The notes under the pieces are model-generated. The model was not told where the DNA came from. It searched no databases and saw only the letters and a program-made list of their open reading frames with translations. The position numbers and the translations under genes are program-made. A DNA stretch of 64,000 nt from Acidaminococcus massiliensis (GTDB lineage: Bacteria > Bacillota > Negativicutes > Acidaminococcales > Acidaminococcaceae): NCBI RefSeq assembly GCF_900095825.1, contig NZ_LT608315.1, positions 1,724,311-1,788,310 on the forward strand, in the 5' to 3' direction. How positions within the stretch are numbered: the first letter of the stretch is position 1; the number at the start of each line of letters is the position of its first letter. Below are positions 1-64,000 of this stretch, piece by piece.

Positions 1-947
1 GCCGATGGAACCTTTTTTCACCCGTTCAGGAGGATTGACCGAAACCACCGGAGAGGCCTCGGAAAGGCCGTATCCTTCGATGATGGGCTGGTGGTACTTG
101 GCTTCAAAAGCTTCCAGGACGGAAAGGGGCATGGCCGTGCCGCCCAGGATGGTATATCGGACGGCAGCCAGGTCTTCCGGGCTTCCCCGGCGGATCAGCA
201 GGGAACAGAGGGAAGGGACCAGATACAGGACCGTAAGCCGCTGCTGCCGGATAAAGTGGACGATGTCTTTCAAATTCACACTGTCGTAGAGAAAAATGGA
301 AGCTCCAGCCAGCAGAGGATTCATCAGGGCGGTGATCAGGCAGAAGCAGTGGTACAGGGGCAGGACTCCCAGGACCCGGTCTTCTGCCGTGATGTGGAGC
401 ACATCCTGGACCTGACGGGCATTGCAGGTCACATTGCCATGGGAAAGCAGGGCTCCTTTGGGAGCACCGGTGGTGCCGGAAGTATAGATGATCACAAAGG
501 GTTCCCGGTCTGTAAAGGAGGGGGGCAGGGCCGGAGCCTCGGGCACCTCTTCCTGCAGATATCCATCCATCGGCAGCTGCAGGATTTTTCCGTCCAGGTC
601 CGCTGTGGCCGGCTGGGCCTTCCAGTCAAAAGACCTTCCAGTCAGCAGGACAGGAGACGGGTGCCGGAATCCCGGAGGATGTATCCCACCTCCCGCTGGC
701 TCAGCTGGCTGTTCACCGGCACGGCAATGGCCCCCAGGGAAGCAATGGCCAGATAAGCCACAATGTAATGGACGGTTTTCCGGGAAAACAGGGCCACCGG
801 GGTCTGCTGTCGGACTCCTTGGACATAGAGAGCATTCCGGCAGCGCCGGACCAGGTCCCGGAGTTCCCGGTAGGTATAAGAACGGCCCTGGTCGCAGACG
901 GCCAGGCGGTCTGGATTTCCAAAAGACAAAAGTTCGTGGACAAGCAT
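1..947 (-). pseudogene. AMP-binding acyl-CoA synthetase, partial and frameshifted
   Basis: N-terminal part of an adenylate-forming acyl-CoA synthetase/ligase; the 3' end lies outside the window. An ATG at 947 has AGGAG at 957-961. The first frame reads to a stop near 642 and contains the YTYREL and GAIAVPVNSQL signatures of the AMP-binding fold. The P-loop motif YTSGTTGAPKGALLSHGN then appears near 430-486 in another frame, followed by the LPLYHCFC and YGLSEASPVV signatures. The coding frame moves by one missing base around 641-660, so the gene is either inactive or holds a sequencing error. The substrate cannot be told from this fragment. No partner genes are visible. Confidence 0.85.
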
Positions 948-1003
948 GGAAAAAGCTCCTTTGTTAGATTTCACCTTCTATTGTACCGTGAAATGGGGGA
1001 ATA

Positions 1004-1028
1004 GGGAAGAGTGGAGAGCGAAGAGCAG
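1004..1028. repeat. Degenerate GAAGAGTG purine-rich repeat
   Basis: A short array of degenerate GAAGAGTG/GAGAGCG units. The same style of repeat occurs at 7395-7419, 20634-20663 and 52588-52625, always between genes. The function is unknown. Confidence 0.45.
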
Positions 1029-1071
1029 CCTGTCCATCTCGGCATTCCATTTTGATTTTTTACCAAGGAAG

Positions 1072-1175
1072 CCTGGTTCGGGGACAACGGCAGCTACACC
1101 GATGTAGTGGCCCGGTACAACCGGGACGACGCCCATGTAAGCACCTACGGAGGCTATCCGGACCGGCTGGGCTGG
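1072..1175 (+). pseudogene. Relic of a second autotransporter beta-domain
   Basis: About 100 bases here are nearly identical to 6822-6925 inside the beta-barrel of the downstream autotransporter: the coding for WFGDNGSYTDVVARYNRDD and the following YGGYPDR differs by only a few bases. Similarity fades after about 1165 and is untraceable past about 1205. There is no start codon, no flanking barrel sequence and no usable frame. It is best read as the leftover of a duplicated or recombined autotransporter gene, or of a gene-conversion cassette. It lies in the 975-1545 gap between the acyl-CoA synthetase and the autotransporter. Confidence 0.8.
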
Positions 1176-1340
1176 CATCCATCATCTCACGCCGCAGGAC
1201 GTGGAGCCTTTATTGTAAGAAAACGGAACAATATAAACAAAAGTGATGCATCATTCTTTTTCTTTTTTACATCTCGATCCTTTTCCAACGGTAAACTGTC
1301 TTTTCAACATCTGTTTTATATAATGAAAACACAATACAAA

Positions 1341-1359
1341 TAGAATAATAATCATTATA
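1341..1359. promoter_or_regulatory. Candidate Fur box
   Basis: The 19 bases match the classical Fur consensus GATAATGATAATCATTATC at 15 positions, including an unbroken TAATCATTAT run. The site ends five bases before the -35 box at 1365. Local AT-richness raises the chance of a fortuitous match. Confidence 0.5.
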
Positions 1360-1364
1360 TTTCG

Positions 1365-1393
1365 TTGCAATATAAATAAAATTGCTTTATAAT
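1365..1393 (+). promoter_or_regulatory. Sigma-70-type promoter
   Basis: TTGCAA at 1365-1370, a 17-base spacer and TATAAT at 1388-1393 predict a start near 1400. The transcript would meet a terminator about 100 bases later, before the autotransporter ribosome-binding site. Confidence 0.6.
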
Positions 1394-1399
1394 ATTTTG

Positions 1400-1502
1400 T
1401 GCAGTAGGACGATATTCTTCCAATGCATCAATCTGTACAAGTAGACTCCCATACTATTTCTTATAGAATCTGCAAAAAGAAGCCGCTTTAGGCTTCTTTT
1501 TT
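1400..1502 (+). ncRNA. Candidate ~100-nt small RNA or attenuated leader
   Basis: The interval between the promoter at 1365-1393 and the terminator at 1474-1502 has no convincing reading frame; the only ATG, at about 1423, opens 22 codons without a ribosome-binding site. With the Fur-like site upstream it could be an iron-responsive small RNA. The alternative is an attenuated 5' leader of the autotransporter, whose ribosome-binding site starts 25 bases after the terminator. This is positional inference only. Confidence 0.35.
1474..1502 (+). terminator. Intrinsic terminator
   Basis: Stem AAAAGAAGCC / GGCTTCTTTT with a six-base loop, running into a U tract. It lies just upstream of the autotransporter start. 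Confidence 0.75.
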
Positions 1503-1545
1503 GTGCTTGGAGGTTTTGCCGGTAGTGGAGAAAGGAAGTTTTTGC

Positions 1546-2871
1546 ATGAAAAAGAATCTTATGAACCATCATCTGGTGCTGGGGGTGCTTGGGACCCTGC
1601 TGGCCGGAGGAACCCTGTGCCCGTCTGTGTATGGGGCGGAACGGACACTGCCTTTGACGGTCACCGGGAAAAATCAGGCCGTAACGGATGATTTCAATGT
1701 GACGGTAACCGATGGCCTCCATGATGCAGCTCTGGATATCCCGGCATCTGCCAGTGGCACCGGTGGGGTCATCCAGGTGGGATCGGGCCGGATCGTGGGG
1801 GATTTTACCCAACCGGCTGACGAAGAAATCATGGAAGCCAATGGGGTGTACATCCATGGGGATTATACGGGAACGGTGCAGTTTGCCGACGGCCTCCAGG
1901 TATCCACTACGGCAGCTGGCAGGAATTTCAACGCAGATGGCATTTATCTTACCGGGGTGGAGGACTCCTATGACAGCCAGGGAAACATTACCCTGGAAAA
2001 GACTGCGAAAGTCAATGCCGCCTATGAGAAAAACGGCCGGATAGCAGATGCCTACGGAATCGTGGGAAAGGATACCACCCTGACCCTGGTGAGCAATCCC
2101 GTACAGGGAAAATTCCTCGATTTGGCCGGGTTGGAATCCCATTTTGCCCATATGGAAGCAGGCGACGGCCTGAACATTTCCGTAACCTCCGGACCGGCTG
2201 CCCAAATGTACGCTATGGCTGTGGATGCCATGTTTTATGGAAAAATAAAGCTGGGGAACCAGAATACCTTTACCGTTTCTGCTGTGGCTGACGATTCTAC
2301 GACAGATGCCCAGATCGATGCCATTTACAGCAGCCATGACCATCCCTATGATGAACCGGAACAGGGGATCGCCCGGCAGCGGGTGGAAGCAGGGGACGAC
2401 ACCACCCTGAATGCGACCCTGACCAGCAGCCGCAGCAATCAGTCCACCATCCAGGTCCATGGAGCTTTTCTGGATCAGACGGATTTTTCCTTTGGAGACC
2501 GGCTGACGATCAACACCCAAATGACCGGAAGCGGGAAAATGGGAGATGGAACGGACAGTGTGGCTTCTGGTATGGTGGTATGGACTTCCCAGGGAACCAT
2601 CGGCGATGATTTCAGGGATACGGTGACCTTTTCTGATGGGGCTGTGAACCGGGTCCAGGGGGTAAAGGTCAATGGCTTGGACAGCGAATCGGACCTGTCC
2701 CAGGGAACCTCCCTGGCTATCGGAAAGAACAGCCGGGTGCAGCTGGATCTGTCCCGGGGCACCCTGGAAAAAGGGATAATGGGCTATCAGGTGGTGGATG
2801 GAGCCGCACTTCGGCTGGATAACCAGGCTGAGGTAGACCAACTATATAAAGTCAAGCCAATTTTAAAATAA
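1546..2871 (+). pseudogene. Autotransporter, N-terminal half (interrupted by IS)
   Basis: 5' part of a type Va-like autotransporter. The ATG at 1546 follows GGAGAAAGGA at 1527-1536. Residues 1-29 form a signal peptide with a charged MKKN start, a hydrophobic core and cleavage after PSVYG. The passenger is rich in short beta-strand repeats with D-T-L-T and G-N-Q type turns, as in parallel beta-helix autotransporters. True gene sequence ends at 2836; the remaining codons to 2871 belong to the IS110-family element and stop the frame. Joining 2836 to 4359 restores one continuous frame of 1442 residues. The truncated product would be secreted to the periplasm without a barrel, so it is presumably non-functional unless the element excises. 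Confidence 0.85.
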
Positions 2872-2940
2872 ATTTCAGTTGCTATGGATCTTGGCAAAAG
2901 GGCGCACTTACCCAAGCCCCCTCTTGTGGGCTTAAAAAAA

Positions 2941-4110
2941 TCAGGCTAAATAAGGGCAGCCACTAATACCCAGCCGGTAAATCAATCGGATCAGTTTCTT
3001 GGCTACATGGGACAAAGCGATTTTGTAAGGCTTGTGTTCTGACAGTTTCTTTTCAAGGTATTCTTTGAATCTCGGTACGTTCTGTGCAACCAGGCGGGCG
3101 GCAAGGTACAGTGTCTTTCGCAGATAGGGGGATCCTCTTTTTTCCATCTTGTTATGCTTCGAATGGTAGTCTCCAGAGTCATGTTTGGAAGGTGACATCC
3201 CTGCGTAAGCCAGGAGCTTGTCGACATCCGGAAAACGCTTGAAATCACCAACTTCGCCCAGAATGCTGGCACAAAGGGTATAACCGATCCCTGGTATGTC
3301 AATAATCGAAGATTCTTCCTGGTCCACCATTTCCTTAAGCTTCTCATCGATTTCAACGATATGCTGCTTCAACACTTCAATATCCGTAATGGTATGGACG
3401 AGTTCCATAGAAGCCGAAAGCGAGACTTTACCGATAGAACGGCATGCTGCCTGGTGGATTTCCAAAGCCTTGCTTTTGTCAAATCTCCCCTGTGAGGCAT
3501 CACTTAACAGGCGCGTCAGCCGCTTCATGCTGCAATGAGCAATCTGTTCATGGCCAGGATAGGCTTTTAGAAGCGCATAGATTGAAGCAAGATGGATGGA
3601 AGATGTCAGCCCTTCCAGCTCTGGGAATAAAATCGTAACCAGACGGGAAACTGATATCTTTAGCTTGGAACACTTCTGCATGGTTTGAGATCTGTAACGA
3701 GAGAGTGATTTCATTTCCTCGTTATGGTACAATGAAGAAGAGTAGGTTTGGGAACCTTTCCCTGACACAATCATCTGTGCAATAGCGCAGGCATCGACTT
3801 TATCAGTCTTGGTCTTACGCAGGCTGAATCCTTGCTTGTATCTATTCGTGAGAAGCGGATTGAAAGTGAGCAGTGGAAGGTCATGTTCTGAGATGAAATG
3901 GGCGAGATTCGAGGAATAGTGACCGGTTGCTTCCAATCCTACTCTTATTTTATCTTTTGGAATGCCCAGTTCAGAAATCTTGGAAAGGAGCATGTCAAAG
4001 CCTTCCCGTGAATTGGGAAATGTAAAAGATTCAACTGTTTTCAATGCATCCGAGTCAATGATACAGCAGTCATGTTTCCGCTTTGCAACGTCAATTCCGA
4101 CACAAAGCAT
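2941..4110 (-). CDS. IS110-family transposase (DEDD recombinase)
   Basis: A 389-residue serine/DEDD recombinase that moves the host element under bridge-RNA guidance in characterised relatives. The ATG at 4110 is preceded by GGAGG at 4120-4124; a longer in-frame opening to 4344 lacks a ribosome-binding site and crosses the non-coding end. The N-terminal RuvC-like domain shows D7 (GIDVAK), E60 (GLEATG), D103 and D106 (TDKVDA). The C-terminal Transposase_20 domain shows DIPGIGYTLCASILGE and AYAGMSPSKHDSG with the likely catalytic S312, then EKRGSPYLRKTL. Length and all key residues are normal, so the element looks active. Confidence 0.95.
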   Translation of the reverse strand: MLCVGIDVAKRKHDCCIIDSDALKTVESFTFPNSREGFDMLLSKISELGIPKDKIRVGLEATGHYSSNLAHFISEHDLPLLTFNPLLTNRYKQGFSLRKTKTDKVDACAIAQMIVSGKGSQTYSSSLYHNEEMKSLSRYRSQTMQKCSKLKISVSRLVTILFPELEGLTSSIHLASIYALLKAYPGHEQIAHCSMKRLTRLLSDASQGRFDKSKALEIHQAACRSIGKVSLSASMELVHTITDIEVLKQHIVEIDEKLKEMVDQEESSIIDIPGIGYTLCASILGEVGDFKRFPDVDKLLAYAGMSPSKHDSGDYHSKHNKMEKRGSPYLRKTLYLAARLVAQNVPRFKEYLEKKLSEHKPYKIALSHVAKKLIRLIYRLGISGCPYLA

Positions 4111-4350
4111 AAAAATCAACCTCCTTTTTTTGAATTGGCAGCTGTGCATCAAAGCCACAGAGACTTCATCATAATGTATCCTCGCTAGATATGAACCGTC
4201 GAGCGGTATCCAACTCATTAACAAATTGAATGAATTCTGTGGTCGGACTCTACAAAAACCGTCAAGCGGTAGGGGCGCGCAACCGATCCACAGCTCCATT
4301 CTAATCGTACCGTAATTCACTATAAAAGGGAATATCTGGTACAACTCTAT
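4111..4350 (-). ncRNA. Candidate bridge RNA of the IS110 element
   Basis: Non-coding end upstream of the transposase. It holds two copies of a small hairpin, ACCGTCGAGCGGT (4195-4207) and ACCGTCAAGCGGT (4258-4270), spaced like the two loops of the IS621 bridge RNA. Beside the transcript-first hairpin lies GGTAGGGG (4268-4275), matching the reconstructed target GGTAGGGG at the insertion point. Beside the second lies CCAACT (4210-4215), matching the element end at 2838-2843. The order (target loop, then donor loop, then transposase) is that of IS621. Exact RNA ends are unknown, and the guide matches are short. Confidence 0.5.
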
Positions 4351-4358
4351 TATACGAG

Positions 4359-7300
4359 GGGTGTCCCTGAAGGATTCTCAAATTGCCGGGGAAGCAGAAG
4401 GAATGAATGTGTTCGATTCTGCCAGCCTGGAAGCGGGAGACAATGCTGCCATCAGCCTGCAGATGGAAAATTCCCAGGTAAAGGAAGCGGATGGACTCCG
4501 GGTCTCCAGTCTCGGAACCCTTGGGTTGGGGAAGTATGCATCTGTTGCTCTCCAGATGGAAAATTCACCGGTGGATACGGTGATGGGAATCAATGTTGAC
4601 CGTGCCAAAGCCACCCTGGGGGATCATGCTTCCCTCAGCATTGCAGCCGATGAAAACTCTGCTGCAGCTGAGGGGCAGGGAATCTGGGGAATCAATGCCT
4701 CCGATGCCGGGACCCTTGAAGTGGGAAATGGATACCGGGGTGATATAAAGATTGCCAAAAATCCTGTGGGCGTGGAACTGGTCAATGCCAGTGAAGGGAG
4801 CCGGATCACCATGGGCAGCGATGCCAGGGAAACCCTCCAGGTGGCGGATTCCCAAGGCGGGGTCCTGGGACGGGATGTGATCGGACAGAGCACTCTCACG
4901 GTGGGAGACCGGAGCCATTTGACCCTGCAAGTTTATGGGGAAGGAAATATGAGCCGGAGAGCTGTGACCGGGACCGCAATCAATGGTCAAAGTACGGTGG
5001 TCCTGGGGAACCAGGGAAGCCAGGACCTGGTGCTGGAAGGTGTTGCTGCACGGGTATTCGCCAACCAGGTAAGGGGGCAGTCCACCCTGACCGTGGGCAA
5101 TGGACACCGGAACACCATCCGGATCCATGGGACGGCCGGCGGAGCCTATGCCAATTACTTGTATGCCCAGGATGGCACTTCCCAAATGACCCTGGGGGAT
5201 GGAGGAGTGGAATCCCTTTCTCTGGAGGGGACTGCCGGTTCTCTGGTGGGGAATTCTGCAGTGAATTCCAGCCTGACCGTGGGCAATGGACATACGGCCA
5301 TCCTTACTGTAACCGGAAAAGATTCTGCTGCTTCCACCATTGCAGGAGATGAACTAGCGGTTGCCCCTGCTGCCGGAATCAACCTGAAAACGGGCAGCGG
5401 GTATGCCACCATCATCCGGGCAGAAGGAAACAATGGCAATGTGAACGGGATGTTCGCCGTCAGCGGAGCTAGGGCCCAGGTGGGGGACGGTGCTGTCATC
5501 GATATCCAAGACCGGTATACGGGGAAACAACAGAATGCTGTCCTGTTCGGCATCCGGAATCAGAATGCAGAGGTCAGTTATGGAAGCCATTTGAGAGAGA
5601 CCCTGGCCGGGGAGAATGTTGGAGGTGCCTATGGCATCGTCAGTACCGGAGCCCAGGGAAGGACCCAGGTGGGAAACGATGCCCTGCTGCAGGTGGATGC
5701 TTCTGCCAAGAACACCTTTGGTGTCTATGCGCAGGCCGGCGGTCAAGTGGATTTTGCCGGCAGTGCCGCCATCCAGATGGGACAGGATCAGGATGCCATC
5801 TACAGCACCGGTGAAGGCAGCTCCGTCAGCGCCCTGGGAGCTGGCCGGAAGGTGATCCTGGGAGATTTGGAAGCGGCGGACAAAGGGTCCATCCGGCTGA
5901 ACCTGAACACAGGGGATTCCCTGTTCCGGGGAAAATCCACGGTAAAGGGATTTGAGGCCAACAAAGAGAATGTCCATGGCCCTGTGGCTGCAGCCGCTGA
6001 TGCTTCGGCTCCTGGTGTGACGGAGCTGACCCTGGCCAACGGCGCCCGGTGGGACATGACGGACAGCAGCCAGGTGACGGGGCTGGATCATGCCAACGGC
6101 GGCCTGGTGAACATGCAGTACAATCCGGAATACCAGCGGCTGGATGTGGGCACGTACAGCGGCCAGGACGGGATCTTCCGGATGAAGACCGACCTGGATA
6201 GTGAAACCAGCGGGGACAAAGTATATATGACCGGTGCGGCGGCCGGTTCCCATGGATTGGTCCAGGTCCACGACGAAAGTTTCCTTTTGGGGAAGGAAGT
6301 CACCGGGACCAAGCATCTGCTGCTGATCACCGATGACAGCAAAAAGGCTTCCTTCAGCGGCCTTTCCCTGGACGAAGGGGGCCTGTGGGATGTGACTCCC
6401 ACCATCCAAAACGGCCAGGTTGTCCATGATGTGATGGGGGTGGCGGACGCCAATGACCAGCAATGGTATCTGACCAAACTGACCAAAACCATCAACCGGG
6501 ACACCCGGCCCCTCATTGCCGCAGCGGACAGCCAGTACGGCCTGTACCGGGAAAGCCTGGATACCCTCCGGCAGCGGATGGGGGACCTGCGGTTCTTAAA
6601 GAAAAAGGACCGGGCCGCCGGCCTGTGGGCCCGGATGCGGGACGGGGAATTCAGCGGGGCGGACAGCCTGGATACCCGGTACCACAGCTTCCAATTGGGC
6701 TATGACCAGGCGGCCAACCCCAAGACCGTGTACGGGGTGCTGGCGGAACGGGGCATCGCCTCCCCCAGCTATGCCTACGGGTCCGGGAAGGACCACAGCC
6801 TGGCCGGGGCCCTGTACGGCACCTGGTTCGGGGACAACGGCAGCTACACCGATGTGGTGGCCCGGTACAACCGGGACGACGCCCATGTAAGCACTTACGG
6901 GGGCTATCCGGACCGGGCGGACTGGCGGAGCCATGACATCAGCGCCAGTGTGGAATACGGCCGGACCATCCCTGTTTCGGACAACGGGTATTTTGTGGAA
7001 CCCCAGGCCCAGTTCCAGATGGGGCAACTGGGCAGCTATCATGCGGTCACCCTTCGGGGAAAGACCGTCCAGGCAGATGGGTACGACAGCGCCATCGGAC
7101 GGATCGGATTCGTGGCCGGCCGCCGGGGAAAGGATGCCCGCCATCCTTTTGACTGGTACATCAAAGGGAGCCTGCTCCACGAATTCGGAGGCAGCCGGGC
7201 CCTCCGGTTCACGGCTCCTGACGGAGAGAGCCTGGATACCCATCTGGACAGCCAGGGCACCTGGTGCACCCTGGGCCTGGGAGGCACTTACCGGACCAGC

Positions 7301-7396
7301 CACCGGACTTATCTCTACGGAGACGTGGAACGGAGCTTCGGCGGAGATCTGCAGAAAAAGTGGCAGGTGAATGTGGGGGTACAGTATCAGTTCTGA
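4359..7396 (+). pseudogene. Autotransporter, C-terminal half with beta-barrel
   Basis: 3' part of the interrupted autotransporter. It resumes the passenger with repeats such as LTVGNGH and LGDGG through about residue 700 of this fragment. It ends in a roughly 270-residue autotransporter beta-barrel starting near the LWARMRDGEFSG motif. The final residues NVGVQYQF end in Phe, the signal read by the BAM complex. Without the first half there is no signal peptide; a GTG at 4361 could open the frame but has no strong ribosome-binding site. Part of the barrel coding (6822-6925) recurs as a relic at 1072-1175. The terminator at 7429-7460 follows. Confidence 0.9.
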
Positions 7397-7419
7397 GTGA
7401 AGAGTGCAGAGTGAAGAGT
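7395..7419. repeat. GAGTGAAGAGTGCAGAGTGAAGAGT-type repeat
   Basis: The repeat begins at the autotransporter stop codon and runs towards the terminator. It is built of GAGTGAA and AGAGTG units. Similar arrays lie at 1004-1028, 20634-20663 and 52588-52625. Confidence 0.55.
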
Positions 7420-7428
7420 CTAGTGACC

Positions 7429-7460
7429 AAAGGGGCTGTTGCGCTTGCAGCAGCCCCTTT
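7429..7460. terminator. Terminator of the shared GGGGCTGTTGC family
   Basis: Stem AAAGGGGCTGTTGC / GCAGCAGCCCCTTT closes the autotransporter unit. It belongs to the eight-member family of hairpins in this window. The TTGCGC in its loop side may double as the -35 box of the next promoter. Confidence 0.75.
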
Positions 7461-7468
7461 GGTATAAT
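7439..7468 (+). promoter_or_regulatory. Promoter for the two-component operon
   Basis: TATAAT at 7463-7468 with TTGCGC at 7439-7444 (18-base spacer). The -35 box would lie inside the terminator hairpin, so termination and initiation overlap physically. Confidence 0.45.
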
Positions 7469-7517
7469 GAAAAAAAAGTCACAGTTTTCACATATCTTGA
7501 CAGAGGAGGTGGGGACC

Positions 7518-9105
7518 ATGGAAGGACTGGTGCAGGGATTGACAGGTGTCTTTCAAGCCTTGGAACAGCTCTGGTCCATCGTCCCTCTGCCAACTTTGTA
7601 TCTGGCCGCCATGGCCGGGGTGATCCTGTGGGGCGGCTCCCTCCGGGGGCGGATCTTCCAGCTGGGGGCCCGGGAAGCTATGGGATGGGGCATCTGGGTA
7701 TGGCTGGCCTGGCTGGCCATCCGGCTCCTGCGCCTGACCCTGGTCACGGGCTGGGATACCCTCCATCGTCTGCTGTGGTACGGCTTTTATCCCTGTATGG
7801 GACTGCTGATCTTCTTGGTGGTCTGGATCAGCTATGCCAGCAACCGGAGACCGGAAGACGGGATGCTTCCCCGTTGGCTCCAAGGTCTTTTGATCCTGGA
7901 CCTTCTGCTGGCTGGGCTGGTTCTCACCAACGACTGGCACCAGCAGGTTTTCCGGATCTTCCCCAGTCCGGGCCATCACCGGGATGTATATACCTACGGT
8001 TCCGGGTATTTCCTGATCCTGGGCAGTTACCTGGTCCAGCTGCTGCTGGCCAACGGATGGCTGGCATGGAGAGCCTGGAAGGAAAAATTCAGCTTGCTGA
8101 ACCTGTGGGCTCCTTTGACCATCCTCCTGCTTTACGGGGGATATATTGCCGGGTACATCCTGCGGGTTCCCTGCTGTTTTCGAACTGAATTCGTCTTGCG
8201 GACAGCGGTTTTCGGGTTCCTTTGGATGGAATCCCTGCTCCGGTGCCGTCTGCTGCCGGGGAACAGCCAGTATCGGGACTGCTTCCTCCATTCCCGGTTG
8301 GGACTCCATATCCTGGACCGTCAAGGGCGGACGGTGTACCAGTGCCGGCAGCTGGCTGTCCCTCCGGAAGGGGATTGGCAGCGGCGGACCATGCCCATTT
8401 CCGGAGGTCAGGTGGTGTGGTACCAGGATATGGGGGAACTGCGCAGGCAGAAGGAAAAACTGGAACTGACGGTCCAGACCCTACGGCGGGCCTATGCGCT
8501 GAGAAAGAATTGGGAAAAGATCCGCCGGGAACGGATCAACCAGCAGACCCGGCAGCGAATCTATGCAGAGGTGGAAGGCATCCTCCAGAGCAAGGGGCCT
8601 CTTTTCATCCGGTATGCCCGGACCCTGGAACTGGCAAAGCCGGGGGGAGGAAGGCCGGCAGGTAGTGGCCCGGCTGAACGTGCTGGCCTGCTATCTGAAG
8701 AAACAGTGCGTCCTCTTGCTCCGGGGCCGGGAGGACAATTCCCTACCTTCCCGGGAACTGGTGCTGGCCGTGAGGGAACTGTGCCGGTATCTGGAACGGA
8801 CCGGGCTGAAGACCCTGGTTGATGTCCGTCTGGAAGGGCAGCTGCCGGTGGAAACAGCCCTGGGGTTCTTCCAGTTGCTGGAAGAGGCTTCGGAAGAGGC
8901 GGTGCGCCAGAAAGAACAGTCCCAGATCTGCTGTATCAAAGAAAAACAGGGTGGCTGGGAACTGTCCCTGCTCTGGGATCCGCATCCCTGGGTCCGGGAG
9001 TTTGCCGTCCGGAATCAGGCAAAATATGGTCTGGGACTTTCCTGGCTGGAACTGGAGTATGGGAACAGTCTGGTGCTCCGGAGCCAAAGGAGGGACGGAC
9101 CATGA
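7518..9105 (+). pseudogene. Membrane sensor protein of the two-component operon, frameshifted in a G6 tract
   Basis: The ATG at 7518 follows GAGGAGGTGG. The first ~220 residues hold about seven hydrophobic segments, so this resembles a 7TM-type sensory input domain. A soluble region with a coiled-coil-like stretch (RRQKEKLELTVQTLRR) comes next, and then a domain that looks like a degenerate kinase core (YLKKQCVLLLRG...). The frame breaks at a run of six G (8642-8647): the upstream frame runs into unrelated codons to about 8822, while the proper C-terminus continues in the next frame from about 8650 to 9105. Removing one G gives an uninterrupted 528-residue protein that overlaps the kinase start by four bases. 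Phase variation, recent inactivation or a sequencing error are all possible. Confidence 0.7.
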
Positions 9106-10406
9106 CGGACCTGCTGAAACTGACACCCCTGGTCCGGACAATTGCGATACTGCTGGGCCTTGTGGGACTGCTGAGCCAGAGTCTGCTGATGTATTTCCTC
9201 CAGCCTTTGCCCCGGTTCCAGAACCCGCACCGGAAACTCCTGGAAGGGATGATTTTGGTCCTTCTGGTGCTGCTGGAAGGTGTCCTGATCGAAAAAATCA
9301 GGCTGGATCCGCCGTCAGGGCCAAATCCAGAGAGAAATCTTTTTTTCTTGGTCTTTGGAGGCCTTTTTCTCGTTCTGGCCCTGAGACGGGCTTTGGATCT
9401 CCTACCGGAAACCATACGGGAAAAACGGGAGCAGATTACCGAGTATTCCATCCAGGAAGCTCTCGACAGCCTGGAGGAAGGTGTCCTGATCACCCTGCAA
9501 AATGGGGAACCGGTGCTGATGAACCGGGCCCTGTTCCGGTATACAGAAAGCATCCTGGGGACGGGGATTCGGAACGGCAATGTGTTGTGGCATTTGCTCC
9601 AGGAAGTCCGGCGGCCCGGGCTGTTCCGGGAAAACCAGGGACGGGGGCTGCTGTTCCATCTGCCAGACGGACGTTGGCTCCTGTGTCAGCGGGACACGGT
9701 CTTGTTTGCGCAGCAGACCCATTGGCAGCTGACCATCAGCGATGTAACGGAACTCCAGCAGTTGAACCAGTCCCTGGATGCCCAGAACCGACAGCTCCAG
9801 CAGAAGAATACGGAACTGAAAAAAATGCTCCAGCATGTCCAGGAGATCCAAAGCCGGGAGACCCTCCGGGAAATCCGAACTCGGATCCATGATTTGATGG
9901 GGATGCGGATCAGCCTACTCCAGCAGGTGCTGAACAACCGGGAGTTTGCCGATTACCAGCGGATCATGCCTCTCTTAGCCACGATGCTCAGCGATGTGCG
10001 GCAGGAAATCCGGGTGGATCCCCAGGTGCGGCTGGGAGAGCTGGTATCCCTGTACCGGAAGCTGGGAGTGCTGGTCACCGTGAGGGGAACTCTTCCAAAG
10101 GCTGACTGGAAAGAGGAACTGTATGTGCAGATCATCCGGGAAGCCTTGACCAACGCCATCTGCCACGGCCGGGCCAGCCAGGTGACCCTGGTACTGGGGG
10201 AAAACAGCCTGCTGATCCAGGACAATGGCCTGGGGTGCACTGGACCCGTCCTGGAAGGAGGCGGGCTTGGGGGAATCCGGGAAAAAGTGGAGAGCCGGGG
10301 CGGGACACTGGTCATTTCCGGGACCCCTCATTTTATGCTGAAAATCCGCCTGTTGGCGGAAAAGGAGGAAGGGAAGGACCATGATCCGAATTCTGCTGGT
10401 GGATGA
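9102..10406 (+). CDS. Sensor histidine kinase (NarL/LuxR-partner type)
   Basis: A 434-residue membrane histidine kinase. Three hydrophobic segments fall at about residues 10-33, 48-64 and 80-95, then a PAS-like region (about 115-215), a coiled coil (about 218-250) and a HisKA_3-like dimerisation helix with candidate phosphoacceptor H263 (RIHDLMGMR). The ATPase domain carries EALTNAICHG (N box), DNGLGC (G1) and GGLGGIREKVESRGG (G2). The start overlaps the sensor gene by four bases (ATGA) and the end overlaps the regulator by 26 bases, so the three are translationally coupled. It should phosphorylate the regulator encoded next. The signal is unknown. Confidence 0.85.
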   Translation: MTDLLKLTPLVRTIAILLGLVGLLSQSLLMYFLQPLPRFQNPHRKLLEGMILVLLVLLEGVLIEKIRLDPPSGPNPERNLFFLVFGGLFLVLALRRALDLLPETIREKREQITEYSIQEALDSLEEGVLITLQNGEPVLMNRALFRYTESILGTGIRNGNVLWHLLQEVRRPGLFRENQGRGLLFHLPDGRWLLCQRDTVLFAQQTHWQLTISDVTELQQLNQSLDAQNRQLQQKNTELKKMLQHVQEIQSRETLREIRTRIHDLMGMRISLLQQVLNNREFADYQRIMPLLATMLSDVRQEIRVDPQVRLGELVSLYRKLGVLVTVRGTLPKADWKEELYVQIIREALTNAICHGRASQVTLVLGENSLLIQDNGLGCTGPVLEGGGLGGIREKVESRGGTLVISGTPHFMLKIRLLAEKEEGKDHDPNSAGG

Positions 10407-10998
10407 CCAGAAAATCCTGTTGAATGGGCTGGCCAGGCTGCTGGAACCTTATGAAGACCTGGAAGTGGTAGGGGAAGTGCCGTTTTCAGAAATGGTGGAG
10501 ACGGCCTGTGCCCGACTGGACCCCCAGGTGGTACTCATGGATATCTGCATGGAAGGGAAAACCAGCGGGATCGAGAACACCCGGAAGATCCGGAAGCATT
10601 TTCCCCAGATCAAAGTCATTATCATGACCGGGTTCCAGGATGTGCATTTTGTGGAACTGGCCCGGGAGGCCGGAGCGGACAGCTTCATTTACAAAGAAAG
10701 CGCCGCGGACCAGTTCGTGGACTGCATCCTCCGGACCATGGCAGGGGAGCATCTGTTCCCGGATGTCCAGGAACGGACCACCTTCGGATTCTACAACGCC
10801 ACCCTGACCCAGCGGGAAATCCAGATCCTGCACCTGGTCTGTCAGAATTTGAGCTACCAGGAAATCGCCGAACGGCTGCATCTGACCCGCCGGACCGTCA
10901 GTTTCCATATCAGCAACATGCTCAGCAAAACCGGCCACAAAAGCATCGTGGGACTGGCCGTGGAAGCGGCGGAAAAGGGATATGCGGGAAGAGAGTAA
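10381..10998 (+). CDS. LuxR/NarL-family response regulator
   Basis: A 205-residue two-domain regulator. The receiver domain has the acidic pair D8/D9, phosphoacceptor D54 in VVLMDICMEG, T84 region IIMTGF and the conserved lysine in FIYKES. The C-terminal LuxR helix-turn-helix is clear: LTQREIQILHLVCQNLSYQE followed by IAERLHLTRRTVSFHISN. It starts inside the kinase gene. Four bases after its stop codon lies a perfect 16-bp palindrome (11002-11017), repeated at 13006-13021. The spacing to the promoters suits an activator, so this regulator is the natural candidate to bind them; that link is inference. Confidence 0.92.
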   Translation: MIRILLVDDQKILLNGLARLLEPYEDLEVVGEVPFSEMVETACARLDPQVVLMDICMEGKTSGIENTRKIRKHFPQIKVIIMTGFQDVHFVELAREAGADSFIYKESAADQFVDCILRTMAGEHLFPDVQERTTFGFYNATLTQREIQILHLVCQNLSYQEIAERLHLTRRTVSFHISNMLSKTGHKSIVGLAVEAAEKGYAGRE

Positions 10999-11001
10999 AA
11001 C

Positions 11002-11017
11002 CTGTACTAAAGTACAG
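11002..11017. promoter_or_regulatory. Operator palindrome, copy 1 (5'-nucleotidase promoter)
   Basis: CTGTACTAAAGTACAG is a 7-2-7 inverted repeat. Its centre lies 30.5 bases before a TATACT -10 box (11040-11045), which puts it near -41.5 from the start; no good -35 box is visible. This is the classical position of a class II activator. Copy 2 at 13006-13021 differs only in the two central bases and has the identical spacing. Confidence 0.8.
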
Positions 11018-11039
11018 TGCAGAAATCTTCTGCTCTGGG

Positions 11040-11045
11040 TATACT
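11040..11045 (+). promoter_or_regulatory. -10 box of the 5'-nucleotidase promoter
   Basis: TATACT with no recognisable -35 hexamer 17 bases upstream. The predicted start near 11052 coincides with the ribosome-binding site region, so the leader is very short. Confidence 0.5.
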
Positions 11046-11068
11046 AAAGGCAGGAGGTGAGGAAAATC

Positions 11069-12667
11069 ATGAGAAACGGAAAGAAAATCCTGCAAATGGC
11101 GGCTTCTGCGTCCCTGCTTGCCTTTTTGCTGCCGCTCCAGGCCTGGGCCCGTGTGGTGCTGCTCCATACCAACGACATCCACTGCGGGGTGGACAGGAAC
11201 CTGACCCTGGCCCGGGTGGCGGCTTTCAAGAAGCACCAGAAGGCTCAGGAACCCCAGACCCTGCTCCTGGACGCCGGGGACGCCATCCAAGGGGAACCAG
11301 TGGGGAAGCTCACTGACGGCCGGGCCATGGTCCGGATCCTGAATGCTGCCGGGTATGATTTCGCCATCCCTGGCAACCACGAATTCGACTATGGCATGGA
11401 CAATTTCCTGTCCTTGGCCAAAAAAATGAAATGCGGGTACACCAGCTGTAACTTCGTCCGGCGAGATACGGGGAAAAATGTCCTGGAGCCCTACCGGATC
11501 TTCCCATTCAAAGAGCGGAAGGTGGCTCTCATCGGGGTCACCACTCCTGGCACCCTGGTGTCCTCCACGCCCCGGTTCTTCCAGGACGGCAAAGGCCATT
11601 TCCTCTATGGGTTCTGTGAGGACAAAGAGGGGACGAAACTCTATGAAAAAGTCCAGGAAACCGTGGATGCAGTTCGGAAGCAGGGGGCGGACACGGTGAT
11701 TTTGGTGGCCCACCTGGGCAGCGACGGATCCATCCCCGTGTGGAGCAGCAGTGCTCTCTTGGCCCATCTCACTGGGGTGGACGGGATCATCGACGGCCAT
11801 TCCCACGAACAGTATGAACGGCAGCTGCCGGACCGGAACGGGAAACTGGTACCGGTGGCCCAGACCGGCACCAAGCTCCAGACCCTGGGGAAAATGGTCA
11901 TCGAGGACGATGGGACCATCCGGGGCGAACTGCTCCAGGATCTGCCGGAACCGGATCCCAAAGTGGAGAAACTGGTCCGGAAAGAACTGGCCAAAGTGGA
12001 CCAGGCCCTGGCCCAAAAGGTGGGCGAATCTCCCGTGGTCTTGGTGGATTCCCTGGAGGGTCAGCGGGCGGTGCGTCAGAAGGAAACCAATCTGGGGGAT
12101 TTTGCGGCCGATGCCTTCCGGGCGTATTTCAAGGCGGATGCGGCCCTGATCAACGGGGGATCCTTCCGGTCCGGCCTGCCCCAGGGGGTCTGGACCCGGA
12201 AGACCCTGCTGACCCTGTTCCCCTTCGGGAACCAGGCCGTGCTCCGGAGCGTTTCCGGCCAGCAGCTGCTGGATGCTTTGGAACTGAGCGTATCCCATGC
12301 GCCGGAAGAAAACGGCGGGTTCCTCCAGGTATCCGGGCTCACCTTTGTGTATGACCCCACCCTCCCGTCTCCCGTGAGGCTGGATGACCAGGGGAATTTC
12401 GCCGGGATCCAGGGAAAACGCCGGGTGAGCCAGGTGATGCTGGGGGGCAGACCCCTTGACCCGGCGGAAGACTACCTGGTGGCCGGGACCACCTACATCC
12501 TCAGCGACGGCGGCAACGGCTACACCATGTTCCGTGATGCTACCCTGGTGGCCGAACCGGGCCTCTCCGACGTGGATATCCTGGCAGATTACGTCCAGAA
12601 ACAGGGCGTCAGCGAGGCATACCGGAAGCCGGAAGGGCAGGGGAGGATCCAGGTGAATAGGAAATAA
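11069..12667 (+). CDS. Periplasmic 5'-nucleotidase / UDP-sugar hydrolase family
   Basis: A 532-residue exported metallophosphoesterase of the UshA/YfkN type, which removes phosphate from extracellular nucleotides or hydrolyses nucleotide sugars. The ATG at 11069 follows GGAGGTGA with nine bases; an in-frame GTG at 11057 lies inside that ribosome-binding site. The signal peptide ends at LPLQAWA. The metallophosphatase domain shows LLHTNDIH, LLDAGD, PGNHEFDYG and DGHSHEQYE. The 5_nucleotid_C domain starts near residue 340 with ETNLGDFAADAFR and contains NGGSFRSGLP and LFPFGN. It is transcribed alone from the palindrome-controlled promoter and ends at the hairpin at 12668-12694. Confidence 0.93.
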   Translation: MRNGKKILQMAASASLLAFLLPLQAWARVVLLHTNDIHCGVDRNLTLARVAAFKKHQKAQEPQTLLLDAGDAIQGEPVGKLTDGRAMVRILNAAGYDFAIPGNHEFDYGMDNFLSLAKKMKCGYTSCNFVRRDTGKNVLEPYRIFPFKERKVALIGVTTPGTLVSSTPRFFQDGKGHFLYGFCEDKEGTKLYEKVQETVDAVRKQGADTVILVAHLGSDGSIPVWSSSALLAHLTGVDGIIDGHSHEQYERQLPDRNGKLVPVAQTGTKLQTLGKMVIEDDGTIRGELLQDLPEPDPKVEKLVRKELAKVDQALAQKVGESPVVLVDSLEGQRAVRQKETNLGDFAADAFRAYFKADAALINGGSFRSGLPQGVWTRKTLLTLFPFGNQAVLRSVSGQQLLDALELSVSHAPEENGGFLQVSGLTFVYDPTLPSPVRLDDQGNFAGIQGKRRVSQVMLGGRPLDPAEDYLVAGTTYILSDGGNGYTMFRDATLVAEPGLSDVDILADYVQKQGVSEAYRKPEGQGRIQVNRK

Positions 12668-12694
12668 GGGGGCTGTTGCACGTGCAACAGCCTC
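12668..12694. terminator. Terminator of the shared GGGGCTGTTGC family
   Basis: Stem GGCTGTTGCAC / GTGCAACAGCC with no loop beyond the symmetry centre, directly after the 5'-nucleotidase stop codon. Confidence 0.7.
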
Positions 12695-12701
12695 CTCTTC
12701 A

Positions 12702-12937
12702 GGTCTCGGGTCTCAAGTCATGAGTCTCGGGCCACTGGATAGAACCTGTCCTTCGGCCAGGTTCTTCTTATTGTGTATAACCGTAGGGGGCGCAGGCCCG
12801 GCGCCCCGCAAAATGCGCAGATCATCGATGATTTGGCGGGCTGCCCGGCGTGCAGCCCCTACGGTACCGATTTATACGTTCAAAAATTTGCCTGCAAATT
12901 TTTCATTCGGCTCGAGACTAGAGACTCGAGACTGAGC
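12702..12937. repeat. Intergenic repeat cluster around an 87-bp palindrome
   Basis: The outer parts (12702-12731 and 12909-12937) carry GTCTCGGGTCTC / GAGACTCGAGAC runs in opposite orientation. Between them are a hairpin AGAACCTG...CAGGTTCT with a U-rich tail (12741-12770) and the 87-bp palindrome. No coding potential is apparent. The layout resembles a nested small palindromic mobile element. Confidence 0.5.
12780..12866. repeat. 87-bp imperfect palindromic element
   Basis: Left arm ACCGTAGGGGGCGCAGGC... and right arm ...GCGTGCAGCCCCTACGGT are reverse complements with a few mismatches. The centre is the perfect palindrome ATCATCGATGAT. As RNA or single-stranded DNA it would fold into one long hairpin. 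It is probably a member of a genome-wide intergenic family. Confidence 0.65.
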
Positions 12938-12959
12938 CCCTATGCGGTTCATGAGACCT

Positions 12960-12999
12960 GGGGTGTTGCACATAATCGTGCAACACCCTTTTTTTTTCC
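12960..12999. terminator. Terminator of the shared family
   Basis: Stem GGGTGTTGCAC...GTGCAACACCC followed by nine T. It isolates the SPFH operon promoter from anything upstream. Confidence 0.8.
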
Positions 13000-13005
13000 C
13001 AAAAC

Positions 13006-13021
13006 CTGTACTTTAGTACAG
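13006..13021. promoter_or_regulatory. Operator palindrome, copy 2 (SPFH operon promoter)
   Basis: CTGTACTTTAGTACAG, the exact reverse complement of copy 1 at 11002-11017. Its centre is again 30.5 bases upstream of the -10 box (TACAAT, 13044-13049), again without a clear -35 box. Confidence 0.8.
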
Positions 13022-13043
13022 CGTATTTGTTCCGAAAATTCTG

Positions 13044-13049
13044 TACAAT
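13044..13049 (+). promoter_or_regulatory. -10 box of the SPFH operon
   Basis: TACAAT; the predicted start is near 13056, about 40 bases before the first ATG. An upstream activator site replaces the -35 box. Confidence 0.5.
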
Positions 13050-13094
13050 AGAGCTAGAAGAAAGGTATTGGAACTGGAGAAAAGGAGGTACACT

Positions 13095-14534
13095 ATGGGA
13101 CTGATCAAAGCGGGGATGGGCGCTGCAGGCGGCGTGCTGGCCGATCAATGGAAAGAGTTCTTTTACTGCCAGATGGCACCGGACATCCTGATGATGAAGG
13201 GACAGAAACGGACCGGAAGCCGGAGCTCCAACGAAGGAGACGACAACATCATCAGCAACGGATCCCGGATCGCCGTGAACAACGGCCAATGCATGATGAT
13301 CGTGGAAAGCGGCAAAGTGGTGGATCTGTGTGCGGAACCGGGGGAATACACCTACGATAAAAGCACGGAACCTTCCGTCTTTACCGGAGACCTGAAAGAC
13401 AATGTGAAGAACATCTTCAAACAGATGGGGAAACGCTTCACATTCGGTGGGGATTCCGGGAAGGACCAGCGGGTGTACTATTTCAATACCAAGGAACTGA
13501 TTGGGAACAAGTACGGGACCCCCAGCGAAATCCCTTTCAAGGTGAAGGATGACACCACCGGCCAGGTGCTCACCATCCGGCTCCGGTGCTTCGGAGAATA
13601 CAGCTACCGGATCACCGACCCTATTTTGTTCTACACCCATGTGGCCGGGAACGATTTCGATGAGTACCGTCGGGAAACCCTGGACGGCCAGATGAAAAGC
13701 GAACTGCTCATGGCCCTGGCACCGGCTTTTGCCCAGCTCAGCGCCCAGCGGATCGATTATACGGAAATCATGGCCCACACCTTTGAACTGGCGGAAGCCC
13801 TCAATGAAGTGCTGAGCAAAAAATGGCGGGATCTCCGGGGCATCGAGATCGTTTCCTTCGGGATCAGCAACATCAAAGCCAACGAAGAGGACGAAGCAAA
13901 GATCCAGAAGGCCCAGATGGGCATGACCTTTGGCAGAGATCCCCGGATGGCCCTGGGGGCCATGGTGGATTCCACTACCGATTCCATGAGGATGGCGGCA
14001 GGAAACCAGAACGCCGGAGCCGCTTTCGGGTTCATGGGCATGAACATGGCAGGGAACGCCGGGGCGGGCATGTTCCAGACCCTGGCAGGACAGGCGGCTC
14101 AGCAGCCCAGCCAGCAGCCGGTACAACCGGAACGTCCCCCCATTGGTTTTGCCCAAAAGGCGGCGGCTCCCAACAGCTGGGACTGCAGCTGCGGACAGCA
14201 GGGCAACACTGGGAAGTTCTGTATGGCCTGTGGAGCCAAAAAGCCAGACCTGGCAGGAACCTGGGACTGCGCCTGCGGCCATAAAGGGAACACCGGAAAG
14301 TTCTGCGGGGAATGCGGCGCTCCCAAACCGGAAGCCCAGCTTCAGGGATGGACCTGCCCTGGCTGCGGCACGGTGAACCAGGGGAAATTCTGCATGAACT
14401 GCGGAGCCCAAAAACCGGAGGATGCTCCTTTGTACCGCTGTGATAAATGCGGCTGGCAGCCCCCGGATCCCCATCATCCTCCCAAATTCTGCCCCCAGTG
14501 CGGAGACCCCTTTGATGACAGCGACAAGACCTGA
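13095..14534 (+). CDS. SPFH/band-7 protein with C-terminal zinc ribbons (YdjI-like)
   Basis: A 479-residue cytoplasmic protein. The ATG at 13095 follows AAAGGAGG. Residues about 1-330 form the SPFH domain of the YdjI/virion-core-like group, with VDLCAEPGEYTYD, RIDYTEI and LSKKWRDLRGIEI. A Gly/Ala/Met-rich linker follows (about 290-350). Then come at least four Cys4 zinc ribbons with repeated CACGHKGNTGKFCGECGAPK-like modules. In Bacillus subtilis, YdjI is encoded with YdjG, YdjH and the PspA paralogue YdjF, and the group works at the membrane under envelope stress. Here it heads an operon that continues with YdjG-like and YdjH-like proteins but has no PspA homologue nearby. Confidence 0.9.
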   Translation: MGLIKAGMGAAGGVLADQWKEFFYCQMAPDILMMKGQKRTGSRSSNEGDDNIISNGSRIAVNNGQCMMIVESGKVVDLCAEPGEYTYDKSTEPSVFTGDLKDNVKNIFKQMGKRFTFGGDSGKDQRVYYFNTKELIGNKYGTPSEIPFKVKDDTTGQVLTIRLRCFGEYSYRITDPILFYTHVAGNDFDEYRRETLDGQMKSELLMALAPAFAQLSAQRIDYTEIMAHTFELAEALNEVLSKKWRDLRGIEIVSFGISNIKANEEDEAKIQKAQMGMTFGRDPRMALGAMVDSTTDSMRMAAGNQNAGAAFGFMGMNMAGNAGAGMFQTLAGQAAQQPSQQPVQPERPPIGFAQKAAAPNSWDCSCGQQGNTGKFCMACGAKKPDLAGTWDCACGHKGNTGKFCGECGAPKPEAQLQGWTCPGCGTVNQGKFCMNCGAQKPEDAPLYRCDKCGWQPPDPHHPPKFCPQCGDPFDDSDKT

Positions 14535-14552
14535 AACAGGAGGTGAACCATC

Positions 14553-15656
14553 ATGACCGATACCTCTGTTGCCTATAAGTGTCCCAACTGCGGCGGGCCA
14601 CTGGAATTCAAGCCAGGGGCAAGCCAGGTGGTCTGCCCCTACTGCGATACCCAGCTGGACGTGGCACAGGTGGAAGCCCTCTTTGCCCGGCAGCAGGAAC
14701 GGGCGGCAGCTGCCCAGGAAGCCAAAGAAGAACGCTGGAATACGGAAATGGCCGGCAAGGAATGGAGCACGGAAGAAGCCGCCATCCTGAAAGCCTTCAC
14801 CTGTTCCGCCTGCGGGGCGGAAATCGTCTGTGACGAAAACACCCTGGCCACGGAATGCTGCTACTGCGGGAATCCCACCATGATGCCCAACCGGTTCGGC
14901 GGGATGCTTAAGCCGGATTATGTGATCCCCTTCCAAAAGACCAAAGAAGATGCGGTGGCGGCCCTGAAGGAGTTCTACAAGGGCAAACGGCTCCTGCCTG
15001 GGGCCTTTACGGCCAACAACCGGGTGGAGGATATCCAGCCCATGTACGTGCCCTTCTGGCTCTTCGATTCCACAGTCCATGCCAGTGCCGACTTCAAGGG
15101 AGAAGACGACAATGTGATGGAAACTAGCGATGAGATCATCACGGAAACCCGGGTGTTCCAGTGCATCCGCAGCGGCCGGATGAGCTTCCACAAGATCCCG
15201 GTGGACGGATCCAGCAAAATGGATGATACCTACATGGAAAGCATCGAGCCCTTCGATTACTCTCAGATGGTGCCCTTCAGTCCGGCTTATCTCACCGGCT
15301 TCCTGGCGGACAAATATGATGTGGACGCGGAAGCTTCCGTACCCCGGGCGGATGAACGGGTGGAACGGTCCGCCGTGGGGGTGCTGGAAGAAACCGTCAG
15401 GGGCTATGACCGGAAGACCCTCCAGGACAGCGTGGTCCGCAAGGACGAGGACCAGGTGGCCTACGCCCTGGCCCCGGTGTGGATCCTGACTACCCGGTAT
15501 CAGGACAAGCCCTATACCTTTATGATGAACGGGCAGACTGGGAAGATGGTGGGCACCCTGCCCTATGACAACCAGAAATCCCTGATGTACATGGGGGCCC
15601 TAGCGGCCATCCTTACACCGGTGCTGTATTTTGTGGCAAAGATGTTCTTGACGTAA
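14553..15656 (+). CDS. Zinc-ribbon membrane-anchored protein (YdjG-like)
   Basis: A 367-residue protein; the ATG at 14553 follows AGGAGGTGA. Two Cys4 ribbons are visible: CPNCGGPLEF...CPYCDTQ (residues about 8-33) and CSACGAEIVC...CCYCGNP (about 85-112). A long alpha/beta region follows, and a single C-terminal membrane segment (YMGALAAILTPVLYFVAKMF). It matches the TFIIB-type zinc-ribbon proteins encoded beside SPFH and TPM genes in Firmicutes. It follows the SPFH gene by 18 bases and precedes the TPM gene by 10, indicating one transcript. The molecular activity is unknown. Confidence 0.85.
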   Translation: MTDTSVAYKCPNCGGPLEFKPGASQVVCPYCDTQLDVAQVEALFARQQERAAAAQEAKEERWNTEMAGKEWSTEEAAILKAFTCSACGAEIVCDENTLATECCYCGNPTMMPNRFGGMLKPDYVIPFQKTKEDAVAALKEFYKGKRLLPGAFTANNRVEDIQPMYVPFWLFDSTVHASADFKGEDDNVMETSDEIITETRVFQCIRSGRMSFHKIPVDGSSKMDDTYMESIEPFDYSQMVPFSPAYLTGFLADKYDVDAEASVPRADERVERSAVGVLEETVRGYDRKTLQDSVVRKDEDQVAYALAPVWILTTRYQDKPYTFMMNGQTGKMVGTLPYDNQKSLMYMGALAAILTPVLYFVAKMFLT

Positions 15657-15666
15657 GGAGGTCATC

Positions 15667-16428
15667 ATGAAGAAATACCTGCGCATCCTGGCCCTCCTGG
15701 TGTTCCTGGTGGGTATGGCGGTTCCCGGGTCGGCAGCCCCGGCGCTGGTTTCGGACCAGGCAGGGCTCCTGCAGCCCCAGGAAGTCAAGGCTCTCCAGCA
15801 GTCTCTGGACCAGGTAAGCCAAAAATACCAGGTCCGGCTGGCGGTGGTCACCGTGCAAAGCACCGGCGGCGCAAAAGCCGGACAATTCGCCAATGTGATC
15901 CTGGACAAGATCAAAGACAAAAGCAACAAGGGGAATATGGTGCTGCTTCTTTCCATGAAGGAACGGGATTGGTACCTTTCCACCGACAACAATATGCGTA
16001 AAATGATTACGGATAAAGCCGGCATCAAGGCCCTCAGCGGAAAATTCCTGCCGGCCCTGAAAAAGAACAACTATCCGGAAGCCTTCGGCCAGTTTGCCAA
16101 AGGGACGGATGGACTGCTGGCTTATTATCAGAAGGAAGGGAAGCCCTACGACCCGGCCGATGCCTTCAACCCTCTGGCCTTGGCCATTGCTGCGGCGGTA
16201 TCCCTGGGCATCGGGTTCCTGGTGCGCCGGATCCTCATCGGCCAGATGAACAATGTGCTGCCGGCTCTGGAAGCCGGGGTCTATCTGGACCGGGACAGCT
16301 TCCAGCTGGAAGAAGACACGGACAACTACTTGTATATGACAATACACCGCCAGCCAAAATCCAAAGAGTCCGACCATTCGGCAGACAGTACCGATGAGGA
16401 TCACGGAGGAGGCGGCGGAAAGTTCTGA
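15667..16428 (+). CDS. TPM-domain exported membrane protein (YdjH/YgcG-like)
   Basis: A 253-residue protein with signal peptide (cleavage near PGSAAPA) and a TPM domain at about 25-160, showing VSDQAGLLQPQEVKALQQSL, VRLAVVTVQST and NKGNMVLLLSMKERDWYLST. A membrane helix lies at about 170-192 and the C-terminal tail ends in HGGGGGKF, as is usual in this family. The TPM domain should face the periplasm. The ribosome-binding site AAGGAGG overlaps the previous stop region. The family sits with zinc-ribbon and SPFH partners in membrane-stress modules; a phosphatase activity was proposed for the domain but cannot be inferred here. Confidence 0.88.
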   Translation: MKKYLRILALLVFLVGMAVPGSAAPALVSDQAGLLQPQEVKALQQSLDQVSQKYQVRLAVVTVQSTGGAKAGQFANVILDKIKDKSNKGNMVLLLSMKERDWYLSTDNNMRKMITDKAGIKALSGKFLPALKKNNYPEAFGQFAKGTDGLLAYYQKEGKPYDPADAFNPLALAIAAAVSLGIGFLVRRILIGQMNNVLPALEAGVYLDRDSFQLEEDTDNYLYMTIHRQPKSKESDHSADSTDEDHGGGGGKF

Positions 16429-16470
16429 AGACAGAGGCTCAGCTGAAGCAGGGCCGGAAAGGAGTCCATC

Positions 16471-17478
16471 ATGAAAAAGAACTGGAAAGCAGCACTTCTG
16501 GCAGGGCTGTCCCTGTGCTTGTTCCTGGCCGGCTGCGGAGGCGGTAGGACACCGGCAAAACCCAAATCCGACCTGCCGGAACGGAAAAAAATCAGTACCC
16601 CGGTGGCATCCAGCTTCAAAGTGGACGGCCGTACGGTGAACATCTATGAATTTACTGGGCTCACCTTCAAGGACCAGACCCTGTGGACAGAAAAACTGGC
16701 GGTGGATGGGGATCGGATCTACTTCTTCGGCTTCGACAACAAGGACAAAACATACCGAACCAAACTCCGGTCCGTCAGTTACAAAGACGAGAAACTCAGT
16801 GATCTGAAGGTGTTGGATGGACGGGCCAACTGGCGGTACCGGCTGGTGGTATCCAACGGGACTGTCTATGACTGGCACAAAAAAGGAGATTATAACAGCA
16901 TAAAGGCAAATTCCCCCGACTACTGGCATTATTACGATGGAAAGGCCATGGTGCCCACGGATCTGAGAGGGATGACCCTGGTTCCCATCGATCAGGGGAA
17001 GGATGTGGTCTATACCGAAGGGTCGGATTACTGGATCGGGACCCTGGAGAAAGGGAAGCTCACCAAAGGAAAGAAACTGCTTTCCGGAACGGAGGCGAAG
17101 AAGGACGGCCTGAGCCTCAAAGGCCAATGGGCAGATAAAGATGGATTCTACCTGATGGGGTACCTGAAGAATGACAAGGGTGGATATTACAATGTGGTCC
17201 GGCAGTTCAGCCTGAAAGACGGGAAGCTGCTCCAGACCTTTGAAGGACCGCCCACCGAAGAAAGCCGCGGGTTTGCCATCACCGAGCACCGGGTGGTGCT
17301 GGGACAGAAAGGCGGCATCTACTGGATCTACAGCAAGAAGGACGGCAAGCTGCTGGGGAAAGCCCAGACAGAACCCAAACTGACCATGGAAATCCTGACC
17401 CCTATGAAAAACGACTCCATTTTGATCTACCGCCGGATCAACCGGTCCGAAACCAAACTGTACCGGATGGATCTGTAG
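16471..17478 (+). CDS. Exported lipoprotein, unknown function
   Basis: A 335-residue lipoprotein: MKKN start, hydrophobic core and lipobox LAGC with C22. The mature part is rich in short beta-strand blocks such as RIYFFGFDNKDKTY, VYDWHKKGDY and IYWIYSKKDGKL, resembling beta-propeller or DUF5050-like repeats. It follows the TPM gene by 42 bases without a terminator, so it is probably in the same operon. I do not recognise the family; a periplasmic sensor or scaffold role is conjecture. Confidence 0.75.
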   Translation: MKKNWKAALLAGLSLCLFLAGCGGGRTPAKPKSDLPERKKISTPVASSFKVDGRTVNIYEFTGLTFKDQTLWTEKLAVDGDRIYFFGFDNKDKTYRTKLRSVSYKDEKLSDLKVLDGRANWRYRLVVSNGTVYDWHKKGDYNSIKANSPDYWHYYDGKAMVPTDLRGMTLVPIDQGKDVVYTEGSDYWIGTLEKGKLTKGKKLLSGTEAKKDGLSLKGQWADKDGFYLMGYLKNDKGGYYNVVRQFSLKDGKLLQTFEGPPTEESRGFAITEHRVVLGQKGGIYWIYSKKDGKLLGKAQTEPKLTMEILTPMKNDSILIYRRINRSETKLYRMDL

Positions 17479-17551
17479 GGGGTGTGGCAGGGAAACGGGG
17501 ACACGGCTGCGCCGCCCGGATCCATCCCTATGGGAGAGAAAGGAACTGAAT

Positions 17552-18331
17552 ATGAAAAACCTATGGAAACAACCCCTGGTGCGGTCTCTGCTGCTGCATC
17601 TGGTCCTTGTTTTAGGGCTGACGGCCGGGGCCTTTGCTGCCCCCCGGAAAACGGTGATGGTCCGCAATGTACAGGAAATGATGGAGGCCCTAGGGGACCA
17701 TCGGGAGATCATCCTGGCACCGGGCCGCTACAACCTGTCCGCATGGCTGTCCGGTCCCTTTGGGGACCAGGTGATCCACAGATTTCCCTGGAATCCCGTA
17801 AGTCCGTCGGGCCTGTACCTGACCTATGACGAACTGGCACTGGCCGGGTTCCAGGATCTGACCATCCGGGGACAGGATACCGGGGAGATCACCGCGGAAA
17901 TCGTCACCGAAGACCCTTATACCCCGGTGCTGCATTTCCGGAACTGTGAAAATCTGCGGTTGGCCCATCTCCGGATCGGCCATTTCCTGAAAAAAGGCTA
18001 CTGCAGCGGGGCCGTACTGAACCTGGATAGTGTGAAAAACGTCAGCCTGGAACATCTGGACCTGTACGGTTGCGGGACCTACGGGTACGAAGCCCGGAAT
18101 AGCGAGAACATCACCCTCAGTGACAGTGTGATCCGGAACTGTACTTACGGCCTGGTGGACGCTGTGGGCTGCCGGGACCTGGAGATTGTGCGGACCGTTT
18201 TCAAAGATACCAGCACCAACCTGCCTCTCTTCGCCCTGGCCCATTCCCGGCTGGAACTGAGGGACTGCACCTTCCACAATGTTTACGGGAAGATGGAGGA
18301 TCTGTCCGTGACAGGGGGCAGTGCAGAATAG
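17552..18331 (+). CDS. Exported right-handed beta-helix protein
   Basis: A 259-residue protein with signal peptide ending near GAFAAP. The mature region has parallel beta-helix (pectate-lyase-like) rungs: REIILAPGRYNLSAWL, FRNCENLRLAHLRIG, LDSVKNVSLEHLDLYGC and ENITLSDSVIRNC. The length is short for an enzyme of this fold, and no catalytic signature is evident. It lies 73 bases after the lipoprotein gene; the ATG at 17552 follows GAGAAAGGA. It is probably part of the 13095-19356 operon. Confidence 0.75.
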   Translation: MKNLWKQPLVRSLLLHLVLVLGLTAGAFAAPRKTVMVRNVQEMMEALGDHREIILAPGRYNLSAWLSGPFGDQVIHRFPWNPVSPSGLYLTYDELALAGFQDLTIRGQDTGEITAEIVTEDPYTPVLHFRNCENLRLAHLRIGHFLKKGYCSGAVLNLDSVKNVSLEHLDLYGCGTYGYEARNSENITLSDSVIRNCTYGLVDAVGCRDLEIVRTVFKDTSTNLPLFALAHSRLELRDCTFHNVYGKMEDLSVTGGSAE

Positions 18332-18348
18332 GGAAAGGAAGCATAACC

Positions 18349-18861
18349 ATGGATGGACCGGCTAAAAAAACCACTGCTTTCGTCTTGGCACTTCTCCTGT
18401 TGGGGACTGCCATTCCCGGCCAGGCCTGCAGGGAACCCTATATGCTGGACGGACCCGGAAGCGTCTATGAACCCCCGGTCCTTTCCAACCACGAAGTCAG
18501 GAGCCAGCTCCGGATCGCTCTGGCCTGCCGGTCCCAGTGGGATCTGGTCCAAAACCGGAAGGGACCGGTACAGTTTGCCGTGACGGAGATGGATGGGGAC
18601 GGACAGGTGGAAATCCTGGCTGTGGCTCTGGAGGAGGGAATCCTCCAGGGTCATGAGGTCCAGGGTGGAAAGGGAAAAATGGAGAAAATCCCTCAGGACT
18701 GGCTGGAAGGGCTGCTGATGAGCTGTCCGAAATCTCCGGTCTGGTTCACCATTTCCCCGGAACATCGGGAAAGCTGGCTGGAGGGCCCTCCCTCCCACAA
18801 TATCCATATGCTCCTGGACAGCTACGAAATCCATGTGGGCAGAAAAGAGGGGTTTGGGTAA
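18349..18861 (+). CDS. Exported hypothetical protein
   Basis: 170 residues with a signal peptide (KKTTAFVLALLLLGTAIPG, cleavage near GQA). The mature part contains VTEMDGDGQVEILAVALEEG, a calcium-loop-like or FG-GAP-type segment. It starts 17 bases after the beta-helix gene with GGAAAGGA as ribosome-binding site. No family recognised. Confidence 0.65.
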   Translation: MDGPAKKTTAFVLALLLLGTAIPGQACREPYMLDGPGSVYEPPVLSNHEVRSQLRIALACRSQWDLVQNRKGPVQFAVTEMDGDGQVEILAVALEEGILQGHEVQGGKGKMEKIPQDWLEGLLMSCPKSPVWFTISPEHRESWLEGPPSHNIHMLLDSYEIHVGRKEGFG

Positions 18862-18882
18862 AGACTGCCGAAAGGAGACGCT

Positions 18883-19356
18883 ATGGAAGGAAAGCATATC
18901 TGGAGACAAATGGCCTGTCTGTGTCTCATGGCCTTTCTCGCGGGAAATCCCGGGATGGTTGGGGCTTCCGGCAGGGTAGGAGATGGCTCCGTACAGGGAC
19001 GGGACACCCTCCAGTCCCCGGCCCAGTGGGGCAAAGGGAGCGTGGAATTTTTCCTGACCCAGCCCGGCGAATTCGGAGAAACCATGCTGGCAGTGGTTCC
19101 CAGAGAGCCCTTGGAGGATGTGCACCTGCTCACCCTCCAGGTATCGGAGGTCAGCGACAGCGGCCAGGTGACCTGGCAGGTGGAAACCGACGAACCCCTG
19201 GGAAATCTGGAACCGGGCACCCGGTACAATTACCCCATGGCCCTGGAAGGGACGGCCCGGGCTACTGCCCTGTCCTATTGGGACCGGAAAGGGTATCACC
19301 GGAAAATCTTCCAGATCAGCGGAAAAGACGGGAGCCTGGTGGTGCGGGAAGAGTGA
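18883..19356 (+). CDS. Exported hypothetical protein
   Basis: 157 residues. The start ATG at 18883 follows AAAGGAG. The signal peptide (MACLCLMAFLAGNPGMVGAS) is followed by a mostly beta-strand mature domain. It is the last gene of the putative seven-gene operon and ends 97 bases before a convergent outer-membrane gene. No clear terminator is seen in that gap. No family recognised. Confidence 0.65.
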   Translation: MEGKHIWRQMACLCLMAFLAGNPGMVGASGRVGDGSVQGRDTLQSPAQWGKGSVEFFLTQPGEFGETMLAVVPREPLEDVHLLTLQVSEVSDSGQVTWQVETDEPLGNLEPGTRYNYPMALEGTARATALSYWDRKGYHRKIFQISGKDGSLVVREE

Positions 19357-19453
19357 AGCGTACAAAGGGAAGAACAAAGATTTCCCCCGCCGACTGGACA
19401 AATTTGAAGAGGAACGGGGCCTGCCCCATGAAAAAATGGCCCTGGTCAGCCCT

Positions 19454-20587
19454 TTAAAAATACGCTGTCACACTGGTCCCCAGGACCCACTCCCGGAAAT
19501 CCCGAGTGAAGGGTCCTGCTTTTCTGTTCTGGAGCCGGAACCCTTCTATGGCCCAGACCAGGCCGGGGAACACCACATAGTCCATCCGGACGCCCCAGCC
19601 TTGGAATCCCTGGCGCTGGAAGAACCCTGTATCCCCGTCCATGGTGTGGTACAGGATGCTGGACTGGGGCTGGTGGTAGTACCGGAGCCAGGTTTCCCAG
19701 GTGCCGCCCTTCCGTTCATCCAGTTCTCCATAGGTCACTGCAGCCACAAAGCCGGCTTTCCGTTCCCGGTATCCGTCCTGGCCGTGGGTCCCTCTGGAGC
19801 CAAGCAGTTCCAGGTCGAAGAGCCATCGGTCCCGGGGCTGGTATTCCAAACGAGTGGTCCAAATCTGCTGCCGGTCGAAGCCTTTGCCGCTGGATCCCGG
19901 TTCCAGACCAAAAGCCTGGAGGGCGGGCAGGCTGGCAGGCTGATCTTGGCGGGTGCGGAAATCCAGGAAGGCGGACCGGAGGTTCAGTTTCCCCAGCTGT
20001 TTTTCGGTCTGGACGAACCAGCCGGTTTTCCGATGGAGGTTGTCGTCTCCGGTGGTCTGGCCCGCAAACAAAGTGGTCCGTCCGGCGGGGTCCGTCTTTT
20101 TCCCAAAGCTGGTGCGGATCCCGTCCACCCGTTTGTCGATCACGTTCCCATCCATGAGATACAGGTTGAACCGGCCCAGCTCCCATTTGGTGTGGTCATT
20201 TTCGTGCTGGAGATAAGCACGAGAGAGGGAGGGATGGTGGTCCTGGGTGTGGTCCTTGTCGTTCCGTTTGTCTTCGATCATGAATTTCAGCTGGGTCTCC
20301 TGGCTGGTGTGGACCACCGGGAACAGCCGCAGCCGCCGCTGGAGCAGGAATACATCCTGGTCCGTCCGGGGCCAGCGGCTTTTTTTCAGGTTGGCGGGGA
20401 TCCGGGCGGCAAACCGGCCTTTGCCGTAGAGATACCGGTAGTCCCCGTGGAGCTCCAGCCAGGGGGCTTTCCGTTTTTCTTCCTGTTCGGGAGGGTCAGC
20501 CTGGGAAGGGTCTACGGGGGCACCTTCTCCCAAGGCCCCGGGCAGGGCCAGGCAGAACAGCAAAAAGAACCAGAAGGGGAAAGGCAT
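19454..20587 (-). CDS. Outer-membrane beta-barrel (porin-like) protein
   Basis: A 377-residue exported protein. The ATG at 20587 is best placed relative to AGCAGG; in-frame GTG/ATG codons at 20596 and 20593 lie inside or too near it. The signal peptide is MPFPFWFFLLFCLALPGALG. The mature chain alternates polar and hydrophobic residues in strands rich in Tyr, Trp and Arg (LELHGDYRYLYGKGRFAARI, WELGRFNLYLMDGN, WETWLRYYH) and ends TSVTAYF with a terminal Phe. These are barrel features; the cargo is unknown. It is transcribed convergently to the envelope operon and divergently from asp23. Confidence 0.75.
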   Translation of the reverse strand: MPFPFWFFLLFCLALPGALGEGAPVDPSQADPPEQEEKRKAPWLELHGDYRYLYGKGRFAARIPANLKKSRWPRTDQDVFLLQRRLRLFPVVHTSQETQLKFMIEDKRNDKDHTQDHHPSLSRAYLQHENDHTKWELGRFNLYLMDGNVIDKRVDGIRTSFGKKTDPAGRTTLFAGQTTGDDNLHRKTGWFVQTEKQLGKLNLRSAFLDFRTRQDQPASLPALQAFGLEPGSSGKGFDRQQIWTTRLEYQPRDRWLFDLELLGSRGTHGQDGYRERKAGFVAAVTYGELDERKGGTWETWLRYYHQPQSSILYHTMDGDTGFFQRQGFQGWGVRMDYVVFPGLVWAIEGFRLQNRKAGPFTRDFREWVLGTSVTAYF

Positions 20588-20633
20588 GGCCATCACCTGC
20601 TTTCTGTCGTTTCTTATATCATACTATATATAA

Positions 20634-20663
20634 AGTGAAGAGTGAAGAGCGCAGAGTGCAGAG
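20634..20663. repeat. GTGAAGAGTG-type repeat
   Basis: Tandem degenerate AGTGAAG/CAGAGTG units between the divergent barrel and asp23 genes. Related arrays lie at 1004-1028, 7395-7419 and 52588-52625. Confidence 0.5.
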
Positions 20664-20743
20664 CCCTGCCCTACCCACTTTTTCCTGTATATGGTATAAT
20701 ATACTGATTAAATTGTATAAAGTTGCGTTTGAGGAGACAGCCT

Positions 20744-21394
20744 ATGAACGACGAACAAGAAAAACAGCAGGCGCAGTTGGAAAACAGTCCCGATGCGGAC
20801 GATATGGGTGCCATCAAGGTGGCTGACGAGGTCCTGAGCATTGTGGCCGGGCTGGCAGCTTCCGAGGTGAACGGAGTCTATGGCATGAGCGGGGGGATCC
20901 GGGAAGGTCTTACGGACATGCTGGGGAAACAGAACTTCTCTAAGGGCATCAAGGTCTATACGGAAGGCCATACGGTGCGGGTGGAAGTCCATGTGATCAT
21001 CACCTATGGCTTCAATATCCCCGATGTGGCCATCAAACTCCAGGAAAAAGTCAAGGAAGCCGTGGAGAACATGACCGGCTACGAAGTCACCGGGGTGGAT
21101 GTCCATGTGGAAGGGGTCAAGAAGAAAAAAGAAAAAGCGTTCAGCGAGAAGGACGATACAGAAGAATTGGTGAAAAAATGGGAAGAAGGAGCAGCCGGAG
21201 AACCTGGAGAAACGGCCAGCCCGGCAGCACCGCCTGAGGAACCCTCAGGATCGCCGGAAGATGCCTCGACTGGAGCTCCTCTGGAAAGCAGGGAAGCAGA
21301 AGGACCCGCCGGAACCGGAGATGCACCTGGGGAAGGATCGGAGGAACCAGTGCCTGGAGCAGCCCTCCAGGAAGCAGCAGGGGGAGAAAAATGA
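20744..21394 (+). CDS. Asp23/Gls24 family envelope-stress protein
   Basis: A 216-residue protein; ATG 20744 follows GAGGAGA. Residues about 15-130 are a typical Asp23 domain (IKVADEVLSIVAGLAASEVN, GVDVHVEG). The C-terminal 75 residues are low-complexity and rich in Pro, Glu, Gly and Ala, an extension not usual in Asp23 itself. Asp23 proteins are cytoplasmic and bind the membrane through AmaP, which is encoded next (stop and start overlap). A TATAAT lies at 20695-20700. The group continues with amaP, a DUF2273 gene and nusB. Confidence 0.92.
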   Translation: MNDEQEKQQAQLENSPDADDMGAIKVADEVLSIVAGLAASEVNGVYGMSGGIREGLTDMLGKQNFSKGIKVYTEGHTVRVEVHVIITYGFNIPDVAIKLQEKVKEAVENMTGYEVTGVDVHVEGVKKKKEKAFSEKDDTEELVKKWEEGAAGEPGETASPAAPPEEPSGSPEDASTGAPLESREAEGPAGTGDAPGEGSEEPVPGAALQEAAGGEK

Positions 21395-21912
21395 GCATAT
21401 TCGATCGGATCATCTTGACCATGTACACCTGCATCATGGCAGCCGTGGCCGTGCTGATCGTCATTGTCAGCGTCAACGGCATCCCTGTCCATGATCTGAC
21501 GGAATTCGCCGCCCGGGTCCCCGGCCGTTGGGAATACACCATCGGCGGGGTGATCATCTTCCTGGTGAGCCTGCGACTGCTGTTTGCCAGCTGGAGCCGG
21601 GGCGGCAGCAACGACCTGACCTTCGAGAACGAACGGGAAGGGAAGATCCATGTGAGCCAGCGGGCCATGGAAGATTATATTTCCGGATTCACCAATGATG
21701 TGTATGGGGTCTTCGGTTCCAAGTGCCGGGTGAAGCTGCTGAAAGACAATCAGCTCAGTGTCCGGATCAATGCTTCCATCGAACCGGGGATCAACATTCC
21801 GGATACCACCGATGAGGTGAAACGGACGGTGAAGAAAAACATCATGAACGTCATCGGCGTGGATGTGGCCGATGTGGCAGTCTATTTTAAGCATATCAAG
21901 GCGAAGGAATAG
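21391..21912 (+). CDS. amaP: AmaP, membrane anchor of Asp23
   Basis: 173 residues, two N-terminal transmembrane helices (about 5-28 and 50-68) and a C-terminal Asp23-like domain (IHVSQRAMEDYISGF, INASIEPGINIPD). This architecture is that of AmaP, which recruits Asp23 to the membrane. It overlaps the asp23 stop codon by four bases. Confidence 0.88.
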   Translation: MSIFDRIILTMYTCIMAAVAVLIVIVSVNGIPVHDLTEFAARVPGRWEYTIGGVIIFLVSLRLLFASWSRGGSNDLTFENEREGKIHVSQRAMEDYISGFTNDVYGVFGSKCRVKLLKDNQLSVRINASIEPGINIPDTTDEVKRTVKKNIMNVIGVDVADVAVYFKHIKAKE

Positions 21913-21926
21913 ATGGAGGATGGACC

Positions 21927-22151
21927 ATGTGGCAGGAAATTTTGCGTAAATTGTTTGAAACCAGCCGTTGGCGGATCATCGGCGCTTCGGTGGGCCTGGT
22001 GGTGGGCATCCTGTTCCTCCTCCTGGGCTTTTTCCAGGCGGTGTTCCTGCTGTTCTGCATCGGTCTGGGATTCTATATCGGCTATAAAATGGATGCAGGG
22101 GAAGATCTGGTGGATCTGCTGGACAACCTGCTGCCTCCGTACCATAAATAA
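21927..22151 (+). CDS. DUF2273 small membrane protein
   Basis: 74 residues with two transmembrane helices around a short turn (IIGASVGLVVGILFLLLGFF, AVFLLFCIGLGFYIGYKMDA), the pattern of DUF2273 proteins encoded beside Asp23/AmaP. It begins 14 bases after amaP. It probably belongs to the same membrane-associated complex; its biochemical role is unknown. Confidence 0.85.
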   Translation: MWQEILRKLFETSRWRIIGASVGLVVGILFLLLGFFQAVFLLFCIGLGFYIGYKMDAGEDLVDLLDNLLPPYHK

Positions 22152-22168
22152 AGGAGTTTAACAACCAT

Positions 22169-22588
22169 ATGAGCAGAAGAGAAGCACGTACCATTGCATT
22201 GAGAAGCCTGTTTGCCCTGGAATTCTCTCCGGAACAGTCTCCGGAAGAAACAGTCCGGACCATGGCGGAAGAAGAGGATATCCAGGATACCCGGAAAAAA
22301 GATCTGGCCTATGCCCTGGCATTGGTGAACGGAGTCCGGGAGCATCAGGAAGCCCTGGATGGGGAACTGGACGGTCTGGACGCTAAATGGACCCTGAAGC
22401 GGATGAACGGCATCGACCGGAACCTGCTGCGGATCGCCGCCTGGGAAATGTTCTACAGCCCGGAACCGGTGCCTCCGGCGGTGGCCATCAATGAAGGGGT
22501 GGAACTGGCCAAGATCTATGGGGGAGATGAATCCCCTGCTTTCATCAACGGCCTGCTGGGGAGCCTGGTGAAGCAGCATGACCGCTGA
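22169..22588 (+). CDS. nusB: Transcription antitermination factor NusB
   Basis: A 139-residue all-helical RNA-binding protein of the rrn antitermination complex. Characteristic motifs are RREARTIALRSLFALEF at the N-terminus, WTLKRMNGIDRNLLRIAAWE in the middle and VAINEGVELAKIYGGDESPA with FINGLLG at the end. It is preceded by AAGGAG, follows the DUF2273 gene by 17 bases and overlaps the next gene by 11, so it is part of a long housekeeping transcript. Confidence 0.95.
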   Translation: MSRREARTIALRSLFALEFSPEQSPEETVRTMAEEEDIQDTRKKDLAYALALVNGVREHQEALDGELDGLDAKWTLKRMNGIDRNLLRIAAWEMFYSPEPVPPAVAINEGVELAKIYGGDESPAFINGLLGSLVKQHDR

Positions 22589-23537
22589 GGAAGCGGTGCT
22601 GGGGCTGGATACCAGCTGCTATACCACTTCCGCAGCCCTGCTGGACCGGGAAGGGAACCTGCTGGCCGATCAGCGGCGGCTCTTGAAAGTGAAACCAGGG
22701 CACCGGGGTCTGGCCCAGTCGGAAATGGTCTACCAGCATACCCGGAACCTGCCGGATCTCTTGGAAGCCCTGGATCTTTCCGGACGGAAGGTGGCGGCCA
22801 TCGGCGTCAGCGCCCAGCCCCGTCCCCGGGAGGATTCCTATATGCCCGCCTTTCTGGTGGGGCTGGGTATGGCCCGGAGCCTGGGAAAGTTGCTGGGGGT
22901 TCCCGTGCACCGGCTCACCCATCAGCACAACCATATGTATGCCGGTCTCTGGTCCGTGGGGAAAACGGCCCCGGACCGGTTCCTTTTGACCCATATTTCC
23001 GGGGGGACCACGGACCTGCTCCTGTGTGAACGGCAGGCAGACGGAGAATTTTCCCTGGAACCCCGGGGCAGCAGCATCGATCTCCATGCAGGACAGTTCA
23101 TCGACCGGGTGGGGGTGGCCCTGGGGCTGCCCTTCCCGGCGGGGCCTCATCTGGAAAGATTGGCTGGAGAAGCGGAAACTCCCTATCCATTGAAAGTCTG
23201 GACCGAAGGCGGGAACCTCTCTCTTTCCGGCCCTTGTACCAAAGCCCTGCGGGCCGCGGAAGCCGGAGCAGATCCGGCCAGCCTGGCTCTGGGAGTGGAA
23301 CAGGCCATCGGCCAGGGATTGGGGCGGGTGCTCCAGGCCATCTGCCGGGAGGAAGGTCTCCAGCAGGTCCTTCTGGTGGGCGGCGTCAGTGCCAATCAGG
23401 AAATCCGCCGGTGTGTGGAAACGGCCCTGGCCCGAGAGGGAATCTCCTTGTGGGTCCCGGATCCCCGGTACAGTGTGGATGGAGCCGTGGGCAATGCCTG
23501 GGCGGCGGTGCTCCGGGAAAAGCAGGAGGGACGATGA
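22578..23537 (+). CDS. TsaD-like (Kae1/peptidase M22 family) protein
   Basis: 319 residues with the ASKHA fold of the Kae1/TsaD family: LGLDTSCYTTSAALLD at the N-terminus, the metal-site region HQHNHMYAG, FLLTHISGGTTDLLL, and VGGVSANQEIRR near the C-terminus. It resembles the shorter paralogue found between nusB and xseA in many Clostridia and Negativicutes rather than the true tRNA t6A enzyme, which is longer and normally encoded elsewhere. It overlaps nusB and xseA. Whether it acts on tRNA is unknown. Confidence 0.8.
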   Translation: MTAEEAVLGLDTSCYTTSAALLDREGNLLADQRRLLKVKPGHRGLAQSEMVYQHTRNLPDLLEALDLSGRKVAAIGVSAQPRPREDSYMPAFLVGLGMARSLGKLLGVPVHRLTHQHNHMYAGLWSVGKTAPDRFLLTHISGGTTDLLLCERQADGEFSLEPRGSSIDLHAGQFIDRVGVALGLPFPAGPHLERLAGEAETPYPLKVWTEGGNLSLSGPCTKALRAAEAGADPASLALGVEQAIGQGLGRVLQAICREEGLQQVLLVGGVSANQEIRRCVETALAREGISLWVPDPRYSVDGAVGNAWAAVLREKQEGR

Positions 23538-24748
23538 TCACAGGAAAAATCTATACGGTTTCGGAAGTGACAAAGATCGTGAAGGGGCTGTTCCGGCAGG
23601 AACCGGAATTTGCCAATCTCCAGATCCAGGGGGAAGTCTCCAATTTCCGCCAGTATCCTTCCGGCCATTGTTATTTCAATTTAAAAGACGGCAAGACCCT
23701 GCTGAAGGCGGTGATGTTCGCCGGGGCGGCCCGCCGCCTGAAGCAGCTTCCCAAAAATGGGGACCAGGTGCTGGGAGTGGGCCGGATCGACCTATATGAA
23801 CGGGACGGGGTCTACCAGTTCTATGTGGATATGATGATGCCCCTGGGCGCTGGAAACCTGATGATCGCCTATGAGCAACTGAAGGAAAAACTGGCGGCGG
23901 AGGGCCTGTTCGACGAAAACCGGAAGAAACCCCTGCCCGCCTATCCTCGGACGGTGGGCATCGTCACTTCTTCAGCGGGGGCGGCAGTCCGGGATATCAT
24001 CAATGTAGCCGGACGCCGGGACCCAGGGGTGAAGCTCCTGCTGTTCCCGGTGAAAGTACAGGGGACCGAGGCCCCGCCGGAAATCGTCCATGGCATCCAG
24101 TTCTTCAACCGGCACAAATTGGCGGATGTACTGATCGTAGGCCGGGGCGGGGGCTCTATGGAAGACCTGTGGGCCTTCAATGATGAACGGGTGGTTCGGG
24201 CCGTTGCAGCTTCAGAGATCCCGGTGATCTCCGCCGTGGGCCATGAAATCGATTTCACCCTCAGTGATTTTGCTGCGGACCTCCGGGCCCCGACCCCTTC
24301 TGCAGCGGCGGAACTGGCCGTGCCGGAACGGAGCGGGGACCGGGAACTGTTGGGAAAACTGGTGCGGCGGCTGGAACGGGCTGCCGACGGCCGGATCCAG
24401 GAACGGGTCCAGACCTTGCAGCAGCTCCAGGCAGAATGGGTGTTCACCCATCCGGAGCGGCTGTGGGAAAACGCCGGCCAGACCCTGGACAGCCTGAGCC
24501 AGAAACTGGAACAGGCAGGCACCCGGGCCCTGGAAGGGCGGCAGCAGAAGGTGGACCTATTGACGGCCAAACTGCAGGCCCTGGACCCTTACGCGGTACT
24601 CCGGCGGGGATATACCATAACGGAAAACAGCCAGGGAAAGGCGGTCCGGCAAGTGTCGGAGCTGGCTCCTGGTGATGCCCTGGTGACCCGTTTTGCCCAG
24701 GGGGCAGTGGCTTCCCGGGTGGAAACAGTCAAGGAAGGAATAGAATGA
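23534..24748 (+). CDS. xseA: Exodeoxyribonuclease VII large subunit
   Basis: 404 residues. The N-terminal OB fold (YTVSEVTKIVKGLF, GEVSNFRQYPSGHCYFNLKD) is followed by the catalytic domain with VGIVTSSAGAAVRDIINV, DVLIVGRGGGSMEDLWAFND and SAVGHEIDFTLSDFAADLRA, then a long coiled coil and the C-terminal segment YAVLRRGYTI. It degrades single-stranded DNA together with XseB, encoded next with a four-base overlap. Confidence 0.97.
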   Translation: MITGKIYTVSEVTKIVKGLFRQEPEFANLQIQGEVSNFRQYPSGHCYFNLKDGKTLLKAVMFAGAARRLKQLPKNGDQVLGVGRIDLYERDGVYQFYVDMMMPLGAGNLMIAYEQLKEKLAAEGLFDENRKKPLPAYPRTVGIVTSSAGAAVRDIINVAGRRDPGVKLLLFPVKVQGTEAPPEIVHGIQFFNRHKLADVLIVGRGGGSMEDLWAFNDERVVRAVAASEIPVISAVGHEIDFTLSDFAADLRAPTPSAAAELAVPERSGDRELLGKLVRRLERAADGRIQERVQTLQQLQAEWVFTHPERLWENAGQTLDSLSQKLEQAGTRALEGRQQKVDLLTAKLQALDPYAVLRRGYTITENSQGKAVRQVSELAPGDALVTRFAQGAVASRVETVKEGIE

Positions 24749-24993
24749 TGCCTAGGAAAAAAGCAGAAACGGTTTCTTTTGAAGAGGGCCTGAAAAGGCT
24801 GGAAACCATTGTAGAGCAGCTGGAAGGCGGGGAACTGTCCCTGGACGAGACGGTGGCTCTGTATAAAGAAGGCATGGAGCTGAGCAAGAACTGTGCAGCC
24901 CAGCTGAAGAAAGTCCAGCAGGACGTGAAAAAAATCGTGGAAACCAGCCAGGATACATTCAGTCTGGCTCTGTTTCCGGAGGAGAAGGAATAA
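24745..24993 (+). CDS. xseB: Exodeoxyribonuclease VII small subunit
   Basis: 82-residue helical protein with the family signature SFEEGLKRLETIVEQLEGGE followed by LSLDETVALYKEGMEL. Several XseB chains bind the XseA coiled coil. It overlaps xseA (ATGA) and ispA (TAATG), so expression is coupled. Confidence 0.96.
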   Translation: MMPRKKAETVSFEEGLKRLETIVEQLEGGELSLDETVALYKEGMELSKNCAAQLKKVQQDVKKIVETSQDTFSLALFPEEKE

Positions 24994-25868
24994 TGGAGCT
25001 TAGAAGTTATTTGCGGAGCCGGGGGGCTCTGGTCAATGGATATCTGCAGGTCCGTCTGGGAGTGGGGAGCATCTCCACCGTGGACCAGGCGATGATGTAT
25101 TCTGTGGCAGCCGGTGGCAAGCGTCTCCGGCCCATCCTGCTCATGGCAGCAGCCGATGCAGTGGGAGCCAACGGGACGGATTTCGTGGCAGTGGCAGCGG
25201 GTCTGGAGATGATCCACACCTATTCCCTGATCCATGATGATCTGCCTTCCATGGACAACGATGATTACCGCAGGGGACGGCTGACCAACCATAAAGTATT
25301 CGGGGACGCCATGGCTCTCTTGGCGGGAGACGGCCTCCTGACCCAGGCTTTTGAAGTGATGCTGGAACAGCGGGGGGTGGATCCCCAGGTCCTTCTGGAT
25401 GTGGTCCGGCTGGTGGCCAAATGTGCCGGCCCCACTGGAATGGTAGGCGGCCAGGCCCTGGATATCACTTCAGAAAACCAGCAGCTGACCCTGGAACAGA
25501 TGAAGAAGCTCCATGAAGCCAAGACGGGAGCCATGTTCGTGGCTGCCGTCCGGGGCGGGGCTATGCTGGGCGGAGCTGATCCGGATACCCTCCGGACCAT
25601 GACCCATTTCGCCTCCCTGTTCGGGCTGGCCTTCCAGATTACCGATGACATCCTGGACGTGGAAGGGGATGCCAAAGTCATGGGCAAACCGGCCCACAGT
25701 GATGAAAAACTCCATAAATCCACCTATGTGTCTCTCTTTGGCCTGGAAAAAGCCAAGGAAATGGCGGCCCAGACCCTGAAAGAGGCGGAAGAGACCTTGG
25801 CCCCTCTGGGAGAAAAGGCAGAACCGCTGGTGGAAATCACCCGCTATCTCTATAATCGGAAAAAATAA
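24993..25868 (+). CDS. ispA: Farnesyl diphosphate synthase (IspA-type)
   Basis: A 291-residue trans-prenyltransferase that condenses IPP with DMAPP/GPP. The first Asp-rich motif is in LIHDDLPSMDND with DDYRRGR after it, the GGKRLRP substrate loop precedes it, and the second Asp-rich motif is FQITDDILD. Residues around GGQALD and KTG complete the pattern. It starts within the xseB stop codon and lies 24 bases before dxs, grouping isoprenoid genes. Confidence 0.95.
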   Translation: MELRSYLRSRGALVNGYLQVRLGVGSISTVDQAMMYSVAAGGKRLRPILLMAAADAVGANGTDFVAVAAGLEMIHTYSLIHDDLPSMDNDDYRRGRLTNHKVFGDAMALLAGDGLLTQAFEVMLEQRGVDPQVLLDVVRLVAKCAGPTGMVGGQALDITSENQQLTLEQMKKLHEAKTGAMFVAAVRGGAMLGGADPDTLRTMTHFASLFGLAFQITDDILDVEGDAKVMGKPAHSDEKLHKSTYVSLFGLEKAKEMAAQTLKEAEETLAPLGEKAEPLVEITRYLYNRKK

Positions 25869-25892
25869 CGCAGCCAGGGAGGACGGACCTTT

Positions 25893-27776
25893 ATGAAAAT
25901 CTTACCAACCATACATGCCCCGTCAGACCTGAAAAAAATACCCAATGAACAGCTGCCGGAACTCTGCCGGGAAATCCGAGAGGAGATCCTGGCAGTGACC
26001 AGCAAAAACGGCGGCCATCTGGCTCCCAATCTGGGGGTGGTGGAACTGACCGTGGCCCTGCACAAGGTATTTTCCATGCCCAGGGACAAAATCGTCTGGG
26101 ATGTAGGACACCAGTCCTATGTCCACAAGCTCCTCACCGGACGGCAGGCAGAGTTCCCAACCCTGCGGCAGTACGGAGGCCTGTGCGGGTTTCCCAAACG
26201 GTCGGAAAGCGAGTATGACTGTTTCGGCACCGGCCATTCCAGCACTTCCATCTCGGCGGCCCTGGGTATCGCCTGTGCCCGGGATCTGGCCGGGGATGAC
26301 TACAATGTGATCGCCGTCATCGGAGACGGAGCCCTTACGGGCGGGGAAGCCATGGAAGGGCTGAACAACGCAGGGGATCTCCACAAGAAGCTGATCGTGG
26401 TCCTTAACGATAATGAAATGTCCATTTCCAAGAATGTGGGGGCCCTTTCTTCCTATCTGACGGAACTCCGGACGGATCCCACTTATTCCCGGGTGAAGAC
26501 GGAGGTGGAAGGCTTCCTGAAAAGCCTGCCTTCCATCGGCAGCAGCGTGGCCCGGGCGGTGGGACGGTTGAAGGACAGCTTCAAGTATTTCTTTGTGCCC
26601 GGGATGCTCTTCGAGGATTTCGGCTTCAAGTATCTGGGCCCGGTGGACGGCCACGACTTGGATGCCCTGATGGAGACCTTTGAAAAAGCCAAACAGCTCA
26701 ATGAACCGGTCTTCATCCATGTGCTCACCACCAAGGGGAAGGGATACAAACCGGCGGAGGAACGGCCCAATGCTTTCCACGGGACGGGTCCTTTCGACAT
26801 TCCCACAGGGAAAAAGTTCAGCAACCCCAAAGCTCCGGCCACTTATACCAAGGTGTTCAGCGATGCCCTGGTGGAACTGGGAGAGAAGAACCGAAAAGTG
26901 GTGGCCATCACCGCCGCCATGCCGGAAGGGACCGGGTTGGATGTGTTCGGCAAATATTATCCGGACCGGTTCTTTGATGTAGGGATCGCGGAACAGCATG
27001 CGGTGACCATGGGGGCCGGATTGGCGGCCAACGGCTACCATCCCCTGGTGGCACTCTATTCTACTTTCGCCCAGCGGGCCTTCGACCAGCTGCTCCATGA
27101 CGTGGCCATGCAGAACCTGCCCTTTACCCTCTGCCTGGACCGGGCTGGCCTGGTGGGGGACGACGGCAGCACCCATCACGGGGCCTACGACCTTTCTTTC
27201 CTGCGGCTGATGCCCAATATGGTGGTCATGGCACCGGGAGACGAGAACGAACTGCGGCATATGCTGAAGACCTCCCTGGAATATGAGGGGCCTTCCATGC
27301 TCCGCTATCCCCGGGGTTCCGGCCTGGGTGTCCCGCTGGATCCGATGCTCCATACCCTGCCCTTGGGGAAGAGCCGGCGCCTCCGGGAAGGGAACCAGAT
27401 CGATCTGTGGGCGGTAGGGACCATGGTGGATACGGCCTGTAAAGTGGCGGACCTGCTGGCCAAAGAGGGGATTTCCGCAGGAGTGGTCAATGCCCGGTTC
27501 ATCAAGCCTTTGGATCAAGAAGCCTTGGAAGCAGCCAGCCATCAGGTGAAACTGCTGGTGACCCTGGAGGAAAATTCTTTGGCCGGAGGATTCGGGGAAG
27601 GGGTGCTGGATCTCCTGAACCGGCTCCATCGGCTCCGGGAATGCCGGGTGCTGAACCTGGGCATCCCGGATCTGTACGTGCCCCATGGGAAACGGGAACG
27701 GCTGCTCCAGGATCTGAAACTGGATCCGGAAGGGGCGGCAGGGACCATCCTGGCAGCTTGGAAAGAGGAACTATGA
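25893..27776 (+). CDS. dxs: 1-deoxy-D-xylulose-5-phosphate synthase
   Basis: A 627-residue thiamine-diphosphate enzyme making DXP from pyruvate and glyceraldehyde-3-phosphate, first step of the MEP pathway. Visible signatures: GGHLAPNLGVVELTVALH, DVGHQSYVHKLLTGR, the ThDP motif GDGALTGGEAMEGLNNAG with VLNDNEMSIS, and YSTFAQRAFDQLLHD with DRAGLVGDDGSTHHG in the transketolase-like part. Length is normal. The final ATGA overlaps the tlyA start. Confidence 0.97.
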   Translation: MKILPTIHAPSDLKKIPNEQLPELCREIREEILAVTSKNGGHLAPNLGVVELTVALHKVFSMPRDKIVWDVGHQSYVHKLLTGRQAEFPTLRQYGGLCGFPKRSESEYDCFGTGHSSTSISAALGIACARDLAGDDYNVIAVIGDGALTGGEAMEGLNNAGDLHKKLIVVLNDNEMSISKNVGALSSYLTELRTDPTYSRVKTEVEGFLKSLPSIGSSVARAVGRLKDSFKYFFVPGMLFEDFGFKYLGPVDGHDLDALMETFEKAKQLNEPVFIHVLTTKGKGYKPAEERPNAFHGTGPFDIPTGKKFSNPKAPATYTKVFSDALVELGEKNRKVVAITAAMPEGTGLDVFGKYYPDRFFDVGIAEQHAVTMGAGLAANGYHPLVALYSTFAQRAFDQLLHDVAMQNLPFTLCLDRAGLVGDDGSTHHGAYDLSFLRLMPNMVVMAPGDENELRHMLKTSLEYEGPSMLRYPRGSGLGVPLDPMLHTLPLGKSRRLREGNQIDLWAVGTMVDTACKVADLLAKEGISAGVVNARFIKPLDQEALEAASHQVKLLVTLEENSLAGGFGEGVLDLLNRLHRLRECRVLNLGIPDLYVPHGKRERLLQDLKLDPEGAAGTILAAWKEEL

Positions 27777-28576
27777 AAAAAGAACGTTTGGATGTGTTTT
27801 TGACAGAACAGGGATTTTTTGAATCCCGGAGCAAGGCCCAGGCGGTGATCATGGCCGGGGAGGTGCTGGTGAACGACCAAAAGATCGACAAGCCCGGCAC
27901 CATGGTGAAGCCCGATGCTAAGATTACCCTCTTGGGGAAAAAGATGCCCTTTGTGAGCCGGGGAGGCTATAAACTGGACAAATCCCTGAAAGTGTTCCCC
28001 ATTTCTCTGGAAGGGAAGGTGGTGGCAGACCTAGGGGCTTCTACCGGCGGTTTTACGGACTGTGCCCTCCAGCACGGGGCCAGCAAGGTCTATGCCATCG
28101 ATGTGGGCTACGGGCAGCTGGCCTGGAAACTCCGGCAGGATCCCCGGGTGGTGAACCTGGAACGGACCAATGTCCGTTTCCTGGAAGCCGATTCCCTGGG
28201 GGAATTGGTGGATTGCTTCACCATCGATGTGGCTTTCATTTTCCTGGACAAAGTGCTGCCCAGTGCCTACAAGATCTTGAAGCCCGACGGCTTCGGCATC
28301 GCTCTGATCAAGCCCCAATTCGAGGCGGGGCGGGAAAAAGTGGGGAAAAAAGGCGTGGTCCGGGATCCGGCGGTCCATCTGGAAGTGATAGAGAAAGTCA
28401 TCGGTCAGGCCCGGGAATTGGGGTTCGTCCCCCTGGGGCTTGATTTTTCACCCATCCGGGGTCCGGAAGGGAATATCGAATATCTCTTTTATATGGGAAA
28501 ACAGGGAGAGGATGCAGTGAGCCCGGAACGGATCCGGGAAGTGGTCGCCGCATCCCATGAAACCCTGGAAAAATAA
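27773..28576 (+). CDS. tlyA: TlyA-family rRNA methyltransferase
   Basis: 267 residues: an S4 RNA-binding domain ([35 protein letters not shown]), then an FtsJ-like methyltransferase with [16 protein letters not shown], the SAM loop [20 protein letters not shown] and [14 protein letters not shown]. TlyA proteins 2'-O-methylate rRNA cytidines, and some act as haemolysins by annotation only. The gene overlaps dxs by four bases, as in many Firmicutes. Confidence 0.93.
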
Positions 28577-28595
28577 GGGCATGGGGGGAATCAGC

Positions 28596-29474
28596 ATGGA
28601 AAAGGAACTGCAGATCGGGGTGTTTCCCAATCTGCCCAAGGAAAAGGTACGGGCCTGGCTGCCCAGACTGGTGGAATTTTGCCGGGAAGAAGAAATCCCT
28701 TTGGTTTTTCCCCAGGAGATCGCCGGCTCTTTCGGTGTCCCTGGATACGACCAGGAAGACCCTGCCAGCCTCAGCCAGTTGTCCCTGGCCCTGACTTTAG
28801 GCGGGGACGGGACCATCCTGCGGGCGGCCCGGTACGTGACGCCTCTCAATATCCCTCTCCTGGGGGTCAACATGGGGAAACTGGGCTTTTTGACGGAAGT
28901 GGAAGCCAAGGATCTGTTTCCTACTTTGCTGAAAGTGAAAAAGGGAGCCTATACCCTGGAAAAACGGAATATGCTCCAGCTGACGGTCTGGCAGGGGGAA
29001 AAAATGACCTGCAAGGCCCATGCCCTGAATGATATGGTGCTGGAGAGCAGCGACCGGTCCCGGCTCACCCGGCTGAGCCTAAAAGTGGCGGGAGAACCGA
29101 CGGCCAACGCACCTTCCGATGGGCTGATCATTGCCACGGCCACTGGTTCCACCGCCTATTCCCTTTCTGCAGGAGGGCCGGTGGTGCACCCCAGCCTGCA
29201 GGTGAGCATCATCACCCCCATCTGTCCCCATGCCCTCCATGCCAGACCCCTGGTGATCCCCATGGAACATCCCATTGAGATCACCCCCCGTCCTCCTTAT
29301 GAAACGATCTTGATTTCAGCAGATGGGATGACGGTGAGCAATCTGGCCTGGAACCAGCGGGCGCTGATTGAAAAATCTCCCAATGATGCCCGGTTCGTGC
29401 GCATCAATCCTTTGTCCTACTATACGACCTGGCAGGACAGGATGCTGAAGAACGAAGGTCAGACCATTCTATAG
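28596..29474 (+). CDS. nadK: NAD kinase
   Basis: A 292-residue ATP-NAD kinase making NADP. Key motifs are [12 protein letters not shown] (catalytic GGDG), [22 protein letters not shown] and [19 protein letters not shown]. The ATG at 28596, with GGGGGGAA upstream, gives the usual N-terminus; in-frame ATG codons at 28557 and 28581 would add residues overlapping tlyA. It lies between tlyA and argR. Confidence 0.95.
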
Positions 29475-29489
29475 GAGGCTGAGAAAAGC

Positions 29490-29945
29490 ATGAAACTATC
29501 CAGGCAGGAAGCCATCAAGAATATCATCAAAGAACAGCAGATCGAGACCCAGAGCGACCTGGCCGAGGCCCTGAAGAAAGCCGGCTTCAATGTGACCCAG
29601 GCTACGGTTTCCCGGGACATCAAGGAAATGATGCTGATCAAGATCCCCGATGAGGACGGCCGGTACAAGTATTCCTTCCCTTCGGAGAACAGCAAGATCC
29701 TCACGGTGGAACGGCTGGAAGACACCCTCCGGGGCTATACCCTGACCATCAGTTCCGCCGAGAACCTGATCGTCCTCCATACCTTGCCCGGGACGGCCCA
29801 GGCGGTGGCCTATGCCCTGGACCACCTGAACTGGAAGGAGCTGCTGGGGACCGTAGGAGGGGATGATACGGTGCTGCTGATCGTAGACAGCAAGGAACAT
29901 GTGGAAACCGTGAAAGGCCGCTTGATGGCCAAGAAAGGACGCTGA
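29490..29945 (+). CDS. argR: Arginine repressor ArgR
   Basis: 151 residues with N-terminal winged helix (RQEAIKNIIKEQQIETQSDL, VTQATVSRDIKEMMLIKIP) and C-terminal arginine-binding hexamerisation domain (LPGTAQAVAYALDHL, GTVGGDDTVLLIV). It should repress arginine biosynthesis or tune catabolism in response to arginine. Its place between nadK and recN is a conserved Firmicute arrangement. Confidence 0.95.
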   Translation: MKLSRQEAIKNIIKEQQIETQSDLAEALKKAGFNVTQATVSRDIKEMMLIKIPDEDGRYKYSFPSENSKILTVERLEDTLRGYTLTISSAENLIVLHTLPGTAQAVAYALDHLNWKELLGTVGGDDTVLLIVDSKEHVETVKGRLMAKKGR

Positions 29946-29946
29946 C

Positions 29947-31668
29947 ATGCTGAATTCCTTGGAAGTGGACAATTTTGCCCTGATCGATCACCTGCGGGTA
30001 GATTTTGCACCGGGCTTCAATGTGTTCACCGGGGAGACCGGCGCCGGCAAATCCATCCTCATCGATGCCTTCAGCATTGTGCTGGGGAGCCGGGCCAGCG
30101 TGGATTACCTGCGGAAAGGAGCGGACGCCTACTGGATCCAGGCGGTGTTCGACATCGAAGGCATGGAGAATGTCCATGACATCCTCCGGGAACTGGACCT
30201 GGATCTGGGGGAAGATACCCTGTTCCTCCGGCGCAAGGTAACTGCGGCCGGAAAGAGCCAGGCTTTCGTGAACGAACGGCAGGTGCCGGTGTACGTGCTC
30301 AGCCGTCTGGCCAGCCATCTGGTGGATATCCACGGCCAGCATGAGAACCAGACCCTGCTGGCTCCTGGAGCGGCTCTGACCATCCTGGACCATATGGATC
30401 CGGGGCTGCCGCCTCTGTTGGAAAAGTACCAGGAAAAATTCGTGGCTTACGACAAAGCCCGAGAGACCGTGAAGAAGTGGCTGCTGAAGGATGCTCACCA
30501 GACAGAAGACCTGGAACGGCTGGAGGGAGAAATCCAAGAAATCGATGAAGCTCGGATCCAGCCGGGAGAAGATGAAAAGCTCCGGGAGACGGTCCGGAAG
30601 CTGAGCAACCAGGAGAAGATCCTCCAAGCGGTGGGAGAAGCCCACCATTATCTGGAAGGCGGCGAAGACAGCCTGCCCAGTGCCCTGGATGCCATCAATA
30701 CGGCCCGGTCCGCTTTGGAAGGGGTGCTGGACTACGCTCCTGAGTTAAAAACCTATGCAGATAGTATGGATTCGGCCTGGGAGACTCTGGAAGATGTGCG
30801 CCAGTCCCTGGGGGATATCCTGGCGGTGGACCACGAAGACCGGGAGACCCTGGAAGCGGCCCAGGAACGGCTGGATCAGCTGTACCGGCTGAAACAGAAA
30901 TATGGGGGCAGCCTGGAAGAAGTGCTGGCCTATCGGGACCGGGCCCAGACGGAATACGAAGGGCTCCTTTCCTTGGAATCCACCCTCAGCCGGCTGCGGA
31001 AACAGGAAGCCATCCTGAAAGCGGAGATGCAGACGGAAGCGGATAAACTGACGGCCGCCCGGAAAAAGGCGGCTGCCCGCCTGGTGGAAGCCCTGCTGCC
31101 CCATATCCGGGATCTGGCCATGCCTGAGGGACGGGTGGATCTTCAGTTCACCCGTCTGCCGGAGTGCCACGGCCGGGGCCAGGACAATGTCCAGTTCCTG
31201 TTTTCTGCCAATGCTGGGATGGACCTGAAACCCTTGGGGCGGATCGCTTCCGGCGGGGAACTGTCCCGGTTCGCCCTGGCCCTGAAGACCGTCATGATGA
31301 AGAAGTTCGGGGTGCCCACCATGATCTTCGATGAGATCGATACAGGGGTGGGCGGCGTCACCGCTGAAAAAATGGCCGAGAAGATGGCCCTGATCGCCCG
31401 GGAACGGCAGGTACTCTGCATCACCCATCTGGCCCAGATCGCCTGTTTCGCGGATCAGCATCTGTATATCCGGAAAAAGACGGTAGGGGGCAGCACTCTC
31501 AGCCAGGTGGCGGCCCTGGATGAGGAAGGAAGGATCCAGGAAATCATGCGTATGACCGGCGGCACCAATACCTCCCGTTCCGCCCGGGAAAACGCCAGGG
31601 AACTCCTGGCCATGGCCGCCAAATTCAAGAAAACGAAGGAGTCTTGTGTCCATGAAAACCCTGCATGA
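29947..31668 (+). CDS. recN: DNA repair protein RecN
   Basis: A 573-residue SMC-like ATPase for double-strand break repair. The N-terminal Walker A is GETGAGKSILIDAFSIVLG, preceded by NFALIDHLRVDF. The centre is coiled coil with VDIHGQHENQTLL near residue 120. The C-terminal signature ASGGELSRFALALK and Walker B MIFDEIDTGVGG are intact, followed by CITHLAQIA. It starts two bases after argR and overlaps the next gene. Confidence 0.96.
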   Translation: MLNSLEVDNFALIDHLRVDFAPGFNVFTGETGAGKSILIDAFSIVLGSRASVDYLRKGADAYWIQAVFDIEGMENVHDILRELDLDLGEDTLFLRRKVTAAGKSQAFVNERQVPVYVLSRLASHLVDIHGQHENQTLLAPGAALTILDHMDPGLPPLLEKYQEKFVAYDKARETVKKWLLKDAHQTEDLERLEGEIQEIDEARIQPGEDEKLRETVRKLSNQEKILQAVGEAHHYLEGGEDSLPSALDAINTARSALEGVLDYAPELKTYADSMDSAWETLEDVRQSLGDILAVDHEDRETLEAAQERLDQLYRLKQKYGGSLEEVLAYRDRAQTEYEGLLSLESTLSRLRKQEAILKAEMQTEADKLTAARKKAAARLVEALLPHIRDLAMPEGRVDLQFTRLPECHGRGQDNVQFLFSANAGMDLKPLGRIASGGELSRFALALKTVMMKKFGVPTMIFDEIDTGVGGVTAEKMAEKMALIARERQVLCITHLAQIACFADQHLYIRKKTVGGSTLSQVAALDEEGRIQEIMRMTGGTNTSRSARENARELLAMAAKFKKTKESCVHENPA

Positions 31669-32209
31669 CAAACAGCTGGATGAACAGCAGCTTTCCAGCA
31701 GGACGGCTTTTGAAGGCCGTCTGCTCCACTTGTTTGTAGACAAAGTCGCACTGCCCAACGGGAATGAATCCACCCGGGAGTACATCCTCCACCAGGGAGC
31801 GGTGGGGATCCTGCCGGTGAAAGAGGACGGCAGCATGGTCTTTGTGAAACAGTACCGGTATCCGGTCCATTCCGTGATCTATGAGATCCCAGCGGGAAAA
31901 CTGGAAAAAGGAGAAGAGATCCTGCCCAGTGCCAAACGGGAACTTTCCGAGGAAACCGGCCTGACCGCAGAACGCTGGACCAAACTGACTTCCACGGTGA
32001 CTACCCCTGGTTTCACCAACGAAACCATCCATCTGTTCCTGGCGGAAGGACTCAGCCAGGGGAAGATGCATCCGGATCCCGATGAATTCCTGGAAGTGGT
32101 GTCCATTCCGGAGGACAAAGTGAAACAAATGGTCTTGTCAGAAGATATCTTTGATGCAAAAACCCTTGCAGCACTTCTCCTATACTTCCTCAAAAAGGAA
32201 GCCTGTTAA
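31652..32209 (+). CDS. NUDIX hydrolase, ADP-ribose pyrophosphatase type
   Basis: 185 residues. The ATG at 31652 has AAGGAG ten bases upstream; a GTG at 31646 is too close to it. The NUDIX box GKLEKGEEILPSAKRELSEE followed by TGL is intact, preceded by YEIPAGK as in ADP-ribose pyrophosphatases (NudF-like). It likely cleaves ADP-ribose to AMP and ribose-5-phosphate. It overlaps the end of recN by 17 bases. Confidence 0.9.
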   Translation: MKTLHDKQLDEQQLSSRTAFEGRLLHLFVDKVALPNGNESTREYILHQGAVGILPVKEDGSMVFVKQYRYPVHSVIYEIPAGKLEKGEEILPSAKRELSEETGLTAERWTKLTSTVTTPGFTNETIHLFLAEGLSQGKMHPDPDEFLEVVSIPEDKVKQMVLSEDIFDAKTLAALLLYFLKKEAC

Positions 32210-32269
32210 AGAACTCTGTAAAAACTTTGTAAAAATAAAAAAATATGTAACAAAACTTTAAAAGTATGT

Positions 32270-32275
32270 TATAAT
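32270..32275 (+). promoter_or_regulatory. -10 box of the spoVS-like gene
   Basis: TATAAT in a very AT-rich stretch, implying a leader of about 100 bases before the ATG at 32384. The leader holds the palindrome CTGTTAACAG near 32308. No good -35 box is seen. Confidence 0.5.
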
Positions 32276-32383
32276 ATCCATAAATTGATTTTTGGGAAAC
32301 GTTCTACTGTTAACAGATGTAATCGAAAGACAACGGAATGAACATTTTCCAAATTTCATAAAATAAGATGAGGGGGAACGAAC

Positions 32384-32644
32384 ATGGATGTACTAAAGGT
32401 TTCGACAAAATCCAATCCGAATTCTGTAGCAGGTGCGTTAGCAGGGGTATTGAGAGAAAATGGCAAAGCAGAGATCCAGGCCATCGGCGCCGGTGCGCTG
32501 AACCAAGCTGTAAAGGCAATCGCCATTGCACGCGGCTTTGTGGCACCTCATGGGATGGATCTGGTTTGTGTCCCCGCATTCATTGACATTAACATTGATG
32601 GCGAAGAACGGATTGCCATCAAGTTGCTGGTAGAACCTCGCTGA
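32384..32644 (+). CDS. spoVS: Stage V sporulation protein S (SpoVS) family
   Basis: 86 residues matching SpoVS over its full length: LKVSTKSNPNSVAGALAGVL, then IQAIGAGALNQAVKAIAIAR, and DLVCVPAFIDINIDGEERIA. SpoVS adopts an Alba-like fold thought to bind nucleic acid. In Bacillus it acts in sporulation and septation, but it is widely conserved in bacteria that do not sporulate. It is a single-gene unit with its own long leader and terminator (32661-32707). The ATG follows GAGGGGG. Confidence 0.93.
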   Translation: MDVLKVSTKSNPNSVAGALAGVLRENGKAEIQAIGAGALNQAVKAIAIARGFVAPHGMDLVCVPAFIDINIDGEERIAIKLLVEPR

Positions 32645-32660
32645 GGAAAAGCAAAGAGAA

Positions 32661-32707
32661 GGGCTGCTGCACGTGTGGAATCACATACGTGCAGCAGCCT
32701 TTTTTTA
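32661..32707. terminator. Bidirectional terminator of the shared family
   Basis: Stem GGCTGCTGCACGT / ACGTGCAGCAGCC with a 12-base loop and T7 tail, lying between spoVS and the convergent SGNH hydrolase gene. Confidence 0.85.
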
Positions 32708-34087
32708 GTCCTCTTCTTTTTCCTTTGCTGCTTTGATCTTCTCCATGATTCCCGCCCATTGGTCCGTGATGGCCCGGGCCATCAGCCGTTTTCCCCGGAA
32801 ATTCAGGTGGAGTCCATCAAGGGCGTACTGAGTGGGGAGATCTTGGGTCTCATCGAATTGGGTCCCTAGATCGATGTACCAGGGCAGGCTGCGGATCCAG
32901 CTGTTGACCTTGTCCATTTCTTCCCGCCAGCCTTCTGCGGTGGGCTCATCGAAAGCCCGCTTGATGTTGGCTGGGTTCACCGGAGGCAGGGTCATGAAAA
33001 TGGGAGTGATCTCATTTTCTTCACACTTTTCTTTGATCCCCTTCAGATCTTGGATGACGCTTTCTCCGCTGATCCAGCCCCGGAGGCTGTTGCTGCCTGT
33101 CATGATGATCAGATACCGGGGATGGAAAGGGAGCACATCCCGGTCGAACCGTTCCAGGGTGGCCTCGCTGGTATCCCCGCTTTGGGAAAGGTTGATGCTG
33201 TCAAAGGGCAGGTAATACTGGTAGCTGTAGGCAAAATCGCTGGGTGAATAGGAAAGGTCCCCGCCTCCGTGGGAGATGCTGTCTCCCAGGGTCCCCACTT
33301 CATAGTCTGCATCCGGATCGACGGTCATGGGCTGGGGCGGACAGAACTGGCTGAGCGGAGTGCCCTTTTCATCCACGGCCCGGACCCGCCAGTACATGGT
33401 ATAGGGGGCGTAGTGGGCTTCGTCATCATACCAGTCAAAGCCAGTGGAACGGCCCCGTTCCAGCAGCTGTCCGTCGGAGGCTTCTTGGGCAGGGGAAACG
33501 GCATTGGTGTTCAGGACTTCCACTTCATAATTCCGGATCCCCTGGAGAGGGATCCAGTTGTAGACTGGATACAGGAGGGTGGTGCCGTTGCCGCTGTTGA
33601 ACCGGCTGAGGGGCATCGGGAACAGAGCTTCTTTCTTCTGGGGGTCCACATAGACGTTTTCCAGGGCGGAGGGTTCCGAAAGGGGTGTATCGTCCAGGTC
33701 GAAAGACTGGATCCGGACCTTCACATTGCCCCGTGTCTCTTGGGGGAAGGACAGGCTGCAGCCGGCTACATAACTCCGCTCTTCCGGCAGGGGAGATCCA
33801 TTGGGCAGCCATACCTGCACCCGGTAATAGACGGTACCCAAGATGGGCTTCCAGCGCAGGGTGGGGTGGAGAGAAGCCGGATGGGCTTGGGTGAAATGGG
33901 TGGTGAATTGGGGAATGGGTCTCCGGCGCTGTACCGAGGCCGCTTGGACGGCCTGGACTGCTGTCTTTGGTGCCGGGCTGTGGGCGGGGGGCAGGACGGA
34001 TGCCGCGCTGGCGGTGCCGGTAAACAACCCGGAAGCCAGCAGCAGGACAGCCAAAATACGATGGATGGGATGGATCATAGGATACAT
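32705..34087 (-). CDS. Exported SGNH/GDSL-type hydrolase
   Basis: A 460-residue secreted protein. The signal peptide spans about residues 1-29 (ILAVLLLASGLFTGTASAAS). Residues about 60-250 form two fibronectin-like beta domains (LRWKPILGTVYYRVQVWLPN, YNWIPLQGIRNYEVEVLN). The C-terminal SGNH domain shows block I LGDSISHGGG, block III TGSNSLRGW and block V DGLHLNFRG, giving the Ser-Asp-His triad. The substrate is probably an acyl or acetyl ester on envelope polysaccharide; this is not determinable here. The ATG at 34087 follows GAAGG. Confidence 0.88.
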   Translation of the reverse strand: MYPMIHPIHRILAVLLLASGLFTGTASAASVLPPAHSPAPKTAVQAVQAASVQRRRPIPQFTTHFTQAHPASLHPTLRWKPILGTVYYRVQVWLPNGSPLPEERSYVAGCSLSFPQETRGNVKVRIQSFDLDDTPLSEPSALENVYVDPQKKEALFPMPLSRFNSGNGTTLLYPVYNWIPLQGIRNYEVEVLNTNAVSPAQEASDGQLLERGRSTGFDWYDDEAHYAPYTMYWRVRAVDEKGTPLSQFCPPQPMTVDPDADYEVGTLGDSISHGGGDLSYSPSDFAYSYQYYLPFDSINLSQSGDTSEATLERFDRDVLPFHPRYLIIMTGSNSLRGWISGESVIQDLKGIKEKCEENEITPIFMTLPPVNPANIKRAFDEPTAEGWREEMDKVNSWIRSLPWYIDLGTQFDETQDLPTQYALDGLHLNFRGKRLMARAITDQWAGIMEKIKAAKEKEED

Positions 34088-34147
34088 GGAGAGTTACCTT
34101 CTCTTTCACATTGTAGGGATTCTTACCGTATTGTACCATAAATCCCT

Positions 34148-34175
34148 TTGCTTTTCCGGGAAAACCTGTTATGCT
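34148..34175 (+). promoter_or_regulatory. Promoter of the OLD-family gene
   Basis: TTGCTT (34148-34153), a 16-base spacer and TATGCT (34170-34175). It gives a short leader before GGGGAGG and the ATG at 34196. Confidence 0.45.
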
Positions 34176-34195
34176 GATGGCGGGGAGGTGTGTAC

Positions 34196-35851
34196 ATGTA
34201 TATAACCAGTATGCGTATCCAGAACTATCGGAACTTCAAGGACATCACCATGGCCTTCCATCCCCTGGCCAATTACCTGGTGGGGGAAAATGACATCGGC
34301 AAAAGCGGCTTCCTGCGGCTCCTTTCTTTTATGGCCAGTGCCTGGACCCTGCCGGAGATCGATTACTATGATCCCAAGCAGCCCATCCGGATCACCCTGG
34401 CTCTCCACTTGCTGGAAGGGGAAGAAGAGTATTTCGCCGATGCGCCGGACGACCATCTCCAGGAAATCCGGGTGCGTCTGGAAATGAAAGTGACGGATAT
34501 CTGTCCCCGTCTCTACAATGCAGATACCAATGAGGAACTTCCTCTGGAATACATCCGGCGGCTGCGGTATGTCAGCTATTCCGCCATCAGCCGGGATGAC
34601 CAGGCTGTGCGTCCCCAGGTATACCGGGCCCTGGAAAAATCCCTGTCCCAATGGGAGGCCAGCCACTGCACCGCAGTGCCCCCGGAGGAACAGCGGTACA
34701 TCCAGCATGAAGTCAATGTGGGTTATTACGATTCTTCCTATTATGAGTGCATCTTCTACCTGTCCCGGATCCTGTGCCGGAGCAACCGGCATCGGGCAGA
34801 CAATCTGAAATTCGTTTCCCTGGCGGCGCTGCGGGTGATCACCCAGGTGTACCTAATGGCCAACAGCCTGGTGGTGCCCCTGGAGCACAACATCATCGTG
34901 GACGGCCAGGGCCGGCGCTTCCTGCCTTTGATCATCTCCATCGACGAACCGGAGATCCATCTCCATCCGTACATGCAGCGGTCCATCCTTCAGTATTACC
35001 AGCAGCTGCTGCACAATGAAGATCCCCAGTTCTGCGCCCTGCTGAAAGATCTGTTCGGACTGGACGGCCTCCGGGGCCAGCTGTTCGTGGTCACTCATTC
35101 CACCGATTCCCTGATCGATGATTACCGGAACATCCTGCGGCTGTACCGGGACTCCAAAGGACTGGTCAAAGCGGCCTGCGGCTCCAGTTTCCATGTAGGC
35201 CGGGAAATCGAGAAGCACCTGATCATGCATTTCCCAGAAGTGAAGGAAGCTCTCTATGCCCGGAGCGTGATCCTGGTGGAGGGGGAGACGGAGTACGGCT
35301 GTTTCCAGCTCTTTGGGAAAACCGTGGGCGTTCCTTTTGATTATTATGGCATCTGCCTCATCAATGCCCGGGGAGAGAGTTCCATTGCCAAAATCAAGAA
35401 ACTGCTGGAATATTTCAAGATCCCGGTGGTGGCTCTGTATGATGCAGATGTGAAAGAGGCCCATAAGAAAGAGCATGGAGTCTATTTCACCGATGGGATC
35501 TGTTTTGAAATGGACCTTTCCAAGACCATGCTCCAGCAGGGAAAGCGGGCGGCTCTGGACCGGATCATCCATGTGGCCTGCGGGGCTGCCGGGAGGACCA
35601 GCTATGAGATGCTGAAAAAAGCCTGCCACAAGCTCCAGCTGGATCCTCAGGATTTCCCGCCGGGACCTCTTTATAAAGCAAAGCCCCACAAGGGGCCGGT
35701 ATGGGTCTATTATTTTGCTTGGCTCTACAGCAACAAGGGTGTGATCCTGGGCCGGCTGATTGGGCAGTCCCTCCGCCAGGGAGAAGTGCCCCCGGCCTTT
35801 GTTCGGGTCATCCAAGCAGCCGGGAAGCTGGCGACCATCAGGAAGGAATGA
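34196..35851 (+). CDS. OLD-family ATP-dependent endonuclease (single-gene type)
   Basis: 551 residues. ATG 34196 is seven bases from GGGGAGG; a GTG at 34190 is nearer. N-terminal ABC-type ATPase: RIQNYRNFKDI, Walker A GENDIGKS (30-37), signature region, Walker B LIISIDEPEIHLHP and H-loop VVTHSTDS. C-terminal Toprim nuclease: SVILVEGETEYGCF with its Glu and VVALYDADVKEAHKK with the DxD. OLD (overcoming lysogenisation defect) nucleases take part in phage exclusion or DNA processing. No UvrD-like helicase (GajB) or reverse transcriptase is adjacent, so it is not a Gabija or retron pair. It has its own promoter and terminator. Confidence 0.85.
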   Translation: MYITSMRIQNYRNFKDITMAFHPLANYLVGENDIGKSGFLRLLSFMASAWTLPEIDYYDPKQPIRITLALHLLEGEEEYFADAPDDHLQEIRVRLEMKVTDICPRLYNADTNEELPLEYIRRLRYVSYSAISRDDQAVRPQVYRALEKSLSQWEASHCTAVPPEEQRYIQHEVNVGYYDSSYYECIFYLSRILCRSNRHRADNLKFVSLAALRVITQVYLMANSLVVPLEHNIIVDGQGRRFLPLIISIDEPEIHLHPYMQRSILQYYQQLLHNEDPQFCALLKDLFGLDGLRGQLFVVTHSTDSLIDDYRNILRLYRDSKGLVKAACGSSFHVGREIEKHLIMHFPEVKEALYARSVILVEGETEYGCFQLFGKTVGVPFDYYGICLINARGESSIAKIKKLLEYFKIPVVALYDADVKEAHKKEHGVYFTDGICFEMDLSKTMLQQGKRAALDRIIHVACGAAGRTSYEMLKKACHKLQLDPQDFPPGPLYKAKPHKGPVWVYYFAWLYSNKGVILGRLIGQSLRQGEVPPAFVRVIQAAGKLATIRKE

Positions 35852-35856
35852 AAAAA

Positions 35857-35897
35857 AGGGGTTGTTGCACGCTCTGTGCAACAGCCCCTGTCTTTTA
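35857..35897. terminator. Bidirectional terminator of the shared family
   Basis: Stem AGGGGTTGTTGCAC / GTGCAACAGCCCCT flanked by A7 on one side and a T-rich tract on the other, between convergent OLD and permease genes. Confidence 0.85.
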
Positions 35898-37340
35898 TTC
35901 CCTCTCCTTCTTGGCCAGTTCCGGCAGGATGAGACCGATGCCGATCAGGACCAGGGGGGTCAGGATATTCATGGCGAACTGGAAGTACCAGGTGTCGGTG
36001 CCGCTCTGTACCCCACGGGGGAACATCCCCATGATACAGGCGAAAGCAGTGAAGGCAAAGCACCAGAACCCAGCCAACATGCCCAGGCCCCTGCTTTTCA
36101 CGAAATGATATTCAGAAACGTATCTGTCCGCATGTTTCTTCAGCATCATGTAGGCGAAGAATACCCACAGATAGCGGAGCGGCATGCATACAGCGTTCAG
36201 GCGGATCAGCCAGTTGTACAGGCTGGTCATGTCGCCGATCCCCAGGGCCGGGACGATCAGCAGGATGGAAACCAGGACGGCCGTCAGTTTGTAGCCAGTG
36301 ACAGGTACCCCTTTGGCGTTCATCTTGGTGAAGACCTTGGGGACGAACTGGGGATCCACGTCGGACAGCAGGATCTTGATGGGGGCATCGATGGAAATGG
36401 CCAAGGTGGCTGCCTGTCCCAGGGTATTGCAGATGGCATAGATGATTACGAAGGTCTGGCCGATGCCGTAATATTCACCCAGCTTGGAGAAGCTGTAATA
36501 GGCCCCGTTCATCATCAGGTCTTTGGGGATATTGGTGGGGTCGAACATCAGCCCCATGGCAAAGGTCCCCAGGAGTGCTGTCACAGCTACCATGGTGGCC
36601 ATGAAAATCATGGATCTGGGATATTCGGAAGAAGGTTTCTTCAAGTTGTTGACGTAGGGGCTCAGCCGTTCGCAGCCGCCTACGGCGAAGACCAGGATGC
36701 CCAGGGTGGTCATGTAGTCGAAATCGAAGGTGGGCATCAGGGTATCCCAGTTCAGGCTGTAGGTGAAGGTCTTGGCGGTGGTCAGGTGAGGAGCCGCCAG
36801 GGCCAGCAGGATGTACAGGATGGACATGACGAACATGAAGCTCCCAGCCAGGGCGCCGATCCGCTTCAGGGCGTTGACCCCTTTGGAGGCGTACCACAGG
36901 AAGAAAAAGAAAATCACAAGAGCAATAGACTGGAGGACCAGGGGCGAAATCATTTTCGTCAAAGATCCGTTCTGGAACACGGCCCAGCCGAAAGCGATGA
37001 GCATGTTCTGGGGCTTTTGGGCCAGGTAGGGCATGTGGACGATCCAGTAGGTCCACCCGGCGAAGTAGGCCAGCTTGGCACCGGAAGTGGAGCGGATCCA
37101 GGAGGAGACCCCGCCTTTGCTGTCTTTGAAGGTGGAGCCCATTTCACCGACCATGAGTACATAGGGGATGAAATAGAGTGCGAACATCAGGATCCAGGAA
37201 ACCACGGCCTTGAGACCCTGATTGGCGTAGCCGTTGACGATGTTCCCGAAACCCCAGACGGAGGTGAAGGTCATCAGCCCCAACGCTTGCCAGGATAGAA
37301 CTTTGTTGCTTCCATTGAGTGTTTTTTCTTTGTTGTCCAT
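35895..37340 (-). CDS. APC-family amino-acid permease
   Basis: A 481-residue inner-membrane transporter with about 12 hydrophobic helices. The N-terminus QALGLMTFTSVWGFGNIVNG is the substrate-binding helix I of the APC superfamily, and the protein resembles the YjeM/glutamate-GABA antiporter branch. It probably takes up an amino acid or exchanges it for a product, which suits an amino-acid fermenter. ATG 37340 has AAGGAGG. On the minus strand TATAAT (37371-37376) lies upstream. The gene is divergent from the M18 aminopeptidase. Confidence 0.88.
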   Translation of the reverse strand: MDNKEKTLNGSNKVLSWQALGLMTFTSVWGFGNIVNGYANQGLKAVVSWILMFALYFIPYVLMVGEMGSTFKDSKGGVSSWIRSTSGAKLAYFAGWTYWIVHMPYLAQKPQNMLIAFGWAVFQNGSLTKMISPLVLQSIALVIFFFFLWYASKGVNALKRIGALAGSFMFVMSILYILLALAAPHLTTAKTFTYSLNWDTLMPTFDFDYMTTLGILVFAVGGCERLSPYVNNLKKPSSEYPRSMIFMATMVAVTALLGTFAMGLMFDPTNIPKDLMMNGAYYSFSKLGEYYGIGQTFVIIYAICNTLGQAATLAISIDAPIKILLSDVDPQFVPKVFTKMNAKGVPVTGYKLTAVLVSILLIVPALGIGDMTSLYNWLIRLNAVCMPLRYLWVFFAYMMLKKHADRYVSEYHFVKSRGLGMLAGFWCFAFTAFACIMGMFPRGVQSGTDTWYFQFAMNILTPLVLIGIGLILPELAKKERE

Positions 37341-37416
37341 TGGAAAGCCTCCTTTTGTAATGATAGTGACATTATATCATGTATATGTGTTAGTTGGCTA
37401 GTTAAATAAAAAGTTT

Positions 37417-37445
37417 TTGAACAATTTTGTACCTTATGATACAAT
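37417..37445 (+). promoter_or_regulatory. Promoter of the M18 aminopeptidase gene
   Basis: TTGAAC (37417-37422), 17-base spacer and TACAAT (37440-37445). Transcription would begin about 12 bases before the ATG at 37465, with AAGGAGG in the short leader. Confidence 0.65.
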
Positions 37446-37464
37446 GTCAAAAGGAGGTGTAGAC

Positions 37465-38745
37465 ATGAATCAAACCACGAAAGAATTACTGAACCTGATC
37501 CGAAAAAGCACGTCCCCGTACCATACGGTGGCGGCCAGCAAAGAGCTGCTGCTGGCAAATGGCTTTACCCAATTGTCCCTGGGCGAGGACTGGACCTTGG
37601 CCCCGGAAAGCAAGTACTTTGTCACTGTATTCGATTCCTCTCTGTTCGCCTTCCGTACTGGCACTGCAGGCTCCCGGGGGCTGAAGATCGCGGCGGCCCA
37701 CACCGATTTCCCCTGTTTCCGGCTGAAACCGGCGGCGGAAGTCAGCACCCAGGGATACGGCACCCTGAACGTAGAAGGGTACGGCGGCATGATTGTCTCC
37801 ACCTGGATGGACAGGCCTCTTTCCCTGGCAGGGAAGATCGTGACACGGACGTCCGATCCCTTCAAACCCCAGACCCACCTGGTGGATTTCAAACGGCCGC
37901 TTTTGAGCATGTCCAGCCTGGCCATCCATATGAACCGGGAAGTGAACGACGGATATAAATGGAACAAGCAGAAAGATGTGCTGCCCCTGGCCACCATGCT
38001 GGGAGAAGACCCGGAAGACAAGCATTTCTTCCAGAATTTCCTGGCCAAAGAGCTCCAGGCAGCACCGGAAGACATCCTTTCTTTTGAACTGTCCACCTAT
38101 CCGGTGGAAGAAGGCTGCACTTTCGGTCTGAAGGAAGAGTTCATCTCCTCCGGACGGCTGGACAACCTGACTTCCTGCATGGGCTGTCTCAAGGGCATCA
38201 TCAACGGCAAAGGCACCGAAGGCCTGAAAGTGGCCTGCCTGTTCGACAATGAAGAAGTGGGGAGCAACACCAAACAAGGGGCGGATTCCCTGGTGCTGAA
38301 TAACCTGCTCCGCCGGATCTATAGCAAACTGGGGCTGACGGAAGAAGCCCTGTACGAAGACATGGCGGGCGGCTTCATGCTCAGCGTGGACGTGGCCCAT
38401 GCCCTCCATCCCAACTATACGGATAAATGCGACATCACCAACAAGCCCCTCCTGGGCAAAGGGGTGGTGCTGAAACAGGCCTGCAGCCAGGCCTATGCCG
38501 GAGATGCAGAAGCAGTGGCCATCGTCAAAGGCCTGTGTGCCGCCCACGGGATCCCCTGCCAGCTGTTCGTGAACCGCAGCGACATCAAGGGCGGATCTAC
38601 CTTGGGGTCCATGGCATCGGCCCTGACTCCCATCCGGACCATGGATATCGGGGTGGCCCTCCTGGCCATGCACAGCGCCCGGGAAACCATGGGTGCCGCC
38701 GACCAGAAGGCATTGGAAGATCTGATCACCGTGTTCTTTGGATAA
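37465..38745 (+). CDS. M18-family aminopeptidase
   Basis: A 426-residue dinuclear zinc aminopeptidase, cytoplasmic, releasing N-terminal residues from peptides. Motifs are SPYHTVAASKELL at the start, AAHTDFPCFRLKP (first zinc His/Asp), LFDNEEVGSNTKQGADS (Glu and zinc ligands) and DVAHALHPNYTDK. Near the end GGSTLGSMASA is typical. Length is normal. It is a single-gene unit with a strong promoter and the terminator at 38754-38790. Confidence 0.94.
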   Translation: MNQTTKELLNLIRKSTSPYHTVAASKELLLANGFTQLSLGEDWTLAPESKYFVTVFDSSLFAFRTGTAGSRGLKIAAAHTDFPCFRLKPAAEVSTQGYGTLNVEGYGGMIVSTWMDRPLSLAGKIVTRTSDPFKPQTHLVDFKRPLLSMSSLAIHMNREVNDGYKWNKQKDVLPLATMLGEDPEDKHFFQNFLAKELQAAPEDILSFELSTYPVEEGCTFGLKEEFISSGRLDNLTSCMGCLKGIINGKGTEGLKVACLFDNEEVGSNTKQGADSLVLNNLLRRIYSKLGLTEEALYEDMAGGFMLSVDVAHALHPNYTDKCDITNKPLLGKGVVLKQACSQAYAGDAEAVAIVKGLCAAHGIPCQLFVNRSDIKGGSTLGSMASALTPIRTMDIGVALLAMHSARETMGAADQKALEDLITVFFG

Positions 38746-38753
38746 AAAAAGAG

Positions 38754-38790
38754 AAGGGGGGCTGTTGCGCATGCAACAGCCCCTTCATTT
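38754..38790. terminator. Terminator of the shared family
   Basis: Stem GGGGCTGTTGC / GCAACAGCCCC with GAAG/CTTC extension, between convergent aminopeptidase and dehydrogenase genes. Confidence 0.8.
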
Positions 38791-39754
38791 ATTGCTCTTT
38801 TTCTTTCAAAATCACATCATATGCCTTGGCCACGTTTTCTCGGATGGCTTTGGCACATTTCTCGAATTCTTCTTTTTCTTGCTCCGTCAGGGGGAAGTCC
38901 AGCACCCGTTCCACGCCGCTGCGTCCGATGATGGCCGGGACTCCGATGAACAGGTCCTGCTGTCCGTATTCCCCATCCAGTTCCACGGAACAGGGGAGGA
39001 TCCGCTTTTCATCCCGGAGGATGGTCCGTACCAGGGTGGCCGCTGCAGCTGCGATCCCGTATTCCGTGCACCATTTGCCGGAAACGGTGACCCAGCCGCC
39101 TTTGATGGCCTGTTCCTGGAGCTTGGGACGGTCGAAATGGAGCCCGGTGGCTTTTTCATACTGTTCCACGGTCATCCCGGAAAAATGGAGCAGGGACCAG
39201 GGAATGAACTGGGCATTGCCGTGCTGGCCGATCATATAGGCGTTGAAACTGCGGCTGTCCAGGCCGGTGAAATCAGAAAGAGCGTGGCGTAGTCGGGCGG
39301 AATCCAGAAGGGTCCCGGTGCCCATGACTTGGGAACGGGGGAGCCCGGACAGGTTGGCAATCTCACAGGTGATCAGGTCGCAGGGATTGGTGATGTTGAC
39401 AAAGATCCCGTTGAAGCCGGCATCCATGATCTTGGGGATGAAACGGGCCACTTGGAGCACACTGTTCTTCAGTTCGTCATCCCGATTGAAATTCCGGCAG
39501 AGAGAAATGTCTCCCACCGCGTTGACAATGATATCGCAGTCTTTCAGACCGGCGTAATCCGTGGTGCGGTAGACCACCCGGTTGGGCATAAAAGGGACGG
39601 CATCATTCAAATCGTTGCATTCACTAGTCAGTTTCTTTTCATCGATATCGCAGAGCAGGATTTCGTCTGTGACGCCCATCATGCCCAAGGAATACGCCAC
39701 ATGGGCCCCTACATGGCCGACACCGACGATGCCTACGGTCCGTCTTTCAATCAT
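38789..39754 (-). CDS. L-2-hydroxyacid dehydrogenase (hydroxyisocaproate/lactate family)
   Basis: A 321-residue NAD-dependent dehydrogenase of the LDH/MDH superfamily. The N-terminal Rossmann motif is VGIVGVGHVGAHVA with D38-like acidic residue in LLCDIDEKK. VNITNPCDLITCEIA and GTGTLLDSARLRHAL (substrate Arg) follow, then the catalytic His in IGQHGNAQFIPWS. The GTGTLLDSAR and HGNAQF variants and IKGGWVTVSGKWCTEYGIA look closer to L-2-hydroxyisocaproate dehydrogenase than to lactate dehydrogenase. It could reduce branched-chain 2-oxo acids made by amino-acid transamination. AAGGAGG precedes the ATG at 39754. Confidence 0.85.
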   Translation of the reverse strand: MIERRTVGIVGVGHVGAHVAYSLGMMGVTDEILLCDIDEKKLTSECNDLNDAVPFMPNRVVYRTTDYAGLKDCDIIVNAVGDISLCRNFNRDDELKNSVLQVARFIPKIMDAGFNGIFVNITNPCDLITCEIANLSGLPRSQVMGTGTLLDSARLRHALSDFTGLDSRSFNAYMIGQHGNAQFIPWSLLHFSGMTVEQYEKATGLHFDRPKLQEQAIKGGWVTVSGKWCTEYGIAAAAATLVRTILRDEKRILPCSVELDGEYGQQDLFIGVPAIIGRSGVERVLDFPLTEQEKEEFEKCAKAIRENVAKAYDVILKEKEQ

Positions 39755-39878
39755 TCCAGAACCTCCTTAGTCAAGCTGAAACAAGATTTCCCTTTTTCTT
39801 CCTATTGTAACATGCTTTTGTTTACCCTGGTAGTTCAATTGAAAATGTATACTGGATACAGAAAATCCTGTATAACCT

Positions 39879-40484
39879 CTATTTCCTCAAGATTTCTTCC
39901 AGCGCCAGGCTGGCTTTTTTGTAGATCAGATAGGTGAGGAAGGAAACCACGGCGTATTTCAGCAGGTTGAAGGGGAGGACGGTGAGCAGCAGGAAATCTG
40001 TCAGGGAATGGACCAGGGGATTGGCGGCGCTGGCCATTTTTAGGATCACCTCCAACGGAATGTGATACAGCTTCACGTACAGGGGAATCGCCAGATACCG
40101 GTTGGCTGCGGTGGCGAAGGAACTGGCGATCAGGCTGCCTAGCACCAGTGAAGTAAGAGCGCCTTTCCGGGTCCGGTGGAGATGGTAGAACACTGTGCAG
40201 GGGAGCACGTAAGAAAGGGCACACAGGAGATTCATCCCTTCTCCTACGAAGGCAGAAGAACTGCCCGCCAGGACCAGTTTGATCAAGATCTTCAGCAGTT
40301 CCGTCAGGGCTCCGGCCAAAGGTCCGATGAAGAATCCGCCGAACAGAGCCGGCAGGTCGGAAATCTCGAATTTCATATAAGCCGGAGCGAAAGGCAGGGG
40401 GAATTCAAAGGCCATGAGCAGAGAAGAAAGGGCTCCCAGGACGGCGACGAACACCATCGTCCGGGGCGATAGAGCACGGTTCAT
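39879..40484 (-). CDS. ribU: ECF transporter riboflavin S-component
   Basis: 201 residues, six hydrophobic helices. FPLPFAPAYMKFEISDLPAL and IGPLAGALTELLKILIKLVL are characteristic of RibU, the riboflavin-binding subunit that works with the shared EcfA/A'/T module encoded elsewhere. The ATG at 40484 follows AAAGGAG. I looked for an FMN riboswitch in the 190-base divergent gap and saw none. It is transcribed divergently from the ChbG-like gene. Confidence 0.88.
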   Translation of the reverse strand: MNRALSPRTMVFVAVLGALSSLLMAFEFPLPFAPAYMKFEISDLPALFGGFFIGPLAGALTELLKILIKLVLAGSSSAFVGEGMNLLCALSYVLPCTVFYHLHRTRKGALTSLVLGSLIASSFATAANRYLAIPLYVKLYHIPLEVILKMASAANPLVHSLTDFLLLTVLPFNLLKYAVVSFLTYLIYKKASLALEEILRK

Positions 40485-40601
40485 TGGAAAAACTCCTTTC
40501 CTAATAAAACACTGTCAGTGTAGCAAAAGCAGAAAGGGATGTCAATTGGAAGGAAAAGGGAGAAAATGTTAAATTTACTACAACTGAGGCCGGTTATCTG
40601 A

Positions 40602-40607
40602 TATAAT
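40602..40607 (+). promoter_or_regulatory. -10 box of the ChbG-like gene
   Basis: TATAAT, without a good -35 box. The leader holds two small hairpins, AGACATTTGTCT (40621-40632) and CTCCAGCA/TGCTGGAG (40631-40649), neither followed by a U tract. Confidence 0.45.
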
Positions 40608-40673
40608 AAATGTTCATCTAAGACATTTGTCTCCAGCATCCTGCTGGAGCCCAGGATAGAAAGGATGGCTGCT

Positions 40674-41525
40674 ATGTCCAAACAGCTGATTGTCAATGCC
40701 GATGATTTCGGACGGCATCCTTTGATCGACCGGGCAGTGGCCCAGGGAGTGGAACGTGGCCTGATCCGGTCTGCCACCGTCATGGTCACCGGTGCCGCTT
40801 TTGCTGACGCCGTTGCTTTGGCACGCCGGACTCCGGAACTGGGGATGGGGATCCACTTCACCCTGGTCAACGCCAAACCGGTACTGCCTCCGGCCCAGAT
40901 CCCCTCCCTGGTTGATCCCCGGACCGGGGAACTGTATCCGGATCACGGGGTCTTCGTCAAACGTTTCCTCCAGGGGAAGATCCGGCTCCAGGATGTCCAG
41001 CGGGAATGTACCGCCCAGCTGGACCGGTTCTTGGATACGGGACTGGTCCCTACCCACGGAGACAGCCATCAGCATATGCACGTGCTGCCGGGGATCATCG
41101 ATGTGATCATCGGTCTGTGCCTGGACCATGGCATCCCGGCTCTGCGGATCCCCGCCATCCCGGTGAGCCTGGCAGCCACCCGGCCTTCCAATCTGGGAGA
41201 ACAGGTGGGACGGCTGGGGCTCCACGTACTGGCGGAACGGGCCCGGAAGAAAGCCCGGAGGGCAGGACTCCTGGTTCCGGACCATTTTGGCGGGATTGTG
41301 GCCGGGGAAGCCGTGGACAAACGGGCCCTGCGGACCATCCTGCTCCAATTGGGCGAAGGCACCACGGAAATCATGATCCATCCAGGGACCGACAACAAGA
41401 TCCTGATCCCGGCCACCCAGTGGGACCATGATTTCGAAGGGGAACTGGCGGCAGCCACCGACCCGGAGATCCTGGATCTTGTCCGGGGACAGGGCATCCA
41501 GGTGGGCAATTTCAGGGATCTGTGA
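40674..41525 (+). CDS. ChbG/HpnK-family carbohydrate deacetylase
   Basis: 283 residues of the YdjC-like deacetylase family, which removes acetyl groups from N-acetylated sugars such as diacetylchitobiose. Metal-site motifs are IVNADDFGRHP, GIHFTLVNAKPV and THGDSHQHMHVLPG; IMIHPGTDNK is the C-terminal His motif. The ATG at 40674 fits AGAAAGGA; an in-frame ATG at 40665 overlaps that site. The fructose operon follows after 28 bases, perhaps in the same transcript. Confidence 0.88.
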   Translation: MSKQLIVNADDFGRHPLIDRAVAQGVERGLIRSATVMVTGAAFADAVALARRTPELGMGIHFTLVNAKPVLPPAQIPSLVDPRTGELYPDHGVFVKRFLQGKIRLQDVQRECTAQLDRFLDTGLVPTHGDSHQHMHVLPGIIDVIIGLCLDHGIPALRIPAIPVSLAATRPSNLGEQVGRLGLHVLAERARKKARRAGLLVPDHFGGIVAGEAVDKRALRTILLQLGEGTTEIMIHPGTDNKILIPATQWDHDFEGELAAATDPEILDLVRGQGIQVGNFRDL

Positions 41526-41553
41526 TCCCCTGCAAAAGAGAAAGGAACCTTCT

Positions 41554-42456
41554 ATGATCTATACCATAACCTTCAATCCATCTTTGGATTATGTGGTGAC
41601 TCTGCCCCATCTGCAGGTGGGGGCTATCAATCGGAACCAGGCGGAAGAGATCTTCCCGGGGGGCAAGGGGATCAATGTCTCCTGGGTGCTCCAGAACCTG
41701 GGGGTCCCGACCCGGATCCTTGGGTTCAAAGCCGGTTTCACCGGGGACGAGATCCAGCGCCTGGTGGAAGAACGGGGGATTCCCTGCAGCCTCTTGGCGG
41801 TGGAAAAAGGCTTTTCCCGGATCAATGTGAAGATCCGGGCTGGGGAAGAAACAGCCCTCAACGGCAAAGGGCCGGAAGTGACCGCGGCCGACCTGGACCG
41901 GCTGAGGGATCAGCTCCGGAACCTGACGGCTGACGATATCCTGGTCCTTTCCGGCAGCGGTCCCAGCGGCTGCGATCCTTCTCTCTATGGAGATATTGCT
42001 GGAGAAATGGCCCGGCGGAAGATCCCCTGTGTGGTGGATGCCACCGGGAAACTGCTGGCAGGTGCCCTGGGGGCCCGGCCTTTCCTGGTGAAGCCCAATG
42101 GGGAAGAACTGGAAGAGCTGCTGGGACGGAGCCTCCCAACGGAAGAAGCGCTGACTGAGGGAGCCCGGGAACTCCAGCGGCGGGGAGCCCGGAATGTGCT
42201 GATCAGCCTGGGGGCCCAGGGGGCCCTGCTGGTGGCGGAAACCGGGAAAGTATACCGGTATGGGGCTCCCCAAGGCACCATGGTGAACACCGTGGGCGCC
42301 GGGGACAGCATGGTAGCCGGCTTCCTGGCCGGTTACCTCCGGAACGGAGACTGTGCGGAAGCCCTCCATTGGGGAATCTGTGCGGGCAGTGCCACCGCCT
42401 TCTCCATGCATCTGGCGGACAGGGCGTCCATAGAAGAATTGATAAAGGGGAAATGA
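41554..42456 (+). CDS. fruK: 1-phosphofructokinase
   Basis: A 300-residue PfkB-family kinase converting fructose-1-phosphate to fructose-1,6-bisphosphate. N-terminal TFNPSLDYVV, GGKGINVSWVLQNLG, central VLSGSGPSG and catalytic NTVGAGDSMVAGFL are all present. The ATG at 41554 follows AAAGGAA. It lies two bases before fruA, whose product makes its substrate. No FruR-type regulator is adjacent. Confidence 0.94.
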   Translation: MIYTITFNPSLDYVVTLPHLQVGAINRNQAEEIFPGGKGINVSWVLQNLGVPTRILGFKAGFTGDEIQRLVEERGIPCSLLAVEKGFSRINVKIRAGEETALNGKGPEVTAADLDRLRDQLRNLTADDILVLSGSGPSGCDPSLYGDIAGEMARRKIPCVVDATGKLLAGALGARPFLVKPNGEELEELLGRSLPTEEALTEGARELQRRGARNVLISLGAQGALLVAETGKVYRYGAPQGTMVNTVGAGDSMVAGFLAGYLRNGDCAEALHWGICAGSATAFSMHLADRASIEELIKGK

Positions 42457-42457
42457 A

Positions 42458-44377
42458 ATGCAGATTACGGATCTTTTGAAACGGGAAAGCGTGGAACTTT
42501 TCGGCTCTGCGGCCAGCAAACAGGAAGCACTGGACAAACTGATCCAGCTGATGGTGAAACAGGGGAACATCGCGGATCCGGAGGAATACCGGAAAAAGGT
42601 CTTTGCCCGGGAAACAGAGGGGAGTACCGGTGTGGGAGAAGGGGTTGCCATCCCCCATGCCAAGACTTCTGCCGTGACCCGGCCGGGACTGGCATTTATG
42701 CGGTGTGCTGACGGAGTGGAATTCGATTCCCTAGACGGCCAGCCGGCCAAACTGTTTTTCATGATTGCCGCTCCGGATACCAAGGACAATGTGCATCTGG
42801 ACGTGCTCAGTCGGCTGTCCACCCTGCTCATGGATCCGGACTTCATCGACGGGATCATGGCCGTGGACAGTGTGGACGGCCTGTATGACCTGATCGGGAA
42901 AGCGGAAAAGGAGAAATTCCCGGAAGAAGCGGGGGCAGGACAGCCTGCAGAAGAGACGGCTGGGGACTCGGAAGAAGCTCCCAAAGGGTACCAAGTGCTG
43001 GCCGTCACCGCCTGCCCCACCGGGATCGCCCATACCTACATGGCCGCTGAGAGCCTGGAACAGCATGCGGCCAAGAGGGGGATTTCCATTAAAGTAGAGA
43101 CCAACGGCCAGAGCGGGGTCAAGAATGCCCTGACTGCTGAAGACATCGCCGGGGCCGCGGGCATCATCGTGGCAGCGGACAAATACGTGCCCATGGACCG
43201 GTTCAAGGGCAAACCGGTGGTGATCGTGAAAGTGGCGGACGGCATCAACAAGGCAGATGCCCTGCTGGACGAAGCCTTGAGCGGCAAGGCTCCCCTCTAT
43301 CCGGGAGAAGCGGATGCCGCACCGGCAGGAGGCGAAGTGGCGGAAGAGAGCCAGGCCCGGAAAGCCTACAAGCACTTGATGAACGGGGTTTCCCATATGC
43401 TGCCTTTCGTCATCGGCGGGGGACTCCTGATCGCCCTGGCCTTCCTGTTCGATATGGGGGCTGCGGGCACATCCCAGTTCGGTTCCAGTACGCCCTTGGC
43501 CGCTTTCTTCAAGAATGTGGGCGGGCTGGCCTTCAGCTTCATGATGCCCATGCTGGCCGGCTTCATCGCTGCCAGCATCGCGGACCGGCCGGGCCTTTTG
43601 GTGGGCTTTGTGGCCGGAGCCATGGCCGCCAACGGAGGCAGCGGATTCTTTGGAGCCTTGGCAGGGGGTTTTGTGGGAGGCTATCTGATCCTGGCCCTGA
43701 AACGGTGTCTGTCCTTCCTGCCGGATTCCCTGGAAAACCTGAAGCCCATCCTCCTCTACCCGGTCCTGGGCCTGATGGCCATGGGGGCTTTGATGGTCCT
43801 CCTCATCAACCCGGTGATGGGGGCCGTGAACCACTGGGTCAACGGCAGCCTGACCGCCATGAGCGGCGGGAGCAAGGTCCTGCTGGGCCTGGTGCTGGGG
43901 GGCATGATGAGCATCGATTTCGGCGGACCGCTGAACAAGGCGGCTTATGTGTTCGGGACGGCTTCTTTGGCCGGTGCTGACGGCCAGGCTGTTTCTTCCC
44001 CCTTCATGGCTTCCGTGATGATTGGAGGCATGGTGCCGCCCCTGGCCATTGCTGTGGCCTGCCGGCTGTTCCCCAAAAAGTTCACGGCCCAGGAACGGAG
44101 CTCTTCCCTGACCAACTTCGTCATGGGGCTCAGCTTCATTACGGAAGGGGCCATTCCCTTTGCCGCGGAAGATCCCTCCCGGGTGATCCCTGCCTGTGCC
44201 ATTGGAGCCGCTGTGGCCGGCGCTCTTTCCATGGTGTTCGGCTGCACCATCCCTGCACCCCATGGGGGCATCTTCGTCCTGGGTGTGGTGCACAACTGGC
44301 CCATGTACCTCCTTTCCCTGGCTGCAGGGACGGCTGTGGGAGCCGTGCTGCTGGGCTTCTTGAAGAAAGACCGGTAG
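42458..44377 (+). CDS. fruA: PTS fructose transporter, fused EIIABC
   Basis: A 639-residue membrane permease taking up fructose as fructose-1-phosphate. EIIA spans about 1-145 with the phosphoaccepting H67 (GEGVAIPHAKT). EIIB spans about 178-275 with C186 (AVTACPTGIAHTYMA). EIIC spans about 300-639 with helices such as MLPFVIGGGLLIALAFLF and the conserved FVMGLSFITEGAIPFAAEDP. Acidic, Ala-rich linkers join the domains. It is fed by HPr and EI encoded downstream. Confidence 0.95.
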   Translation: MQITDLLKRESVELFGSAASKQEALDKLIQLMVKQGNIADPEEYRKKVFARETEGSTGVGEGVAIPHAKTSAVTRPGLAFMRCADGVEFDSLDGQPAKLFFMIAAPDTKDNVHLDVLSRLSTLLMDPDFIDGIMAVDSVDGLYDLIGKAEKEKFPEEAGAGQPAEETAGDSEEAPKGYQVLAVTACPTGIAHTYMAAESLEQHAAKRGISIKVETNGQSGVKNALTAEDIAGAAGIIVAADKYVPMDRFKGKPVVIVKVADGINKADALLDEALSGKAPLYPGEADAAPAGGEVAEESQARKAYKHLMNGVSHMLPFVIGGGLLIALAFLFDMGAAGTSQFGSSTPLAAFFKNVGGLAFSFMMPMLAGFIAASIADRPGLLVGFVAGAMAANGGSGFFGALAGGFVGGYLILALKRCLSFLPDSLENLKPILLYPVLGLMAMGALMVLLINPVMGAVNHWVNGSLTAMSGGSKVLLGLVLGGMMSIDFGGPLNKAAYVFGTASLAGADGQAVSSPFMASVMIGGMVPPLAIAVACRLFPKKFTAQERSSSLTNFVMGLSFITEGAIPFAAEDPSRVIPACAIGAAVAGALSMVFGCTIPAPHGGIFVLGVVHNWPMYLLSLAAGTAVGAVLLGFLKKDR

Positions 44378-44407
44378 GGATTGGCGTTTTCCGGCCCTGT
44401 CTTTTTA
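44365..44407 (+). terminator. Weak intrinsic terminator after fruA
   Basis: AAAGAC...AGGG pairs with CCCTGTCTTTTT across a bulged stem. It would separate fruA from ptsH, whose own TATAAT lies at 44411-44416. Confidence 0.45.
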
Positions 44408-44450
44408 TGATATAATGAAAACTGAGTTACAAATATAAGGAGGAATTTCC

Positions 44451-44708
44451 ATGATTCAATTTACGTATACCATCCAGGATCCCCAGGGGATCCATGCCCG
44501 TCCCGCCGGCATGCTGGTGAAGGAAGCGGCCAAATTCCAGTCCAAATGCAGTGTGGCAGGCAACGGCAAGACCGGTGACCTGAAACGGATCTTCTCCCTC
44601 ATGGGCATGGGCATCAAAGCCGGTATGGAACTGACGGTCTCTGTAGAAGGACCGGATGAAAAAGAAGCGGCTGCGGCCCTGGAAGCGTTCCTGAAAGCCA
44701 ATCTGTAA
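44451..44708 (+). CDS. ptsH: Phosphocarrier protein HPr
   Basis: 85 residues. The EI-phosphorylated His is H15 in PQGIHARPAG. The segment around the regulatory site reads TGDLKRIFSLMGMG, so position 46, Ser in Gram-positive HPr, is Arg here. HPr kinase therefore has no Ser46 to modify, and CcpA-type control through HPr(Ser-P) would be absent from this copy. ATG follows AAGGAGG; TATAAT lies at 44411-44416. ptsI follows after 13 bases. Confidence 0.94.
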   Translation: MIQFTYTIQDPQGIHARPAGMLVKEAAKFQSKCSVAGNGKTGDLKRIFSLMGMGIKAGMELTVSVEGPDEKEAAAALEAFLKANL

Positions 44709-44721
44709 AAGGGGGATGCCC

Positions 44722-46356
44722 ATGAAGTTCGTGCAAGGAAAAGGGGCGTCCGCCGGTGTGGCAGCAGGCCCCATCCTGGTGAAACCGGCAGGACGGAAAC
44801 CGGAACTCCGGCTGGACACCTGTCTGGATCCCCAGCAGGAACTAAAACGGTTCCAGGCTGCCCAGCAGCAGGTCCTACAGACCTTGGAAACCCTGAAGGA
44901 AAAAGCCAGGGAACAGGTGGGGGAAGAAGAAGCCGGGATCTTTGAGGTCCATCAGCTGATGGTCCAGGATTCGGATCTGTGCGAAGCCATCGAAGGCCTG
45001 ATCCAGGGCGAGCATTTCACTGCGGAAACCGCTGTCCGGGAAGCCGGGAAGCAGTTCGCTGCTATGCTGGAAGCCATGGATGATGAATATATGCAGGCCC
45101 GGGGGGCTGATGTACGGGCCGTCTGCGGCCAGCTGGAAGAAGCTCTGACCGCCGGAGAACGGAACTGGACGGAACTGCTCACCCGCCCTTCCATCATCTG
45201 TGCCGATGACCTGACTCCCAGCGAGACCCTACAGCTGGATAAATCCCTGATCCTGGGCTTTGTGACCAGCGGGGGCAGCGCCAATTCCCATACGGCCATC
45301 CTGGCCCGGACCATGAAAATCCCGGCGGTGGTCCATACGGAAATCGACCTGGCAGAGGATTGGAATGGCATTTTGGGCGCCCTGGACGGGAGCACCGGTG
45401 CTTTTTATCTGGATCCGGAACCCCAGGTGTTGGAAGCCCTGAAAGAAAAACAGGTACAGCACCGGGCTGCAGAAGACGCCCTGGAACAGTACCGGGGGAA
45501 ACCCACCTGCACCGCCGACGGCCGGACCATTGCCCTTTACGGGAATATCGGCCAGCCGGAAGACGTGGATCTGGTCCTGGAGAATGATGGAGAAGGGATC
45601 GGTCTTTTCCGGAGTGAATTCTTGTATCTGGGCCGGGAAGACTATCCCACGGAAGAAGAACTGTTCGCAGCCTACTGCACCGCAGCCCAGGAACTGGAAG
45701 GCCGGAAACTGATCATCCGGACCCTGGATATCGGGGCAGATAAAAAGGTGGAGTATTTCCATCTGCCGGAAGAAGAGAATCCGGCGCTGGGCTTCCGGGC
45801 CATCCGGATCTGCCTGAAGCGGCCGGAAATCTTCTACACCCAGCTGCGGGCCATCCTCCGGGCCTCTGCCTACGGAGACGTGGCAGTGATGTTCCCCATG
45901 ATCATCTCGGTGGAAGAAGTCCGGGCGGCCAAAAAGCTCCTGGAGGCAGCCAAGGCCAAACTCCGGGAAGAAGGGATCCCCTTCGATGAAGATCTGGAAG
46001 TGGGGATCATGGTGGAAACGCCGGCGGCGGCCCTGATCAGTGATGCATTGGCCCGGGAAGTGGATTTCTTCAGCATCGGGACCAATGATCTGGTCCAGTA
46101 TACCCTGGCGGTGGACCGGCAGAATGCCAGCCTGGAAGAATTGGGGAAGGCCAGCCATGAAGCGGTGCTGCGCCTGATCCAGATGACCATCGCCAACGGC
46201 CATGCGGCCGGATGCTGGGTGGGAATCTGCGGGGAAGCGGCAGCAGATCCGGATTTGATCCCCAGCTTCATTGCCATGGGTGTGGATGAACTGAGCATGG
46301 CGCCGGGAAAGATCCTGGCTGCCCGGAAGCTGATCAGCACCCTGAGGGCCCGTTGA
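44722..46356 (+). CDS. ptsI: PTS phosphotransferase enzyme I
   Basis: 544 residues. It transfers phosphate from PEP to HPr. The ATG at 44722 is seven bases after AGGGGG; an ATG at 44716 is too close. Swivelling-domain active site is GGSANSHTAILART with H190. PEP-binding barrel motifs include GIGLFRSEFLYLGRE, IIRTLDIGADKKVEYF, VEYFHLPEEENPALGFRAIR, NDLVQYTLAVDRQN and GICGEAAADP (catalytic Cys neighbourhood). It ends 19 bases before a kinase-like gene. Confidence 0.95.
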   Translation: MKFVQGKGASAGVAAGPILVKPAGRKPELRLDTCLDPQQELKRFQAAQQQVLQTLETLKEKAREQVGEEEAGIFEVHQLMVQDSDLCEAIEGLIQGEHFTAETAVREAGKQFAAMLEAMDDEYMQARGADVRAVCGQLEEALTAGERNWTELLTRPSIICADDLTPSETLQLDKSLILGFVTSGGSANSHTAILARTMKIPAVVHTEIDLAEDWNGILGALDGSTGAFYLDPEPQVLEALKEKQVQHRAAEDALEQYRGKPTCTADGRTIALYGNIGQPEDVDLVLENDGEGIGLFRSEFLYLGREDYPTEEELFAAYCTAAQELEGRKLIIRTLDIGADKKVEYFHLPEEENPALGFRAIRICLKRPEIFYTQLRAILRASAYGDVAVMFPMIISVEEVRAAKKLLEAAKAKLREEGIPFDEDLEVGIMVETPAAALISDALAREVDFFSIGTNDLVQYTLAVDRQNASLEELGKASHEAVLRLIQMTIANGHAAGCWVGICGEAAADPDLIPSFIAMGVDELSMAPGKILAARKLISTLRAR

Positions 46357-46375
46357 GAGAGGAGGTGCGGGGCAT

Positions 46376-47119
46376 TTGATCGATCTGGATTTGCAGCAGG
46401 CGGTGGATAAGGCCATTGCCCTCCAGCCGGAGAAACGGGTCCTGCCCTTCCTGTATAGGGATCAGGCCCTGTTCATCAAACGGAAAATGTCCAACCACCG
46501 GAATGCTTTTGCCAAACAGAGCGTGGAAGCGGCCTTCTGGTGTGAAGTCTATAAAATCATGACGGTGAACCAGTATTTCCCCCTGGCACCGGAAATCGTC
46601 CTGCTCCAGGACAGCTATTTTGTCATGAAAGCCGTGGGTAAGACCCTCCAAGGGGTGGCCAAGGAAGCTCCTTGGGCGGACTGCCGGATCCGGGCTTTCC
46701 AAAAAGCCGGGGAAGGATTGGCCCGGCTCCATCAGGCAGGGCTCCATCACGGCCGTCCGGCCCTCCGGGATATTGCCTATGATAAAGAGTCGGACCGGAT
46801 CACCTTCCTGGACTGGGAAAACGAGAAGCGGTTCATTGCCGCCGATCCCCGGGTCCTGGATCTCTTCCTGTTCATCCACAGCTGTTTCCGGGAAAAGAAC
46901 TGGAAGGACCGTTCCCTCCTGGAGGCAGCCATGAAAAGCTACTGCAACAGCCCGGTGGGCCGGGAAATCTTCCGGCAGGCCCGGGCCCTGATCCAGAAAT
47001 ACCGGACGGCGTTCAGCCTCTGTGCCAAACTCCGCTGTTTTGGCTGGCGGGATGTGACCAGTCTGGACGATGCCCGGAAGTTCATCCTGGAGCGGGAAGG
47101 GGAAGGAGCGGCAGGATGA
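46376..47119 (+). CDS. Lipopolysaccharide-kinase/BUD32-like small protein kinase fold
   Basis: A 247-residue protein starting with TTG at 46376, ten bases after GAGAGGAGGTG; no ATG is available nearby. The core GEGLARLHQAGLHHGRPALR followed by DIAYDKESDRITFLDWEN fits the catalytic and metal loops of WaaP/Kdo-kinase-like proteins (HG.....RD, then the DWE metal Asp). A Lys-rich N-terminus (LFIKRKM) could hold the ATP lysine. It overlaps trmK by four bases. It may phosphorylate lipid A core sugar (Kdo) or an unrelated substrate; the family call is moderate. Confidence 0.6.
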   Translation: MIDLDLQQAVDKAIALQPEKRVLPFLYRDQALFIKRKMSNHRNAFAKQSVEAAFWCEVYKIMTVNQYFPLAPEIVLLQDSYFVMKAVGKTLQGVAKEAPWADCRIRAFQKAGEGLARLHQAGLHHGRPALRDIAYDKESDRITFLDWENEKRFIAADPRVLDLFLFIHSCFREKNWKDRSLLEAAMKSYCNSPVGREIFRQARALIQKYRTAFSLCAKLRCFGWRDVTSLDDARKFILEREGEGAAG

Positions 47120-47865
47120 ATTTCGGAGCGCGTCTGGAAGCAGTGGCAGCCCTGGTCCCGCCCTGCCATACCTTGGTGGATGTGGGGACGGACCATGCCT
47201 ATCTGCCGGTGCTGCTGCTCCAGCAGGGAAAGATTGAACAGGCCATTGCCGGCGATGTGGTCCCGGGACCCTGTGAAGCGGCCCGGCATACGGTCCGGAC
47301 TTTCCATCTGGAAGACCGGATCACGGTCCGCCAAGGCAGCGGCCTGACGGTAGCGGCACCGGGAGAAGCTGAAGCCGCGGTGATAGCCGGCATGGGAGCG
47401 GAAACCATGCTCCAGATTTTGGGGGAATCCCCGGAAGTATGGCAGCATCCCCGTTTCCGGCATCTGATCCTGCAGCCCATGAGCGATGCCGCACGGCTGC
47501 GCCATTGGGCGGAAAAAAACGGCTGGGCCGTCGTCCGGGAAGAACTGGCCCGGGAGGGAAAACGGCTGTACGAACTGCTGCACCTGGAGCCATCTCCCGG
47601 CTGGCGCTATCCCAGTGCCTGCTATGAAATCGGTTTTGATTTGGTGGAGCGGCACCATCCTCTTTTGCAGGAGTTCCTTGCCGAACGGAAAAAGAAAGTC
47701 CAACTGCTGCTGGAACAGATGGGCCGCAGCGAACGGGCCCGAGCCAGTCGGCAGTATGGGGAATACCAAACCCTTTGGAAACAACTGGAGGCGATTGAAC
47801 GTGGAAACGGAAGCAATGGAAACCAAAGAAACGACGGTAACGGATATCTGTCTGTTCATGAATGA
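47116..47865 (+). CDS. trmK: tRNA (adenine22-N1)-methyltransferase
   Basis: 249 residues, SAM-dependent methyltransferase acting on A22 of tRNA. Motif I is TLVDVGTDHAYLPVLLLQQG, followed by AIAGDVVPGPCEAA; VIAGMGAETMLQIL and LILQPMSDAARLRHWA are family hallmarks. It overlaps the kinase-like gene (ATGA) and, at its 3' end, the Nif3-like gene by about 65 bases. The trmK-Nif3 pairing is a standard Firmicute arrangement. Confidence 0.93.
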   Translation: MNFGARLEAVAALVPPCHTLVDVGTDHAYLPVLLLQQGKIEQAIAGDVVPGPCEAARHTVRTFHLEDRITVRQGSGLTVAAPGEAEAAVIAGMGAETMLQILGESPEVWQHPRFRHLILQPMSDAARLRHWAEKNGWAVVREELAREGKRLYELLHLEPSPGWRYPSACYEIGFDLVERHHPLLQEFLAERKKKVQLLLEQMGRSERARASRQYGEYQTLWKQLEAIERGNGSNGNQRNDGNGYLSVHE

Positions 47866-48619
47866 ACTGGCTCCGGTGGCCTATGCGGAGAGCTGGGACA
47901 ACCCCGGCCTGCTGTTGGGCCACCTGGCCCAGCATGTCCATAAGATCCTGGTGGCCCTGGATCTGAGCCCGGAAGTAGCGGAACAGGCCATCGAACAGGA
48001 ATGCGACATCATCATCACCCATCATCCCTATTATTTCAGCCTGCCCAAGACCCTGGCGGTGACGGATACCAAGATGGAAGTGCTGTATGAATTGATCAAA
48101 CATGACATCGCCCTTTACGCAGCCCATACCAATCTGGACGCGGCCAAAGGCGGGGTCAATGATGTACTGGCTGCCCGGTTGGGTTTGGAAGACGTGACGG
48201 AGATCCCTCGGAAGGACTGTCCGGAACAGGGCCTGGCCCGGATCGGGGTGCTGGAAGAACCCATGGCCCTGAAGGATTTTGCCGCCAAGGTGCGGGATGA
48301 CCTGGGAGCGGAGCATCTGACCTATGCGGGGGGAGAAGAACCTGTATACAAAGTGGCCGTAGTAGGCGGCAGCGGTGCGGACTTCATGGAAGACGCCCTG
48401 GCAGCCGGAGCCGATACCCTGGTGACCGGCGACCTGAAATACCATGTAGCCCAGAAGGCTCTGAACCTAGGGCTCAATGTGGTGGACGGGACCCATCAGC
48501 TGACGGAATCTCCGGTCATCGACAAACTGGAACAGGTCCTCAAGGCCTGGTGTGAAGAATCCGGCCGTCATTTCGAAGTGATCCGGGCTGAGGAAGAACG
48601 GATCCTCCAGACGGTGTAA
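47801..48619 (+). CDS. Nif3-like dinuclear metal-centre protein
   Basis: A 272-residue NIF3/YqfO-family protein. The GTG at 47801 is nine bases after GGAGG (47787-47791); the first ATG at 47816 lacks a ribosome-binding site. Metal ligands lie in IIITHHPYYF, YAAHTNLDAAKGGVND and VTGDLKYHVAQKALNLG. It lacks the inserted PII-like domain of the longer YqfO forms. Proposed roles include GTP cyclohydrolase-like hydrolysis, but the function is unsettled. Confidence 0.9.
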   Translation: METEAMETKETTVTDICLFMNELAPVAYAESWDNPGLLLGHLAQHVHKILVALDLSPEVAEQAIEQECDIIITHHPYYFSLPKTLAVTDTKMEVLYELIKHDIALYAAHTNLDAAKGGVNDVLAARLGLEDVTEIPRKDCPEQGLARIGVLEEPMALKDFAAKVRDDLGAEHLTYAGGEEPVYKVAVVGGSGADFMEDALAAGADTLVTGDLKYHVAQKALNLGLNVVDGTHQLTESPVIDKLEQVLKAWCEESGRHFEVIRAEEERILQTV

Positions 48620-48633
48620 GGGAGCGATACAAG

Positions 48634-49557
48634 ATGATCAAGGATTTGCAGTTGGGGAATGCCATGGAACAGCCCTGTCTGGTCCGACTCCAAAAAGTGG
48701 GCACTTCTTCCAATGGCAAGGCCTATGCCAAGGGGCTGCTGGAAGACAACAGCGGCTGTATCCCCTTCATTTGTTTTGAAGCAGGTCCCATCGGGCGGCT
48801 CCGTTCCATGGAGGCCCCGGCTCCCTATATCATCGGGGGAAAGGTGGACCTGAACAAATATTCCACCACGATGGCCTATCAGGTCATCGTCCAGAAGGTC
48901 CAGTCCGTGACAGAGGCGGATGATCTGTCCTGCCTTCTGCCCAGCGGCCACATCGACCTGAAAAAATACGAAGAAGAATTCCATACCTTCATCGGCCGGA
49001 TCGGGGATGAAGGGCTGCGGAATCTGGTGGAGACGGTGTTTTCCGGGGAAACCTACCGACAGTTCCTGAAGAATCCCGCTGGGATGCGGCTCCACCATGC
49101 CTATGCAGGGGGACTACTGCACCATACGGTTTGTGTCACCCGTCTGGCAGTGGCCATGAGCGGCGCCATCGGACAGGTGGACCAGGACCTGGTGATCGCC
49201 GGGGCTCTGCTCCACGATTTGGGAAAGATCCGGGAAATCTCTTCAGATCTGGGCTTCCCTTATACCACAGAAGGCCGGCTCATGGGGCACATTTCCATCG
49301 GAGCCATGGCCGTGGACCGGGCCGGGAGGAAGATCCCGGAACTGACGGCAGCCAAACGGGAACAGCTGCTCCACATCATCCTGTCCCATCACGGGGACCA
49401 GGACAAGGGATCCCCGGTGGTCTGCGTCACCAAAGAGGCTTTCATCGTCCATTATGCCGATGAAGTGGATTCCATCATGAATCAGTTCCACCAGAAAGAG
49501 CGCAGCGGCAGCTGGGAATTTGATAAGATGCTGCAGCGTTATCTGTGGAAAGTTTGA
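48634..49557 (+). CDS. yhaM: 3'-5' exoribonuclease YhaM family
   Basis: 307 residues: an N-terminal OB fold (about 1-100) and an HD phosphohydrolase domain with RLHHAYAGGLLHHTVCVTRL, GALLHDLGKIREI, GHISIGAMAVD and HIILSHHG. This order is that of YhaM, which trims RNA 3' ends. ATG 48634 follows GGGAG. The -35 box of the RNase P RNA promoter overlaps the stop codon. Confidence 0.92.
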   Translation: MIKDLQLGNAMEQPCLVRLQKVGTSSNGKAYAKGLLEDNSGCIPFICFEAGPIGRLRSMEAPAPYIIGGKVDLNKYSTTMAYQVIVQKVQSVTEADDLSCLLPSGHIDLKKYEEEFHTFIGRIGDEGLRNLVETVFSGETYRQFLKNPAGMRLHHAYAGGLLHHTVCVTRLAVAMSGAIGQVDQDLVIAGALLHDLGKIREISSDLGFPYTTEGRLMGHISIGAMAVDRAGRKIPELTAAKREQLLHIILSHHGDQDKGSPVVCVTKEAFIVHYADEVDSIMNQFHQKERSGSWEFDKMLQRYLWKV

Positions 49558-49582
49558 CGGATTGACGTTCCTGTGATATTAT
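49554..49582 (+). promoter_or_regulatory. Promoter of rnpB
   Basis: TTGACG (49554-49559), 17-base spacer, TATTAT (49577-49582). It starts the RNA at about 49589-49591, agreeing with the P1 helix at 49591. The -35 box covers the yhaM stop codon. Confidence 0.75.
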
Positions 49583-49590
49583 TGCAGAGC

Positions 49591-49927
49591 GTGAGTGCGA
49601 AAGATAATCGCGGCAGCCAATGGCTGATGAGGAAAGTCCGAGCTCCGCAGGGCAGGATGCTGGATAACGTCCAGTGGGGGCGACCCTAAGGAAAGTGCCA
49701 CAGAAAACAAACCGCCGGCTTGCCGGTAAGGATGAAACGGTGCGGTAAGAGCGCACCAGCGGTCAAGTGATTGGCCGGCTTGGTAAACCCCATCCGGAGC
49801 AAGACCAAATAGGGAAGGGATGAAGCGGCCCGCTGATCCTTCCGGGTAGTGTCGCTTGAACCTGCAGGCAACTGCAGGGCTAGATAAATGATTATCCTTG
49901 ACAGAACTCGGCTTATTGAGCACTCAC
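49591..49927 (+). ncRNA. rnpB: RNase P RNA (ancestral A type)
   Basis: About 337 bases. P1 pairs GTGAGTGC (49591-49598) with GCACTCAC (49920-49927). Conserved cores are GAGGAAAGTCCGAGCTCC with AGGGCAGGATGCTGG in the 5' half, GAAAGTGCCACAGAAAACA, and the 3' pseudoknot region GACAGAACTCGGCTTA. GGTAAACCCC and the P10/P11 elements are present. The gene sits between yhaM and trxA. A hairpin TTGTGCC/GGCACAG at 49943-49960 follows, but without a U tract. Confidence 0.95.
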
Positions 49928-49973
49928 AACCTGAAAAAGTACCTTGTGCCCAAGGCACAGAGGAGGAGATACC

Positions 49974-50291
49974 ATGGAAATGATGCACATTGGCAGTGCA
50001 GCGGCTTTTGACAAACTGGTGCAGAGCAGCGAGAAACCGGTGCTGGTGGACTTCTGGGCCACTTGGTGCGGTCCCTGCCGGATGCTGGCCCCGGTGATCG
50101 AAGACCTGGCGGCGGAACATCCGGAAATCCAGTTCGCCAAACTGGACGTGGACCAAGTGCCGGATGTGGCTATGCGCTTTGGCGTTTCGGCCATCCCTAC
50201 GGTGGTCCTGTTCAAGGCTGGCAAAGAAGTCCAGCGCTTTGTAGGCGTGGAACCCAAGAGTGCCTACGAAGAGGCCATTGCTGTTTTATAA
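49974..50291 (+). CDS. trxA: Thioredoxin
   Basis: 105-residue thioredoxin with the redox site WCGPC (C32, C35) in LVDFWATWCGPCRML, cis-Pro AIPTV and LFKAGKEVQRFVGV. Cytoplasmic disulfide reductant. ATG at 49974 is preceded by GAGGAGGAG. Longer in-frame openings would run into the 3' flank of rnpB. Confidence 0.95.
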   Translation: MEMMHIGSAAAFDKLVQSSEKPVLVDFWATWCGPCRMLAPVIEDLAAEHPEIQFAKLDVDQVPDVAMRFGVSAIPTVVLFKAGKEVQRFVGVEPKSAYEEAIAVL

Positions 50292-50309
50292 TCGAAAGGA
50301 AGACGCTGC

Positions 50310-51251
50310 ATGAAAAAGATTTCTTTTGTCGTGCCCGTCTTCAATGAAGAGGAAAATATCCACGAATTCCACAGGCGCCTTACGCAAGTAATGGCGCCTT
50401 TGCCATACGATTACGAAATCCTGTTCATTGACGATGGTTCCAAAGACCGGACGTCCCAATTGATCCGGGAATTGGCGGAAAAGGATCCCCATGTCCAGGG
50501 GTATGTGTTTGCCCGGAATTTCGGCCATCAGCTGGCCCTGACCTGCGGTTTGGATCAGTCCACGGGGGATGCAGTGATTTCCATGGATGGGGATCTCCAG
50601 CATCCGCCGGAAATGGTCCCAGAGCTGCTGAAGAAATGGGAAGAAGGCTATGAGATCGTCCAGACGGTGCGGAAAGCCACAGAAGATGCCACCTGGTTCA
50701 AAAACATAACTTCCCGCTTATATTACAAACTGATCAATTCCATGAGCGAAGTTCGGGTGACCCCCGGCGGCAGCGATTTCCGGCTCATGGACCGGAAGGC
50801 AGTGGATGCCCTGAATCGGTTCCGGGAACGGGCTCGGTTCATCCGAGGCATGGTGAACAACCTGGGGTTCCGGTACACCACCCTGGAATTCGTGGCGCCG
50901 CCCCGGTTCGCCGGCCATTCCAAGTTCAGCCTCCGGAAAATGCTCCGGTTCGCCCTGGACGGGATCACCGCCTTTTCCCGGGTGCCTCTGCGGCTGGCCC
51001 TCTATGGGGGTTGCATCGCCGGGCTGGGGAGCATCCTCCTGATCGGTCATGTCATTTATGTGAAATATATCATCCAGGATGCGGTGCCTGGCTGGACCAC
51101 CCTGGCCGCGGCAGAATTCTTCCTGGGAGGCGTAGAGCTGATCGGCATAGGCATCGTGGGGGAATATGTGGGCCGGATCTTCGATGAAGTGAAGCAAAGA
51201 CCATTGTATATCATTCGTGAACATATCGTGAAAAGTGGTAACAGGGAATAG
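50310..51251 (+). CDS. Family 2 glycosyltransferase, DPM1/GtrB-like
   Basis: A 313-residue inner-membrane glycosyltransferase. The N-terminal GT-A domain shows ISFVVPVFNEEENI, LFIDDGSKDRT and MDGDLQHPPEMV (DxD-like). Two C-terminal helices (LALYGGCIAGLGSILLIGHV, FFLGGVELIGIGIVGEYVGR) match GtrB/ArnC-type enzymes that charge undecaprenyl phosphate with a sugar. It is likely for envelope polysaccharide or lipid modification. It starts 18 bases after trxA. Confidence 0.88.
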   Translation: MKKISFVVPVFNEEENIHEFHRRLTQVMAPLPYDYEILFIDDGSKDRTSQLIRELAEKDPHVQGYVFARNFGHQLALTCGLDQSTGDAVISMDGDLQHPPEMVPELLKKWEEGYEIVQTVRKATEDATWFKNITSRLYYKLINSMSEVRVTPGGSDFRLMDRKAVDALNRFRERARFIRGMVNNLGFRYTTLEFVAPPRFAGHSKFSLRKMLRFALDGITAFSRVPLRLALYGGCIAGLGSILLIGHVIYVKYIIQDAVPGWTTLAAAEFFLGGVELIGIGIVGEYVGRIFDEVKQRPLYIIREHIVKSGNRE

Positions 51252-51277
51252 ACAGAGAATAAGAGAATTGTTATAAT
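51249..51277 (+). promoter_or_regulatory. Promoter of the riboswitch-NlpC unit
   Basis: TAGACA (51249-51254), 17-base spacer, TATAAT (51272-51277). The start near 51284 lies just before the c-di-AMP riboswitch. Confidence 0.7.
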
Positions 51278-51303
51278 AAAAAACGGCAAAACTAAATAAA
51301 AAA

Positions 51304-51414
51304 AGCCGAATCACAGCAATGTGAACGGGGGAACCAAAGTGGGGTTAATTTCTTCGGAATAGGGCATCTCGACCCGCACCCGGCAGCTAACTTCGTAGGC
51401 GTAATCGAGAGGAT
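51304..51414 (+). promoter_or_regulatory. c-di-AMP (ydaO/yuaA) riboswitch
   Basis: Conserved core segments are in order and nearly intact: AACGGGGGAACCAAAGTGGGG, TTAATTTCTTCGGAATAGGG, CATCTCGACCCGCACCCG, GCAGCTAACTTCGTAGGCG and GAGAGGATG. In characterised examples c-di-AMP binding turns off genes for cell-wall hydrolases and potassium or osmolyte transport. Here the downstream gene encodes an NlpC/P60 hydrolase. No separate terminator is obvious; the aptamer 3' end abuts the coding start, which suggests control of translation initiation. Confidence 0.93.
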
Positions 51415-52137
51415 GTGTTTATTATATTTAGGAGGATGATGCTTGGCGTAGTGCTGGCAGCGGCTACCACCGCAGCAGTGGCATTACCTGCGCAGAACGT
51501 ATTTGCCAGTTTCAAACAAGGTCAGTCGGGACCGGAAGTAGCGGCCATCCAGGAGCAGCTCCTGATGGAAGGCTACGATATCGGGATCCCTGACGGGGTG
51601 TATGGCGCCCGGACCGTGGCTGCTGTGAAAAAGTATCAGGCCAGCATGGGCCTGGCAGCGGACGGCGTAATCGGGAACTTCACCTACAAAAAGCTCATGG
51701 GCAAGGAAATGCCCACCCACCGCACCCTGCATTCCAATCGGAATTACGGCAGCAGCTATGGGTATGGCAGCAGCACCGCCAGAGCATTGATCAGCACCGC
51801 ATATGACTATGTGGGGGTGCCTTATGTATTCGGGGGGACCACTCCCTGGGGCTTTGACTGTTCCGGATATACCCAGTATGTATTCCGGCAGATGGGGATC
51901 GAAATCCCCCGGACGGCAGATGCCCAGTACTATGCGTACCCGAAAGTATCTTCCAGTGAACTGGAACCAGGTGATCTGGTCTTTTTTGAAACCTATGAAC
52001 CGGGACCTTCCCACTGCGGCATCTACATCGGCAACGGCCAGATGCTCCAGGCAGGAAGCAGCACCGGTGTCACCGTATCCAATGTGTTCAGCGGGTACTG
52101 GGGCGCAAGATATATCGGAGCGGCAAGAGTCCTCTAA
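51415..52137 (+). CDS. NlpC/P60 cell-wall hydrolase with peptidoglycan-binding domain
   Basis: 240 residues: signal peptide (cleavage after QNVFA, about residue 31), a PG_binding_1 domain at about 33-95 (GQSGPEVAAIQEQLLMEGYD, DGVYGARTVAAVKKYQ), a Ser/Gly/Tyr-rich linker, then NlpC/P60 with catalytic C149 (GFDCSGYTQY) and H200 (PSHCGIYIGNG). The start is uncertain. GTG 51415 gives a good charged signal-peptide N-terminus but sits against the riboswitch; ATG 51436/51439 lie directly after AGGAGG. It should cut peptidoglycan stem peptides outside the cytoplasm. Confidence 0.9.
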   Translation: MFIIFRRMMLGVVLAAATTAAVALPAQNVFASFKQGQSGPEVAAIQEQLLMEGYDIGIPDGVYGARTVAAVKKYQASMGLAADGVIGNFTYKKLMGKEMPTHRTLHSNRNYGSSYGYGSSTARALISTAYDYVGVPYVFGGTTPWGFDCSGYTQYVFRQMGIEIPRTADAQYYAYPKVSSSELEPGDLVFFETYEPGPSHCGIYIGNGQMLQAGSSTGVTVSNVFSGYWGARYIGAARVL

Positions 52138-52145
52138 TGCCGTCG

Positions 52146-52182
52146 ACCCACCAGGGCAGGAAGCCTGGTGGGTATTTTTTTA
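52146..52182 (+). terminator. Intrinsic terminator of the NlpC gene
   Basis: Stem ACCCACCAGG / CCTGGTGGGT with loop GCAGGAAG, then ATTTTTTT. It is not of the shared GGGGCTGTTGC family. Confidence 0.9.
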
Positions 52183-52191
52183 TATTCATGG

Positions 52192-52197
52192 TATAAT
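52192..52197 (+). promoter_or_regulatory. -10 box of the small FPD-repeat gene
   Basis: TATAAT just after the terminator; no clear -35 box. The leader to the ATG at 52243 is about 40 bases. Confidence 0.5.
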
Positions 52198-52242
52198 GGG
52201 GTCATAAGGACAGAAAATTCACGCAGCAGAGGAGGAATCGGG

Positions 52243-52581
52243 ATGAAAAAGACAACAGGGAAGATGGCGGTGCTCCTTGCCTGTATCTGCAGCCTGCTGT
52301 GGGCTACGGCGGCCCTGGCTTCCTCGGCGGTAGGGGAAGACGGCACCTTCAACGGGATCCGGCTGGCGGGCAAAGTGCGGGTGGTGGAATACAACCCAGA
52401 TATCAAGGTGCAGGTGGTGACCAGTTTCCCGGATCTGAAAGTGAAAGTGGTGGACCATTTCCCGTCGGAAATCGGGGAATGGCAGTTCGTGGAGTATGGC
52501 GAAGATTTCACCATCCAGTTCGTGACCAGCTTCCCGGATATCCGGATCAAGTATGTCACCAGTTTCCCGGGGCTGCCGTAA
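52243..52581 (+). CDS. Small exported protein with V-T-S-F-P-D repeats
   Basis: 112 residues. ATG 52243 follows GAGGAGGAA. The signal peptide ends near AALASS. The mature part consists of near-regular short repeats: VQVVTSFPDLKVKVVDHFP, IQFVTSFPDIRIKYV and VTSFPG, an alternating beta-strand pattern broken by FPD/FPG turns. Such a chain could form a beta-solenoid or a repetitive sheet. I do not recognise a characterised family. It stands alone between two terminator-like regions. Confidence 0.7.
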   Translation: MKKTTGKMAVLLACICSLLWATAALASSAVGEDGTFNGIRLAGKVRVVEYNPDIKVQVVTSFPDLKVKVVDHFPSEIGEWQFVEYGEDFTIQFVTSFPDIRIKYVTSFPGLP

Positions 52582-52587
52582 AAAGCG

Positions 52588-52625
52588 GGAAGCGTGCAGA
52601 GTAAAGTGTAAAGAAGGAAGAGAGA
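52588..52625. repeat. Degenerate GAAGCGTGCAGAGTAAAGTG repeat
   Basis: Purine-rich repeat with GCAGAGTAAAGTGTAAAG units between two genes. It resembles the arrays at 7395-7419 and 20634-20663, but is more degenerate. Confidence 0.4.
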
Positions 52626-52626
52626 A

Positions 52627-53616
52627 ATGCCATTCCATCTGATCCATGCAGATATCACGAAATTGGATACGGACGCCATTGTCAATGCGGCCAACTCCCA
52701 GCTCCTGGCGGGAAGCGGGGTGTGCGGGGCCATCTTCCGGGCAGCGGGTACCCGGGCAGAGGAGCTCCAGAGAGAATGCCTGGCAAAGGCTCCCTGTCCC
52801 ACAGGACATTCAGTTCTGACCGGCAGTTACGGGCTCCCAGCCCGGTACATCATCCATACGGTGGGCCCCATCTGGCAGGGCGGGAACCAGGGAGAAGAAG
52901 CCCTCCTGGCCAGCTGCTACCGTTCTGCTTTGACCCTGGCCTGGGAAGCCCACTGCCGTTCCATTGCTTTTCCCTTGATTTCTTCCGGCATCTTCGGCTA
53001 TCCCAAAAGGGCAGCCCTCCTGACCGCCCGGGAAGCCATCACCCAGTTCCTGGAGGACCATGAAGAAATGGAGGTCTATCTGGCTCTCCTGGACCGGAGT
53101 GCCGTGGAGCTGGGGGAGAAGCTGGAAAAGGGACTGGAGCATTTTGTCGACACCTACTGCCGGCCGGATAGCAGGAAGAGAGGGCAGACGGAAATCGTTG
53201 TCGAGGCCTTCCAGGTGCTGTCTCTGGAGCATGCCCTGCCATCCGCGCCTTCCCGTTCTCTGGAAGACGATGTGAAGCATCTGACGGAAAGTTTCAGCCG
53301 GCAGCTTTTACGGCTCATCGATCAAAAGCATTATGATGATGTGGAAGTGTACAAACGGGCCAATATGGACCGGAAATTGTTCTCCAAGATCCGCAGCAAC
53401 CCAGGGTATCAGCCCAAGAAGAAAACGGTCCTGGCACTGGCTGTAGCCCTTCGTCTGACGGTGGAAGAGACCCAGGAATTCCTGGAAAGTGCCGGTTATG
53501 CCCTTTCTTCCAGCCGGGAAATGGATGTGATCGTCCGGTATTTCCTGGAGAAGGGCCAATATGATATCTATACCATCAATGCAGCCTTGTTCCGGTACGG
53601 CCAGCCCGAGCTGTAA
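52627..53616 (+). CDS. Macro-domain protein with C-terminal helical domain
   Basis: 329 residues. N-terminal macro domain (about 1-165) with the ADP-ribose site IHADITKLDTDAIVNAANSQ and GSGVCGAIFRAAG, then GSYGLPARYIIHTVGP and PLISSGIFGYP. It probably binds or hydrolyses ADP-ribose, its conjugates or O-acetyl-ADP-ribose. The C-terminal region (about 215-329) includes VEVYKRANMDRKLFSKIRSN, ALAVALRLTVEETQEFLESA and YFLEKGQYDIYTINAALF, a recurrent bacterial helical domain of unknown role with a helix-turn-helix look. It precedes a vWA gene by 77 bases. Confidence 0.88.
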   Translation: MPFHLIHADITKLDTDAIVNAANSQLLAGSGVCGAIFRAAGTRAEELQRECLAKAPCPTGHSVLTGSYGLPARYIIHTVGPIWQGGNQGEEALLASCYRSALTLAWEAHCRSIAFPLISSGIFGYPKRAALLTAREAITQFLEDHEEMEVYLALLDRSAVELGEKLEKGLEHFVDTYCRPDSRKRGQTEIVVEAFQVLSLEHALPSAPSRSLEDDVKHLTESFSRQLLRLIDQKHYDDVEVYKRANMDRKLFSKIRSNPGYQPKKKTVLALAVALRLTVEETQEFLESAGYALSSSREMDVIVRYFLEKGQYDIYTINAALFRYGQPEL

Positions 53617-53693
53617 ATGTCGCCTGCCAGGCGACCCAAAGGCCTCCTGTTCCTGCTACACTGGAACCAGCAGAAAACAAGGAGGTCTTCGTC

Positions 53694-54336
53694 ATGAAAG
53701 ATTTTGCAGAATTGGTTTGTATCTTGGATAAGAGCGGCTCCATGAGCGGGTTGGAAAAGGAGACACTGGGCGGCTTCAATGGGTTCCTGGAAAAGCAGCA
53801 GGCCATGGAAGGGGAAGCCGTCCTGACCACGGTGCTGTTTTCCGATGACATCCAGGTGCTCCATGACCGCTGTCCTGTCAAAGGAGTACGTCCCCTGACA
53901 GGCCGGGATTATGAGCCGGAAGGATGCACGGCACTTTTGGATGCCCTGGGCAAAACGCTGACCCAGGTGCGGGAGAATCAGCGGTCGGCTGGTCCCAGCC
54001 TTCCGGCCGGAGCGGACCATCGTGGTGGTGATCACCGATGGGATGGAAAATGCCAGCAGGGAGTATACCCTGGACCGGGTACGGAAACTGATCGCCCAGC
54101 GCAAAGAAGCCGGGTGGGAATTCCTGTTCCTGGGGGCCAATATGGATGCGGTGGCAGAAGCTGCCAAAGTGGGCCTGGATGCCAATGATGCTGCCAACTA
54201 TGTGAGTGACGCCAAGGGCAGCGGGCTGGCTTACAACACGGTGGGAGAAACGGTCCAGTTCCTGCGCCAGGGAGGCCGGCGGACCGATGCTTCCTGGAAA
54301 AGAGATCTGGAAAGCTATCACGGGAAAGGACACTGA
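53694..54336 (+). pseudogene. von Willebrand factor A domain protein, frameshifted
   Basis: The ATG at 53694 follows AAGGAGG. The N-terminus has a complete MIDAS motif LDKSGSMSG (D12, S14, S16), then LFSDDIQVLH and DYEPEGCTALLDALG. The frame breaks around 53960-53995. The second half, RTIVVVITDGMENASREYT to SYHGKGH, continues one base out of frame to 54336. Dropping one base gives a 213-residue cytoplasmic vWA protein. It could be a metal-dependent binding partner of the macro-domain protein. The gene is damaged or holds a sequencing error. Confidence 0.8.
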
Positions 54337-54387
54337 AAGAGGCAGTCTTGGATCTTTGCCATCTGACGGTTTTTGGAGAAAATTTCC

Positions 54388-54415
54388 TTGACAAAGTTTT
54401 TGCCGGTGGTATAAT
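54388..54415 (+). promoter_or_regulatory. Promoter of the thrS leader
   Basis: TTGACA (54388-54393), 16-base spacer, TATAAT (54410-54415): the best consensus promoter in the window. Confidence 0.85.
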
Positions 54416-54421
54416 GTAAAC

Positions 54422-54662
54422 AATTTCAAAAACCCATGGTGATGATAAGGACAACCTGTCAGGGTCACAGTACAGAGAAGCCCGGTAGCTGAGAAGGGCC
54501 TGGAAACAAATGACAGTCAACCACCTTTGAGCCATCTGCTGAACCAAGTAGGCAAGATCGTATGTCCTGCGTTAAAGGATGCCGAGAGGATCCGGTCTTC
54601 CGGATCAATGAGGGTGGAACCGCGAGCTTATGGCCCGTCCCTTTGTGGGGCGGGTCTTTTTC
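54422..54662 (+). promoter_or_regulatory. Threonine T-box leader
   Basis: T-box riboswitch upstream of thrS. The specifier loop reads TCA-ACC-ACCTTTGAG, with ACC (Thr) at 54520-54522. The T-box AGGGTGGAACCGCG is at 54611-54624. The terminator GGCCCGTCCC/GGGGCGGGTC with T5 is at 54632-54662. Uncharged tRNA-Thr should stabilise the antiterminator and allow thrS transcription. Confidence 0.93.
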
Positions 54663-54707
54663 TATGTCCGTCCTGATCTTGCTGGGAATACAAGGAGGAA
54701 ATCAGAT

Positions 54708-56618
54708 ATGTCTAGCATCAAAGTCAGCCTGCCCGACGGCAGCGTGAAAGAATTCGAATCCGGCAGCTCCTTGCTGTCCATTGCCAAGAGCCTGAACCAG
54801 AAACTGGGGAAGACCGCACTCCTGGCCAAAGTAGATGGGGAAAACAAAGACCTGAGCGATACCCTGGATCATGATGCCAAAGTGGAATTCATTACCCCGG
54901 ACAGCGAAGAAGGGCTCCATGCCATCCGCCATACGGCCTCCCATGTGATGGCCCAGGCCATCCAGCATCTGTTCCCGGGCACCAAGTTCGCCATCGGGCC
55001 GGCCATTGAAAAGGGCTTCTACTACGACCTGGACAGCGACCATGTGTTCACGCCGGAAGATCTGCGGGCCATTGAAAAAGAAATGAGCAAGATCATCAAG
55101 GCCAACTATCCCCTGGTCCGGAAAGAACTGCCCAGAGCGGAAGCCCTGGCCAAATTCAAGGCTGAAGATGAACCTTACAAAGTGGAACTGATCGAAGACC
55201 TGCCGGAAGATGCCGTAATCAGCACCTACACCCAGGGAGACTTCACGGACCTGTGCGCCGGCCCTCACTGCCCGTCTACCGGCCGGGTGAAAGCCTTCAA
55301 GCTCATGAGCATCGCCGGTGCCTACTGGCGGGGAGATGAGCACAACAAGATGCTCCAGCGGATCTACGGTACGGCCTTTGCCAGCAAGGAAGACCTGGAA
55401 GCTTACCTGCACATGCTGGAAGAAGCGGAAAAACGCGACCACCGGAAATTGGGCAAACAACTGGGCCTGTTCATGCTCAGCGATTACGGTCCTGGGTTCC
55501 CCTTCTTCCTGCCCAACGGCATGATCATCCGGAACACCCTGATCGACTACTGGAGAGAAGTGCATCGCAAATACGGCTACCAGGAAGTCATGACCCCCAT
55601 GATCATGAACCGGCAGCTGTGGGAAACGTCCGGCCACTGGGATCATTACAAAGAAAACATGTACTTCACCAAAATCGATGGGGAAGATTACGCCATCAAA
55701 CCCATGAACTGCCCCGGCGGCATGCTGGTCTATGCCAACGAACCCCATTCCTATAAGGAACTGCCTCTGCGGGTAGGTGAACTGGGCCTGGTGCACCGGC
55801 ATGAACTGTCCGGCGCCCTCCACGGGCTGTTCCGGGTCCGCTGCTTTACCCAGGACGATGCCCACATCTTCATGATGCCCAACCAGATCGAAGACGTGAT
55901 CCAAGAAACCATCCGTCTGTTCGACGAAGTATACGCCACCTTCGGCCTGACCTACCATGCAGAACTGTCCACCCGTCCGGACAACTCCATGGGAGACGAT
56001 GCTACTTGGGAAATGACCACCAGCGCCCTGCGGAAAGCCATGGATGATTTCGGCCTGAAGTATTCCATCAACGAAGGGGACGGCGCCTTCTACGGCCCGA
56101 AGATCGATTTCCATCTGAAGGATTCCATCGGCCGGACCTGGCAGTGCGGCACCATCCAGCTGGATATGCTGCTGCCGGAAAAATTCAACCTGACTTATAC
56201 CGGGGAAGACGGCCAGAAACACCGTCCTGTGATGATCCACCGGGTGGTATACGGATCCATCGAACGGTTCATCGGCATCCTGATCGAGAACTACGCCGGC
56301 GCATTCCCGGCCTGGCTGGCTCCGGAACAGGTCCGGGTGATGCCCATTACGGACAAATACAACGAATACGCCAAACAGATCGTGGATAAACTGGAAAGCC
56401 AGAAGATCCGCGCCCATCTGGACGACCGGAACGAAAAGATCGGCTACAAGATCCGGGAAGCCCAGGTGAAGAAAGTTCCCTACATGCTGATCGTAGGCGA
56501 AAAAGAAGTGGAAAGCGGAACAGTTTCCGTCCGCAGCCGGGACAACGGCGAACAGGGAGCCATGGCGGTGGACGAATTCATCGCTAAACTCCAAGACGAA
56601 ATCAAGAATCGGAAGTAA
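54708..56618 (+). CDS. thrS: Threonyl-tRNA synthetase
   Basis: A 636-residue class II synthetase. TGS domain at about 1-60 (IKVSLPDGSVKEFESG), second additional domain with HTASHVMAQAIQHLFPGTKF (editing HxxxH) and DLCAGPHCPSTGRVKAFKL. In the core, MMLI-like motif 1 region, LVHRHELSGALHGLFRVRCF (motif 2), VYGSIERFIGILIENYAGAF (motif 3), then the anticodon-binding domain. The ATG at 54708 follows AAGGAGGAA; the more upstream codons overlap the terminator. Length is normal. Confidence 0.97.
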   Translation: MSSIKVSLPDGSVKEFESGSSLLSIAKSLNQKLGKTALLAKVDGENKDLSDTLDHDAKVEFITPDSEEGLHAIRHTASHVMAQAIQHLFPGTKFAIGPAIEKGFYYDLDSDHVFTPEDLRAIEKEMSKIIKANYPLVRKELPRAEALAKFKAEDEPYKVELIEDLPEDAVISTYTQGDFTDLCAGPHCPSTGRVKAFKLMSIAGAYWRGDEHNKMLQRIYGTAFASKEDLEAYLHMLEEAEKRDHRKLGKQLGLFMLSDYGPGFPFFLPNGMIIRNTLIDYWREVHRKYGYQEVMTPMIMNRQLWETSGHWDHYKENMYFTKIDGEDYAIKPMNCPGGMLVYANEPHSYKELPLRVGELGLVHRHELSGALHGLFRVRCFTQDDAHIFMMPNQIEDVIQETIRLFDEVYATFGLTYHAELSTRPDNSMGDDATWEMTTSALRKAMDDFGLKYSINEGDGAFYGPKIDFHLKDSIGRTWQCGTIQLDMLLPEKFNLTYTGEDGQKHRPVMIHRVVYGSIERFIGILIENYAGAFPAWLAPEQVRVMPITDKYNEYAKQIVDKLESQKIRAHLDDRNEKIGYKIREAQVKKVPYMLIVGEKEVESGTVSVRSRDNGEQGAMAVDEFIAKLQDEIKNRK

Positions 56619-56624
56619 GGAAAT

Positions 56625-56659
56625 GGGGTGCTGTACGTTTTGTGCAGCACCCTCTTTTT
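56625..56659. terminator. Terminator of the shared family, after thrS
   Basis: Stem GGGTGCTGTAC / GTGCAGCACCC with loop GTTTT and a T5 tail. Confidence 0.85.
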
Positions 56660-56710
56660 GTCGGCAGCTAACGGACGGAGGGAAAAATCTGCCTTTTGAT
56701 AAAAATATGA

Positions 56711-56739
56711 TTGACTTACTAGGAATTTAATGGTAAAGT
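56711..56739 (+). promoter_or_regulatory. Promoter of the second T-box leader
   Basis: TTGACT (56711-56716), 17-base spacer, TAAAGT (56734-56739); start near 56746. Confidence 0.6.
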
Positions 56740-56775
56740 AAGAGCCATACAAGAAAACATATTAATTCACTATGA

Positions 56776-57036
56776 AAAGAGAGAGTAATCCTGTGAAGCC
56801 GTTACAGAGAGCCCTGTTGCTGAAAGAGGGTACGGTGGATGGGATGAAAGTGCCTCTTGGAGTGCGCAATCCGAACAGGTCCGCTTCAGTAGGAAAGCCG
56901 GGGGATGCCCGTTACAGTGTCTACGGTATCCGGCTTCGGCCGCGTACCTGATGAGGTCCGGCTGGCGACAGCCGGATGAATATGGGTGGTATCACGGAAC
57001 TTCCGTCCCAAACGGGGATGGAAGTTCCTTTTTTTA
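56776..57036 (+). promoter_or_regulatory. T-box leader with UGC (Cys) specifier
   Basis: Stem I begins GAGAGAGTAATCCTGTGAAG and ACAGAGAGCCCTGTTGCTGA, typical of T-boxes. The specifier region aligns with that of the thrS leader: TGC at 56851-56853 is followed by CTCTTGGAG where thrS has ACC followed by ACCTTTGAG. The T-box TGGGTGGTATCACGG is at 56983-56997. Terminator GGAACTTCC/GGAAGTTCC with T7 is at 56996-57035. It predicts induction on cysteine starvation of the DUF1847 and ABC-transporter genes. Confidence 0.8.
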
Positions 57037-57054
57037 TCCAAGGAGGCGAGTCAT

Positions 57055-57672
57055 ATGTTGGGAAATTGTGCAAACTGCAGCTGCTGCCATATCTGTGCTG
57101 CCAAGGGAATCAGTTGTACTCCGGTGGACAAGGAGAAAGTCCTGGCCCAGTATACGGAAGAAGAACGGAAAATCATGGAAGCGGCCGCTTATGTAGAAGC
57201 CACTTTCTATATGCAGTATACCCGTATTCAGGAAACGGCAGAGTTCGCCCGCCAGATGGGGTACACCAAGATCGGCCTGGCTTTCTGTATCGGGATCAGT
57301 GACGAGGCGAAACTGCTGGAAGCCTATTTCACCCAAGAAGGCTTCCAAGTCACCTCCGTCTGCTGCAAGAATTGTGGGATTTCCAAAGACATCCTTGGAC
57401 TGAAAAAAGTCCATCCGGAACGCAGGGTGGAAAGCATGTGCAATCCCAAGAACCAAGCGGCCTTGATGAATGAAGCCGGCTGCCAATTGTTTGTTTCCGC
57501 CGGGCTCTGTGTAGGTCACGATGCCATATTCGCCCGAAACTGCCAAGGACCGGTCACCACACTGGTGGTCAAGGATCGGGTCCTGAACCACAGCCCGTTG
57601 GGAGCCATTTATTCCAAATATTGGAGGAACAAACTGGGAATCAACGGAGACAATACAAAAAGCGGAATCTAA
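57055..57672 (+). CDS. DUF1847 cysteine-rich protein
   Basis: A 205-residue cytoplasmic protein. The N-terminus has a cysteine cluster NCANCSCCHICAAKGISC, with more Cys in VCCKNCG, SMCNP, AGC and SAGLCVGHD, suggesting an iron-sulfur cluster or metal site. YTKIGLAFCIGISDEAKLLE and VTTLVVKDRVLNHSPLGAIY are typical of DUF1847. The function is unknown. It is the first gene after the Cys T-box and starts an apparent operon with an ABC transporter, pointing to sulfur or cysteine metabolism. ATG 57055 follows AAGGAGG. Confidence 0.9.
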   Translation: MLGNCANCSCCHICAAKGISCTPVDKEKVLAQYTEEERKIMEAAAYVEATFYMQYTRIQETAEFARQMGYTKIGLAFCIGISDEAKLLEAYFTQEGFQVTSVCCKNCGISKDILGLKKVHPERRVESMCNPKNQAALMNEAGCQLFVSAGLCVGHDAIFARNCQGPVTTLVVKDRVLNHSPLGAIYSKYWRNKLGINGDNTKSGI

Positions 57673-57702
57673 GGAAGCCTTTCCTGAAAGGAGGAAGAAA
57701 CC

Positions 57703-58710
57703 ATGAGTCAAGAAATTTCTGCGGCGGCACCCTATACCCTGGAAGAAGATAGGAACCAGCTCCATCGTTTTTTCCGCTGGCTGCTGCCGGCAGTGAGCGC
57801 CGGGGCTGCTGCGGCGGCAGATTTGGCACTGCCCCGGGACCTGGAGCAGGCGCCGGTGGAGCATCCCTATTTTGCCTGGCTCCTGCTGCTGAGCCTGGCC
57901 CTCTATTTGGCCGCGTCCGCCCTGGGGCAGAAAGTTCCCCGCGTGAAAGCCAGGGTGGACCATCTGGCCCCTTTGTATGCAGGCATTACCCTGCTGTTGA
58001 ACTTGCTGAATCTTTTGACTGCCAAGCTGGGTCTGCTGCCAGTATTGTATTTCCCAGCCATGGACCGGGTCCTAGCTGTGTTGGCAGGAGATCCTGTCTA
58101 TCTGCTGAAATGCATGGCCTATTCTTACCGGCTGCTGTTTTTGGGCTGGTTCTTCGGGGCACTGGTGGGGATTTCCACTGGGATCCTGCTGGGGTTCTCT
58201 AAAGCCGCCAATTATTGGATCTGGCCTTTTATCCGCAGCATCGGTCCCATCCCTTCAACCGCCTGGATTCCCCTGGTACTGGTAGCATTCCCTTCTGTGG
58301 TATCAGGAAGCGCTTTCCTGATTGCCCTGTCCGTGTGGTTTCCCACTACCGTCCTGACCGCCAGCGGCATCGCCAATACCAGGAATTCTTATTTTGAAGT
58401 GGCAGTCACCTTGGGGGCTGGCCGCTGGTACCAGATCCGGAAAGTGGGGATTCCAGCTGCTATGCCCAGTGTTTTTCTTGGTTTGTTCAACGGGACCACC
58501 GCTTCTTTCATTACCCTGGTCACGGCGGAGATGCTGGGGGCCAAATACGGTCTTGGCTGGTATGTGAACTGGCAGAAGGAAATGATGGCCTATGCAAATG
58601 TGTATGCGGGACTGATCCTTATCGCCGTCAGTTTCTTCCTGATCATCACTGGTTTATTCAAGATCCGTGATCGGATCCTTGTGTGGCAGAAAGGAGTGAT
58701 CAAATGGTAG
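57703..58710 (+). CDS. ABC transporter permease, NitT/TauT type
   Basis: A 335-residue inner-membrane protein with about eight helices. The C-terminal BPD_transp_1 region shows the EAA loop VAVTLGAGRWYQIRKVGIPA and GLFNGTTASFITLVTAEMLG, as in SsuC/TauC permeases. The N-terminal 100 residues add two extra helices. ATG 57703 follows AAAGGAGG. It overlaps the ATPase gene. Confidence 0.9.
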   Translation: MSQEISAAAPYTLEEDRNQLHRFFRWLLPAVSAGAAAAADLALPRDLEQAPVEHPYFAWLLLLSLALYLAASALGQKVPRVKARVDHLAPLYAGITLLLNLLNLLTAKLGLLPVLYFPAMDRVLAVLAGDPVYLLKCMAYSYRLLFLGWFFGALVGISTGILLGFSKAANYWIWPFIRSIGPIPSTAWIPLVLVAFPSVVSGSAFLIALSVWFPTTVLTASGIANTRNSYFEVAVTLGAGRWYQIRKVGIPAAMPSVFLGLFNGTTASFITLVTAEMLGAKYGLGWYVNWQKEMMAYANVYAGLILIAVSFFLIITGLFKIRDRILVWQKGVIKW

Positions 58711-59483
58711 GCAGTCTGCAGATCCAGGCCCTCAGCCGTTACTTTCCCCAGGAAGGGAAGGAGGGGGTCCAAGCATTGGCAAAGGTATCCCTGGATATCC
58801 AGCCTGGGTCCTTCGTATCCCTTATCGGCCCCTCTGGATGCGGAAAATCTACTTTGCTGCGGATGATTTCCGGATTGGATCACCCGGATGAAGGCCAGGT
58901 CTTTCTGGACGGAAAGAAAGTGACCGGGCCGGGCGCTGACAGGGGATTCATGTTCCAGGAGCATAATCTGTTCCCCTGGATGGATATCTACGACAATGTG
59001 GCTTTCGGGCTTCGAGCCCGGAACCTGTACAAAGGCCATGAACAGGAAGTGGACCGGATCCTGGAGCTGGTGGGGTTGGCCGATTTCCGCCATTCCTACC
59101 CGCATCAGCTTTCCGGGGGCATGTGCCAGCGGGCTTCTCTGGCAAGAGCTCTGGTGGGCAGGCCCAAGGTCCTGCTGCTGGATGAACCGCTGGGGGCCCT
59201 GGATGCCTTCACCCGGATGAACATCCAGGACGAGATCCAGCGAATCTGGAAACAGGAACATATGACCATGATCATGGTGACACACGATGTGGAAGAAGCC
59301 GTGTATCTGTCGGATGTGATTGTGGTCATGTCCCCCCGGCCGGGAAGGATCCTGAAAACCCTCCAAGTGGATCTGGGACGGCCCCGAGACCGGAGTTCCC
59401 AGGATTTTTTCCAATACAGTTCGGAAGTCCTCCGGATCCTCCATTACGGAGGCAACCGGCCAGAACCGGAGTTCATCATCTGA
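58704..59483 (+). CDS. ABC transporter ATP-binding protein, NitT/TauT type
   Basis: A 259-residue ATPase. Walker A GPSGCGKSTLLRMISGL, Q-loop FMFQEHNLFPWMD, signature LSGGMCQRASLARAL, Walker B VLLLDEPLGALDAFTR and H-loop TMIMVTHDVEEAVYLSD are intact, close to SsuB/TauB. ATG 58704 lies within the permease end. It powers uptake with the permease before and the binding protein after it. Confidence 0.93.
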   Translation: MVGSLQIQALSRYFPQEGKEGVQALAKVSLDIQPGSFVSLIGPSGCGKSTLLRMISGLDHPDEGQVFLDGKKVTGPGADRGFMFQEHNLFPWMDIYDNVAFGLRARNLYKGHEQEVDRILELVGLADFRHSYPHQLSGGMCQRASLARALVGRPKVLLLDEPLGALDAFTRMNIQDEIQRIWKQEHMTMIMVTHDVEEAVYLSDVIVVMSPRPGRILKTLQVDLGRPRDRSSQDFFQYSSEVLRILHYGGNRPEPEFII

Positions 59484-59525
59484 TCGACCGCAAAAAATCA
59501 GCAGTATGAAAGGAAGTGTTCCCCC

Positions 59526-60542
59526 ATGCAGTTCAACAAAAAAATCACGGCGGCTCTTTTGGCTGCCCTTACCGCCGTCGGTATTCTCGCAGGCTGCGGC
59601 AAAGCTCCTGCCTCTGGAAAAGAGGATGGAAAGCCCATTTCCCTGAAAGTGGGTTACAGCAACGGCGTCTGCCAGGCAGCTCTCTTTGCCGCCAAGGAAC
59701 AGGGCTTTTTCAAGGAAGAAGGGCTGGATGTGGAAATGATCCAGATCGACGCGGCCCATGCCGGTGATGCCATTGCTGCCGGACAAGTGGATGTGCTCCA
59801 GGGCCTTGCTTCCAAAATGATCCAGCCCATCAGCAATGGGCTGCCGGTGAAAGTGGTGGCCGGTCTCCATACCGGCTGCACCTATCTGTTGGTCAAAAAG
59901 GACGCACCTTACCAGACTGTGGCAGACTTGAAAGGCAGGAAAATCGGGGTAGCGGGGCTGGCAGATTCCGGCACCATCATCGCCAAACGGGCCTTGGCCA
60001 AGGCCGGGGTCCAAGTCAGTGACAAAAATCTGGAAGTCCAGTTCACCGTCTTTGGCCGGAACGACCTGCCTCTGGTCCTGGATCAGGGACAGGTGGATGC
60101 CATTGCAGTAGGGGACCCGGTGGCATCCATCGCCATGGAGAAATACGGATATCGGGCGTTGATCGATACAGCTAAAACGGCTCCATTTGACCAAGAATAC
60201 TGCTGCGTAGCCATGGTCACATCCAAATTGGCCAAGACCAATCCCCAGGCTGCTGAAAAAGCAGTCCGGGCCATCCTGAAAGGGGCCTCCTGGGTACAGG
60301 CCCATCCGGAAGAGACTGCCAAGCTGGAGCTAGACAAGAAATATGTAGCCGGCAATCTGGCACTGAATACTTCACTGCTGAAAAAATACCGCTTCCTGCC
60401 TTCTGTGAAAGGCGGATATGAAGCCGTGAAGGCCAATGCAGAGGAACTGGCGGCCATCGGACTGTTAAAAGAAGGGACGGAAGGCAAAAAATTCGCTGAT
60501 GATGCGTTCCTGTTCTTTAAAGACATGCCGGACAGTCTGTGA
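59526..60542 (+). CDS. ABC transporter substrate-binding lipoprotein, SsuA/NMT1-like
   Basis: A 338-residue lipoprotein with lipobox LAGC (C24). The mature domain is a two-lobed binding protein: LKVGYSNGVCQAALFAAKEQ, GFFKEEGLDVEM, VVAGLHTGCTYLLVKKDAPY, GRKIGVAGLADSGTIIAKRA. It resembles SsuA/ThiY/NMT1-type proteins. Cys codons in VCQAA, TGCTY and EYCCVAM near the ligand cleft are unusual for this family. With the Cys T-box in front, the ligand is probably sulfur-bearing (cysteine derivative, taurine or sulfonate); this is inference. Confidence 0.88.
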   Translation: MQFNKKITAALLAALTAVGILAGCGKAPASGKEDGKPISLKVGYSNGVCQAALFAAKEQGFFKEEGLDVEMIQIDAAHAGDAIAAGQVDVLQGLASKMIQPISNGLPVKVVAGLHTGCTYLLVKKDAPYQTVADLKGRKIGVAGLADSGTIIAKRALAKAGVQVSDKNLEVQFTVFGRNDLPLVLDQGQVDAIAVGDPVASIAMEKYGYRALIDTAKTAPFDQEYCCVAMVTSKLAKTNPQAAEKAVRAILKGASWVQAHPEETAKLELDKKYVAGNLALNTSLLKKYRFLPSVKGGYEAVKANAEELAAIGLLKEGTEGKKFADDAFLFFKDMPDSL

Positions 60543-60582
60543 GGAAAGGCTGAAAAGAGGCCGTTGTCCGCTGATCTATGAC

Positions 60583-60637
60583 AAAGGGGCTGCTGCACGT
60601 GTGGAATTTTCACACGTGCAGCAGCCCCTTCCTTTTA
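60583..60637. terminator. Bidirectional terminator of the shared family
   Basis: The longest member: AAGGGGCTGCTGCACGTGTG pairs with CACACGTGCAGCAGCCCCTT. It separates the convergent binding-protein and PHP genes. Confidence 0.9.
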
Positions 60638-60645
60638 TCCTTTCA

Positions 60646-61362
60646 TCACTTCTTATTCTTCACCACCCACTCCAGATGGTCCAGGCTGGTGTTGGCAATC
60701 AGTTTTTCAGGGAACTGGGCCGTTTCCAGGAAGTTCCGGGCTAGGGACAGGTTCCCTACATCGTACCAGATATGGGCGTCGCTGCCGGCAATGACCCGGA
60801 CTTGATACTGCCGGCACAGCTCCAGGAGCCGGGGAATGTTCCGTTCCGCATGGAGCCGTCCGGTCTTTCCGGAAGCAGAGGCACTGTTCACCTCCAGTAC
60901 CACATCTTTTTCTTTGGCAGCCCGGACCAGCCGGGGCAGATCCAGGGGATACCGGTCGTCGTCGGGGTGTCCGATGATCTTGACCCAGGGATTGTCCATG
61001 GCGCCGATCAAGGCATCGGTATTTTCTTCCCGGGTGCCGGGACGGATGCAGGCAGAATGGAGGCTGGCGATGACGTAATCCATCTGCTGCAGGAGTTTTT
61101 CCTCCATGTCCAGCCTGCCGGTGAAATCCATCACATTGGCTTCCACCCCTCGGAAGATCCGGATCCCTAGGATCTCCCGGCCGATGGCTCGGTAGTTGCT
61201 GAAGAACTTGGGGGTGGGGGCTCCTTCCATGGCACTGGCATGGTCCGATGTCCCTAGGGCCAGCAGGCCCTTTTTCCGGGCTTCTTCGATATTTTCCTTC
61301 AGAGTGCTGAAGGCGTGGCCGCTGCTTACCGTATGGGTATGCAGGTCGAACAAAAGTTCCAT
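60646..61362 (-). CDS. PHP-domain phosphatase/hydrolase (YcdX-like)
   Basis: A 238-residue metal-dependent phosphoesterase of the PHP superfamily. Metal ligands are in FDLHTHTVSSGHAFST, LGTSDHASAMEG, FRGVEANVMD, IASLHSACIRPG, IIGHPDDDRYP and VIAGSDAHIWYDVG. The order matches YcdX. The substrate is unknown. It is probably the first or last gene of a unit with the ABC transporter at 61393-64000, as they are co-directional with a 30-base gap. Confidence 0.9.
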   Translation of the reverse strand: MELLFDLHTHTVSSGHAFSTLKENIEEARKKGLLALGTSDHASAMEGAPTPKFFSNYRAIGREILGIRIFRGVEANVMDFTGRLDMEEKLLQQMDYVIASLHSACIRPGTREENTDALIGAMDNPWVKIIGHPDDDRYPLDLPRLVRAAKEKDVVLEVNSASASGKTGRLHAERNIPRLLELCRQYQVRVIAGSDAHIWYDVGNLSLARNFLETAQFPEKLIANTSLDHLEWVVKNKK

Positions 61363-61392
61363 CTTGCTTTTTCCTCCCTCTTTCTGCCTGGG

Positions 61393-62421
61393 TCAGGCTG
61401 TGTAGATCAGCTGGACCTTTTCCCCAGGCTCGTAGATCTCTCCCGGATCCGCCACCACCTGGACCTGCTTCTGGCCCTGGAGAAGGCTGTAGCTGATCCA
61501 GCGGCCGTTGTACTGGCGGTTGGTGACCACCGCAGGGATCCCTTTTTCCCGTCGGGAGATCCTAAACTGTTCCGGCCGGACAGGATAGAATCCTTTGGAG
61601 CGGAATACCCCAGGGATGTCTCCCGCCGGATAGGTGATATCCGTATTGGCCACCTGGAACCCGTCGGGCAGCCATACCCCCGGGATCAGGTTGCATTTGC
61701 TCACAAAGGTGGCCACGAATTCCGTCTTGGGGTGGAGATAGATGTCTCGGGGCGTGCCCACCTGTTCGATCTGGCCTTTCTGCATGACGATGATCCGGTC
61801 CGCCATGGCCAGGGCCTCACTTTGGTCATGGGTCACATAGAGGACCGTAGAACCGGTGGAACGGTGGACGTCCTGGATCACCCGGCGCATGCTGAGTTTC
61901 AGTTCCGCATCCAAGGCACTGAGAGGTTCATCCATGAGCATCAGGGAGGGGAGGCCTACCATCATCCGGGCCAGGGAGACCCGCTGCCGCTGGCCACCGG
62001 ACAGCTCCCCAGGGTAACGGTCGGCCAGTTCCGTCAGGCCCATGCTTTCCAGGGCCTGTTCCACGGCTTTTTCCTTCTCCTCTTCGCTGAGTCCTTTCTG
62101 CCGACGGCTCTTCATGGGGAATTCCACATGCTGCCGGACCGTCATATGGGGCCACAGGGCAAAAGACTGGAAAACCATGCCCAGATCCCGTTTCTCCACG
62201 GGCACCATGGTCCCCTCTCCGGAATAGACCTGCTGATCCAGGCGGACAACGCCGCTGGTGGGCTCCAGGAAGCCGCCGATGATCCGCAGCAGGGTGGATT
62301 TTCCGCAGCCGGAAGGCCCCAGGATGGCGATGAATTCTCCTGTCTTGATTTCCAGGCTGATGTCTTTAAGCGCCTGTGTCTTCCCGAACCGCTGATTGAT
62401 GTGTTCCAGATACAAACTCAT
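61393..62421 (-). CDS. ABC transporter ATP-binding protein, Fbp/CUT1-like
   Basis: 342 residues. Walker A GPSGCGKSTLLRIIGGFL, Q-loop VFQSFALWPHMTV, signature LSGGQRQRVSLARMM, Walker B LMLMDEPLSALDAELK and VTHDQSEALAMADR. A C-terminal TOBE-like domain (about 250-342) fits the FbpC/PotA/CUT1 group. The ATG at 62421 overlaps the permease gene by 56 bases; a longer opening to 62469 lacks a ribosome-binding site. The cargo could be ferric iron, polyamine or phosphonate. Confidence 0.9.
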   Translation of the reverse strand: MSLYLEHINQRFGKTQALKDISLEIKTGEFIAILGPSGCGKSTLLRIIGGFLEPTSGVVRLDQQVYSGEGTMVPVEKRDLGMVFQSFALWPHMTVRQHVEFPMKSRRQKGLSEEEKEKAVEQALESMGLTELADRYPGELSGGQRQRVSLARMMVGLPSLMLMDEPLSALDAELKLSMRRVIQDVHRSTGSTVLYVTHDQSEALAMADRIIVMQKGQIEQVGTPRDIYLHPKTEFVATFVSKCNLIPGVWLPDGFQVANTDITYPAGDIPGVFRSKGFYPVRPEQFRISRREKGIPAVVTNRQYNGRWISYSLLQGQKQVQVVADPGEIYEPGEKVQLIYTA

Positions 62422-64000
62422 ATTTTCGGTTTCCTTTCTTATGCAGATTCTCCAGCCAGGTGAGCCCATAGCCGCCCAGGATCAGTGCCGTGATCAGGGT
62501 GGAAAGGGCGGCGGCCAGGTTGTAGTCCCCGGCCTGCTGGAAATTGAAGATGGCAAGGCCGATGGTCCGGGTCCCGGCACTGGCCAGCATGGAGGAGAGG
62601 GTCAGTTCCGTAAGGGCGGAAATGAAGATCAGGGCAGTGCTGGCCACACAAGGCCGCAGCAGAAGGGGCAGCAGCACCTGGCGCCAAAGGGTCCGCCAGT
62701 CTCTCCCAGAGGCCAACACCGCGTCTTCCAGTTCCGGATTGATGGCCAGGAGGGCGTTGGTGCTCCCTTTGATCTGGAGGATCATGTACCGGGTCACGTA
62801 GGCGATGAGAAGGAGCCCCATGGTGCCGTAGATCCCCGGTTTGATGCCGGGCAGGGGTTCCGTCCAGTGGAAGATTTCCGCCAGGGCCAGGACGATGCCG
62901 GGCAGGGCATAGGCCAGGGCTGCCCCCCGTTCTGCCAGCAGGGCGGCCAGGCTGTGCCGGCGCAGTTTCCAATAGGCAATCAGCGTCCCTGCCACTAGGC
63001 AAATGGCCCCTGCCGCCGAAGCCAGCAGCAGGCTGGTTTCCAGGGCATCCATCACCCCGGTGCTGGAAAAGACGAACTGGAAATTCTCCCAGGAGAAATT
63101 GTCAGCCGTGGCTGGGAGTCCATAATTCTTCAGGAAGGCATTGATCATCATGTCCAATAGCGGGACCAGGTCCAGGAGGCCTAGCACCAGGAAAAGACCT
63201 CCTTCCACACCGGTCCGTACTGCCGGACGGAAATAAATCCGAGGTTCCCGGCTTTCTTGGATGCTTTCCAAGGCGCTCTGGCTGGAGACCAGCCCGCTTT
63301 CCAGCAGGGTCCCGCCCAGAGCCAGACAGGAAAGGACCACGGAAAGACCGGCGGCTGCCGGGAACGCTCCAGGGCCCATGCCGATGGCTTTTTCATAGAT
63401 CATGGTACTGAGTACGGTGATGTTGGAAGAAATCCCCAAAAAGGCGGGGACTGCAAAATTGTCCATGGCCGCCAGGAACGCCAGGAGCCCCCCAGCGGCA
63501 ATGGCTGGGAGGGCTTCCTTCAGGTCGATGCGGCACCAGGTCTCCCAGCTGGAAAAGCCGCAGGAACGGGCGGCCAGGTCCAGATCCACCGGGATCTTCC
63601 GCAGGAAATGGATGACGCTCAGGTAGACCACGGGCATATTCACAATCCCCAGGACAAACAGGATCCCGCCCCGGGTGTACAGGTTGACCCCTGCAAAGCC
63701 CAATCCCCGCAGGAAAAGATTGATCCTGCCGTCCTGAAGGAACAGGCCGCTCCAGCTTAGGGTGATGATGTAGGAGGGGATGATGAAGGGCAGGAGGATC
63801 AGGAGTTCCAAGAGCTTCTTATGCCGGAGATCCGTATAGGCCATCAAAAAGCCCAGGGCCGTGCCCAAAAGAGTGGAAAGCCCAGCGGAACAAAGAGCGA
63901 TGAACAGGGTGTTGCGGACCGCTTCCAGGGTCCGGGGGTCTTGGAAAAGGACTTGGAAATTGGCCAATCCCCAGCCTCCAGGGATCCGGAGGCTCATGGA
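62366..64000 (-). CDS. ABC transporter permease, FbpB-type (two fused permease units), partial
   Basis: At least 543 residues; the 5' end is beyond the window. Two BPD_transp_1 halves are present: SLWE-like start FQDPRTLEAVRNTLFIALCS with EAA loop LAARSCGFSSWETWCRIDLK, and VMDALETSLLLASAAGAICL with EAA loop DAVLASGRDWRTLWRQVLLP. This duplicated layout is typical of FbpB/SfuB iron(III) and related permeases. The substrate-binding gene is probably upstream, outside the window, so the cargo cannot be fixed. Confidence 0.88.
   Translation of the reverse strand, partial: SMSLRIPGGWGLANFQVLFQDPRTLEAVRNTLFIALCSAGLSTLLGTALGFLMAYTDLRHKKLLELLILLPFIIPSYIITLSWSGLFLQDGRINLFLRGLGFAGVNLYTRGGILFVLGIVNMPVVYLSVIHFLRKIPVDLDLAARSCGFSSWETWCRIDLKEALPAIAAGGLLAFLAAMDNFAVPAFLGISSNITVLSTMIYEKAIGMGPGAFPAAAGLSVVLSCLALGGTLLESGLVSSQSALESIQESREPRIYFRPAVRTGVEGGLFLVLGLLDLVPLLDMMINAFLKNYGLPATADNFSWENFQFVFSSTGVMDALETSLLLASAAGAICLVAGTLIAYWKLRRHSLAALLAERGAALAYALPGIVLALAEIFHWTEPLPGIKPGIYGTMGLLLIAYVTRYMILQIKGSTNALLAINPELEDAVLASGRDWRTLWRQVLLPLLLRPCVASTALIFISALTELTLSSMLASAGTRTIGLAIFNFQQAGDYNLAAALSTLITALILGGYGLTWLENLHKKGNRKYEFVSGTHQSAVREDTGA

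Follow-up and report, generated by a model that had tools for sequence, protein, structure and literature searches.

The separate membrane protein UhpC feeds the kinase UhpB. In the locus described here the kinase would also have a separate membrane partner, but this partner matches no transporter family in Pfam and is instead a multi-pass protein with what is likely a kinase-like tail. The kinase itself, encoded at 9102, matches UhpB best among the NCBIfam models and NarQ next, although both matches are far below the curated cut-offs (33.8 bits versus 408 for UhpB). The response regulator best matches MctR and MadR, with NarL and UhpA among the 25 matches listed; here too the MctR match is far below its curated cut-off (100.1 versus 300).

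With respect to the lesion in the partner gene, two precedents can be considered. The first is bvgS of Bordetella pertussis, which is intact with a run of six C residues (C6) and truncated with seven (C7), a mixed culture of the two having been described; all three Bordetella species tabulated share the C6 tract, which is called phase-variable even though it falls below that paper's own length threshold, so that length alone does not exclude a switch (PMC1891110). The second is the ordinary frameshifted pseudogene of bacterial regulators, with a single indel, intact relatives and recurrent damage to the system within a genus. The locus resembles the latter in all these features and we see no essential difference, except that the C-terminal half of its sensor has not yet decayed.

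The window that we have analysed is a 64,000-nt stretch of the Acidaminococcus massiliensis genome (G000 below), at positions 1724311-1788310 of its contig C4. Read directly, it contains the frame-shifting run of six G residues in a two-component sensor gene exactly as the original prediction had described it; the flanking bases are a C before the run and an A after it. From its ATG at 7518 to the TGA at 9103-9105 the gene spans 1588 nt; since this is not a multiple of three, the sensor cannot be read in one frame. Without one base there are 528 codons and a stop, which bears out the predicted 528-residue protein, and the restored frame does end, as was also foreseen, in a four-base ATGA overlap with the kinase gene, whose ATG is at 9102. 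As deposited, the frame from 7518 continues to the TGA at 8820-8822, and only about 375 of its 434 residues are native, the final 59 or so being off-frame. A second sensor frame, serving the part downstream of the break, is open from 8563 to 9105. Both tblastn with the protein of a congeneric genome (G007) and a profile search return the sensor as two pieces, residues 1-376/377 and 375/376-527, that join at about 8644. The features of the locus are collected in Table 1. Directly upstream of the sensor (4361-7396) is a gene for a repetitive protein of 1011 aa whose end, judged by eye, is autotransporter-barrel-like.

Table 1. Features of the sensor-kinase-regulator locus (window coordinates; Gnnn, genomes compared)
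Feature	Position	Strand	Remarks
Shine-Dalgarno-like GAGGAGG before sensor ATG	7503..7509	+	read directly
Sensor gene, frame-broken	7518..9105	+	homologous over full length to proteins of 529-535 aa in G001, G004, G006, G007
Sensor layout: membrane domain, PAS-like region, coiled coil, kinase-like C-terminal domain	7518..9105	+	domain reading partly inferred
Sensor product as deposited, 434 aa	7518..8822	+	read from sequence
G6 run, site of frame change	8642..8647	+	exceeds the aligned site of 4/4 intact relatives by one base
Sensor C-terminal remainder, other frame	8649..9105	+	residues 375/376-527; signature of purifying selection, omega 0.200-0.226
GGAGGAAGG then GTG 8665 in downstream frame	8646..8667	+	putative internal start, suggested by the bases alone
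AAAGGAGGG, Shine-Dalgarno-like site of the kinase gene	9086..9094	+	read directly
Histidine kinase, 434 aa	9102..10406	+	IHDLMG and REALTNA motifs; membrane domain 36 codons shorter than in relatives
Net 108-nt in-frame deletion in kinase gene	9309..9359	+	alignment gaps of 18 + 90 nt, borders uncertain
NarL/LuxR-type response regulator, intact	10381..10998	+	92-94% identity in 4 genus genomes, 78% in G005
5'-nucleotidase/UshA-like protein	11069..12667	+	in the same 6/9 genomes as sensor, kinase and regulator

The deletion in the kinase gene is seen against G001, G004, G006 and G007; most of the stretch that is missing here is present in the G005 protein as well. Being in frame, it may have left a functional protein. 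A simple hydropathy count gives three membrane segments in the window kinase and three, five and four in those of G007, G004 and G001, respectively, so the number of segments lost is uncertain. The C-terminal part of the kinase is 80-83% identical in four relatives; the H-box and N-box motifs are present, with HATPase_c matched at E 0.003 (18.4 bits, against a cut-off of 26.4). Both domains of the regulator, Response_reg (73.1 bits) and GerE (54.2 bits), score above their cut-offs (30.2 and 23.5), and this gene is intact in all six genomes that carry it, although in G001 it sits on a different contig from the kinase gene. The identical distribution of the 5'-nucleotidase and the signalling genes suggests either a functional link or one shared island.

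The sensor protein itself is probably not an active histidine kinase. Residues 38-189 of the N-terminal piece encoded in the window match HisKA_7TM (PF16927) weakly, at E 0.012 and 15.9 bits against a gathering cut-off of 28.6, and a full-length relative (L003) has no Pfam match up to E 1. Unlike the HisKA_7TM histidine kinases, which this weak likeness recalls, the sensors of the genus have C-terminal domains without the phospho-acceptor His and the N-box Asn. Where the kinases have RIHDLMG and REALTNAI, the four genus sensors have RIYEEVE or RIWQDVE and EEASEEAV or EVTSEAAV. The acceptor His is found in none of the nine sensors aligned (one of them, L034, is cut short) and the N-box Asn in none of the four genus sensors, while in the sister-genus homologue L033 an Asn lies close to that column of the alignment. 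An LKKxC motif is kept in eight of the nine, in the very domain that the frameshift removes. In a profile comparison (E 3.1e-4, probability 39%) the sensor C-terminal domain aligns, in order, with the dimerisation and ATPase regions of the neighbouring kinase; taken with the order of secondary structures in a low-confidence model, this makes it likely that the C-terminus is kinase-like. The sensor would then be a degenerate kinase partner through which a signal from the membrane or PAS part reaches the active kinase. The model in question, an AlphaFold prediction for an intact relative with two full-length relatives and the window N-terminal piece aligned, has a mean pLDDT of 47.9 and a pTM of 0.25, which is too poor for a fold search. 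A sequence search of the PDB gave no match up to E 1, and a literature search on degenerate 7TM kinases returned none.

Outside the genus, a profile search located sensor homologues in six genomes from four other genera of the family. These six homologues each have one open frame, 537-1304 aa long, one of them being cut by the end of its sequence stretch. In at least one of these genomes (G025, L032) a kinase gene similar to that of the window comes after the homologue. In five of these proteins (L032, L034, L035, L036 and L037) the membrane part is preceded by a long N-terminal extension, perhaps a solute-binding-like domain to judge by eye.

For the genus we have compared nine Acidaminococcus genomes, one per species and including G000. 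The sensor is present in six of them, as a single open frame in G001, G004, G006 and G007. Against all four of these intact orthologues the tract base is the one frame-changing gap, their aligned DNA being one base shorter at 8642; the other gap is of six bases. The longest G run at this place is 3 in G006, 5 in G007, 5 in G001 and 3 in G004, so the G6 tract is not a feature that the intact relatives have kept. The remaining carrier, G005, has its sensor split into two frames at a different place, far upstream (residues 200-206 approximately), where the stretch holds T5G4. This genome is a draft, 85% complete and in about 150 contigs, and its break may therefore be an assembly fault or an error. 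A further scan of genome contigs gave two loci, in A. fermentans WCA-389-WT-5B (= G006) and in uncultured Acidaminococcus RUG075 (= G001); a pattern scan of viral contigs gave no match.

The sequence downstream of a long-standing break should show relaxed constraint, and this was not found. By the Nei-Gojobori method, the comparison of the window sensor with its four intact relatives gave omega values of 0.215-0.251 upstream of the break and 0.200-0.226 downstream of it. Both ranges fall inside that among the relatives themselves (0.138-0.268 for both pieces). Constraint being equal on the two sides, the break must be either too young to have decayed or an artefact; put differently, selection on the downstream part has not lapsed for any time that could be measured, which leaves a recent break, a switching one or an artefact. 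The gene does have the hallmark of a pseudogene, a frame broken where four of the five other carriers in the genus are intact, but such a reading would fit the constraint data only as a very recent event.

It is on the whole probable that a real and recent insertion of a single base at the G run knocked out the sensor, as an ordinary loss in a dispensable system. Polymerase slippage would have produced the insertion, in an ordinary stretch rich in G where two of the intact relatives have G5. The ribosome would run off-frame past the tract and halt at 8822; the product would retain its membrane and PAS-like input part but lack the kinase-like tail (residues 376-528, approximately), its means of pairing with the separate kinase or of controlling it. 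The kinase gene keeps its own AAAGGAGGG and its product is probably still made, though perhaps in smaller amounts, as translation would now halt 280 bases upstream. The resulting system may be silent or constitutive. In favor of a recent loss are the absence of the extra base from the intact relatives, the absence of any other frame lesion and the undiminished constraint on both sides. The apparent lesions elsewhere in the system (in the G005 sensor, the G006 kinase and the window kinase) would point the same way. None of the age-related evidence is specific, however, as an error or a switch would also look recent. Moreover, the intact regulator in all six carriers and the conserved C-terminus of the kinase would argue against dispensability, and for an output half that still matters.

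The distribution of the system across the genus nonetheless bears on its dispensability. At thresholds of E 1e-3 for the sensor, 1e-10 for the kinase, 1e-20 for the regulator and 1e-50 for the 5'-nucleotidase, none of the four had a match in G002, G003 or G008. In a midpoint-rooted tree of two conserved proteins these species are split between the two sides; a single loss is therefore insufficient and more than one loss of the signalling system is likely, although the pattern of presence and absence may instead reflect gain by transfer. Where the system is present it is not always whole: in A. fermentans WCA-389-WT-5B (G006) the kinase gene has one in-frame TAG (L015, 8316-8318) in place of a CAG in G007, in a frame that is otherwise open. 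Only three of the nine genomes (G001, G004 and G007) have open frames for sensor, kinase and regulator alike, and the system is broken or not found in the other six. To judge from these genomes it would be a fragile system, lost repeatedly and by different lesions across Acidaminococcus, and the window lesion probably survived because the system is dispensable. Such recurrent and differently caused damage to one signalling system goes beyond the original observation. If the window lesion is real, it is one more element in a picture, small but consistent, of a genus that drops the same system time and again, and repeated loss, if real, would serve as a natural experiment on the role that a multi-pass, kinase-like partner plays for a histidine kinase separate from it. 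Literature searches on Acidaminococcus species, on two-component systems and histidine kinases and on homopolymer phase variation gave no title on the sensor locus.

We rank second the explanation that the sixth G is a base-calling or assembly error and that the real sensor gene is intact, in which case all that would follow is a correction to the annotation. This has a rather low probability in our estimation, even though a single homopolymer indel is what such an error classically looks like when the gene is otherwise clean and under constraint. In addition, a 464-kb sample of G000 contains 168 N, either assembly gaps or withheld bases. The quality of this sample was assessed against 480 kb of G007, with ORF sets that were made mechanically and may include antisense shadow frames. 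Of the G007 ORFs, 145 were covered well enough for comparison and 12 rows were flagged as frame breaks; in a second count, 142 aligned ORFs kept a single intact frame through 85% or more of their length. The latter span, unshifted, 36 G/C 6-mers, 289 G/C 5-mers, 50 A/T 6-mers and 20 A/T 7-mers, which speaks against an error-prone assembly, although a set chosen for its intactness and made mechanically bounds the error rate only loosely. A run of at least five bases lies within 30 bases of the break in 5 of the 12 flagged rows, and it is a G/C 6-mer at the sensor only. Among the other flagged rows, two represent one place in a 382-aa gene and two a single 662-aa gene broken twice, and the remaining seven were read by eye as antisense shadow frames, joined neighbours or weak pairs. 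The reverse ORF scan flagged 5 rows among 153. The G000 assembly seems to be accurate in general and not riddled with homopolymer errors. The same system is, furthermore, struck by lesions other than homopolymer indels, namely the TAG of the G006 kinase gene and the deletion in that of the window. In view of the 142 intact ORFs and the independent lesions in other species, the standing of equal contender that the original prediction gave to a sequencing or assembly error looks too high.

A reversible phase variation, in which slippage of the tract toggles the sensor within the population in the manner of the C6/C7 alleles of bvgS, comes third and is improbable. The precedent is a direct one: there too a six-base G/C tract lies in a two-component sensor gene (PMC1891110), and the addition of a base throws the reading out of frame and cuts the protein short. 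The G5 of two intact relatives and the continued constraint on the downstream frame also count in favor of a switch. However, the bvgS account has C6 as the intact state, the same in three species, and both alleles in one culture, whereas in the window sensor six bases mark the broken state, a single sequence is known and the tract is not conserved, being interrupted in two of the four intact relatives (longest G run 3). The break in the G005 sensor, at its different place, is a further point against a switch at this tract.

Nor do the run statistics resemble those of a contingency locus, which should keep its tract in related species (cf. the runs of 3, 5, 5 and 3 above) and have one whose length or frequency exceeds chance. 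Common in absolute number, GGGGGG nevertheless occurs only 22 times on the two strands of the window (16 G6 and 6 C6 runs), compared to a mean of 203.9 in 100 dinucleotide shuffles, so that such runs are about ninefold rarer in window positions 1-64000 than predicted, and there is no G or C run of seven anywhere in it. The 464-kb sample of G000 has 115 G/C runs with a length of six, three with seven and one with eight, and the four that reach at least seven all lie outside the intact ORFs compared. With six-base runs rarer than in the shuffles and none longer, the tract is without any statistical sign of a contingency locus or of selection for instability. The homopolymer phase-variable signalling proposed in the original prediction is therefore unsupported by these measurements, the tract being short, depleted, interrupted in two relatives and G5 in two, without being refuted by them. 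Were the break reversible, the sensor would be a case of phase variation in the signalling of a gut commensal. Still somewhat harder to credit is a wider form of the analogy with bvgS, namely that the sensor of the genus has been silenced repeatedly by reversible single-base slips, at the G run in the window and in a stretch holding T5G4 in G005, and that such a switch sets the response of a separate UhpB-like kinase, and perhaps that of the neighbouring 5'-nucleotidase and autotransporter.

Finally, it is very improbable that the break is bypassed (by a +1 slip on GGG-G) or put to use (by initiation at GTG 8665 behind GGAGGAAGG, yielding a two-chain sensor), for although the bases would allow glycine codon re-pairing on GGGG, a Shine-Dalgarno-like stretch precedes a GTG in the right frame and C-terminal constraint persists, the sensor is one chain in the four intact relatives and one open frame in each of the six sister-genus homologues, the tract is not conserved and the GTG follows at a mediocre distance of 10 bases.

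Outside the window, the 382-aa gene (of which the G007 sample has two copies) and the 662-aa gene mentioned above are frame-broken in G000 at about 1882871 and at 1885226-1885435 of contig C4; neither gene is broken at a run of at least five, and both are probably mobile elements.
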